This document shows, in pieces, positions 1-34,606 of a stretch of 34,606 nucleotides of DNA. Under the pieces are notes generated by a model. The model was not told where the DNA came from. It did not search any database and saw only the letters and a list, made by a program, of their open reading frames with translations. The position numbers were made by a program, and so were the translations under genes. Position 1 is the stretch's first letter. Every line of letters begins with the position of its first letter. The stretch spans positions 1 through 34,606 of the forward strand of contig JAIOYV010000074.1 of assembly GCA_021740905.1 (NCBI GenBank), read 5' to 3'. This DNA is from Bacteroidales bacterium. Its GTDB lineage: Bacteria > Bacteroidota > Bacteroidia > Bacteroidales > M50B96.

Positions 1-569
1 CAAGTGGAGTTTATTATTCAACCTTCCAATCCATTTACGGTTGCGACAGTATTGCAGAGCTGCCTCTGCAGGTGATTCCTTTACCCATTGTAAGCATTTC
101 GCCTTTCACACCCGATTCGGTAAGCATCGGTGCAGGTTTACTGGCTTTACCAGCTGCAAGCCCTGCCGGGGGGATTTATACAGGAACAGGAGTTACCGCC
201 TCGGGTTTCGATCCTACACTTGCAGGTCTTGGAGAGTTTTGGATACGCTACACGTATTTTGACACTATCACCGGCTGTCCAAACCAGGATTCAACTTTAA
301 TAAAAGTGTATGAGCCATTAGGGATTGTTGAACTGGAAACGAACAAAGTAAAACTGTATCCCAATCCGGGCACAGGCGATTTTGTTTTAACAGGAACACA
401 TTTACAATCCATCCACATAAAAACCCTTACTGGGGAATTGGTAAAAGAAGTAGGAATAAAAGACCGGTCACAAGTCCATTTTAACCTGACTGGACAAGCC
501 AAAGGGATTTATTTTGTGCATATTGTGAATGATGATGTGGAGATACGTAGGCTTTTGATTTTGATGTAA
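1..569 (+). CDS. C-terminal part of a T9SS-exported surface protein (5' end outside window)
   Basis: The reading frame is open from base 3 and ends with TAA at 567-569, so only the last 188 residues are seen and the gene begins upstream of the window. The first part looks like a beta-sandwich of the PKD/Ig type found in large Bacteroidota surface proteins, with the signature GCDSI. The final 80 residues are a type IX secretion type A sorting domain: KLYPNPGTGDF, then a beta-rich stretch with TLTGELVKEV, then GIYFVHIVNDD and a basic, hydrophobic end. That domain normally directs the protein across the outer membrane and is cleaved off. A GTG at 72 could be mistaken for a start, but the same frame is clearly coding before it. 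The function of the missing N-terminal part cannot be told. Confidence 0.85.
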   Translation, partial: SGVYYSTFQSIYGCDSIAELPLQVIPLPIVSISPFTPDSVSIGAGLLALPAASPAGGIYTGTGVTASGFDPTLAGLGEFWIRYTYFDTITGCPNQDSTLIKVYEPLGIVELETNKVKLYPNPGTGDFVLTGTHLQSIHIKTLTGELVKEVGIKDRSQVHFNLTGQAKGIYFVHIVNDDVEIRRLLILM

Positions 570-585
570 ACGGCATTTCAGCGTT

Positions 586-670
586 AGTCGGAGCGCGACT
601 TGGAGTCGCACCCCGACTGTGCCGGATAACCAGCGAGGGCTTCTACCACTTATGCAGGAAAGTCCTCGCT
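586..670. repeat. REP-like two-stem palindromic element
   Basis: Two hairpins lie side by side just after the T9SS gene. The first pairs AGTCGG (586-591) with CCGACT (613-618) around an inner stem GCGACT/AGTCGC (595-609). The second pairs AGCGAGGGCTT (632-642) with AAGTCCTCGCT (660-670) with one G:T mismatch. Paired GC-rich stems like this resemble REP sequences linked to Y1 (REP-associated) transposases. No transposase gene is seen here, so this would be a non-autonomous copy. Confidence 0.55.
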
Positions 671-706
671 TTGAAACCAATTAGCTAAAACTTGGGGCAG
701 AAGAAG

Positions 707-859
707 GGGGCTGTATCAAAATACGTAAAAAACAAAAAATGCCACTAAGGCTCAAAGACTCTAAGGCTCACAAAGAGCATTAATCCAATAGCTTAACCCT
801 TTGTGAAACTTTGTGGCTTTGTGCCTTAGTGGCTAAATTTCGTATTTTGATACAGCCCC
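707..859. repeat. MITE-like element with 19-bp perfect terminal inverted repeats
   Basis: The ends GGGGCTGTATCAAAATACG (707-725) and its exact complement (841-859) enclose 115 bases. Inside, a second inverted pair GCCACTAAGGC / GCCTTAGTGGC extends the fold, so nearly the whole 153 bases could form one long hairpin. The core resembles a dispersed short repeat I associate with Bacteroidota genomes. There is no coding sequence inside. This is the clearest structure in the gene-poor stretch 570-1073, which otherwise holds the neighbouring palindromes and a promoter. Confidence 0.6.
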
Positions 860-900
860 GATTATTCGCGTCTTTACACCGTCCCGAAAATTGACGTGAA

Positions 901-935
901 AACTCACCGGGTGACTCCGAGTCACCCGGTGAGTT
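901..935. repeat. Perfect 35-base palindrome
   Basis: Bases 901-917 pair perfectly with 919-935 around a single central C (left arm AACTCACCGGGTGACTC). It lies about 140 bases upstream of the small exported protein gene. It could be a dispersed repeat, a cruciform or a terminator-like stem, but no T-run follows it. A regulatory role is not shown. Confidence 0.6.
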
Positions 936-1005
936 CTGAACCTTTAATTCCACCCATTCAAAAATTAACTTCACCCACCCAATCCTTCATTTCACATTTT
1001 TTTGA

Positions 1006-1036
1006 TTGTACGTTTTTTAGGGCTGCCCTACTTTTG
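1006..1036 (+). promoter_or_regulatory. Candidate Bacteroidota promoter for the gene at 1074
   Basis: TACTTTTG at 1029-1036 matches the -7 consensus TAnnTTTG, and TTG at 1006-1008 lies 20 bases upstream, near the usual -33 spacing. The start codon follows 37 bases after the -7 box. Confidence 0.5.
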
Positions 1037-1073
1037 GGTCATATTTATTGTTTAACCAAAAAAACCTATAGTA

Positions 1074-1427
1074 ATGAAAAAGAAAATCTTTATTGCCCTG
1101 TTCCTTGCCTTAAACCTGAGCCTTGCCTTCGCTTCGACCATCCAACCTGAAAAACCGGTACTGAAAGCTATTGAACAGAATTATGAGTTGTCCTTAACTC
1201 GTGCCTCCAACCATGAGTTCATCTTTAGGCTTTTGAAAGAAGAGGGTGATGTGTTTAAGGTACGTGTAATGGATTCGGACGGTAACCGCTTGTATTGCCA
1301 TAAGATCAAAAAGAACAACAAGTCGAAAACCACTTTCGATATTTTGGAATTTCCCACTGGGGAATATACCTTTCGTATTGTCAGGAATAACAAGGTGTTG
1401 TACACCGAGAAGATTGAAAAAAAGTAA
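1074..1427 (+). CDS. Small exported beta-rich protein, function unknown
   Basis: This 117-residue protein begins with a clear signal peptide (MKKKIFIALFLALNLSLAFA, cleavage after about residue 20). The mature part is about 95 residues and predicted to be beta-rich, ending in FPTGEYTFRIVRNNKVLYTEKIEK. That ending resembles the last strands of T9SS C-terminal domains and of the small DUF3244-like exported proteins of Bacteroidota, but the PNP motif of a true sorting domain is absent. It stands alone between two repeat-bearing intergenic regions and has its own candidate promoter. I do not recognise a specific function. Confidence 0.8.
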   Translation: MKKKIFIALFLALNLSLAFASTIQPEKPVLKAIEQNYELSLTRASNHEFIFRLLKEEGDVFKVRVMDSDGNRLYCHKIKKNNKSKTTFDILEFPTGEYTFRIVRNNKVLYTEKIEKK

Positions 1428-1456
1428 TAGCCTTTTGATTATCTATGGTTTACTAC

Positions 1457-1571
1457 AAAATTCACTCAACAAAAGATCATCATCGAATTACACAGCTTGC
1501 CCCGCAATGTATGCGGGGAATTATACCTGCCATAGGCCGGTGAAATTCGATCAATTCGATCAATTCGATGA
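1457..1571. repeat. Dispersed palindromic repeat, copy 1
   Basis: The element starts with AAATTCACTCAACAAAA followed by ATCATCATCGAATT, and ends with three 9-base tandem units (ATTCGATCA twice, then ATTCGATGA, 1545-1571), so its ends are inverted repeats of CATCGAATT. A small hairpin CCCCGC/GCGGGG (1500-1518) lies inside. The left flank recurs in inverted orientation at 4890-4923, which makes these two copies of one family. Confidence 0.55.
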
Positions 1572-1659
1572 AAAAAGTATTTTCTGATGTTTGAAATGGG
1601 AAATTTGTCGTACCCACATTAGCTACCACACAAGGAATGTAATAATATGATTTCCTGTA

Positions 1660-1687
1660 TTTGCAGATTTGAATTTTAATACTTTTG
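1660..1687 (+). promoter_or_regulatory. Candidate promoter for the LytS/LytTR operon
   Basis: TACTTTTG at 1680-1687 fits TAnnTTTG, with TTTG at 1660-1663 as a possible -33 element at a slightly short spacing of 16 bases. The kinase start codon lies 37 bases downstream. Confidence 0.4.
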
Positions 1688-1724
1688 TGTAATCACTTTT
1701 GATAATGGGATTTGAGGATAAGTT

Positions 1725-2753
1725 ATGGTTCATTTGATTCAAAAGAAATCGTATTACCGGCTGGCTGTTGTACTGATAGCTATTGCATCGAAATTGTTGC
1801 TCGATGTGGTTTACAGCCTCATGTACCGGAACCAGCCTCTTTTCGATTCGACGATTTATTACCTGTATGCCATTATTTTTGCCTTTGCGGTTTTTGAAGC
1901 CCTTCGCAAAATAAACTATTGGTTCGACAAGCGGGTTCCGTGGGACAGCAATTTTCAACAACGGCTTTTTCTCGAACTCCTTGCCAATGCTTTCGTGGCA
2001 ATAATCATTTTGATGGCCTTCCGGTTCATATACATTTATATGTTTTGGCGAACCGGTTTCAGCCCTTTGCTCGACGAATTTATCAGGGCGATTATTGTTG
2101 TTTTAATGATTTCCATTCTGGTTTTTGGCGAAATGGGCGTGGTGCTGTTGAACCGCTGGCGGCTGTCGCTGGCCGAACTCGAAAAATTCAAAAAAGAAAA
2201 CATCCAGGTGCAATTCGAGATGTTGCGTACCCAGATCAACCCCCACTTTCTGTTCAACAGTTTCAACACCCTGTCCTCATTGATTTATGAAGATAAAGAC
2301 AAGGCTTCGGAATTTATCCGCGAAATGTCTGACGTTTATCGCTATACCCTCGAAAACAGGCAGGCCGAAAAGGTACCGCTAAGTGAAGAAATGAACCTGA
2401 TACGCGCCTACATCCGCTTGCTTGAAATCCGTTTCGAATCAAAAATTTCTTTTGATATCAAAATAAACGAAAGCCACCTGAAAAAAGAAATTGCCCCGAT
2501 GAGCCTGCAACTATTGGTGGAGAATTGTGTGAAACACAATGTGGTTTCGGCCGACAAGCCGCTTCGGGTATCGATTTATTCCGAAGATGAATACCTGGTT
2601 ATAAGCAACCCGAAACAGCCAAAGCGCGTGAAAGAGTATTCATCAAAAATTGGCCTGAAAAACATTCAGGGCCGCTATCGGATGCTATCCAAATTGCCCG
2701 TAATAATTGATGACGCAGGGCTTAACTTTGTGGTAAAAATCCCATTAATCTAA
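1725..2753 (+). CDS. LytS/YehU-family sensor histidine kinase
   Basis: This 342-residue membrane protein has four predicted membrane segments (about residues 11-30, 45-62, 84-105 and 118-140), a short coiled linker, and a His_kinase domain of the LytS/YehU type (PF06580). The phospho-acceptor histidine is H174 in INPHFLFNSFNTL. The ATP-binding part shows LLVENCVKHN (N box) and GLKNIQGRY (G box). No extracytoplasmic sensor domain is visible, so the signal may be sensed in the membrane. The ATG at 1725 gives a normal N-terminus; an upstream ATG at 1712 is in another frame. The gene ends 4 bases before its LytTR partner, so the two are almost certainly cotranscribed and form a phosphotransfer pair. 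Confidence 0.93.
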   Translation: MVHLIQKKSYYRLAVVLIAIASKLLLDVVYSLMYRNQPLFDSTIYYLYAIIFAFAVFEALRKINYWFDKRVPWDSNFQQRLFLELLANAFVAIIILMAFRFIYIYMFWRTGFSPLLDEFIRAIIVVLMISILVFGEMGVVLLNRWRLSLAELEKFKKENIQVQFEMLRTQINPHFLFNSFNTLSSLIYEDKDKASEFIREMSDVYRYTLENRQAEKVPLSEEMNLIRAYIRLLEIRFESKISFDIKINESHLKKEIAPMSLQLLVENCVKHNVVSADKPLRVSIYSEDEYLVISNPKQPKRVKEYSSKIGLKNIQGRYRMLSKLPVIIDDAGLNFVVKIPLI

Positions 2754-2757
2754 TGTT

Positions 2758-3528
2758 ATGAGAATACTGATTATTGAAGACGAACCTTTTGCCCAGGCCG
2801 AACTAAAGCGTTTATTGGCTTCTGTTTCGAGCGAGGCCAAGATTATTGGCACCATCGATTCCGTTGAAAAGTCGATTGATTGGTTTCAGCAAAATCCGGA
2901 ACCAGATCTGGTATTTCTCGACATCCAGCTTTCGGACGGTTTGAGCTTTGAGATTTTCGAGCACGTAAAATTCAAATGCCCTGTGATATTCACTACGGCT
3001 TTCGACGAATATGCCATCAAAGCTTTTAAGTTGAACAGCATCGACTACCTGTTGAAACCCATCAGGAAGGAAGCATTGCAGCAGGCTCTTGATAAATTCG
3101 CCGAAATGAAAACGATGTACAAGGATGCTCCAAGTTTCTCAATCAGTCCCGAACAGGTGCATCAATTGCTGAATTTCAGACAACCCAGCTACAAGTCGCG
3201 CTTTGTGGCCAGGGTGGGCGACACCATCCGGCATATTTCGGTCGACGACATAGCCTATTTTTTTGCCGAAGACAATGTGGTTTTTCTGGTTGCCAAAAGT
3301 GGCTCGAAGCAAATAATCGAGTACAACCTTGAAGATTTGACAAAGGTTCTCGACCCGGCCCGTTTTTTCAGGCTAAACCGAAGCTATATTGTGGATATTG
3401 ACAGCGTGGTTAAAGTGAGCAAGTATTTTAACTCGCGCCTGGCCATCGAATTGAAGCCACCGGTGAAAGACCAGATTTTGGTAAGTCGGGTAAAAGTGCC
3501 GGATTTTATAAAGTGGATGGATGCTTGA
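2758..3528 (+). CDS. LytTR-family response regulator
   Basis: This 256-residue regulator has an N-terminal receiver domain (about residues 1-120) with acidic pocket EDE at 7-9, phospho-acceptor D55 in LVFLDIQLSDG, and the conserved K in YLLKP. A LytTR DNA-binding domain follows from about residue 150 to the end, with FFRLNRSYIVDIDSV, a typical core of that fold. The preceding gene encodes a LytS-type kinase 4 bases upstream, so it is the likely phospho-donor. The target genes are not known. The next gene, a CBM-like lipoprotein, is separated by about 130 bases containing repeats, so it may or may not be a target. Confidence 0.94.
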   Translation: MRILIIEDEPFAQAELKRLLASVSSEAKIIGTIDSVEKSIDWFQQNPEPDLVFLDIQLSDGLSFEIFEHVKFKCPVIFTTAFDEYAIKAFKLNSIDYLLKPIRKEALQQALDKFAEMKTMYKDAPSFSISPEQVHQLLNFRQPSYKSRFVARVGDTIRHISVDDIAYFFAEDNVVFLVAKSGSKQIIEYNLEDLTKVLDPARFFRLNRSYIVDIDSVVKVSKYFNSRLAIELKPPVKDQILVSRVKVPDFIKWMDA

Positions 3529-3530
3529 AA

Positions 3531-3558
3531 TGATTATTGATTAATGATTATTGATTAA
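3531..3558. repeat. 14-bp tandem repeat, two perfect copies
   Basis: TGATTATTGATTAA occurs twice in direct succession (3531-3544 and 3545-3558), starting 2 bases after the LytTR regulator's stop codon. LytTR regulators often bind direct repeats, but the usual spacing is larger. This could equally be a simple-sequence expansion. Confidence 0.5.
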
Positions 3559-3587
3559 TGAATAAAACAACTGAAAACTGGCACAAT

Positions 3588-3615
3588 GTAGAGACGCAAT
3601 GCATTGCGTCTCTAC
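3588..3615. repeat. Perfect 28-bp palindrome (dispersed repeat type)
   Basis: The 14-base arm GTAGAGACGCAATG is followed directly by its exact complement, giving a fully self-complementary 28-mer. Sequences of the form GTAGAGACGC...GCGTCTCTAC are, to my knowledge, widespread dispersed palindromes in several phyla, including Bacteroidota and cyanobacteria. It lies 43 bases before the lipoprotein start at 3659. Confidence 0.65.
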
Positions 3616-3658
3616 CAAGCATTTTGTCGGACAGAATTTGCAATACCCAAAACATAAA

Positions 3659-4699
3659 ATGAAAACTCGAAAATCATATTATAAAAATCATAAACTGATA
3701 GTGGCCATTTTTGTAGCCATTATCTTAACATCTTGCTACCAAATCGACATCGAAGTAACAGGCGTACCAGCAAATACCCCCAAGGGATCGGTCATTTTTG
3801 TAACCGGCAATTTTAATAAGTGGGATCCGGGCGATTCGCGCTATTCGCTTGTTCTGGGAAAGGATAGCATTTACAGGGTTTCGCTGCCGGTTGGTTTTGG
3901 TACCTTGGAATATAAATTTACCCGCGGCGACTGGACCACTGTCGAAACCGACCAATGTGGGGACTTGCTTTACAACCGAATGTATAATAAAACAGAGTCG
4001 GTCCTCCTACGCGAAAAGATAGCATGTTGGAACGATATGGGACCCATCGATTGTCCCAGGATTACCATTGTGCTTGATAAACTTCCGGCAAGTACGGCCA
4101 TCGATGATACCATTTATCTGGCATCGAACTACAATAATTGGAATGCAGGGAATCCTGATTATAAATTTACACGCGGACAGCAAGGCGACCCACGATATAT
4201 GCTTACTTTGTTCCAAGGGAAGGAAGACCTGGTTTTTAAGTTTACTCGGGGGACATGGGACAAGGTCGAAGTAAAAGAAGATGGGACTGACGTTGAAAAT
4301 CACATTCTTAAGTTTGGCCGCCTGGATACTGCCTATTATCATGTAGAAGAGTGGGCAGACCTTATTAACCGGACTTGGATGGATCTTACCTTTATAATTC
4401 AAAAAGTACCGAGAAACACACCTAATGAGGACAACCTATACATAGTTGGCGATTTCAATGATTGGAATCCTCGTGATATCTCCATGATTCTGGATAAAAA
4501 CAAAGACGGTACATATTCCATTTCCATTCCGTATATCCAGGATTACATCGAATATAAATTCACTCGTGGAGGCTGGAACACGGTAGAAGGAGATATTGAA
4601 GGAGAGGATATTGAAAACAGAAAACTGAACACAAAACCCGGTGATACTACTTATATTGAAATTGAAAGCTGGATGGATAAAAGGCTTCGCTGGAGATAA
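3659..4699 (+). CDS. Lipoprotein with three CBM48/AMPK-type glycogen-binding-like repeats
   Basis: This 346-residue protein begins with a lipoprotein signal (IFVAIILTSC, lipid-attached cysteine C26), so it is likely anchored to a membrane. The mature part is three tandem beta-sandwich domains (about residues 28-125, 132-232 and 238-340). Each has a pattern like GNFNKWDPGD or GDFNDWNPRD early and YKFTRGDWTTVE near the end. The recurring FTRGxW plus NxW motifs are typical of CBM48/early-set domains that bind alpha-glucans or sit in front of esterases and glycosidases. No catalytic domain is present. I chose ATG 3659 because an upstream in-frame ATG at 3599 would put the 28-bp palindrome inside the protein and spoil the signal peptide. 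Its ligand and any link to the two-component pair upstream are inferred, not shown. Confidence 0.8.
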   Translation: MKTRKSYYKNHKLIVAIFVAIILTSCYQIDIEVTGVPANTPKGSVIFVTGNFNKWDPGDSRYSLVLGKDSIYRVSLPVGFGTLEYKFTRGDWTTVETDQCGDLLYNRMYNKTESVLLREKIACWNDMGPIDCPRITIVLDKLPASTAIDDTIYLASNYNNWNAGNPDYKFTRGQQGDPRYMLTLFQGKEDLVFKFTRGTWDKVEVKEDGTDVENHILKFGRLDTAYYHVEEWADLINRTWMDLTFIIQKVPRNTPNEDNLYIVGDFNDWNPRDISMILDKNKDGTYSISIPYIQDYIEYKFTRGGWNTVEGDIEGEDIENRKLNTKPGDTTYIEIESWMDKRLRWR

Positions 4700-4700
4700 A

Positions 4701-4724
4701 AAATGCAGGCCTAAACCTGCATTT
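4701..4724 (+). terminator. Stem-loop after the CBM lipoprotein gene
   Basis: AAATGCAGG (4701-4709) pairs with CCTGCATTT (4716-4724) around a 6-base loop, 1 base after the stop codon. The downstream T-run is short and broken, so termination strength is uncertain. Confidence 0.6.
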
Positions 4725-4820
4725 CTCATTATTAAATTGTACTGTAAACGGGATAAATTCCGGTATATTTGACAATACTGATAGTGGAATACCATACAAT
4801 ACTTATCAACGTACAATACT

Positions 4821-4923
4821 ATCATCGAATTGAACGAATTAATCGAATTCTACCTGTCTGTGGCAGGTAATAATTCGTTAAATTCGCGTAATTCGATGAT
4901 GATATTTTTGTTGAGTGAATTTG
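4821..4923. repeat. Dispersed palindromic repeat, copy 2 (inverted relative to copy 1)
   Basis: The arms ATCATCGAATT (4821-4831) and AATTCGATGAT (4890-4900) enclose further paired blocks (ACGAATT/AATTCGT and ACCTG/CAGGT), giving an approximately 80-base hairpin. The right flank TTTTGTTGAGTGAATTT is the complement of the left flank of the copy at 1457. It lies between converging genes and, with the stem at 4701, accounts for most of the 280 bases between them. Confidence 0.6.
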
Positions 4924-4979
4924 TCGGACACCTGAGGCAGCCCCCCTTAATATATTTGAATATGGTTTGAAATACAATA

Positions 4980-6206
4980 TCAATATTCACAATTCTCACT
5001 GATTATCCGGATAATCATTTCATTCAATAGTTCGACGGTATATTGGCCCACAGTAGGTTCCAGGTGCTCGCCTCCTATGCCACTATCATTGGTGATGAAG
5101 GTGTAGGTGCTATTGGTCGAAATGGCCATGAAGCGCATCAGGAACTCGGTTTCTTTATCGATGCCACTTGCGGTTATTGGGATAATTTTGATCCCTTTTT
5201 CAGCCGCCAGTTTTACACTTTCCCGCACATTTTCAAGAACCTGGTTTTCGTAGTGTGGCGGTGCATCAAGGATGAGAAATAAAATCCGGGAAATAGCTTC
5301 TTCTTCCCATTGGGCATTTAAAGATGTTTCGAGGGCTGTGTGCACAGCTTCGGGGAAATCGCCACCACCACCAGCACTGTGATCTTCGACAAAACCAAGC
5401 ACTGAATTTATGTTTGTTGTAAAAGGAAGTTCTTCAATGAGGTAGGCATCCCCTTCGTCGCGGTAGAAAGCCGTGCCCATTAACAGGTCGAGATTGCTGA
5501 ACTGGCTTTGGACAGTGGAAATCACATCGCCCAACTCGGCTTTCAGGTATTCAATTTCATCGCCCATCGAACCAGTCGCATCTACCGCAAAATAGATGTT
5601 CATTTTCTGTGGAATAGTGGCTAGAACAGAAAGGCTGAACGTATTCACACCGGCAGGCATCATAACCAAAGGGTTAAGATAACTTTCAGTGCCCTTGTAG
5701 CTCACTTTTATTTTGTTCGGGTTTTCACCTTCGTCATACATTTTTCCAAAAAGCTCGGCTCGGCCTTTATTGTCGGTCCGGGCTTTCCATAAAACCACAT
5801 CGTTCGTTCCAAGAAGGCTAACATGGGCATCCACAACAGCCTTATCGTTAGCATCAACAATTTCGACTGAATATCGGTCCTGCGTGTGGAAACCCCAATA
5901 GGCCTGCAAAGGGTGCCAATCGTTTTCCTGCATCAGGCCGAGCCAGAAAGCCCAGTTTTGCAGGTCGTTCCATTCGCCGGCGGTCATTTGTCCAGGTTCG
6001 TATTGACCCGTGCCACCATTGGGTTCTCCGGTTGACCCAGGTCCGCCACCAATGCCGTCTGTCGTATAAAGTTCGGAGGAATCGGGACTGGTTGTATCAG
6101 CAATTTCCGATTTTTCGCAGGAAATTACAAAAAGTGCGAGGCAGGTCAAGAACAGATAATTTATAATTCTATATGACATATTTTTTCGTTTTTTAATGCT
6201 TTTCAC
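4980..6206 (-). CDS. VWA-domain lipoprotein
   Basis: This protein has up to 408 residues. A lipoprotein signal ends in LFVISC (C30). A Gly-rich linker (about 50-75) is followed by a small beta-sandwich (about 110-195, YSVEIVDANDKAVVDAHVSL, like Ig/carboxypeptidase-regulatory domains) and a von Willebrand factor A domain (about 200-405). The metal-ion-dependent adhesion site is D209-A-T-G-S213, a threonine variant of DxSxS, with a later GGGGDFPEA loop and an LDAPPH segment. VWA lipoproteins usually mediate metal-dependent protein contacts. A second start at 6179 (MSYRIINYLF) gives an equally good lipoprotein signal, so the N-terminus is uncertain by 9 residues. It stands alone on the minus strand; binding partners are unknown. 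Confidence 0.87.
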   Translation of the reverse strand: MKSIKKRKNMSYRIINYLFLTCLALFVISCEKSEIADTTSPDSSELYTTDGIGGGPGSTGEPNGGTGQYEPGQMTAGEWNDLQNWAFWLGLMQENDWHPLQAYWGFHTQDRYSVEIVDANDKAVVDAHVSLLGTNDVVLWKARTDNKGRAELFGKMYDEGENPNKIKVSYKGTESYLNPLVMMPAGVNTFSLSVLATIPQKMNIYFAVDATGSMGDEIEYLKAELGDVISTVQSQFSNLDLLMGTAFYRDEGDAYLIEELPFTTNINSVLGFVEDHSAGGGGDFPEAVHTALETSLNAQWEEEAISRILFLILDAPPHYENQVLENVRESVKLAAEKGIKIIPITASGIDKETEFLMRFMAISTNSTYTFITNDSGIGGEHLEPTVGQYTVELLNEMIIRIISENCEY

Positions 6207-6326
6207 ATGATGTAAAAGCGTGAAAGTAGGTTGCGTGGTTGAAGAAAAAGATTTAATGATATTCTTTCCTTAAAAATGAACTCTATCTTCTGTATTATTA
6301 CTATTTTTAACCATTATTAAATCCTG

Positions 6327-6334
6327 TATTTTTG
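6327..6334 (+). promoter_or_regulatory. Candidate -7 element before the SPOR-repeat protein gene
   Basis: TATTTTTG fits TAnnTTTG and lies 22 bases before the TTG start at 6357, implying a very short leader. No good -33 element is evident. Confidence 0.35.
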
Positions 6335-6356
6335 GATTGTTTAAATTGAAATCTAT

Positions 6357-9300
6357 TTGGTACACAGAGGAAGATATCACAAATTAGTCATTCATTGTAT
6401 CGTTCTGGCAATGCTACTTCTTATTAGTAGCAATACCACTTTGTATGCACAGCCGAATGTCAAAGCGCAGGCATTGAATCTTTTTGGGCAAGGCAATTAT
6501 CAAGGTGCCATCACCCTTCTGGAGCCTTTGCACCAGCGGTTTCCGAAAGATCCTGAGATAAATTTCTACTTTGGGGCTTGCATGGTAGAAAACCGCTCTG
6601 ATTTCCAAAAAGCGGTCAAATTCCTTACCGAGGCAAGCCTGTCGCACGATTTTGTTCAATCTTATTTTTATCTTGGGAAGGCATACCTTCTCGAATATCA
6701 GTTCGATAAAGCCACACAGCATTTTCAAAGATTTCAAAACCAAGCCGACAAAAAACGATTGAAAAGTTACGATGCTGGGTTGTACCTTAAAGCATGTGAG
6801 AATGGCAAACAAATAATCAAGCAGGTTTCTGAAATTGATTCCCGTAACATCGTGAAAGTTGCATTTTCCGATCTGCCACAGCAACTAGAAAATAGTACAA
6901 CAGGATCGGTCCAAATGCTTGATGAGAGTTTGAAAAGCAAAGCCGACAATAAACTACCACAAGGCTTTTCCATCATTCAATCGAAACTAAAAGAGGAGGT
7001 CTATTTTGCAAGCTATGGAAAGAATGACAAAAATGGACAGGATTTGGTGTTCAATTTTAAAGATGAAAAAGACAAATGGAACAAGACCAAAAGCTTGTCG
7101 GATGCACTCTTGTCTTCCTACAACGAAATAAATCCGGTGATTTCGCCAAACGGCAAGGACATCTATTTTTGCTCGAACGGTGAAGGCTCAATGGGTGGCT
7201 ACGATGTTTTTAAAAGCAGTTTCAACAGCGAAAAACAGGAATGGTCAAAACCCACAAACCTGGGATTCCCAATCAATACTCCCTTCGATGATTTTCTTTT
7301 TATCCCCGATTTTGAAAACAACACCGCCCTGCTTGCCACCAACCGCGAATGTAGCCCCGACAGTGCCTGGTTGTTCATCCTCGATTTGACAAGTATCCAT
7401 GAAGTGGGTACGATCAGCAATTATTCTACGTATTCTCTTTTTGCTGAACAGAAAGAACTGGAGATTGCCGCTTCAATTCCAGCTTTTACATTTCCCGTCC
7501 CCAACCAACAGGCAAAATCATCCTTCACACTACTGCAGGAAGAAGCAAACCAGGACGAAAAACTGATGGGTGACTATCTCGAATTTCTTGCAATAGAAAT
7601 TGAATCGTGCACCAACATTGGAGATTTCAAGCAAAAAGCTTCCCTCAAAAAGAAAAAAGAGGCAAGCGATTTAAAAGCATCTGCAAACTTTCAAACGGAT
7701 AGTACTGACCGTATAAAAGTTGAAGAATTGAGCCGTGATGCAGAAAGACTCATTGCTGAGGCTGAGTTTACCTATTCGTATATCAATCAACTTAAGAGAT
7801 TTCAGAAGAAAATTACGGAGCTTAAAAAGCAGGCAAGCGATTTTAATAACGAGCTTAAAGCCGATGGAGATGTGTTTCTGCAATGGCAGAAGTTGAAAGA
7901 GAACCGTACTTTTTACAACCAATACAGTGTGGTTTTTGTCCCGATTGAACAGGAAATACAGGTGAAACAGGATGAGTTTACGCGGAAAGAAGAACTTAAT
8001 ATCAGCAAAAAGGATTTAGAGACAAGTAAGCTGGCCATTTCTCATATTGAGAAAAAATTAGCTTTAAATCTATACTTAATAGGTAGTAGTTCAGGAGAAG
8101 ATAAGGATCAGCTTTACAAAGAAATATCAGAACTTGAAAAATCGTTGGAGAAGAACAAGATAAAACTCCAATTTTTAGAGTCAGCGAACTCTGATCTTCA
8201 GGCTCAATTTGATGCTTATGCAGATTTTTTAAAAAATCTTAGAATACTGAATGAAGCACTTATTTATAAGCGGGGGCGTGGTTTCGATTTTTCTGTCTAT
8301 TACCTTCAACCAGAAAAAGAACCAAGCGAAAACACTCCAGTAACGGATACCAAAGATGGTTCGGATTTGGAGTATGTGTACGATTTTTCGGGTCTTACCG
8401 AGCAGAAGGTTCTAAGCAAGATTCAACTAAATAAAAATGAGCAAAAGGTCTTTGAAAAGGCTATTAAGTTTGAAAAGAAAGCTGGAAAACAGGAGCTTGA
8501 AATCCAAAAATTGCAAGATGCCTTAAACGATTACGAATTTGCATTAAAAGATGCAAAAGGCACCAAGCGAAAGAAGATCAGGAAAAAGCAAAGAAAAACA
8601 TCCGAGGAGATTGATGGCCATCAAGTTAAAGCATATACATTTAGAGTGAATTCCGTTGGGTTGAAATACCCAATTTTAGAAGGCAGGTTGAATTCTTTAA
8701 AAGCCGAAAGTAACCTGGATTCAGATCAAGCAAAACAAATCGAAGAAACATCAAAAAGCAATTGGAAGGAAGGAAACTCGCAGTGGGCGAAGGCTGAGAA
8801 AAGCAAGGCCAAAAAAACCGATGGCCACACCGAAGCTTTCCGGCAGATTGATTCATCTTATACCGGCCTTTTAAATACCCTGGCATTTTATCTCGACCTT
8901 CTGCCACAACCAACCATCCCTAAACCTGAAATTGAAGCAGAACCTGAGCTTAAAATTGAAGCTGAACCTATAATTGAAATTGAACCTGAGCCTGAAATTA
9001 TTCCCGTAGAGGTTACGATAGAGGACGGTATAGATAGCGAAACCTCAGAGGAAGCACCAGAAAAATTGGATGTTTGGTATTCTGTCCAGTTGGGGCTTTA
9101 CAAAACAGATAAAATCCCTGCCGAATTGGATGTTATCCCGGATATTAATGTCATGCATGAGCCCAATGGTTTGTATCGATATTCATCAGGGAAATTCGAT
9201 ATCGAACATGAGGCAACAACCTATAAAGGAGGACTGAAAAATGCGGGGTATGATGATGCCTTTGTGGTTGCCTACCGGGGCAATGAAAGAATAAGCCTGG

Positions 9301-10685
9301 AGCAAGCCCGCAAACTAATTGAAGAAGGAGATGGAGGCAAGGCTGCTCTATCCACGTCGGAAGTAAAAGAGCTTCCTGCCCAAAATGAGTCTTTCTATAC
9401 TGTTCAAATAGGGGTTTTTAGGAACAATCCGGATTTCTCGAAGCTCCCTGTGAAAGACCAATTATTCAATAGCAAACTACCTTCGGGCCTTACAAAATAT
9501 ACGTATGGGCAATTTGCTGATCACTCAGAAGCATTGAGCGCACAAGCAACAATAAGGCAGACAGGTATTCGCGATGCTTTTGTACTAAAAGTTGAGCCAG
9601 GCAGTTTGGCTTCTGTTTCACCGGCCAAGAACAATACCCCGGATGTGCCAAAACAAACCGTTCAAAATTCAGAAATTAAAGATATATCGACCCACCAGGG
9701 ATTGTTCTACTCGGTGCAGATCGGCGTTTATAAAGAAGCTCAGCAAGCGGGCAGGTTCAAAGGGGTAGGCCCACTGTATTATCATCGAGCCGACAAGTAT
9801 TATAAATATTATACAGGTATCTTCTCAACCATCGAAGAGGTGGTTTCGGCACGAAATAGAATCAGGTTGACAGTAATTCCCGATGCGTTTGTGGTGGCTT
9901 TTTATAAGGGCGAAAAAATTTCAATCAGCAGGGCAAAAGAGCTTTCAAAAAATAGTACCTCAGAAAAAGAACCTCAGCAAAAAATTGTTGTTGACAAGGT
10001 TCAAACAGAAAACCCAAACGTAGACAACCTGGTTAAAACCAAGAAAACAACAGAAGCCAGGGAATTGTTCTATACTATCCAGATCGGGGTTTTTAGTTCG
10101 AAGCTGACCGACCTTTCGAAAATAAGAGTCGAACCTCTTTATCAATTTGCGGCAGGGGCTGGCAAATACAGGCTCACCTGTGGCCATTATGGGGATTACC
10201 AAAAGGCCGTGGCCGGAAAAGAAACGGCAATCTCAGCGGGTTACCCTGATGCCTACATAATTGCCTATTGTCAAGGCGAAAACATTTCGTTGAATGAGGC
10301 TGCCCGGCTTTCTGCAAATGATGAAAGTATTATCTTTGCAGAAGAGAAGAAAGTGAAAATCAGGATGGGGATCACTCCTTCTCCGAAGCGTTCTAAAAAT
10401 AATGAAATCGAATACAGGATCCAGATAGCTACCTTCAAGGACCCGGCTTCGACAGAATTGGCGACATCGTATATCGAATTAGCCGGAACTTATGGGTTGA
10501 GCGATTTTGTCGACAGTAATGGCATGACCGTTTACACTGTAGGAAAGTTTAGTACCTATAGCGAGGCAATGAAAGCAAGAAAATTGCTGATTGAAAATGA
10601 TGCACCGGGAGCCTTTATCATTGCTTTTCGGGGGAAGGATAAAATCCCGGTGAACGAGGCCATTCAGATTACGGAACGGGATTAG
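6357..10685 (+). CDS. Large exported TPR/PD40/coiled-coil protein with five C-terminal SPOR-like repeats
   Basis: This 1442-residue protein starts with a signal peptide (cleavage near TTLYAQ, about residue 32). Next come TPR-like helices (about 35-130: ALNLFGQGNYQGAITLLEPL) and a WD40-like PD40 beta-propeller stretch (about 225-330: NPVISPNGKDIYFCSNG). Long charged coiled coils span about 390-860, followed by an acidic Glu/Pro linker (865-895). Five SPOR-like repeats begin near residues 903, 1011, 1114, 1236 and 1351, each starting like FYTVQIGVF. SPOR domains bind glycan strands of peptidoglycan, and TPR+PD40 proteins such as PorE link T9SS parts to the cell wall, so a periplasmic or envelope scaffold is likely. 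The only in-frame start that keeps the whole signal peptide is TTG 6357; ATG 6411 would truncate it. The exact role is not known. Confidence 0.85.
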   Translation: MVHRGRYHKLVIHCIVLAMLLLISSNTTLYAQPNVKAQALNLFGQGNYQGAITLLEPLHQRFPKDPEINFYFGACMVENRSDFQKAVKFLTEASLSHDFVQSYFYLGKAYLLEYQFDKATQHFQRFQNQADKKRLKSYDAGLYLKACENGKQIIKQVSEIDSRNIVKVAFSDLPQQLENSTTGSVQMLDESLKSKADNKLPQGFSIIQSKLKEEVYFASYGKNDKNGQDLVFNFKDEKDKWNKTKSLSDALLSSYNEINPVISPNGKDIYFCSNGEGSMGGYDVFKSSFNSEKQEWSKPTNLGFPINTPFDDFLFIPDFENNTALLATNRECSPDSAWLFILDLTSIHEVGTISNYSTYSLFAEQKELEIAASIPAFTFPVPNQQAKSSFTLLQEEANQDEKLMGDYLEFLAIEIESCTNIGDFKQKASLKKKKEASDLKASANFQTDSTDRIKVEELSRDAERLIAEAEFTYSYINQLKRFQKKITELKKQASDFNNELKADGDVFLQWQKLKENRTFYNQYSVVFVPIEQEIQVKQDEFTRKEELNISKKDLETSKLAISHIEKKLALNLYLIGSSSGEDKDQLYKEISELEKSLEKNKIKLQFLESANSDLQAQFDAYADFLKNLRILNEALIYKRGRGFDFSVYYLQPEKEPSENTPVTDTKDGSDLEYVYDFSGLTEQKVLSKIQLNKNEQKVFEKAIKFEKKAGKQELEIQKLQDALNDYEFALKDAKGTKRKKIRKKQRKTSEEIDGHQVKAYTFRVNSVGLKYPILEGRLNSLKAESNLDSDQAKQIEETSKSNWKEGNSQWAKAEKSKAKKTDGHTEAFRQIDSSYTGLLNTLAFYLDLLPQPTIPKPEIEAEPELKIEAEPIIEIEPEPEIIPVEVTIEDGIDSETSEEAPEKLDVWYSVQLGLYKTDKIPAELDVIPDINVMHEPNGLYRYSSGKFDIEHEATTYKGGLKNAGYDDAFVVAYRGNERISLEQARKLIEEGDGGKAALSTSEVKELPAQNESFYTVQIGVFRNNPDFSKLPVKDQLFNSKLPSGLTKYTYGQFADHSEALSAQATIRQTGIRDAFVLKVEPGSLASVSPAKNNTPDVPKQTVQNSEIKDISTHQGLFYSVQIGVYKEAQQAGRFKGVGPLYYHRADKYYKYYTGIFSTIEEVVSARNRIRLTVIPDAFVVAFYKGEKISISRAKELSKNSTSEKEPQQKIVVDKVQTENPNVDNLVKTKKTTEARELFYTIQIGVFSSKLTDLSKIRVEPLYQFAAGAGKYRLTCGHYGDYQKAVAGKETAISAGYPDAYIIAYCQGENISLNEAARLSANDESIIFAEEKKVKIRMGITPSPKRSKNNEIEYRIQIATFKDPASTELATSYIELAGTYGLSDFVDSNGMTVYTVGKFSTYSEAMKARKLLIENDAPGAFIIAFRGKDKIPVNEAIQITERD

Positions 10686-10708
10686 TCCGGCATTTAATTG
10701 ACACGAAT

Positions 10709-10996
10709 ATGAAAGATTCAAACAGGATAAAAGAAAAATCATCGGAAAAAGAATTTTCTGAATACCAGGATAGCAATGTGCGTTTTTTAATTCTTTATAA
10801 TGATAACATCAATTCCTTCGATTTTGTGGTGAAGTCGCTGATTGAAATTTGTTCGCACAACGACATCCAGGCCGAGCAATGTACCATGTTGGCACATTTT
10901 AATGGCAAATGCGATGTGAAAAAAGGGAGTTTTACCGCCTTGAAACCCATGAAGGACTTGTTGATTGATCGTGGACTTAAAGCGACAATTGATTGA
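10709..10996 (+). CDS. clpS: ClpS, ATP-dependent Clp protease adaptor
   Basis: The 95-residue product matches Bacteroidota ClpS, the adaptor that binds N-degron substrates and delivers them to ClpAP. The core has LYNDNINSFDFVVKSL, with the conserved Asn-Asp substrate-binding region, followed by IQAEQCTMLAHFNGKCDVKKG and LKPMKDLLIDRGLKATI, which are characteristic of the phylum's version. The first 20 residues are a charged, flexible extension. It lies 23 bases after the SPOR-repeat gene and 75 bases before the NfeD-like gene, all on the same strand, but functional coupling is not evident. Confidence 0.9.
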   Translation: MKDSNRIKEKSSEKEFSEYQDSNVRFLILYNDNINSFDFVVKSLIEICSHNDIQAEQCTMLAHFNGKCDVKKGSFTALKPMKDLLIDRGLKATID

Positions 10997-11071
10997 TAAA
11001 ATTGTGGTATATTGCCAAACAATAATAAATCGAAATAGAATGTACAAGCACTCAGCCTAAATTATTGGACC

Positions 11072-11542
11072 ATGACCATATTAGCGATCATACTTTTAGT
11101 TATTTTTGGATTCTTGCTTATCATGCTGGAGTTTTTTGTTGTGCCGGGCATCACCATTGCAGGCATTGGAGGGATAATCCTTATGGTAGGCGGGGTTTAT
11201 CTTACGTACGATATTTATGGTTCACCAGCTGGTCATTATTGTCTTGGGGCAGTGTTGCTCATTTCCATAATTCTGACCTATTTTGCTTTTCGTTCCGATA
11301 CGTGGAACCGTTTGGCTCTTAAAAGTGAAATTAAGGGAAAGGCCAATACCCATGAGACGAACGACTATAAAGTCGGGGACTTTGGTGTGGCTGTCAGCCG
11401 CCTCGCACCTATGGGTACTGTCGAGGTAAACAATCTGAGTATTGAAGGGCAATCGGTAGGGCCTTTTATCGATCAGGGCACCGAAATAGAAGTTGTTAAA
11501 GTGTTGAGAAATAAATTAATTGTTAAACCAAAAATAGATTAA
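11072..11542 (+). CDS. NfeD-like membrane protein
   Basis: This 156-residue protein has three closely packed hydrophobic segments in the first 75 residues, then a soluble OB-fold domain of the NfeD C-terminal type (about 90-156: [20 protein letters not shown], then a strand ending in [15 protein letters not shown]). Short NfeD proteins of this kind are partners of flotillin-like proteins in membrane microdomains. The stop codon is 1 base before the floA start, so the pair is translationally linked and probably works together. No serine-protease domain of long NfeD is present. Confidence 0.87.
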
Positions 11543-11543
11543 C

Positions 11544-12530
11544 ATGCTTACTGGAATTACTTTATACATTGTCATAATAGTCATAGTGCTGGTAGCACTA
11601 TGGATATTGTTTTATTTTATTCCGATCGGATTGTGGTTTCAAGCCATTCTATCGGGAGTTCGTGTACCTCTTCTCCAGCTTATCTTTATGCGTTGGAGAA
11701 AAGTTCCGCCATCGGTAATCGTAAATGCGCTGATTGAGGGAAAAAAGGCCGGGCTTGAACTTTTTCACGACCAACTCGAAGCTCACTATCTTGCTGGCGG
11801 AAGGGTTCAGCAAGTAGTCCATGCTTTGGTTTCGGCTGAGAAAGCGAACCTCGACCTGGATTTTAGAATGGCAACTGCCATCGACCTGGCTGGTCGCGAT
11901 GTGTTCGAGGCTGTGCAAATGTCGGTCAACCCGAAGGTTATCAACACCCCACCGGTTACTGCTGTGGCCAAAGATGGTATCCAGCTTATTGCTAAGGCAA
12001 GGGTTACGGTCCGTGCCAATATCAAACAATTGGTTGGTGGCGCCGGCGAAGAAACCGTGCTTGCTAGGGTTGGAGAAGGGATTGTGTCATCAATTGGTTC
12101 CGCATCGTCGCACAAGGCCGTGTTGGAAAACCCCGATTCCATTTCCAAGGTTGTGTTAGATAAAGGGCTTGATGCAGGTACTGCATTCGAAATCCTTTCC
12201 ATTGATATAGCAGATATGGATATTGGAAAAAACATTGGTGCCGTTCTCCAAATGGATCAGGCCAATGCCGATAAAAACATTGCCCAGGCCAAAGCTGAGG
12301 AACGCCGTGCAATGGCTGTTGCATTAGAGCAGGAAATGGTAGCCAAGGCACAGGAAGCCCGTGCCCGTGTTATCGATGCCGAAGCCGAAATTCCAAAAGC
12401 TATGGCCGATGCCTTCCGTTCAGGAAATCTTGGTATCATGGATTATTACAAGATGAAAAACATCGATGCGGATACCAACATGCGCGATTCTATTGCCAAT
12501 CCAAATCAATCCAAATCAAAAAAAGATTAA
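11544..12530 (+). CDS. floA: FloA, flotillin-like membrane scaffold protein
   Basis: The 328-residue product has the usual FloA length. One N-terminal membrane-inserted hairpin (about residues 4-30) is followed by an SPFH/PHB-type domain (about 35-220, with [20 protein letters not shown] and [20 protein letters not shown]) and an alanine/glutamate-rich coiled coil (about 235-300, [20 protein letters not shown]). FloA forms membrane microdomains that organise signalling and secretion complexes. The NfeD-like gene lies directly upstream, the standard arrangement. A strong terminator follows at 12554. Confidence 0.95.
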
Positions 12531-12553
12531 GGTTTGAAATAAGATAAATAGGA

Positions 12554-12580
12554 GGGTGTCTTTTCGGACACCCTTTTTTT
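12554..12580 (+). terminator. Rho-independent terminator after floA
   Basis: GGGTGTC (12554-12560) pairs with GACACCC (12567-12573) around a 6-base loop and is followed by seven T residues. It lies 24 bases after the floA stop codon and ends the NfeD-floA unit. Confidence 0.9.
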
Positions 12581-12664
12581 ATTTGTCATGGCAAAAGAGG
12601 ACTTTCATTCAATCTTATATCACAAAAACAATAAATGATCTCACTTCTCATATCTTAAAAGTAT

Positions 12665-13909
12665 ATGATCCCATTTCAAAAACATACTCTCCCAAACGGC
12701 CTCCGGGTCATCATCCATCAGGATAAAAACACACCTCTGGCCGCAGTTAACCTTTTGTACGATGTGGGGGCCCGAGATGAAGACCCCGAAAAAACCGGTT
12801 TTGCCCATTTGTTCGAGCACCTGATGTTTGGCGGGTCTGTGAATATTCCTGCTTATGACCAACCCTTGCAGGAAGTAGGAGGGGAGAACAACGCCTTCAC
12901 GAACAACGATATCACCAATTATTACATCACGCTACCTGAGCAGAACCTCGAAACTGCTTTTTGGTTAGAGTCGGACAGGATGCTTTCGTTGGCCTTTTCT
13001 GAAAAGAGCCTCGAAGTGCAGCGCAATGTGGTGATAGAGGAATTCAAACAACGCTATCTAAACCAGCCTTATGGCGATGTTTGGTTGTTACTTCGCCCGC
13101 TGGTTTACAAAACACACCCCTACCGTTGGGCTACTATTGGCAAGGAAATTTCACATATCGAAAATGCCACTATGCAGGATGTGAAAGATTTTTTCTTCCG
13201 GCATTATGCCCCCAATAATTGTGTGATGACAGTGGCAGGAAACATCGACCCGGATGAAGTATTTCGATTATGTGAAACGTATTTTGCTGAAATTCCCCGT
13301 CGGGAGGTGCCAGAACGCAAGTTACCAGTGGAGTTACCCCAAACGGAAGCCCGTTTTCTGGAAGTTGAACGCCCAGTCCCGGTGGATGCCATTTATAAAG
13401 CCTGGCATATAGGCGATAGGTTGTCAACCGATCATTATATCACCGACTTGATTTCAGATATTTTTTCCAATGGAAAGTCCGCCCGCTTACATCAAAAACT
13501 GGTTAAGGAGAAACAGTTATTCAGCGAAATAAATGCTTATATTTCAGGTGAAAAAGACCCGGGCATGATTATCATCACCGGGAACCCATCACCAGGGGTG
13601 TCGTTGGAACAGGCGAACGAGGCTATTAATAAGGAAGTGGAAAGGCTGGTTTCTAGAGGAGTGGCTGAAGAAGAACTTCAAAAGGTGAAGAATAAGGTGG
13701 AAAGCAGCTTGCAATTTTCCGAGGTGAATATCTTGAACAAGGCCATGAACCTTTCTTATTTCGAATCGCTTGGCGATGCCGGCATGATCAATCAGGAAAC
13801 CGAAAAATACCAGGCGGTTACCATCGACCAGGTTCATCAGGTAGCGGGAGAAATTTTTCAAGATGCAAACTGCTCGACCTTGTTTTATCGGGCCATCAAT
13901 GGAATATAA
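12665..13909 (+). CDS. M16-family zinc metallopeptidase (single unit, cytoplasmic type)
   Basis: This 414-residue protein has the inverted zinc motif HxxEH at H48-L-F-E51-H52 (GFAHLFEHLMFGG), with the third zinc ligand expected at E125/E126 in NVVIEEFKQR. An M16 N-terminal domain (about 1-165) and an M16 C-terminal domain (about 170-410) follow each other, giving one half-clamshell, as in processing peptidase-like M16B enzymes that work as dimers. No signal peptide is seen, unlike the exported relatives, so it probably acts in the cytoplasm. Bacteroidota often encode two adjacent M16 proteins, one catalytic and one not; no second copy follows here. Confidence 0.92.
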   Translation: MIPFQKHTLPNGLRVIIHQDKNTPLAAVNLLYDVGARDEDPEKTGFAHLFEHLMFGGSVNIPAYDQPLQEVGGENNAFTNNDITNYYITLPEQNLETAFWLESDRMLSLAFSEKSLEVQRNVVIEEFKQRYLNQPYGDVWLLLRPLVYKTHPYRWATIGKEISHIENATMQDVKDFFFRHYAPNNCVMTVAGNIDPDEVFRLCETYFAEIPRREVPERKLPVELPQTEARFLEVERPVPVDAIYKAWHIGDRLSTDHYITDLISDIFSNGKSARLHQKLVKEKQLFSEINAYISGEKDPGMIIITGNPSPGVSLEQANEAINKEVERLVSRGVAEEELQKVKNKVESSLQFSEVNILNKAMNLSYFESLGDAGMINQETEKYQAVTIDQVHQVAGEIFQDANCSTLFYRAINGI

Positions 13910-13925
13910 GTCCGGAGGTAGGTTT

Positions 13926-14050
13926 GCGTCATAAAGAAAAGAATAGGTCGGGGATTTACACTGAAAAGCGCGGATTTTATTTTTCTACGAAAAATAGGGG
14001 AATCTATATTTTTTTTATCCGTGCTTTTCCGCGTCAATCTGCGTCATAAA
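13926..14050. repeat. Imperfect inverted repeat between converging genes
   Basis: The direct repeat GCGTCATAAA (13926-13935 and 14041-14050) borders an inverted pair GAAAAGCGCGGAT (13963-13975) / ATCCGTGCTTTTC (14017-14029) with one mismatch. The region separates the M16 peptidase gene from the converging tsaD gene and could serve as a two-way terminator or be a degenerate dispersed repeat. Confidence 0.4.
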
Positions 14051-14070
14051 AATCTTACCGTTTCGAAAAA

Positions 14071-15090
14071 TTAAATGTTCCAGCGGGCCAAAGGGCTTAC
14101 ATCCTGGCTTGAGAATATTCCGGCTTTGTATTTAAAATAGCCTGTAATGGCAATCATTGCCGCATTGTCGGTAGTGAATTTTACGTGGGGGATATGCAGC
14201 TTCCAGCAATGCTTTTCGGCATCCTCCAAAAGGGTTTTTCGCAGACCCGAGTTGGCCGATACGCCCCCAGCAATTCCAATTTCCTTTATCCCGGTTTCTT
14301 TCACGGCCCTTCGTAATTTCCCCATCAAAATATCGATAATGGTTTTTTGTAGCGAAGCACAGAGGTCGCTCATATTGTTTTCGATATAGTTTTCATCCTT
14401 CTTTAGCTCATCTCTTATGTGATATAAAAAGGAGGTTTTAAGTCCGCTAAAACTATAATCAAGTCCGGCAATTCGGGGCTTGCTGAATTGGATGGCATCG
14501 GGATTTCCCGATTCTGCATATTTGTCCACAACAGGGCCACCCGGGTAGGGCAGGCCTATCACTTTGGCGCACTTGTCGAAAGCCTCGCCTGCTGCATCGT
14601 CGATGGTTTGGCCTATTATTTCCATGTCGAGGTGGTTCTTCACCACAATAATTTGAGAGTGACCTCCCGAAACGAGCAAGCACAGAAATGGAAAGTTCGG
14701 GAGATTCTTTTCGATTCCTTCTTCTTTTATAAAAAGCGAGAGGATGTGTCCCTGCAAGTGGTTCACTTCGATGAGGGGGATTTGCCTGGACAACGAAAAC
14801 CCCTTGGCAAAGCTTGTCCCGACCAAAAGCGATCCGAGCAACCCGGGGCCTCGGGTAAAGGCTACTGCATCGATTTCATTTTTGTTGAGACCTGCCTTTT
14901 TCATGGCAGCTTCTACTACAGGGATAATATTTTGCTGATGCGAGCGAGAGGCCAATTCGGGTACAACGCCACCGTATTCAACATGTATCTGCTGGTTGGC
15001 AATAACATTCGACAATAGATAACCATCCCTGATCACGGCTGCCGAAGTATCGTCGCATGAAGATTCTATCCCTAGAATTGTTGTGCTCAT
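14071..15090 (-). CDS. tsaD: TsaD, tRNA N6-threonylcarbamoyladenosine transferase subunit
   Basis: This 339-residue protein has the standard length and all expected motifs: an ASKHA-type start LGIESSCDDTSAAV, VPELASRSHQQNI, the metal-binding HLQGH segment (VNHLQGHI), SGGHSQI, GLPYPGGP and the C-terminal TTDNAAMIA. TsaD with TsaB and TsaE transfers threonylcarbamoyl from the TsaC product to A37 of ANN-decoding tRNAs, an essential function in most bacteria. It is a single gene here, facing the M16 gene across a repeat-bearing spacer. Confidence 0.96.
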   Translation of the reverse strand: MSTTILGIESSCDDTSAAVIRDGYLLSNVIANQQIHVEYGGVVPELASRSHQQNIIPVVEAAMKKAGLNKNEIDAVAFTRGPGLLGSLLVGTSFAKGFSLSRQIPLIEVNHLQGHILSLFIKEEGIEKNLPNFPFLCLLVSGGHSQIIVVKNHLDMEIIGQTIDDAAGEAFDKCAKVIGLPYPGGPVVDKYAESGNPDAIQFSKPRIAGLDYSFSGLKTSFLYHIRDELKKDENYIENNMSDLCASLQKTIIDILMGKLRRAVKETGIKEIGIAGGVSANSGLRKTLLEDAEKHCWKLHIPHVKFTTDNAAMIAITGYFKYKAGIFSSQDVSPLARWNI

Positions 15091-15110
15091 ATCCTACCAA
15101 TTTTGGTCGG

Positions 15111-15118
15111 CAAAAGTA
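15111..15118 (-). promoter_or_regulatory. Candidate -7 element for tsaD
   Basis: On the minus strand this reads TACTTTTG, matching TAnnTTTG, 20 bases before the tsaD start codon. No clear -33 element is visible. Confidence 0.45.
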
Positions 15119-15221
15119 CTGAAATTAGAATGGAGGTCGAGGTTTAATTACGAAAAGAATTATTGGAGATCATTTTAAGAAATAGTGTCATGACAATTTG
15201 TTCAAATTTGATTTAATTAAG

Positions 15222-15260
15222 CAAAAAAAAATGCTGAGAGGATAGGCTACTCAGCATTTT
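15222..15260 (-). terminator. Rho-independent terminator of the left ars cassette
   Basis: CTCAGCATTTT (15250-15260) and AAAATGCTGAG (15228-15238) form an 11-bp stem. Read on the minus strand the stem is followed by a long T-run, about 90 bases after the arsF-like stop codon. It is the only clear feature in the 260 bases between tsaD and that gene. Confidence 0.85.
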
Positions 15261-15350
15261 TAATTAAAATCTATAAAAATCCTATTTATTAAGACTCCTG
15301 TTCAGTTTCCACATTCCAGACTCCAGACTTTAGCAATTAGCATATAACAC

Positions 15351-15815
15351 CTACCCCATTTTGTCGATGGCCTTTTTAATTTCGGCTTCCAATTTTTCGG
15401 GTTTTGTTTTGGCGTACATAAAGGCATCTGTGGTTAGGTTCACCTTTTTATCGCTACCCACAATAAGTAAAGTTTGTCCTGAAATTTCGAGCTCTTCGAT
15501 CAACTTTTCGTTGCCTTCCTCTTCAATGTTGATGGATAAAAAAGTGATTTTTCCATTTTTTACTTTTTCAGCATAAAGCTTGTCCAATGCTTTTTGGGTT
15601 TCACTTTCAACTGCCTGGCAAGTAGCGCATCGGCGGGTGTTATGGAAGTAGTACACGGTGATCTCGCCTTTTTCAACCGAAGTTTTTTTTGCCGATTCAC
15701 AAGGTACACCCTTTTTGCTACCGGTGCATTTCGGGTTTTTACTACATTGTCCGAATGAATTAAACGAAAACAGCATAAATAAGATGCTAAACGAAAGGAT
15801 TACTAATTTTCTCAT
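15351..15815 (-). CDS. ArsF-like exported thioredoxin-fold protein (left cassette)
   Basis: This 154-residue protein has a signal peptide (about 1-22, ending near FNSFGQ), a Cys-bearing spacer CSKNPKCTGSKKGVPC, and a thioredoxin-like fold. The motif YYFHNTRRCATCQAVE carries a CxxC pair, and ISGQTLLIVG follows later. This matches the Bacteroidota family annotated as the ArsF-like subunit of the ArsEF nitroaryl-arsenical reductase, a naming that comes from the Shewanella arsEFG locus; the activity has not been shown for this group. It overlaps the small thioredoxin gene by 4 bases (ATGA), so the two are translationally coupled. The paralogue at 18894 lacks the three-cysteine spacer. A simple periplasmic thiol-relay role is an equally fair reading. 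Confidence 0.8.
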   Translation of the reverse strand: MRKLVILSFSILFMLFSFNSFGQCSKNPKCTGSKKGVPCESAKKTSVEKGEITVYYFHNTRRCATCQAVESETQKALDKLYAEKVKNGKITFLSINIEEEGNEKLIEELEISGQTLLIVGSDKKVNLTTDAFMYAKTKPEKLEAEIKKAIDKMG

Positions 15816-16060
15816 AAGCTAAAGTTTAATGGCATTAATATATTGGTTAACTCTTTTTCAGTGGGTACACGGCCTTTTAATACCACTTGCCCATCAATAA
15901 CAATGGCTGGTGTCGAAATAATATTGTAACTCATAATCTCAACAATGTCTTCCACTTTTGTGATGTTGGCATCAAGCTTATTGTGATCGACTACCTTTTG
16001 GGTCAAGGCATAAAGTGTTTTGCAGTTGGGGCATCCGGGGCCAAGTATTTTTATCTCCAT
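15812..16060 (-). CDS. Small thioredoxin-like redox protein (left cassette)
   Basis: This 82-residue cytoplasmic protein belongs to the small redox-active disulfide protein 2 (MTH895-like) family. It has the active site GPGCPNCKTL close to the N-terminus and a cis-proline loop in IISTPAIVIDG. Such proteins often accompany permeases and ArsR regulators and pass electrons to metalloid-handling partners. A paralogue with the same start, MEIKIL, is at 18637. The gene has its own operator (16073-16100) between it and the arsR upstream, so it may be controlled independently of that gene. Confidence 0.88.
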   Translation of the reverse strand: MEIKILGPGCPNCKTLYALTQKVVDHNKLDANITKVEDIVEIMSYNIISTPAIVIDGQVVLKGRVPTEKELTNILMPLNFSL

Positions 16061-16072
16061 GATTAATCGTGT

Positions 16073-16102
16073 TTTTTGTTCGTAAAACTGCGAACAAAAA
16101 TA
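16073..16102 (-). promoter_or_regulatory. ArsR-type operator with overlapping -7 element (operator A)
   Basis: On the minus strand the core is GTTCGCAGTTTTACGAAC, a GTTCG-N8-CGAAC inverted repeat extended by T-rich and A-rich arms to 10 bp each. Directly overlapping it is TATTTTTG (complement of 16095-16102), a match to TAnnTTTG. It sits between the first arsR and the thioredoxin gene. Near-identical cores occur at 18249, 18587 and 17844. Confidence 0.75.
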
Positions 16103-16111
16103 AGAAAAATA

Positions 16112-16408
16112 TTATTGAAAGAAATTGGTCATGAGATTTTTAATTTCAGCCCAATTATCTTTGTTGATACAATACTTTATTTTTGGCGGATTAATTTCGC
16201 CCTGGATCAGGCCTGCATTTTTTAATACCTTTAAATGTTGCGACAAAGTTGATTTCGCAATCGGGAGGATTTCACTTAAGTCACCACTATAACAGCAACT
16301 TTGCTTTAACAAAAGCTGCAAAATATACAGCCGTACCGGATGCCCCATTGCTTTGGTGTACATGGCAATTTTCTTTTGTTCGGTCGAAATAATCTCGTTT
16401 GTATTCAT
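16112..16408 (-). CDS. ArsR/SmtB-family transcriptional regulator (left cassette)
   Basis: This 98-residue winged-helix regulator shows ALKNAGLIQG-type recognition features (PIAKSTLSQHLKVLKNAGLI) and a vicinal cysteine pair C38-C39 (QSCCYSGDL), plausible ligands for As(III) or Sb(III). A longer reading back to 16489 would add a hydrophobic segment, but it runs into the neighbouring gene's terminator and past a promoter-like box at 16427. The start MNTNEII at 16408 is therefore preferred. It is about 70% alike by eye to the regulator at 18271 and is followed by operator A. Repression that is relieved on metalloid binding is the family norm. Confidence 0.9.
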   Translation of the reverse strand: MNTNEIISTEQKKIAMYTKAMGHPVRLYILQLLLKQSCCYSGDLSEILPIAKSTLSQHLKVLKNAGLIQGEINPPKIKYCINKDNWAEIKNLMTNFFQ

Positions 16409-16426
16409 ATTTTCTGTTTTGATGCG

Positions 16427-16434
16427 CAAATGTA
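16427..16434 (-). promoter_or_regulatory. Candidate -7 element for the left arsR
   Basis: On the minus strand this reads TACATTTG (TAnnTTTG), 19 bases before the chosen start codon. The GTTCG-N8-CGAAC operator is not found here, so autoregulation of this copy is not supported. Confidence 0.45.
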
Positions 16435-16480
16435 CAAACATAAACCCTAAAAGGGCTACTATTCCGATTCCCAAAAAATA

Positions 16481-16517
16481 AGAAGCCATCCTGCATAAAA
16501 TTAGTGGGATGGCTTCT
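16481..16517 (-). terminator. Terminator of the cytochrome gene
   Basis: AGAAGCCATCC (16481-16491) pairs perfectly with GGATGGCTTCT (16507-16517) around a 15-base loop. On the minus strand the stem is followed by TATTTTTTGG. It lies 40 bases after the cytochrome stop codon. Confidence 0.75.
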
Positions 16518-16556
16518 CAGTTAGTAATGAAAAAATATGCAATAATTGAAAAGGAA

Positions 16557-17681
16557 CTAAATTTTCATCATACTCTTGGTCAATGTTTTATGTCCAACCC
16601 TCATTCGATAAACATACATTCCCGACTTTGCTTTTTGCCCCATTACATCTGTACCATCCCATTCCACAGAATGGCGACCCATATTATACTGCTCATCGGT
16701 GATGATAGTTTTAATATGTTGTCCATTAAGATTGTAGACATCGATAGTTACTTTTGATGGCTTTGCCAGTGAGAACTCTAAAGTTGTTTCTGAACCAAAC
16801 GGATTTGGAAAATTCTGCTTAATTGCAAAATTGTCCTGGGAATTATCAAATTCAGCCACACTAATTGAATGAGGATCGGCACCGTGACACTGAACACAAT
16901 CTTGCTTTACAGCTACATTGTCAACAATCCCACCGCCACCATGACAGGCATTGCAACTTGCAATAGTAGCTGGAGGAACATAAGCTGCCACAAAAGTACC
17001 GGCAAAATGGGCATTCAGCAATTCGACAGTTTTTGCTGCTACATCGCCAGCTACTCGGGCACATCGCTCCTTTCTTTCGTTGGAGCCAACACCGAAATTT
17101 GCCACATTGCACCACTCGGTAACAGATATATGACATAGGGGAGAACCACAAGCATTTTGATCCAATGTCATATCATGTGTAGTATTGCCAAACTGATGGG
17201 TTGTTGCATAGGTATTACTTATGGTAGTAGGAAATTGAGCTTGAGTGTACCAACCATATAATTCGTTAATTAAAATATCCGAATCAGCTTTCTCGCAAAC
17301 AAGCGCAATGGCTGCTCCACAACCTATTAATGTACCACATAAAGTTCCCCAACCAACACCGCCTCCATGTCCAAAAATCATCATTTTTGTTGGAAATTCT
17401 GCGTAAGTGCTTCCCACAGAAGTGCCTTGCAAGGCAGTGACAATAGCATCAAATGCACCTGCAGAACATGCATATCCGGCCCAGAAATTATCATGGCCTA
17501 AAATCCGTACTGCTTCTGGATCCAATGTGGCATAGGGCCACGGCCAGGCAGTTTTTGAGAACCCTTCAGCATCAACTTTTTTACTGTTCAACATGCCAAC
17601 ACCCATTACACCGGCAGTAACTCCGGCAGTAATAATAGCCGATTTCTTGAAAAAGTCATTACGTGTAATCTTTTCTTTCAT
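16557..17681 (-). CDS. Exported split-Soret-like dihaem cytochrome c with T9SS sorting domain
   Basis: This 374-residue protein starts with a Tat-like leader (TRNDFFKKSA, only one Arg of the usual twin pair). A domain of the C_GCAxxG_C_C type follows (about 50-215), with C72, C115, C121, C129, C178, C183 and C191. Two haem c motifs come next, C243-NAC-H247 and C262-VQC-H266. The end (about 284-374) is a T9SS type A domain (NFPNPFGSETTLEFSL ... GMYVYRMRVG). The first two parts match split-Soret cytochromes c; the sorting domain implies secretion to the cell surface. It sits between two diverging arsR cassettes and is preceded by a possible operator (17844) and a 24-codon mini-ORF, suggesting metalloid- or redox-linked expression. 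The electron partner is unknown. Confidence 0.85.
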   Translation of the reverse strand: MKEKITRNDFFKKSAIITAGVTAGVMGVGMLNSKKVDAEGFSKTAWPWPYATLDPEAVRILGHDNFWAGYACSAGAFDAIVTALQGTSVGSTYAEFPTKMMIFGHGGGVGWGTLCGTLIGCGAAIALVCEKADSDILINELYGWYTQAQFPTTISNTYATTHQFGNTTHDMTLDQNACGSPLCHISVTEWCNVANFGVGSNERKERCARVAGDVAAKTVELLNAHFAGTFVAAYVPPATIASCNACHGGGGIVDNVAVKQDCVQCHGADPHSISVAEFDNSQDNFAIKQNFPNPFGSETTLEFSLAKPSKVTIDVYNLNGQHIKTIITDEQYNMGRHSVEWDGTDVMGQKAKSGMYVYRMRVGHKTLTKSMMKI

Positions 17682-17748
17682 AATTTTATTTGTTTTGGTT
17701 ACTATTAAAAATACTATTGTTTATTGTATTTATTTATATTGAAGTTTA

Positions 17749-17823
17749 CTATAAAATACCAGAAGGAGGAGCTCTTAAAGCAGCTGAAATTTTCCAACAA
17801 TATTGTTTAAAGAGTTTGTACAT
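17749..17823 (-). CDS. Candidate 24-residue peptide ORF upstream of the cytochrome gene
   Basis: From ATG (complement of 17821-17823) the frame reads 24 codons to TAG. The peptide starts MYKLFKQYCWKIS and ends AALRAPPSGIL, with one Cys, one Trp and an Arg-Ala-Pro-Pro-Ser-Gly motif, a composition unlike random AT-rich DNA. AGG precedes the ATG closely. It begins 21 bases downstream of the possible operator D and ends 68 bases before the cytochrome start on the same strand, so it could be the first gene or a leader peptide of that transcript. I do not recognise the family. Confidence 0.4.
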   Translation of the reverse strand: MYKLFKQYCWKISAALRAPPSGIL

Positions 17824-17843
17824 CCTAAAATTGTTAGTTCGTC

Positions 17844-17861
17844 ATTCGTAAAAATACGAAT
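17844..17861 (-). promoter_or_regulatory. Probable ArsR-type operator before the mini-ORF/cytochrome unit (operator D)
   Basis: On the minus strand it reads ATTCGTATTTTTACGAAT, a TTCG-N8-CGAA inverted repeat closely like operators A-C but with the outer G/C replaced by A/T. TATTTTTA inside it is an imperfect TAnnTTTG. It lies 21 bases upstream of the mini-ORF. Confidence 0.5.
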
Positions 17862-18241
17862 TATAATAATATGAAGTTCAAATTGTAGTAGATACCTGTA
17901 GTATCCATTTGGGAGTGTTAGTAATTCGAAATTTGGCATAAATAATTTATATTATTAAATACTCAGATTATTAGTAATATATGAATAATACCAAAATAAA
18001 TATGGTAGGAATTCTATGTTTTAATATGTTGCAAAACATAATTATTTCATAAAAAGATAATGATGTACCATTTATTGCAACAATATCCTTGTTTCAACTT
18101 ATTTAATAAATAAAAATGAGGGAGAGCTTCCCACCTTTATTTAATACAAATTCAAATTACTGATAATATGATACATACATTCAATATCTATTTTTCTGTA
18201 AAAAATAGAATGATTCATAGTATGAATTATGGACTATTTAA

Positions 18242-18266
18242 TATCTTTGTTCGACTTTTATCGAAC
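18242..18266 (+). promoter_or_regulatory. Promoter and operator of the right arsR (operator B)
   Basis: TATCTTTG (18242-18249) matches the -7 consensus and shares its last G with GTTCGACTTTTATCGAAC (18249-18266), a GTTCG-N8-CGAAC inverted repeat. The operator would cover the transcription start, consistent with repression by the ArsR encoded 4 bases further on. Confidence 0.75.
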
Positions 18267-18270
18267 TGAA

Positions 18271-18570
18271 ATGAAGATCAGTGATATTTATACAGAAGAT
18301 CAAAAAAAGATTGCACGATACGCGAAAGCCCTTGGGCATCCTCTTCGGATTTATTTGCTTGAATTGCTTTCACAGCAAGCTTGTTGCTATAGCGGCGATT
18401 TAACCGAGGAGTTGCCCATTGCTAAATCTTCCCTTTCTCATCATCTTAGCGAACTAAAAAATGCAGGTCTTATTCAAGGCGACATCGAAGGCCCAAAGAT
18501 TAAATATTGTGTTAATATGGAGAATTGGAAAGAAGCACAGGATTTATTTCAATCATTCTTAAAAATTTAA
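18271..18570 (+). CDS. ArsR/SmtB-family transcriptional regulator (right cassette)
   Basis: This 99-residue winged-helix protein is closely related to the regulator at 16112-16408. The cysteine pair C38-C39 (QACCYSGDL) and the recognition helix region PIAKSSLSHHLSELKNAGL are both kept. An upstream in-frame ATG at 18229 would place the promoter and operator inside the gene, so MKISDIYTED at 18271 is the chosen start. Its own operator B overlaps the promoter and operator C lies just after the gene, so it likely represses itself and the downstream redox/efflux genes until metalloid binds. Confidence 0.92.
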   Translation: MKISDIYTEDQKKIARYAKALGHPLRIYLLELLSQQACCYSGDLTEELPIAKSSLSHHLSELKNAGLIQGDIEGPKIKYCVNMENWKEAQDLFQSFLKI

Positions 18571-18586
18571 AAAAAATTTATAGAAT

Positions 18587-18608
18587 ATGTTCGCATTTCT
18601 ACGAACAT
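18587..18608 (+). promoter_or_regulatory. ArsR-type operator between arsR and thioredoxin gene (operator C)
   Basis: ATGTTCG (18587-18593), 8 bases, then CGAACAT (18602-18608); the core GTTCGCATTTCTACGAAC differs from operator A at only two positions. Its location between arsR and the thioredoxin gene is the same as operator A in the left cassette. No good -7 box is seen here. Confidence 0.7.
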
Positions 18609-18636
18609 CGAACTTATGAACAAATACAACAAAATT

Positions 18637-18873
18637 ATGGAAATTAAGATTTTAGGTACAGGTTGCCCTAAGTGCAAAGCTCTTGAAAAGGCAACACGCG
18701 AAGTGGTTGAACGAAACGGGATTTATGCCATCATCTCGAAAGTAGAAGACATTATGGATATTATGCAATACGATGTGATATCTACGCCTGCATTAGTTGT
18801 GAACGAAAAGGTAGAAATAAAAGGCCGTATCCCTTCCGAAGAAGAAATTAAAAGAATTTTAAGTAAATATTAA
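18637..18873 (+). CDS. Small thioredoxin-like redox protein (right cassette)
   Basis: This 78-residue protein is the paralogue of the left-cassette thioredoxin: active site GTGCPKCKAL and cis-proline loop VISTPALVVNEK. I start it at MEIKILG (18637) by comparison with that paralogue; an in-frame ATG at 18616 would add seven residues (MNKYNKI) and cannot be excluded. Proteins of this size are cytoplasmic and keep partner disulfides reduced. It leads the series thioredoxin, ArsF-like, CcdA/ArsG-like, ArsP-like, which together could feed electrons across the membrane and export reduced arsenicals. Confidence 0.87.
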   Translation: MEIKILGTGCPKCKALEKATREVVERNGIYAIISKVEDIMDIMQYDVISTPALVVNEKVEIKGRIPSEEEIKRILSKY

Positions 18874-18893
18874 TCAGAAAATCCGATACTATT

Positions 18894-19304
18894 ATGAAAC
18901 AAATTGGTAGGTTCAGTTTAGCCTTTGTGCTACTATTTACAGTGTTTTCGTGCTTGGCACAAGAAAACCATCAGCAAATTTCACCTAAAGTTGAAGTCTA
19001 TTATTTTTACTTTACCCAGCGCTGCAATACTTGCATTTCGGTTGAAGAGAATGCAAAACTGGCAGTCGAATCTTTATTTCCCGATCATGTAAAAAAGGGA
19101 GAATATATTTTTAAAGGGATTAATCTCGATGAAAAAAGTAGCGATGAAATTGCCAGGAAATTAAAAATTGGTGGACAAACATTAATCGTAGTGAGTGGCG
19201 ATAAAACTAAAGACATTACAAGCGAAGGTTTTATGAATGCCCACAACCTTGACAAAATGAAAGCGGAAATCAAAAAAGCAGTTACTGAAGTTTTAAAAGG
19301 TTGA
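18894..19304 (+). CDS. ArsF-like exported thioredoxin-fold protein (right cassette)
   Basis: This 136-residue protein has an N-terminal export signal ending in VFSCLAQ, which could be read either as a lipobox (Cys20) or as a signal peptidase I site. The mature part carries YYFYFTQRCNTCISVE with a CxxC pair and ends with KAEIKKAVTEVLKG, matching its paralogue at 15351. The family is named after ArsF of the arsEFG nitroaryl-arsenical system, but the reaction is not proven here. Its stop codon lies 5 bases before the permease start, which suggests that the exported thiol protein and the permease act together. Confidence 0.8.
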   Translation: MKQIGRFSLAFVLLFTVFSCLAQENHQQISPKVEVYYFYFTQRCNTCISVEENAKLAVESLFPDHVKKGEYIFKGINLDEKSSDEIARKLKIGGQTLIVVSGDKTKDITSEGFMNAHNLDKMKAEIKKAVTEVLKG

Positions 19305-19309
19305 TTTAT

Positions 19310-20011
19310 ATGGAATTCCTACAAAATATTTTAGAAAATACCCAGTATTCGTTTGTCACTGCCCTGGTATTGGGTTTGATGACAGCCATAAGCCCCTGCC
19401 CATTGGCAACGAATATTTCGGCCATCGGGTTTATTAGCCGCGATTTAGAAAATCGCAACAGGGTATTTATCAATGGGCTTGTTTATACTTTAGGAAGGGT
19501 AATAGGCTACACGGGCCTGGCATTTATCCTTTTTCTTGGAGCCGATCAAATGAACATCTCTTTGTTGTTTCAAGGTTGGGGCGAAAAAATCCTGGGTCCC
19601 TTGTTGATTTTGATCGGCCTTTTTATGTTGGACATAATCAAGCTTAAAATACCAGGTTTTTCTGGCCTTACCGATAAAATGGGAGAAAAAAGCAAAAGGA
19701 GCTATTTGAGTACCCTTCTTTTAGGTGTGGTGTTCGCCCTTGCTTTTTGTCCATATAGCGGCGTGCTTTACTTTATGATGCTGATCCCCATGACCATAGC
19801 CAGTGCCAGTGGGTTATACCTGCCTGTAATTTATGCTATTGCCACAGGGATACCGGTAATTATTTTTGCCTGGTTGCTGGCCTTTGCAGTGGGTAATGTT
19901 GGTAAATTATACAACCATATCAAAACCTTCGAGTTTTGGTTTCGTCGGGTTGTATCGGTACTTTTTATTGGTGTGGGCATTTATTATGTCATTATCATTT
20001 TTGTTTTGTAA
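19310..20011 (+). CDS. CcdA/DsbD-type membrane protein, ArsG-like permease
   Basis: This 233-residue integral membrane protein has about six hydrophobic segments and the paired cysteines of the CcdA fold, C30-P (AISPCPLATN) and C147-P (LAFCPYSGV). CcdA-type proteins pass reducing equivalents from cytoplasmic thioredoxin to exported thiol proteins. The ArsG subgroup, defined in the arsEFG locus, is described as an efflux permease for trivalent aromatic arsenicals. Next to the exported ArsF-like CxxC protein both readings fit, and electron transfer to that protein seems the simpler one. ATG 19310 is preferred over an overlapping TTG at 19301. Confidence 0.85.
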   Translation: MEFLQNILENTQYSFVTALVLGLMTAISPCPLATNISAIGFISRDLENRNRVFINGLVYTLGRVIGYTGLAFILFLGADQMNISLLFQGWGEKILGPLLILIGLFMLDIIKLKIPGFSGLTDKMGEKSKRSYLSTLLLGVVFALAFCPYSGVLYFMMLIPMTIASASGLYLPVIYAIATGIPVIIFAWLLAFAVGNVGKLYNHIKTFEFWFRRVVSVLFIGVGIYYVIIIFVL

Positions 20012-20056
20012 TTAATCATCTGAGGATAATCAAAATAGCACCTTATAAAATCAACT

Positions 20057-21379
20057 ATGGAATTTAAAAAAGAAATAAAAATCCTGTTTTGGATGATCGC
20101 TGTATTTCTTGGCATTTTCTTTCTTCCCATCGACAGCACCGTGTTCAAAACAGCAATTGATGCCACACTCGATTTGGCTAAATGGTATGCGCAAGAACAT
20201 GTAATTCTATGCTTGTTGCCTGCTTTTTTCATTGCTGGTGTAATATCGGTATTTGTAAGCCAGGGAGCAGTAATGAAATATTTTGGGGCGAAAGCAAAAA
20301 AATGGGTAGCCTATACGGTTGCTTCTGTCTCAGGGACTATTTTAGCGGTATGCAGTTGCACTATCCTACCCCTGTTTTCCAGCATTCATAAACGAGGTGC
20401 AGGATTAGGGCCGGCTATTGCTTTTCTGTATTCGGGACCAGCTATCAATATCTTAGCAATTATCCTTACTGCCCGGATACTGGGATTTGAAATGGGAATT
20501 GCCCGTGTAATTGGTGCCGTTTTATTTGCCGTTGTTATTGGTTCGGCAATGTCGTTTATTTATAGAAAAGAAGAAAAAGCTAAACGTGAAGAGCAAATCA
20601 ATTTCCCCTACGTACCCGAGAAGCGCCCAATGTGGAAAACTGCATTCCATTTCTTTGCTTTGGTGCTAATCCTGGTTTTTGCCAACTGGGGAAAACCAGG
20701 TGAAGGTGTAACGAGTGGTGGTCTTTATTGGTTGTGGGCCTATAAATGGTATATCACATCTGTCTTCGGATTACTTCTAATTTATTCGTTGATATATATT
20801 TTAAAGCTTAAGTGGCAACATGTGATACTTGCAGCAATTGTTACTGCCGTTGCCGCATTGCTTACTTCTTCTCCATTAATTCCTATGGTTGTTGGGATTG
20901 CCGGTATTAGCATGATTACGCTAATTGATAAAACCGATCCTGACAATAAAGAGTGGACTATTTCTACCTGGGATTTTGCCAAACAAATTATGCCTCTTTT
21001 GGCCATTGGGGTTGTAATTGCCGGTTTCTTGCTTGGTTCGACACACGACAATACAGCAATTGCCGGGATTATCCCCAATGAGTGGATTGCAAAACTGGTT
21101 GGAGGAAATTCTGTGTTTTCCAATTTTTTCGCCTCCATTGTTGGGGCATTTATGTATTTCGCCACACTTACCGAAGTTCCTATTTTGCAAGGATTAATGG
21201 CTGCCGGAATGGGCAAAGGCCCTGCCCTGGCTTTACTGTTGGCTGGTCCATCACTATCATTGCCCAACATGCTTGTTATACGAGGGATAATAGGTACACA
21301 AAAAACAACAGTCTATGTATTGCTTGTAGTTGTTATGGCCACAATTACAGGCTTAAGTTACGGTGTAATAATGGGATAA
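20057..21379 (+). CDS. ArsP/YraQ-type (PF03773) permease
   Basis: This 440-residue permease has about ten membrane segments and the repeated family signatures CSCTILPLFSSIHKRGAG with a GPAINILAI partner, and later LTEVPILQGLMAAGMGKGPA. Cysteines C99 and C101 lie in the first signature, as in ArsP, where cysteines near this place bind trivalent methyl- or aryl-arsenicals. PF03773 also contains permeases of unknown substrate, so organoarsenical export is inferred from the arsR, ArsF and ArsG-like neighbours. It lies 45 bases after the CcdA-like gene in the same operon. Confidence 0.88.
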   Translation: MEFKKEIKILFWMIAVFLGIFFLPIDSTVFKTAIDATLDLAKWYAQEHVILCLLPAFFIAGVISVFVSQGAVMKYFGAKAKKWVAYTVASVSGTILAVCSCTILPLFSSIHKRGAGLGPAIAFLYSGPAINILAIILTARILGFEMGIARVIGAVLFAVVIGSAMSFIYRKEEKAKREEQINFPYVPEKRPMWKTAFHFFALVLILVFANWGKPGEGVTSGGLYWLWAYKWYITSVFGLLLIYSLIYILKLKWQHVILAAIVTAVAALLTSSPLIPMVVGIAGISMITLIDKTDPDNKEWTISTWDFAKQIMPLLAIGVVIAGFLLGSTHDNTAIAGIIPNEWIAKLVGGNSVFSNFFASIVGAFMYFATLTEVPILQGLMAAGMGKGPALALLLAGPSLSLPNMLVIRGIIGTQKTTVYVLLVVVMATITGLSYGVIMG

Positions 21380-21390
21380 AATTATTTAGT

Positions 21391-22164
21391 ATGAAAACAA
21401 AAACATTAGGATTTATTGGAGGCGGAAGGATTACGAAGATTTTTCTTCATGCTTTTGAAATGCAAAAAACTGAATTAAACTCAATTGTAGTGTGTGATAC
21501 CAACATGGCAATTTTGGAGGATTTAAAAAGGCAATTCCCGAAAATTCAAATTACCGATTCGTGTGCAATAACAGCTCAACAGGAAATTGTCTTTATTGCT
21601 TTACACCCACCGGTAATAATGGAAACACTGGAATTACTAAAGGACTCAGTTTCTGAAAACACTCTGGTAATTTCATTGGCGCCAAAAATCACAATCGAAA
21701 AAATAGCCCAAAAATTGGTGACAAAAAATATCGCCAGGATGATCCCCAACGCTACCACATTCATAAACAGGGGCTACAACCCGATTTGTTTTTCGTCTGG
21801 ATTCTCAAACGAGGATAAACAGTTTTTGCTTGAAATGTTTTCGCCCTTTGGAGACACATTTGAAGTCGCTGAAAACAAACTGGAAGGTTACGCCATGGTT
21901 TCGGCCATGTTGCCAACCTATTTTTGGTTTCAATGGAATGAGCTAATAAAACTTGGCACTCTGATGGATTTGACCGAGCAAGAAAGCATTGCATCCGTTC
22001 ACAAGTCGCTTGTTGCTTCGGTCGATCTCATGTTTCAGTCAAAGCTTTCGTATGACCAGCTTGTTGATTTGATCCCTGTAAAACCAATTGCCGAACACGA
22101 ATCTCAGATAACCGAAATATTCCACTCGAAATTATTGGGGTTGTATCAAAAGATCAAACCTTGA
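21391..22164 (+). CDS. Pyrroline-5-carboxylate reductase-like Rossmann oxidoreductase
   Basis: This 257-residue protein starts with an NAD(P)-binding motif GFIGGGRITKIFLHAF and continues as in the ProC/F420-NADP oxidoreductase group (IVFIALHPPVIMETLEL, ISLAPKITIEKIA, ARMIPNATTFINRGYN). The C-terminal helical dimerisation half is present but diverged. It lies 11 bases after the ArsP-like gene and 2 bases before a membrane thioredoxin gene, so it belongs to the metalloid operon rather than to proline synthesis. The substrate is unknown. The frame runs open far upstream through the permease gene, but ATG 21391 is the only start that makes sense. Confidence 0.82.
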   Translation: MKTKTLGFIGGGRITKIFLHAFEMQKTELNSIVVCDTNMAILEDLKRQFPKIQITDSCAITAQQEIVFIALHPPVIMETLELLKDSVSENTLVISLAPKITIEKIAQKLVTKNIARMIPNATTFINRGYNPICFSSGFSNEDKQFLLEMFSPFGDTFEVAENKLEGYAMVSAMLPTYFWFQWNELIKLGTLMDLTEQESIASVHKSLVASVDLMFQSKLSYDQLVDLIPVKPIAEHESQITEIFHSKLLGLYQKIKP

Positions 22165-22166
22165 AA

Positions 22167-22622
22167 ATGGTCAGGAGAATTCTCCCTTGGGTTGTTTTTG
22201 TTTTGCTTATAGGACTGATTATTATTGGTTTCTCGGTAAAAGACAAAATGAACCACTATGTTGCGAAAGTTTTGCAGGATCAGGCCAGCCCGCAAGTCAG
22301 GGAATCGGGGTTAGCCTTTATTGATTCATTGTACAATTATACAAAAAATGCTTTGGAATATAAAATCACTTTTCTTGAATTTGGGGCCAAAGGATGTAGT
22401 TCTTGCAGGATGATGGAGACAGTGATGGCTGAAATCAAGCTGAGGTACCCCGATGTTGTAAATGTGGTCTTCATTAATGTACATGTACCAGAAAATCTTG
22501 ATTTAATGCGATCGCTTGGTATTGTTGCCATTCCAACCCAGCTTTTGCTCGATAAAAATGGGAATGAGTTTTTCAGGCATACGGGCTATTTGTCGGCCTC
22601 CGAACTTGAAAAGAATTTTTAA
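22167..22622 (+). CDS. Membrane-anchored thioredoxin-like protein
   Basis: This 151-residue protein has an N-terminal membrane anchor (about 5-24, ILPWVVFVLLIGLIIIGFSV) and a thioredoxin fold facing outside, with active site GAKGCSSCRMME and the cis-proline loop GIVAIPTQLLLDKNG. It begins 2 bases after the stop codon of the Rossmann gene and is the last gene of the right cassette operon. It could accept electrons from the CcdA/ArsG-like protein and pass them to exported thiol partners. An overlapping TTG start at 22161 is less likely. Confidence 0.87.
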   Translation: MVRRILPWVVFVLLIGLIIIGFSVKDKMNHYVAKVLQDQASPQVRESGLAFIDSLYNYTKNALEYKITFLEFGAKGCSSCRMMETVMAEIKLRYPDVVNVVFINVHVPENLDLMRSLGIVAIPTQLLLDKNGNEFFRHTGYLSASELEKNF

Positions 22623-22737
22623 AATCCAGACTGGACATCAATGAATTGGTTAGCATCAAAATCAAAATATCCAATATTCAACTGTCAATGTGAAAACATC
22701 TGTTCCTGTTAAAAAATCACAAAATATTTTAAATGAC

Positions 22738-22769
22738 TGTTTAATGTCGTATGTTTGCGACATTAAACA
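22738..22769 (+). promoter_or_regulatory. Operator enclosing the -7 element of the third arsR
   Basis: TGTTTAATGTCG (22738-22749) and its exact complement CGACATTAAACA (22758-22769) enclose exactly the 8 bases TATGTTTG, a perfect TAnnTTTG -7 element. The start codon lies 8 bases later. A repressor bound here would cover the promoter core. The half-site TGTCG differs from the GTTCG of operators A-C but the N8 spacing is the same. Confidence 0.85.
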
Positions 22770-22777
22770 TTTACTCT

Positions 22778-23110
22778 ATGCAAAACAATAAGTTTAGTGA
22801 GTTTGAGGCAGATCAACAGCAACTTGCAGAGTTTGCAAAAATTTTATCCCATCCGGCAAGGATTGCAATTATTCAATTGTTGGCCGAAAAAAAAGAAATC
22901 AGGACAGGAAACATTTCAGACGACTTGCCCATTTCAAGGACTACTGTGTCGCAGCATTTGAAAATTTTGAAGGATGCAGGGATTATCCAGGGAACAATAG
23001 AAGGGCTTAAAATTCATTATTGCCTTGATATTCAAAAGCTAAATGAAATCCGAGAGAAATACAATACCTTTCTCGAAAGTACCATTTCCGATTTTATGTG
23101 TAATTGTTAA
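22778..23110 (+). CDS. ArsR/SmtB-family transcriptional regulator (arsC-acr3 operon)
   Basis: This 110-residue winged-helix regulator has the recognition region PISRTTVSQHLKILKDAGI. It lacks the CC pair of the other two ArsR proteins but has a C-terminal C-N-C (FMCNC) and one further Cys in HYCLD, so its metalloid site would be built differently. The start MQNNKFSEF (22778) lies after the promoter-operator; the in-frame ATG at 22751 lies inside the operator and is rejected. It heads an operon of six genes ending in acr3 and probably represses it. Confidence 0.9.
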   Translation: MQNNKFSEFEADQQQLAEFAKILSHPARIAIIQLLAEKKEIRTGNISDDLPISRTTVSQHLKILKDAGIIQGTIEGLKIHYCLDIQKLNEIREKYNTFLESTISDFMCNC

Positions 23111-23126
23111 CCAAAATAATAATAAA

Positions 23127-23873
23127 ATGAAAAAGTTAATTTTAAGTATTGTCTTTATAGTATTTGTAGTTTTAATGTGCTTTTCGCAAGGGGTAAAAAA
23201 TGAGTTTGACAAATCCCTACAAAATGGAAAATCTGTCTTTCTTGTAGTTACGGATAAATATGCACAAGATACCGATGCATTAATTAAAAAGGCCAACGAG
23301 GCCAAAGCAAAAGTAAAAAATGTCGAAGTTATCAAAATGGATAGGGACGAGCAGGCCAATGCTGATTTAGTTTCCAAATACCAATTGGCCAGCGCTCCCA
23401 TGCCTTTAGTCCTGGTAATTTCCTCAAATGGTGTTGTGTCTGGCGGCTATACTGCACAACAAGCAACAGCCGAGTTACTTGTAAGTGCTATCCCTTCCCC
23501 AAAAAAGTCTGAAGTTTTGAAAGTAATTAATGAAGGGAAATCAGTTTTTATAGTGGCGAGCAGTAAAAATATGGACAAGAAAAGCAACTTGGTCAATACA
23601 TGTGAACAAGCTTGCTTCGAAATGGAGAAAAAAGCCAAAGTAATTGAAATTGATCTAGATGACCCTGCTGAAAAAATATTTATGGCAGAACTTAAAATTA
23701 ATCAGCAAAGCACTGAGCCTCAAACGTATGTCGTGAACTCGAAAGGACAGGTTACTGGAAATTTTAGCGGCGAAGTCAACTCTGCGACTTTAGTTGCTAC
23801 TGCCACTAAAATTGCAAGCGGTGGCTGTTGCCCTCCCGGGAGCGGAAAAAGTTGCGGCCCCACAAAAAAATAA
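23127..23873 (+). CDS. Exported tandem thioredoxin-like protein with a CC...C tail
   Basis: This 248-residue protein has a signal peptide (cleavage near LMCFSQ) and two similar thioredoxin-like domains (about 25-125 and 130-228). These begin with NGKSVFLVVTD and EGKSVFIVASS and end in a strand pair GVVSGGYTAQQ / GQVTGNFSGEV. The CxxC active site is missing in both. The second domain holds TCEQACFEME. The C-terminus is GGCCPPGSGKSCGPTKK with C234, C235 and C243, a likely soft-metal or metalloid binding tail. The next gene is an ABC permease with extracytoplasmic cysteines, so this protein could deliver or receive a thiolated metalloid. The function is inferred from context; I do not recognise a named family. 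Confidence 0.78.
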   Translation: MKKLILSIVFIVFVVLMCFSQGVKNEFDKSLQNGKSVFLVVTDKYAQDTDALIKKANEAKAKVKNVEVIKMDRDEQANADLVSKYQLASAPMPLVLVISSNGVVSGGYTAQQATAELLVSAIPSPKKSEVLKVINEGKSVFIVASSKNMDKKSNLVNTCEQACFEMEKKAKVIEIDLDDPAEKIFMAELKINQQSTEPQTYVVNSKGQVTGNFSGEVNSATLVATATKIASGGCCPPGSGKSCGPTKK

Positions 23874-23882
23874 ATCAGCCCG

Positions 23883-25100
23883 ATGAACTTGTTTAAATTG
23901 GTATTGATTGAGCTATGGCACCGAAAGTCACAGCTTGTTTCTGGCTTGCTCGCTATAACTTTGGGTATCGGGGTAATCGTAGGTATTCGTTCTTTCTCAG
24001 TTGTTTCTGAAAAAGCAGTAGCTGTAAACCTCGACAATTTAGGGGCAAATATCATGGTATTGCCCCAGGCTGCAAGTGTCGACAATTATTATTCGGCAGA
24101 TATTGATGCACCCACTTTTCCTGAAAGTTATGTGGAAAGAATTGTGACTTCCTCTTTGCCTGGTGTCGATAATTTATCGCCAAAGCTAACACGGAGGTTA
24201 AAAATTGGCAATGAAAGCATTGTATTGACCGGAATCCTGCCCAAAAGTGAAATCGCCTCAAAACCTATTTGGCAACAAGGTGGTTTATTTGCAGATAAGA
24301 TAGCAGCAAGTTGCGCCCCAAAGCCAGGGGCGGAACCAGCTAAATATTTAGATGAAAGGCTGCAACGAAAAGGAATTGATAGCCTTGCCGAAGCAGATTG
24401 TTTTATCGGTTCGGTGATTGCCCAAAGGCTCAATTTAAAAGAGAAAGATAAGCTGAACATTGAAGGCAAGGACTTTACGGTTGTAAATGTGTTGCCCGAA
24501 ACCGGCACAGTCGATGATGACCGCGTGTTTGCCAACCTGCACACCGTTCAGGAACTTTTAGGCACAGGCGAACAAATCAGCGCCATTGAAATCATGGGTT
24601 GTTGCTCCGAAATTTCCGATGGTCTTTTAGGTAAACTCCGGAATGTATTGCCCGATACCCGTATCACTACCATTGGCCAAATTGTATCTACCCAAATAGA
24701 AACCAATAAAATGATGAATAAAATATCATTCGTATTTCTCATTATTATTCTGTTCGTGGGGGGCATATCTATTGGCAATTACATCTGGGCAAATGTGAAC
24801 GAACGCCGGAAAGAAATTGGAATTCTCCGTATGATTGGATATCATAAACGGCATGTGTATTTTATCTTGGTTTTAAAAGGTATCATCATAGGTTTTCTGG
24901 GAGGGATTGCCGGATATATTTTAGGGACTTTTGGCGCTATCTGGCTAGGGCCTCAATTTGCAGGAATCGAAGTAGCCCCAATTTATACATTGATTCTCGT
25001 ATCGGTTGTAATTTCTGTTTCGGTTTCAATTATAGGTACAGTTATCCCTGCTTATATGGCTGGAAAAATAGAACCCTTTTCAAACATGCAGGAGGAATAA
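23883..25100 (+). CDS. FtsX/MacB-type ABC transporter permease with cysteine-bearing outer domain
   Basis: This 405-residue permease has the FtsX/MacB layout: one membrane segment (about 17-39), an extracytoplasmic domain of about 235 residues, then three membrane segments (about 278-300, 328-350 and 368-392) with the ERRKEIGILRMIGY coupling region. The outer domain carries four cysteines (C144, C173 and the pair C240-C241 in EIMGCCSEI), which is unusual for MacB-like permeases. It lies 9 bases after the CC...C-tail protein and 1 base before its ATPase gene. A role in sensing or exporting a thiol-bound metalloid is inferred; lipoprotein or peptide transport cannot be excluded. Confidence 0.87.
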   Translation: MNLFKLVLIELWHRKSQLVSGLLAITLGIGVIVGIRSFSVVSEKAVAVNLDNLGANIMVLPQAASVDNYYSADIDAPTFPESYVERIVTSSLPGVDNLSPKLTRRLKIGNESIVLTGILPKSEIASKPIWQQGGLFADKIAASCAPKPGAEPAKYLDERLQRKGIDSLAEADCFIGSVIAQRLNLKEKDKLNIEGKDFTVVNVLPETGTVDDDRVFANLHTVQELLGTGEQISAIEIMGCCSEISDGLLGKLRNVLPDTRITTIGQIVSTQIETNKMMNKISFVFLIIILFVGGISIGNYIWANVNERRKEIGILRMIGYHKRHVYFILVLKGIIIGFLGGIAGYILGTFGAIWLGPQFAGIEVAPIYTLILVSVVISVSVSIIGTVIPAYMAGKIEPFSNMQEE

Positions 25101-25101
25101 T

Positions 25102-25812
25102 ATGCTGATTAAAACAAGAAATCTCACCAAAATATATCCTCATAATGATGGGGCTGTTCATGCAATTAACAACTTGTCGTTCGATATCCCAAAAGGTTCG
25201 TTTGTAACAGTAACCGGCGCATCCGGTTCGGGCAAGACAACTCTTTTGTTGATTTTAGGTGGCCTGTTGCACCCAAGCTCTGGTACTATGGTTTACAACG
25301 GGAAAGCATTAAACATGCAGAAAGATGATGTGATGGCAAATTTTAGAAGCAATCATGTTGGGTTTGTAATGCAGAGTTTTGCACTAATCTCATACCTTAC
25401 TGCTGTTGAAAACATTATGATCGCACTAAATGTGAGGAACAAAAATAAGGCAGAGGCCAGAAAACAAGCCATTGAATTGCTCGATTGGGTAGGATTAAAC
25501 GACCGGATTAATCATTATCCCAAAGAATTGTCGGCAGGCCAGCAACAACGTGTGGCCATTGCCCGTGCATTGGCAAACAGCCCTGATTTGCTTCTTGCCG
25601 ATGAACCGACCGGGAACCTCGACCCAGGCCTTTCAGAAGAAATTCTCGGGATACTAAAAGTCATTAACGAAAATCACAATACTACCGTAATTATGGTGAC
25701 CCACAGCCCGATTGCTGCCTCTTTTGGCAATATCACCATAAGCCTTGAAAATGGCCAAATTAAAACCAATAACCAGAGTAAATATGAAGAAATATTTCAA
25801 CTAACACATTAA
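25102..25812 (+). CDS. ABC transporter ATPase, MacB/LolD type
   Basis: This 236-residue ATPase shows Walker [12 protein letters not shown], a Q-loop (VMQSFALI), the signature [15 protein letters not shown], Walker [13 protein letters not shown] and the switch histidine in MVTHSP. The sequence and size fit the MacB/LolD/FtsE group that pairs with FtsX-type permeases. The permease gene ends 1 base before this start, so they form one transporter. It sits between an exported cysteine-tailed protein and arsC, an arrangement I do not know from classical ars operons. Confidence 0.93.
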
Positions 25813-25824
25813 ATATTAATCTCT

Positions 25825-26244
25825 ATGAAAATCTTAATTCTCTGTACAGGAAACAGTTGCCGTAGCCAGATGGCACATGGGTTCCTGCAGTCGTTAGACA
25901 AAAATATCACGGTTTGCTCGGCTGGCACCGAAGCATCCGGAAAATTAAATAGTAAGGCTGTGCAGGCCATGAAAGAAATTGGCATCGATATCAGCCACCA
26001 TACTTCCGATTCGGTTGACTTGTACCTGGACCAGGAATGGGATTATGTGATTACCGTTTGCGGCGGGGCGAACGAGGCTTGTCCTGCTTTTTTGGGCAAA
26101 GTAAAACACCGCCTGCACATTGGTTTCGACGACCCCTCTCATGCGACAGGCTCAGAGGAGTTTATCTGGGGCGAGTTTATCAGGGTACGCGACGAGATCA
26201 AAAAAGCTTTTTATAAATTTTATGTTGAACAAATTAAAAAGTAA
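25825..26244 (+). CDS. arsC: ArsC, thioredoxin-coupled arsenate reductase
   Basis: This 139-residue enzyme has the low-molecular-weight phosphatase P-loop C7-TGNSC-R13-S ([10 protein letters not shown]), the redox pair C79 and C86 in VCGGANEAC, and the general acid loop FDDPSHATG. These are the residues of the S. aureus pI258-type ArsC, which reduces arsenate to arsenite through a cysteine cascade (here C7, C79, C86) finally reduced by thioredoxin. It lies 12 bases after the ABC ATPase and 4 bases before acr3, so reduction and export are coupled. Confidence 0.96.
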
Positions 26245-26248
26245 TGCC

Positions 26249-27322
26249 ATGCCATCAAAGCCGAGACTTAAATTTTTAGATCGCTACCTTACCCTGTGGA
26301 TTTTCCTTGCTATGGCGGTTGGGGTATTGTCGGGATATTTTTTTCCTGCCATTGCAGAATTTTGGGAATCGTTGAAACCGACCCCCGAAAGCACCACCAA
26401 TATCCCGATAGCCATTGGTTTGATCCTGATGATGTATCCTCCACTAGCCAAAGTGAAGTACGATGAACTAGGCGATGTATTTAAAAACTATAAGGTACTT
26501 TCCCTGTCCTTAGTACAAAACTGGGTAATTGGCCCGGTGCTGATGTTTGCCCTGGCCATCCTGTTTTTCAAATTGTTCCCCGGCGAAAACAACGCCAACC
26601 TGCCTTATATGTACGGTATCATCATGATTGGCCTGGCCCGTTGCATCGCCATGGTAATTGTGTGGAACGACCTGGCCAAAGGCGACACGCAATATGCCGC
26701 AGGATTGGTGGCCTTCAATTCCATTTTTCAGGTGCTGTTTTTTTCGGTGTATGCCTATTTTTTTATCGCTGTGTTGCCCGGCTGGTTTGGGATACCCACC
26801 AACAATGCGGTTGAAAACATCACCATAGCCCAGATTGCCGAGAGTGTATTTATCTATCTGGGGATACCTTTTATTGCCGGTTTCCTTACCCGTTTTATCC
26901 TGATCCGGATAAAAAGCAAGGAGTGGTACCATCAGAAGTTTATCCCGAAAATTAGCCCCATCACCCTAATAGCCTTGCTGTTTACCATTGTTGTAATGTT
27001 CTCGTTAAAAGGCGAATTCATTATAAAAATACCTTTGGATGTGGTTTTGATTGCCATTCCATTGCTCATTTATTTCATCGTCATGTTCGTCCTTTCATTC
27101 TTTATGAGTAAAAAGATAGGGGCCAATTACGAGCAATCCACAACCCTGGCATTTACCGCAGCGAGTAACAATTTTGAGCTGGCCATTGCGGTAGCCATTG
27201 CTATTTTCGGAATGAACTCAGGTGAGGCGTTTGCAGCCGTAATAGGCCCCCTGGTTGAAGTCCCTGTGATGATAGCGCTTGTAAATGTAGCTTTTAGGTT
27301 TAAGAAAAAATATTTCGACTAA
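26249..27322 (+). CDS. acr3: Acr3, arsenite efflux permease
   Basis: This 357-residue permease of the BART superfamily has ten predicted membrane segments and the family landmarks: C132 in the fourth segment ([13 protein letters not shown]) and a glutamate in the last part ([13 protein letters not shown]), both needed for As(III) transport in studied Acr3 proteins. ATG 26249 follows the arsC stop by 4 bases; longer in-frame readings overlap arsC and are rejected. It ends the arsR-arsC-acr3 operon. Acr3 exports arsenite using the proton gradient. Confidence 0.96.
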
Positions 27323-27558
27323 ATTTGTAACCGGATATTTTTCTTTCTTACTTAATCCTTTGAGATTATATTAGTTCGTTAATTTTCAAGCAATAGGGAG
27401 TAATTCGTTGTGCAGGTCAATGTATAGCTACGCTGTGGGTGGCTAATCAAAATTACACTACCACTAATTTTCAAGAATTGAAATTACATAGGTACTGATA
27501 AATAATCCGCGCCCAGGCCTTACTTTGGTGGCCCTCAGTATCAACGAAAAAATATACT

Positions 27559-27566
27559 TATATTTG
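27559..27566 (+). promoter_or_regulatory. Candidate -7 element for the Rpn-type gene
   Basis: TATATTTG matches TAnnTTTG, 17 bases before the start codon. The other 236 bases since acr3 show only a direct repeat TAATTTTCAAG (27378 and 27466) and no gene. Confidence 0.45.
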
Positions 27567-27583
27567 CATAAAATATAGTTAAA

Positions 27584-28573
27584 ATGCGAATAGCCAATCC
27601 TATATACGATGTAGTCTTTAAATACCTGATGGACGACAACCGCGTCGCTAAATTGATGATTTCGAAAATTATTGGCGAAGAAATCGAATCCCTGGAATTT
27701 CAACCGCAGGAGCAAAGTGTAAAAGTTGATAGGCCTACAAAAAAGCCTGATAAAGCGAAGGCATCCTTTACGGTTTACAGATTAGACTTTGCTGCCAAAA
27801 TAAAAACTCCGGATGGCCACTACCGGCAGGTTTTGATTGAAATCCAAAAAGCAAAATTCCCGACCGATATTATGCGTTTCAGGCGATACCTGGGACAACA
27901 ATATCAATCGGCAAAAAACATTGTAGACGTTGAAACAAAAAAAAGAAAGTCGGCAATCCCCATTGTGACCATATATTTTCTGGGCCACAAATTAGATTTC
28001 ATCAATGCCCCAGTCATTAAAGTTAACAGGACGTATATCGATCTGGCCACCGGCGAAAATTTAGTTACGAAAGAGGAATTCATCGAAAGCCTTACACATA
28101 ATAGCTTTGTCATACAAATCCCTTATTTAAAGGACAATCGCAGAAACGAATTAGAAAAGCTTTTAAGTGTTTTTGACCAAAGCCTTAAAGAAAGCGACCA
28201 TATTTTAAATATAAACGAGAAAGACTACCCTGATAAATTTAGTGATATTATCCGTAAACTCCAGAAAGCAATGGTTGACGAAGAAGTACAAATGACGATG
28301 GAAATTGAAGATGAAATACTGGCGGAACTGGAAGAAAAGGAACGGGAGATAGAAAGCCTGGCCGAATCACTTGCTAAAAACAAAGCCCTTCTATCTGAAA
28401 AAGACAGTAAACTTTTTGAGAAGGATAGTATGCTTTCAGAGAAAGACAGTATGCTTTTAGAGAAAGACAGTATGCTTTCACAGAAAGATAGTATGCTTTC
28501 GGAGAAAGACAATATGCTTTCAGAGAAAGACAAAGAAATTGCAGAGCTTAAACGACTTTTGGGAAGGAAATAA
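27584..28573 (+). CDS. Rpn-family PD-(D/E)xK nuclease/putative transposase with repeat tail
   Basis: This 329-residue protein matches the Rpn/PDDEXK_2 family (recombination-promoting nuclease): the start IANPIYDVVFKYLMDD, catalytic D68 (YRLDFAAK), and E86-x-Q88 (VLIEIQKAKF). The family cuts DNA and stimulates RecA-independent recombination in E. coli. The last 60 residues are heptads of the type LSEKDSM, a predicted coiled coil encoded by 21-bp tandem repeats (28391-28537). It stands alone, converging on the stressosome operon. No inverted repeats marking an insertion element are evident. Confidence 0.88.
   Translation: MRIANPIYDVVFKYLMDDNRVAKLMISKIIGEEIESLEFQPQEQSVKVDRPTKKPDKAKASFTVYRLDFAAKIKTPDGHYRQVLIEIQKAKFPTDIMRFRRYLGQQYQSAKNIVDVETKKRKSAIPIVTIYFLGHKLDFINAPVIKVNRTYIDLATGENLVTKEEFIESLTHNSFVIQIPYLKDNRRNELEKLLSVFDQSLKESDHILNINEKDYPDKFSDIIRKLQKAMVDEEVQMTMEIEDEILAELEEKEREIESLAESLAKNKALLSEKDSKLFEKDSMLSEKDSMLLEKDSMLSQKDSMLSEKDNMLSEKDKEIAELKRLLGRK
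28391..28537 (+). repeat. Seven 21-bp tandem repeats inside the Rpn gene
   Basis: Units such as CTTTCAGAGAAAGACAGTATG run in phase with the reading frame from 28391 to 28537; the first and last are the most diverged. Each codes a heptad (L-S-E-K-D-S-M), so copy number could change by slippage without a frameshift. Confidence 0.85.
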
Positions 28574-28611
28574 ACCTATTGTAGTCTTTAAAATTGTTTG
28601 GGCTAATCCGC

Positions 28612-30903
28612 TCATATCTGCCCTTCATCCAGCAACCAATATTCAAGGATCGAAAAAAGTTCATCGGGTTTGATGGGCTTCGACAGATAATCGTTCATCC
28701 CGGCATCAAGGCATTTTTCACGGTCGCCTTTCATGGCATTGGCTGTCATGGCTACTATTGGTATCTTAGCCATCTTTAACGTTTCGCGGATATAACGGGT
28801 AGCCGTAAGCCCATCCATTTTGGGCATTTGCACATCCATCAATACAAGGGTGTATTCTTTATCCTGCATGGCCTGAACCGCCTCGGCCCCATCGCCCGCC
28901 ACATCTACTGAAATATCTGTTTTTTTCAACAGGGCTGTTGCTACGCGCTGGTTGATGTAATTATCCTCGGCAAGCAAAATCCGTGTTGTATCGGGCAGCG
29001 ATTGCAAGCGCAACACATTGGAAAGTTCCTTTTTCTCCTCCACTTTTTCATCCGAAGATTCTGTCGCCCCCATCAATTCCACTATGTTGTCGAACAGCAC
29101 CGACTGTTTAACAGGTTTGGTCAGATAAGCAATGTTGCCGAGTTCTTTAAACACATTTTTTTCGCCCCAGGCCCCAACCGATGTCAATACTATGGCTGGT
29201 ATCTGGCTTTTTTCCCTTACGGCCTTCAGCAAATCAAACCCGCTCATCACCGGCATTTGAAAATCGGTAATAATAATGTCATATTTTTCTTTCGATCCTG
29301 CCTGGAATGACTGCAATGCCTCTATGGCAGTTTCAAAAATATCGGCTACAAAACCAAAACTTTTGAGGGTTTCCTGTAAGATTATCCGGTTGGTTTTATT
29401 ATCATCAACAGCAAGCACTTTCAGGCCATGTATCTTATCAGGGATTTTTAACCTAACATCATTATTTTTTTCCGACCTTTTGAAACGAGCAGTGAAAAAG
29501 AATGTACTTCCTTCGCCTACTGTGCTTTTTACCCATATTTCACCCTTCATTAAACCTACCAGGTTTTTGCAAATGGTCAGTCCCAGGCCGGTACCACCAT
29601 ATTTTCGGGTCGTGGAAGTATCAGCTTGCGAAAAGCTCTCGAAGATAGCTTGCTGTCGTTCTTCAGGAATTCCAATGCCTGTGTCCTGAACAGATATTAG
29701 GAATTCCAGTTCGTCCTCTTCCAAAGGATGGCTTTTGGGAATGTGGGAGGAATTATTATAAACCGTAATATTTACTTCTCCCTTATCGGTAAATTTCAGG
29801 GCATTGCTAACCAGGTTGATAATCACCTGGCGCAACCTTACTGGGTCACCTATTAGAAATCTTGGGACCTCATTCTTGATCAATACATTTAACTCAAGCC
29901 CTTTGTCCTCCACTTTTTGAATCACCACATCGGAAACGCTTTCTACAATTTCGTACATATTGAAATCTATCGCCTCCAATTCCAGTTGACCTGCTTCAAT
30001 TTTGGAGAAATCGAGAATATCGTTGATGAGGCTAAGCAGGACATCGGCACTGTCCTTGGCCATTTTCAGGAACTGGTATTGCTCTGAATTCAAATCGGTG
30101 GGCAGCACGAGTTCCAACATCCCAAGTATTCCGTTCATAGGGGTGCGGATTTCGTGACTCATGTTGGCCAGGAATTCACTTTTGGCACGATTGGCCTGCT
30201 CGGCTTCGAGCTTGGCTTTTTCGATGGCCGTCGCTTTGTCTTCCAATTCGCGATTCAAAGCAACTACCCCCCGATTGGTTTCTTCAAGTTCGTGGTTAAT
30301 AGCCTCGATCTGGCTGTTGCGTTCCTGCAACTGTTTCAGCAAAAATAAAAGTTCGTTGTTTTGCGAATTGATGGTATCGACCATGCTGGCATCGCCACGC
30401 TCGATTGTTTTTTGAAAGGCTGTCTGGATTTCAGTTAAGCGGTGCTTTTCAAGAGATGAAGAAAACCGGGGAAGCCATTTGGCGGCGGTGATGGTGGTGC
30501 CTTTCCCTATTTTTGAATGAATATCGAAATCGTCCATCAAGCGTTGCGAACCGCTTAGGCCAACCCCCATACCTGTTTTTGAATGATACTTGCCCGATTG
30601 GATTAAATCGAGGTCGCTTATGCCCTTTCCTTTATCTGAAAAAACTATGACAACCCCATCGGAAGCCCCCTTTCTGGTAGCAATAGAGAAAACGACTTTG
30701 CCGCCTTGTGCATGTTCGATAATATTCCGCGACAATTCCGAAATTGCCGTACCAATCCTAATGCAGGTGGTTTTGTCGAACTGCAATTCACGCGCCAGCA
30801 AGGATCCAAGGTTGCGCGATCGGACCACATCCGACTCGAACTGCACCTGGATTTCGCCTACTTTATGCAGTGTAGCGGATGATAAGAACGGTAGCATCGT
30901 CAT
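28612..30903 (-). CDS. Hybrid histidine kinase with N-terminal RsbT-like ATPase domain and two receivers
   Basis: This 763-residue protein has, in order: an RsbT-like HATPase domain (about 10-145, with [15 protein letters not shown] and [16 protein letters not shown]), a coiled coil (150-240), HisKA (H250 in [13 protein letters not shown]), HATPase_c (N box [10 protein letters not shown]1 DTGIGIP, G2 GGTGLGL) and two receiver domains (D547 and D690). There is no membrane segment, PAS or Hpt domain. It overlaps the upstream phosphatase gene by 41 bases and closes a stressosome operon. The first domain looks like a docking or switch module recognised by stressosome partners, so the kinase is the probable output arm in place of a sigma-factor cascade. 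Confidence 0.9.
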
Positions 30904-31924
30904 TCAGTCGCGAATATTTATTAATAATAGTCTCTGCAATTTTCTGGGGATGTTCAGTCCAATCTATATCTTCAAATTTCCACCGTGTAGTAATCCCATC
31001 AGAATACATGCAGATAGAATCGCCCGGGTTGAAATCGTATTCAAAAACACGAGGGGTCCGCATATTGTGCCCCATAATACCCCCAAAGGAGAGAAGGTTT
31101 TGTTTGCCTTCTTCGGAAATTAAAAAGCTTTCGATATTGCCAATACCAGTAAAGGCAATCTTACGGGTTTCGGTGTCAAGGCGTATCAATCCTATGGTAG
31201 ATCCTCGCGAACCACGAAGCGAATTGTGAACATGCTGCATTAGTGCATCGAGAGGAAGTTCTGATTTTAGGATTATTTGTTCGCGTGCCAATTGCGAGGC
31301 AAGATTCGCCTCCCGGCCATGCCCAAGACCATCAATTACTGATGCAACACTTACATTCGAATTAATATGACTTACTACATAGCTATCGCCATTGAAGGTT
31401 TCGCCCGGTTTACAAATTGAAACAGCACCAATTTCAAGCTTATTGTTTGTTGTTATCCTATGTTTGTTAGGCACATATTTGAGGGTTCGGATACAATGTT
31501 TATACCGGGGTTCGCCCGAAAAAAAAGTATCTCTGAACTCCGAATCATAAACCGGGTTGATTTCCATTTCATCCGAAAAACGACGAATTGTCCCCATCCC
31601 GATACCAAGCGAATCTTTTCTGCTGACCCCATCTTTAATTGACTTCTGGAAATCGGAGATACCATTGCCCGAATCGCAACACCATATTTCTATAGCCTTG
31701 TGGTTTTGGGCATCACGAAACTGGCAGATCACCACTTTCCCTTTGCCTCCACCATGATTGATTACATTGGTGACCAATTCAGTGACCATGATGGCCACTT
31801 CACCGGTTTTCACTTCATCGAAACCCATTTGAGAGGCAAGGCTAACAGCTTTACGGCGGCATACACCGACATCGGATTCGTTGTCGATTTGCAGGCTTAG
31901 GATATTTTCTCGTTTTATTTCCAT
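30863..31924 (-). CDS. RsbT-like/RsbX-like fusion: ATPase domain plus PP2C-type phosphatase
   Basis: The first 140 residues of this 353-residue protein form an anti-sigma/RsbT-like HATPase domain ([39 protein letters not shown]). Residues about 165-350 are an SpoIIE/RsbX-type phosphatase with metal-binding patterns [22 protein letters not shown] and [11 protein letters not shown]. In Bacillus, RsbX removes phosphate from RsbS and RsbR and resets the stressosome. The fusion of kinase-like and phosphatase domains is unlike the separate Bacillus proteins, though known in other phyla. It overlaps the rsbT-like gene by 10 bases. Confidence 0.9.
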
Positions 31925-32340
31925 TTCATTATCCGCACCGTAGTACCCTCATTTATTTTCGATTGAATTTCAAACCGGTCGACCAGGCGTTTTGTACCCG
32001 GCAAGCCATAGCCCATGCCCATTCCCGATGTGTATCCATCGCTCATGGCCAGTTCCAGGTTTTCAATGCCTGGCCCGTGATCGATGCATGTTATGATCAG
32101 GGCATCGTGGCTTTCCACATCACCGCGCTCAATCAATACTTTTCCTCCCCCTGCATAATTGTACATATTTCGAAACAACTCGCTAACGGCAGTGGTGATA
32201 CGGGTTTGATCGACAATGCCCATGCCTGCCTTTTTAGCAAATTGCCGCACGGTTTGCCTTGCCATAACTATGTCGTACTCGGTTTCAATAGCATATTCGC
32301 CAAGCAATTCGAAATTTCGGTCAGGAGCAAGTTCAAGCAT
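31915..32340 (-). CDS. RsbT-like switch kinase
   Basis: This 141-residue GHKL ATPase matches RsbT: AVSELFRNMYNYAGGGKV (N box), IDHGPGIENLELAMSDGYT (G1) and GMGMGYGLPGTKRLVD. RsbT phosphorylates RsbS and RsbR, then leaves the stressosome to activate a downstream partner. ATG at 32340 is preferred to a TTG one codon earlier. The gene follows the RsbS-like gene by 11 bases. The usual downstream target RsbU is not encoded here; the fused phosphatase and the hybrid kinase may take that place. Confidence 0.93.
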   Translation of the reverse strand: MLELAPDRNFELLGEYAIETEYDIVMARQTVRQFAKKAGMGIVDQTRITTAVSELFRNMYNYAGGGKVLIERGDVESHDALIITCIDHGPGIENLELAMSDGYTSGMGMGYGLPGTKRLVDRFEIQSKINEGTTVRIMKWK

Positions 32341-32351
32341 CAATTCAATTA

Positions 32352-32741
32352 TTAAAAGAAATTATGCTCCAGGTCTTTGAGCCTTTTTTCAAGCATTTCC
32401 ATTCCTTTTTCCATATTAAGGGCCGTATCGACCCCGGGCATTTCGAGACCTAACTCTACCAATGTAATGGCCACTGCAGGTTGCATCCCAACAATCACAA
32501 CGGCAGCATCCATAATGGAGGCCATTGAGGCCATGCCCGAAAGCATACGACCAATGAAAGAATCGACCATTTCGAGCACCGAAATATCGATCAGCACCCC
32601 TTTCGCCCCTGTTCTTCCGATTTCTTCGAGAATTTGCGACTGCAACTGAATGGCCAGTTTATCGTGCATATCCACCTGGATAGAGACGATTAAGAAATCG
32701 CGGATTTTGATTATAGGAATTCTTTTTTCGTGTAAGTCCAT
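32352..32741 (-). CDS. RsbS-like STAS-domain stressosome protein
   Basis: This 129-residue single STAS domain has the conserved phosphorylation site S61 in LEMVDSFIGRML, which corresponds to RsbS Ser59 of Bacillus, and the helix region VVIVGMQPAVAITLVELGL. RsbS is the scaffold that holds RsbT in the stressosome core until it is phosphorylated. It lies 6 bases after the RsbR-like gene. A C-terminal tail of about 15 residues (MLEKRLKDLEHNFF) extends the usual domain. Confidence 0.92.
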   Translation of the reverse strand: MDLHEKRIPIIKIRDFLIVSIQVDMHDKLAIQLQSQILEEIGRTGAKGVLIDISVLEMVDSFIGRMLSGMASMASIMDAAVVIVGMQPAVAITLVELGLEMPGVDTALNMEKGMEMLEKRLKDLEHNFF

Positions 32742-32747
32742 TGTTTT

Positions 32748-33437
32748 CTAATCTTCTTTTTCGTCAGACAGTGCATTTCTACTTAACACCTTCATTTCGT
32801 CACTGCGTTTGTTTTGTTTCATGGCATAGATCATGGCATCTTGCAAAGTAGCTTTCGTGCGGATTGTCGAAAGGTCGATGCCCAGGTGAACAATGGTCTG
32901 TGCGATGGCCGGGCTGATACCCGATATGATACATTCGGCTCCAAGCAAGCGGGCGGAGGTGACCGTTTTCAATAAATGGTTGGCCACCTGAGTATCCACT
33001 GTTGGGACTCCGGTTATATCGAGAATGGAAATAGTACAACCTGTATCAACAATTTTTTGCAACAGGTTTTCCATCATTATCTGGGTGCGCTGACTATCGA
33101 GGGTGCCAATTACAGGGAGGATCAAAATATTGTCCCACACTTTTGAGACAGGGCTTGACAATTCGAGCAAATCTTCTTGTTGCTGCACGATGGTTCTTTG
33201 TTGCTCCTGAATTTCCTTTAGTTTGGTTTCCAATTCTTTTTGCATCTTTTCGCGCTGGCGCAGTTCATCGGTCAGGTCATCGATCAACAAGTCGATGGCG
33301 GCTTCGATGCCACTTAGATCGTCCTCTATTTCGGTTTCGATACGTGCATCCATATCACCGGCGGCCACAGAGGCCAAAATATCCTCGATCCGGTTAATCC
33401 GGTCTTTCAGGTTTTTTACATTTCTCGGTTCACTCAT
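32748..33437 (-). CDS. RsbR-like STAS protein with HAMP-like coiled-coil N-terminus
   Basis: Residues about 100-215 of this 229-residue protein are an RsbR-type STAS domain with both phosphosites in place: T149 (VPTVDTQVANHLLKT) and T181 (ISGISPAIAQTIVHLGIDLS), matching T171 and T205 of Bacillus RsbRA. The first 95 residues form a HAMP-like helix pair (IEDILASVAAGDMDARIETE) and a Gln/Glu-rich coiled coil in place of the globin-like sensor seen in Bacillus. No membrane segment precedes the HAMP-like part, so the input may come from another protein. The gene is 2 bases after its upstream neighbour. Confidence 0.92.
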   Translation of the reverse strand: MSEPRNVKNLKDRINRIEDILASVAAGDMDARIETEIEDDLSGIEAAIDLLIDDLTDELRQREKMQKELETKLKEIQEQQRTIVQQQEDLLELSSPVSKVWDNILILPVIGTLDSQRTQIMMENLLQKIVDTGCTISILDITGVPTVDTQVANHLLKTVTSARLLGAECIISGISPAIAQTIVHLGIDLSTIRTKATLQDAMIYAMKQNKRSDEMKVLSRNALSDEKED

Positions 33438-33439
33438 TC

Positions 33440-33805
33440 TTATTTTCTCCTTTTTTCAATCCATTTAATTGCATCTTCTAAATTTCCAAAGAAATCCGAC
33501 TCTGCCTTTAACGAACCCAGTTTCATTAAAACCTTTGCAATCATCCTTGTGGCGGCATTGGCACCCACAAAAACAACCTCTGTAAAACCTGCCTGGTTGA
33601 GCATTTCATTCGTAACCGAGCGGGTTTCGCGGCTTTCCATTTTACCTGCATCGCGCAAATCAACAATCAACTGCCGATAGGGTTTGCCATCCAGCAACTC
33701 AATATACTTTTTACCAAAGTATCGGGTTTCTTCAGTCGTAAATTCTCCTATTATTTGCTGATGAACAACTTGTTGCCCATCATCGAACCAGATTTTATGT
33801 TCCAT
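33440..33805 (-). CDS. Small STAS/SpoIIAA-like protein at the head of the stressosome operon
   Basis: This 121-residue protein with alternating strands and helices resembles the STAS/SpoIIAA-like fold (VHQQIIGEFTTEETRYFGK, YRQLIVDLRDAGKMESRETR, EVVFVGANAATRMIAKVLM). The serine or threonine phosphosite of classical anti-anti-sigma factors is not evident. It precedes the RsbR-like gene by 2 bases and is the first gene of the operon, so it may be an extra stressosome subunit or sensor. No convincing TAnnTTTG promoter is visible in the 150 bases upstream. Confidence 0.7.
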   Translation of the reverse strand: MEHKIWFDDGQQVVHQQIIGEFTTEETRYFGKKYIELLDGKPYRQLIVDLRDAGKMESRETRSVTNEMLNQAGFTEVVFVGANAATRMIAKVLMKLGSLKAESDFFGNLEDAIKWIEKRRK

Positions 33806-33959
33806 GATTTTAGTGTTTTTTCAATTTCTATTATGTTGCCAAGATAAGAATTCCATTTTTCGATAACAAAGAGCTAAGACGAATTAAGTAAAAAGATTAT
33901 GAAAGACATACGATATTTCAATCCGAAAGGTTTATTTATTTCACAATTAAGACTATACA

Positions 33960-34403
33960 TCAGTCCCAAACAAAACGCCATTTACCATCTTTCTGTCTTT
34001 TCCAAACGGTATGAAATATGCCTTTGTCAACCTTCACATTGCCAAGGGAATCGGTTGTTGAATAGGCGTATTGTCCATACGTATAGCCTAAATCGCCCGA
34101 TGCAGCCACATCCACAAAATCGGGTGTCCATGTCAGGCTTATCCCATCCGTGCTTTGACCTTCGAATCGTAACCGAATGGCAGGTTTTCCCAAAACCAAT
34201 TTATTGTTGCGCATCAGCACGGCATCGTCGGCAGCGTAAAAAAGAAATGCTTGGGCAATGCCATCTTTTTGCGCCATTTCAGAAAATTCTTTTTCGGTTT
34301 GAAGGATTTCACTTTTATAGTGCTCCTTATCAGTTGTTGGGTTTTGTTCACAAGAAATGAAAGCGAACAAAAAAGGGATCATCCATTTTGAAATCTGTTT
34401 CAT
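33960..34403 (-). CDS. DUF4440/SnoaL-like (NTF2-fold) lipoprotein
   Basis: This 147-residue protein has a lipoprotein signal ending in FLFAFISC (C18). The mature part fits the NTF2-like DUF4440 group: an N-terminal helix ILQTEKEFSEMAQKDGIAQAF, DDAVLMRNNKLVLGKPAI, then strands DLGYTYGQYAY and FHTVWKRQKDGKWRFVWD. Such proteins are stand-alone cone-shaped ligand binders, often of unknown substrate. It is transcribed separately from the stressosome operon, which begins 155 bases further on. Confidence 0.86.
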   Translation of the reverse strand: MKQISKWMIPFLFAFISCEQNPTTDKEHYKSEILQTEKEFSEMAQKDGIAQAFLFYAADDAVLMRNNKLVLGKPAIRLRFEGQSTDGISLTWTPDFVDVAASGDLGYTYGQYAYSTTDSLGNVKVDKGIFHTVWKRQKDGKWRFVWD

Positions 34404-34442
34404 AGTTACGGTTTAAATTTTCTGAATAACAATTTTGAATTT

Positions 34443-34450
34443 CAAATCTA
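34443..34450 (-). promoter_or_regulatory. Candidate -7 element for the DUF4440-like lipoprotein gene
   Basis: On the minus strand this reads TAGATTTG (TAnnTTTG), 40 bases before the start codon. No -33 element is evident, and I see no gene in the remaining bases up to 34606. Confidence 0.35.
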
Positions 34451-34606
34451 AGACATTTTCTACAATCCTCATAGCTGTCCGGTAGTTTTTGAAAATCTTG
34501 ATTTCCATGAGTTAAAGTACTGATTTGCAGGCGTAATATTTCAAAAAAAACGAAATATCATGCTTTGATAAAATTAAGACGAATTAAAATTCATAGCCAA
34601 CTGTTT

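Follow-up and report, generated by a model that had tools for sequence, protein, structure and literature searches.

The four TTCG-N8-CGAA palindromes found around two adjacent ars units in the window (the whole stretch of 34,606 nucleotides analyzed here) are predicted ArsR operators of a type widespread in Bacteroidota, and this prediction is well supported by comparison with related loci. It is highly probable that they are operators of repressors of the ArsR1/ArsR2 type, which would block the promoters until arsenic is present (Table 1).

Table 1. Features of the two ars units and neighboring genes, with the evidence for each
Feature	Position	Strand	Evidence or context
arsF1	15351..15815	-	NF040494, 114.7 bits (cut-off 60)
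arsE1, thioredoxin-like (trx1 of the sequence-only reading)	15812..16060	-	TIGR00412, 109.6 bits (cut-off 62)
Predicted operator GTTCGCAGTTTTACGAAC	16078..16095	-	17 bp before arsE1, directly after the TATTTTTG box; top genome profile match, E 0.0046
-7-like box TATTTTTG, putative internal arsE1 promoter	16095..16102	-	Sequence
arsR1, ArsR/SmtB repressor, Cys38-Cys39 and Cys80	16112..16408	-	NF033788, 59.4 bits (cut-off 55); PF01022, 53.7 bits (cut-off 22)
Degenerate candidate operator TTTG-TACATTTG-CGCA, arsR1 promoter	16423..16438	-	Two mismatches to TTCGTANNTTTGCGAA, the box-inside form
Split-Soret-like cytochrome, T9SS sorting tail	16557..17681	-	NF047622, 167 bits (under equivalog cut-off 400); TIGR04183, 34.4 bits (cut-off 23)
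24-codon ORF	17752-17823	-	Between site 17844 and the cytochrome gene
Predicted operator ATTCGTATTTTTACGAAT	17844..17861	-	Upstream of the 24-codon ORF and cytochrome gene; second distinct profile match, E 0.031
-7-like box TATCTTTG, putative arsR2 promoter	18242..18249	+	Sequence
Predicted operator GTTCGACTTTTATCGAAC	18249..18266	+	Directly after the TATCTTTG box, 4 bp before presumed arsR2 ATG; arms conserved, spacer unusual
arsR2, ArsR/SmtB repressor, Cys38-Cys39 and Cys80	18271..18570	+	NF033788, 58.9 bits; PF01022, 43.1 bits
Predicted operator GTTCGCATTTCTACGAAC	18589..18606	+	arsR2-arsE2 gap; profile E 0.34, ranked under coding site 30351
arsE2, thioredoxin-like (trx2 of the sequence-only reading)	18616..18873	+	TIGR00412, 112.4 bits; start may be 18637
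arsF2	18894..19304	+	NF040494, 90.8 bits
arsG, efflux permease family	19310..20011	+	NF040495, 306.3 bits (cut-off 200)
ArsP_1-family permease	20057..21379	+	PF03773, E 3.6e-70
arsR3 palindrome TGTTTAATGTCG-TATGTTTG-CGACATTAAACA, spacer TAnnTTTG	22738..22769	+	RTGTCGTANNTTTGCGACA once in genome
arsR3, without Cys pair	22778..23110	+	Upstream of arsC-like gene (25825) and acr3 (26120)

Palindromes and repressors of the two ars units

All four cores are present as a sequence-only reading of this DNA had written them, although the starts that it gave as 16073 and 18587 are off by 5 and 2 bases, respectively. The half-sites have the same letters in all four. The window contains five copies of TTCG-N8-CGAA, against 0.74 expected and a maximum of 3 in 100 shuffles; the fifth (30352-30367) lies within a histidine-kinase gene. 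In the genome (6.54 Mb, 97% complete), the longer pattern RTTCG-N8-CGAAY occurs 24 times, compared with 9 times for the reversed pattern. Long open frames contain all copies but the four window sites, and the frames that overlap these four are short (at most 114 codons). The remaining 20 all fall within stop-free frames (frames, not annotated genes) of 212 to 833 codons. The proposal of a local regulon fits, because copies outside long open frames occur only here.

The reported overlap of two sites with a TAnnTTTG box holds, with the 18-mer and the box sharing a single G at 16078 and at 18249. TAnnTTTG is the Bacteroidota -7 promoter consensus, as quoted in PMC7366714. The left arsR promoter had been described as lacking the site. 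A perfect copy is indeed absent, but a degenerate site with two mismatches is found there, and as good a match arose in 1 of 2,000 shuffles of that gap.

ArsR1 and ArsR2 both score above the curated ArsR/SmtB cut-offs (PF01022 and NF033788). They are 60% identical, with near-identical recognition helices that differ slightly (AKSTLSQHLKVL versus AKSSLSHHLSEL). A PDB sequence search returned distant relatives only, the best being 2jsc (E 2.2e-8). The arsR2 start at 18271 was chosen by comparison with relatives; an in-frame ATG at 18229 is possible and would put site 18249 inside arsR2. In the right unit, arsE, arsF, and arsG all exceed their model cut-offs. By their model names, NF040494, NF040495, and TIGR00412 represent the ArsEFG arsenical system, whose function is to reduce aromatic arsenicals and export them, and the right unit is a candidate system of this kind.

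Conservation among related arsR genes

Outside the window, we compared 104 related arsR genes at 100 loci, and the same half-sites at the exact 8-bp spacing were found within 150 bp upstream in 82 of them (shuffled mean, 0.27; maximum, 2). Each of the spacings N4 to N7 and N9 to N12 occurs upstream of at most 1 of the 104. The palindrome is also found within 130 bp past the arsR stop in 63 of 103 relatives (shuffled mean, 0.18; maximum, 2), and both window units likewise have a site just after arsR. Among the 22 relatives without a strict upstream site, 12 have a site just after arsR, 5 have ATCG/CGAT, and 5 have neither. An arsE gene is among the next six same-strand matches in 94/104. Of the 82 upstream sites, 41 have TAnnTTTG as the 8-bp spacer itself, and 28 have it directly before the site, the arrangement seen at 16078 and 18249; TTTG alone precedes 2, and 11 have neither. 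By sequence, this box is a putative -7 element. The assignment of the palindromes as operators of this ArsR subfamily is well supported by this conservation and by a footprinted Bacteroidota ArsR of the same layout (see below).

Raw counting of TTCGTANNTTTGCGAA across the class as a test of function was dropped: 395 genomes contain 48 copies, compared with 52 (counted from the listing) of the reversed-pattern control, which is no excess. The signal therefore lies in position rather than number, and position relative to arsR was used.

An operator profile was built from 76 of the relatives' sites, and 150 of 5,472 first-look candidates were scored in the genome. Among these, the best four distinct places were 16076, 17844, a coding site at 30351 (E 0.25), and 18588, in that order. 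Site 18249 was not recovered among the scored candidates; its arms fit the profile and its spacer, ACTTTTAT, does not. When the profile was searched against 395 genomes at E 5e-4 with strict filters, 10 matches were found, 7 of them in ArsG loci already among the relatives, and the window's own genome gave no match. An ArsR-like gene lies downstream at two further loci, L215 and L216, and at another (L213) none of the queries matched.

Proposed regulation and alternatives

In the proposed mechanism, a winged-helix ArsR dimer would sit on TTCG-N8-CGAA. Since, in relatives, the putative primary sigma -7 box often forms the spacer or touches the upstream edge of the site, the bound dimer should exclude RNA polymerase from the promoter. 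Trivalent arsenic bound to Cys39 and Cys80, and perhaps Cys38, would release the repressor and turn on arsE-arsF in the left unit and arsR2-arsE2-arsF2-arsG-permease in the right unit. Because an operator lies between arsR and arsE in both units, the effector genes could be driven separately from the repressor.

Each site had been placed before a different transcription unit. This stands for the arsE1, arsR2, and arsE2 sites, which precede arsE-arsF(-arsG) units. For the cytochrome, the least supported target of the predicted regulon, the site itself is the evidence of membership. Relatives of the cytochrome were found in none of the 59 other genomes (60 were searched, with the window's own the sole match) or the 30 related stretches searched, so site 17844 is not checkable by conservation. 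The intervening 24-codon ORF matched no NCBIfam family and nothing convincingly in the related loci compared.

That the palindromes are chance or coding-type repeats is extremely improbable. TTCG-N8-CGAA is common in coding DNA, with 212 copies in the genome, but the window sites lie outside long frames, and the exact spacing, the conservation before arsR, and a published footprint of the same geometry all argue for operators. Very unlikely, too, is another regulator with a similar palindrome acting through these sites, since the site precedes most related arsR genes and its arms vary in step with the motif of the ArsR helix.

ArsR1 and ArsR2 likely share the sites, given their identity, their near-identical helices, and the common half-sites. 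We consider it rather doubtful that each repressor acts mainly on its own unit, with the common half-sites reflecting descent only. The slight helix difference, the unusual spacer of the arsR2 operator missed by the profile, and the merely degenerate site at the arsR1 promoter would suit such a division. The half-sites of the four sites do not differ from one another, however, and several relatives in which our queries found a single such arsR (L060, L063, L070, L074, and L075 among others) carry the palindrome on both sides of that gene. We also consider it less likely than not that site 17844 is a remnant of the promoter that arsR first had in the left unit, moved away when a cytochrome gene that it does not control was inserted. 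The cytochrome's absence from relatives agrees with this, as do the same 16-bp core just before arsR in one related locus (L146) and an inverted repeat with a trailing T-rich run between the cytochrome and arsR1 (read by eye, unscored). Against it, the site is intact and ranks second in the genome profile search, and the arsR1 promoter has a degenerate site of its own.

A third ArsR and a possible operator code

The third ArsR of the window, arsR3, probably lies outside the TTCG regulon, with its own different palindrome. Of the genes downstream, the arsC-like gene scores under its cut-off (138.6 versus 174.3 bits) and acr3 over it (445.2 versus 282.8 bits).

Among relatives, helices with A-K/R/N-S-T occur with TTCG, those with A/S-Q-S-T with ATCG, and those with S-R-T-T with GTCG/GACG. 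The table behind this has 120 rows, in 10 of which the pattern did not read the helix; the L244 helix is unreadable. One ArsR3-type row (L137) is labeled TTCG from a distant site, while its near sites are TGACG/CGTCA. Half-site letters track the motif of the recognition helix, a relationship that is possibly new and is confounded by descent. On a FastTree tree we counted 4 changes and 1 independent pair by starred branches or 3 by all branches (sign test, p 1), so the code is correlative rather than demonstrated.

We give even chances to a Bacteroidota ArsR operator code in which the spacer's present or former role as the primary sigma -7 element fixes its length at 8 bp, and in which the outer half-site letter is set by the start motif of the recognition helix. 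A single genome could then hold several insulated arsenic circuits, with two channels within 7 kb here. Such a code would predict from the repressor helix which operator is read, and would provide a sequence rule for locating arsenic-responsive promoters across Bacteroidota, including the gut genera Bacteroides and Phocaeicola. If it holds, a repressor should switch between operator types after substitution of one or a few residues in its helix. The code would also explain how cross-talk is avoided between neighboring ars units of a genome, supply orthogonal sensors, and bear on how ArsR/SmtB proteins choose DNA.

Comparison with known systems

Compared with the ArsEFG system, arsG is missing from the left unit, where arsE and arsF are present, and in the right unit arsG is followed by an ArsP_1-type permease. 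The closest parallel for the operators is that of ArArsR from Arsenicibacter rosenii SM-1; ArArsR represses an ars operon in a member of the Bacteroidota, as ArsR1 and ArsR2 are predicted to do. Its DNase I footprint TTTTATCGTAATATTGCGATCACAATC holds ATCG-N8-CGAT (PMC11868830). This operator, ATCG-TAATATTG-CGAT, is, like the window sites, a palindrome with an 8-bp spacer and a CG in each half-site; its first half-site base is A instead of T, and the operon order, arsR-arsM-arsC, is unlike that of the window units. Its spacer resembles a -7 box, whereas the authors assigned the footprint to the -35 element. ArArsR is released by As(III) via Cys41, Cys80, and Cys82 and by MAs(III) via Cys41 and Cys82 (PMC11868830). 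This set is incomplete in ArsR1 and ArsR2: Cys39 and Cys80 match Cys41 and Cys82, as judged from a relative (L076; cysteines 41, 43, 80, and 82) rather than from the sequence of ArArsR, with Lys78 at the Cys80 place and an extra Cys38. Escherichia coli R773 ArsR is likewise an ArsR/SmtB repressor of an ars operon, but ArsR1 and ArsR2 have CCYSGD in place of its Cys32-x-Cys34-xx-Cys37 type site (positions as given in PMC11868830). The ArsR1/ArsR2 bifan network of Pseudomonas putida (PMC7994332) resembles the window in combining a pair of arsR paralogues with their promoters within a single genome; it belongs to another phylum, and the units here are adjacent and carry arsE/F/G genes.

Candidate operators and their neighbor genes

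The four TTCG-N8-CGAA operator cores that the sequence-only reading had assigned to a local ArsR regulon are all present, starting at 16078, 17844, 18249, and 18589. Family searches placed arsR1, arsE1, and arsF1 in the left unit and arsR2, arsE2, arsF2, arsG, and an ArsP_1-type permease gene in the right unit, with a split-Soret-like cytochrome gene with a T9SS tail between them; to the right of both units lie arsR3, ABC-type genes, acr3, and an arsC-like gene that scores below the cut-off even with its best model. In these searches, the earlier names trx1 and trx2 gave way to arsE1 and arsE2. Site 17844 precedes a 24-codon open reading frame (ORF) and then the cytochrome gene. The ORF had no family match and no convincing match among the comparison loci, and no relative of the cytochrome was found in 59 other genomes at an E value of 1e-20. 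An inverted repeat, read by eye, is a likely terminator between the cytochrome gene and arsR1.

Coordinates of candidate operators and associated features in the window
Feature	Position	Strand	Description
Site 16078	16078-16095	minus	TTCG-N8-CGAA
Site 17844	17844-17861	minus	TTCG-N8-CGAA
Site 18249	18249-18266	plus	TTCG-N8-CGAA
Site 18589	18589-18606	plus	TTCG-N8-CGAA
Fifth TTCG-N8-CGAA	30352-30367		Coding, in histidine-kinase gene (28612-30903); good profile score
Split-Soret-like cytochrome c	16557-17681	minus	Type IX secretion tail; between two ars units
24-codon ORF MYKLFKQYCWKISAALRAPPSGIL	17752-17823	minus	Between site 17844 and cytochrome
Inverted repeat AGAAGCCATCC...GGATGGCTTCT	16481-16517		T-rich run on minus strand; by eye
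arsR3 palindrome	22738-22769		TGTTTAATGTCG-TATGTTTG-CGACATTAAACA; TAnnTTTG spacer, 12-bp arms, before arsR3

Conservation beside related arsR genes

The four window sites are well supported as candidate ArsR operators. Comparison loci were picked by protein similarity alone: ArsG matched in 28 of 395 class genomes, including the window's own, and 28 stretches were taken from the others; a second set held the best 80 of at least 498 relatives of an ArsR alignment, from named genomes. A threshold of 100 bits to ArsR1 or ArsR2 gave 104 distinct genes of the ArsR1/R2 type, from 100 loci and not counting the window's own; 14 lower-scoring or ArsR3-type genes, among them the window's arsR3, were kept out and viewed separately. 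TTCG-N8-CGAA lay within 150 bp upstream of 82 of the 104 genes (shuffled mean, 0.27; maximum, 2), although, the genes being related, they do not amount to 82 independent events. The same half-sites at spacings of 4 to 7 and 9 to 12, and four other half-site words at N8, each occurred upstream of none or one of the 104. Among the 22 genes without a strict upstream site, 12 had one just after arsR, 5 had ATCG/CGAT before it, and 5 had neither; the layout of the window's left unit, in which arsR has a weak site in front and a strong one behind, thus recurs. Sites after arsR were found at 63 of 103 loci, mostly preceding arsE (44) or arsF (13). At one locus (L072), arsF and arsG stand before arsR and arsE, and strict sites lie both 2.2 kb upstream of arsR and downstream of it.

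Chance was weighed within the genome itself. TTCG-N8-CGAA occurs five times in the window versus 0.74 expected, and the highest count in 100 shuffles was 3. With 212 copies of the looser 16-mer in the genome, a site's outer bases and its location both matter. RTTCG-N8-CGAAY occurs 24 times versus 9 for the reversed pattern; a scan with the motif, as the sequence-only reading had proposed, places every one of the 20 copies beyond the four within a stop-free frame of 212 to 833 codons, and frames overlapping the four window sites are all short (114 codons or fewer). An alternative ATG at 18229 would make site 18249 coding, but comparison with relatives leads us to judge 18271 the start of arsR2. 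A profile built from the relatives' sites did not recover site 18249 and ranked site 18589 below a coding site, and raw class-wide counts of the TTCG form with the promoter box inside were no higher than control.

That box, TAnnTTTG, is given in PMC7366714 as the -7 promoter element for the primary sigma factor of Bacteroidota. It forms the spacer exactly in 41 of the 82 upstream sites and directly precedes the site, with or without one T, in 28; 2 have TTTG alone before them and 11 neither. Two cores had been said to overlap the box, and sites 16078 and 18249 are indeed of the box-before type. The arsR1 promoter, read earlier as lacking a site, has no intact one but does hold a box-inside version with two mismatches (16423-16438), matched as well in 1 of 2,000 shuffles.

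Half-site letters and the recognition helix

Half-site letters possibly follow a motif in an A-K-S-T-like stretch that, from family knowledge, we take to be the start of the recognition helix. Where both site and helix could be read, A/S-K/R/N/L/P-S/A-T/S pairs with TTCG/CGAA, A-Q-S/A-T with ATCG/CGAT (5/5), and S-R-T-T with G-starting half-sites (8/8); the one gene with A-H-S-T stands beside a mixed site, TTCG/CGAT, and two further Q-type genes have degenerate sites only. From the operator side, ATCGTANNWTTGCGAT matched 126 of 395 class genomes versus 10 for the reversed control. Thirty loci among the matches listed hold 31 such sites: an ArsR-like gene follows 24 of them within 200 bp, arsenite methyltransferase genes follow 2, and nothing recognized follows the other 5. 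Of the 24 ArsR-like genes that follow ATCG sites, 23 have Q (in L238 this was read by eye on a fragment, and L244 could not be read), and K, R, or N is present in 14/14 after TTCG sites (L107 and L215 by eye; 9 of the 14 loci overlap those counted from the gene side). Descent is a possible cause of the match, since half-site class changes only 4 times on a FastTree tree, giving 1 to 3 independent pairs. At L218 and L220, an arsenite methyltransferase gene lies immediately 3' of an ATCG-N8-CGAT site, which suggests arsM as a separate regulon member.

Among 12 ArsR3-type rows, including the window's, a script found G-starting half-sites at N8 in 10 (GTCG/CGAC, GCCG/CGAC, GTCG/CGTC, GTCG/CGGC, or GACG/CGTC); GACG/CGTC was read by eye in L137, and none was found in L146. 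Such half-sites are unlike TTCG, and ArsR3 is therefore probably insulated from ArsR1 and ArsR2. Within its own palindrome, RTGTCGTANNTTTGCGACA occurred in 1 of 335 genomes searched, the window's own. Elsewhere in that genome (G000:C128; L083), another arsR (8205-8516, minus) with arsC and acr3 matches is preceded by TGACG-TATATTTG-CGTCA.

Comparison with known ArsR systems

Titles and abstract openings in the literature searched gave no account of TTCG-N8-CGAA, of a -7 box inside ArsR operators, or of an ArsR helix/half-site code; the novelty of all three is provisional. The closest precedent is ArArsR of Arsenicibacter rosenii, for which, in the part of PMC11868830 consulted, DNase I footprinting and electrophoretic mobility shift assays gave TTTTATCGTAATATTGCGATCACAATC, assigned by its authors to a -35 element with no N8 palindrome described there. 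Rewritten as ATCG-TAATATTG-CGAT, this footprint matches the geometry of the window sites.

Cys39 and Cys80 are invariant in a 12-row ArsR alignment; ArsR3 lacks the Cys pair. Through a relative with the same cysteine numbering (L076), Cys39 and Cys80 of ArsR1 and ArsR2 fall at the places of the two ArArsR cysteines described as needed for MAs(III). We infer that ArsR1 and ArsR2 carry a site for trivalent arsenicals, which may favor organic ones, in agreement with the presence of arsEFG. Relative to what is described for ArArsR, the place of the third As(III) ligand is held by Lys78 in both proteins, and their Cys38 is extra.
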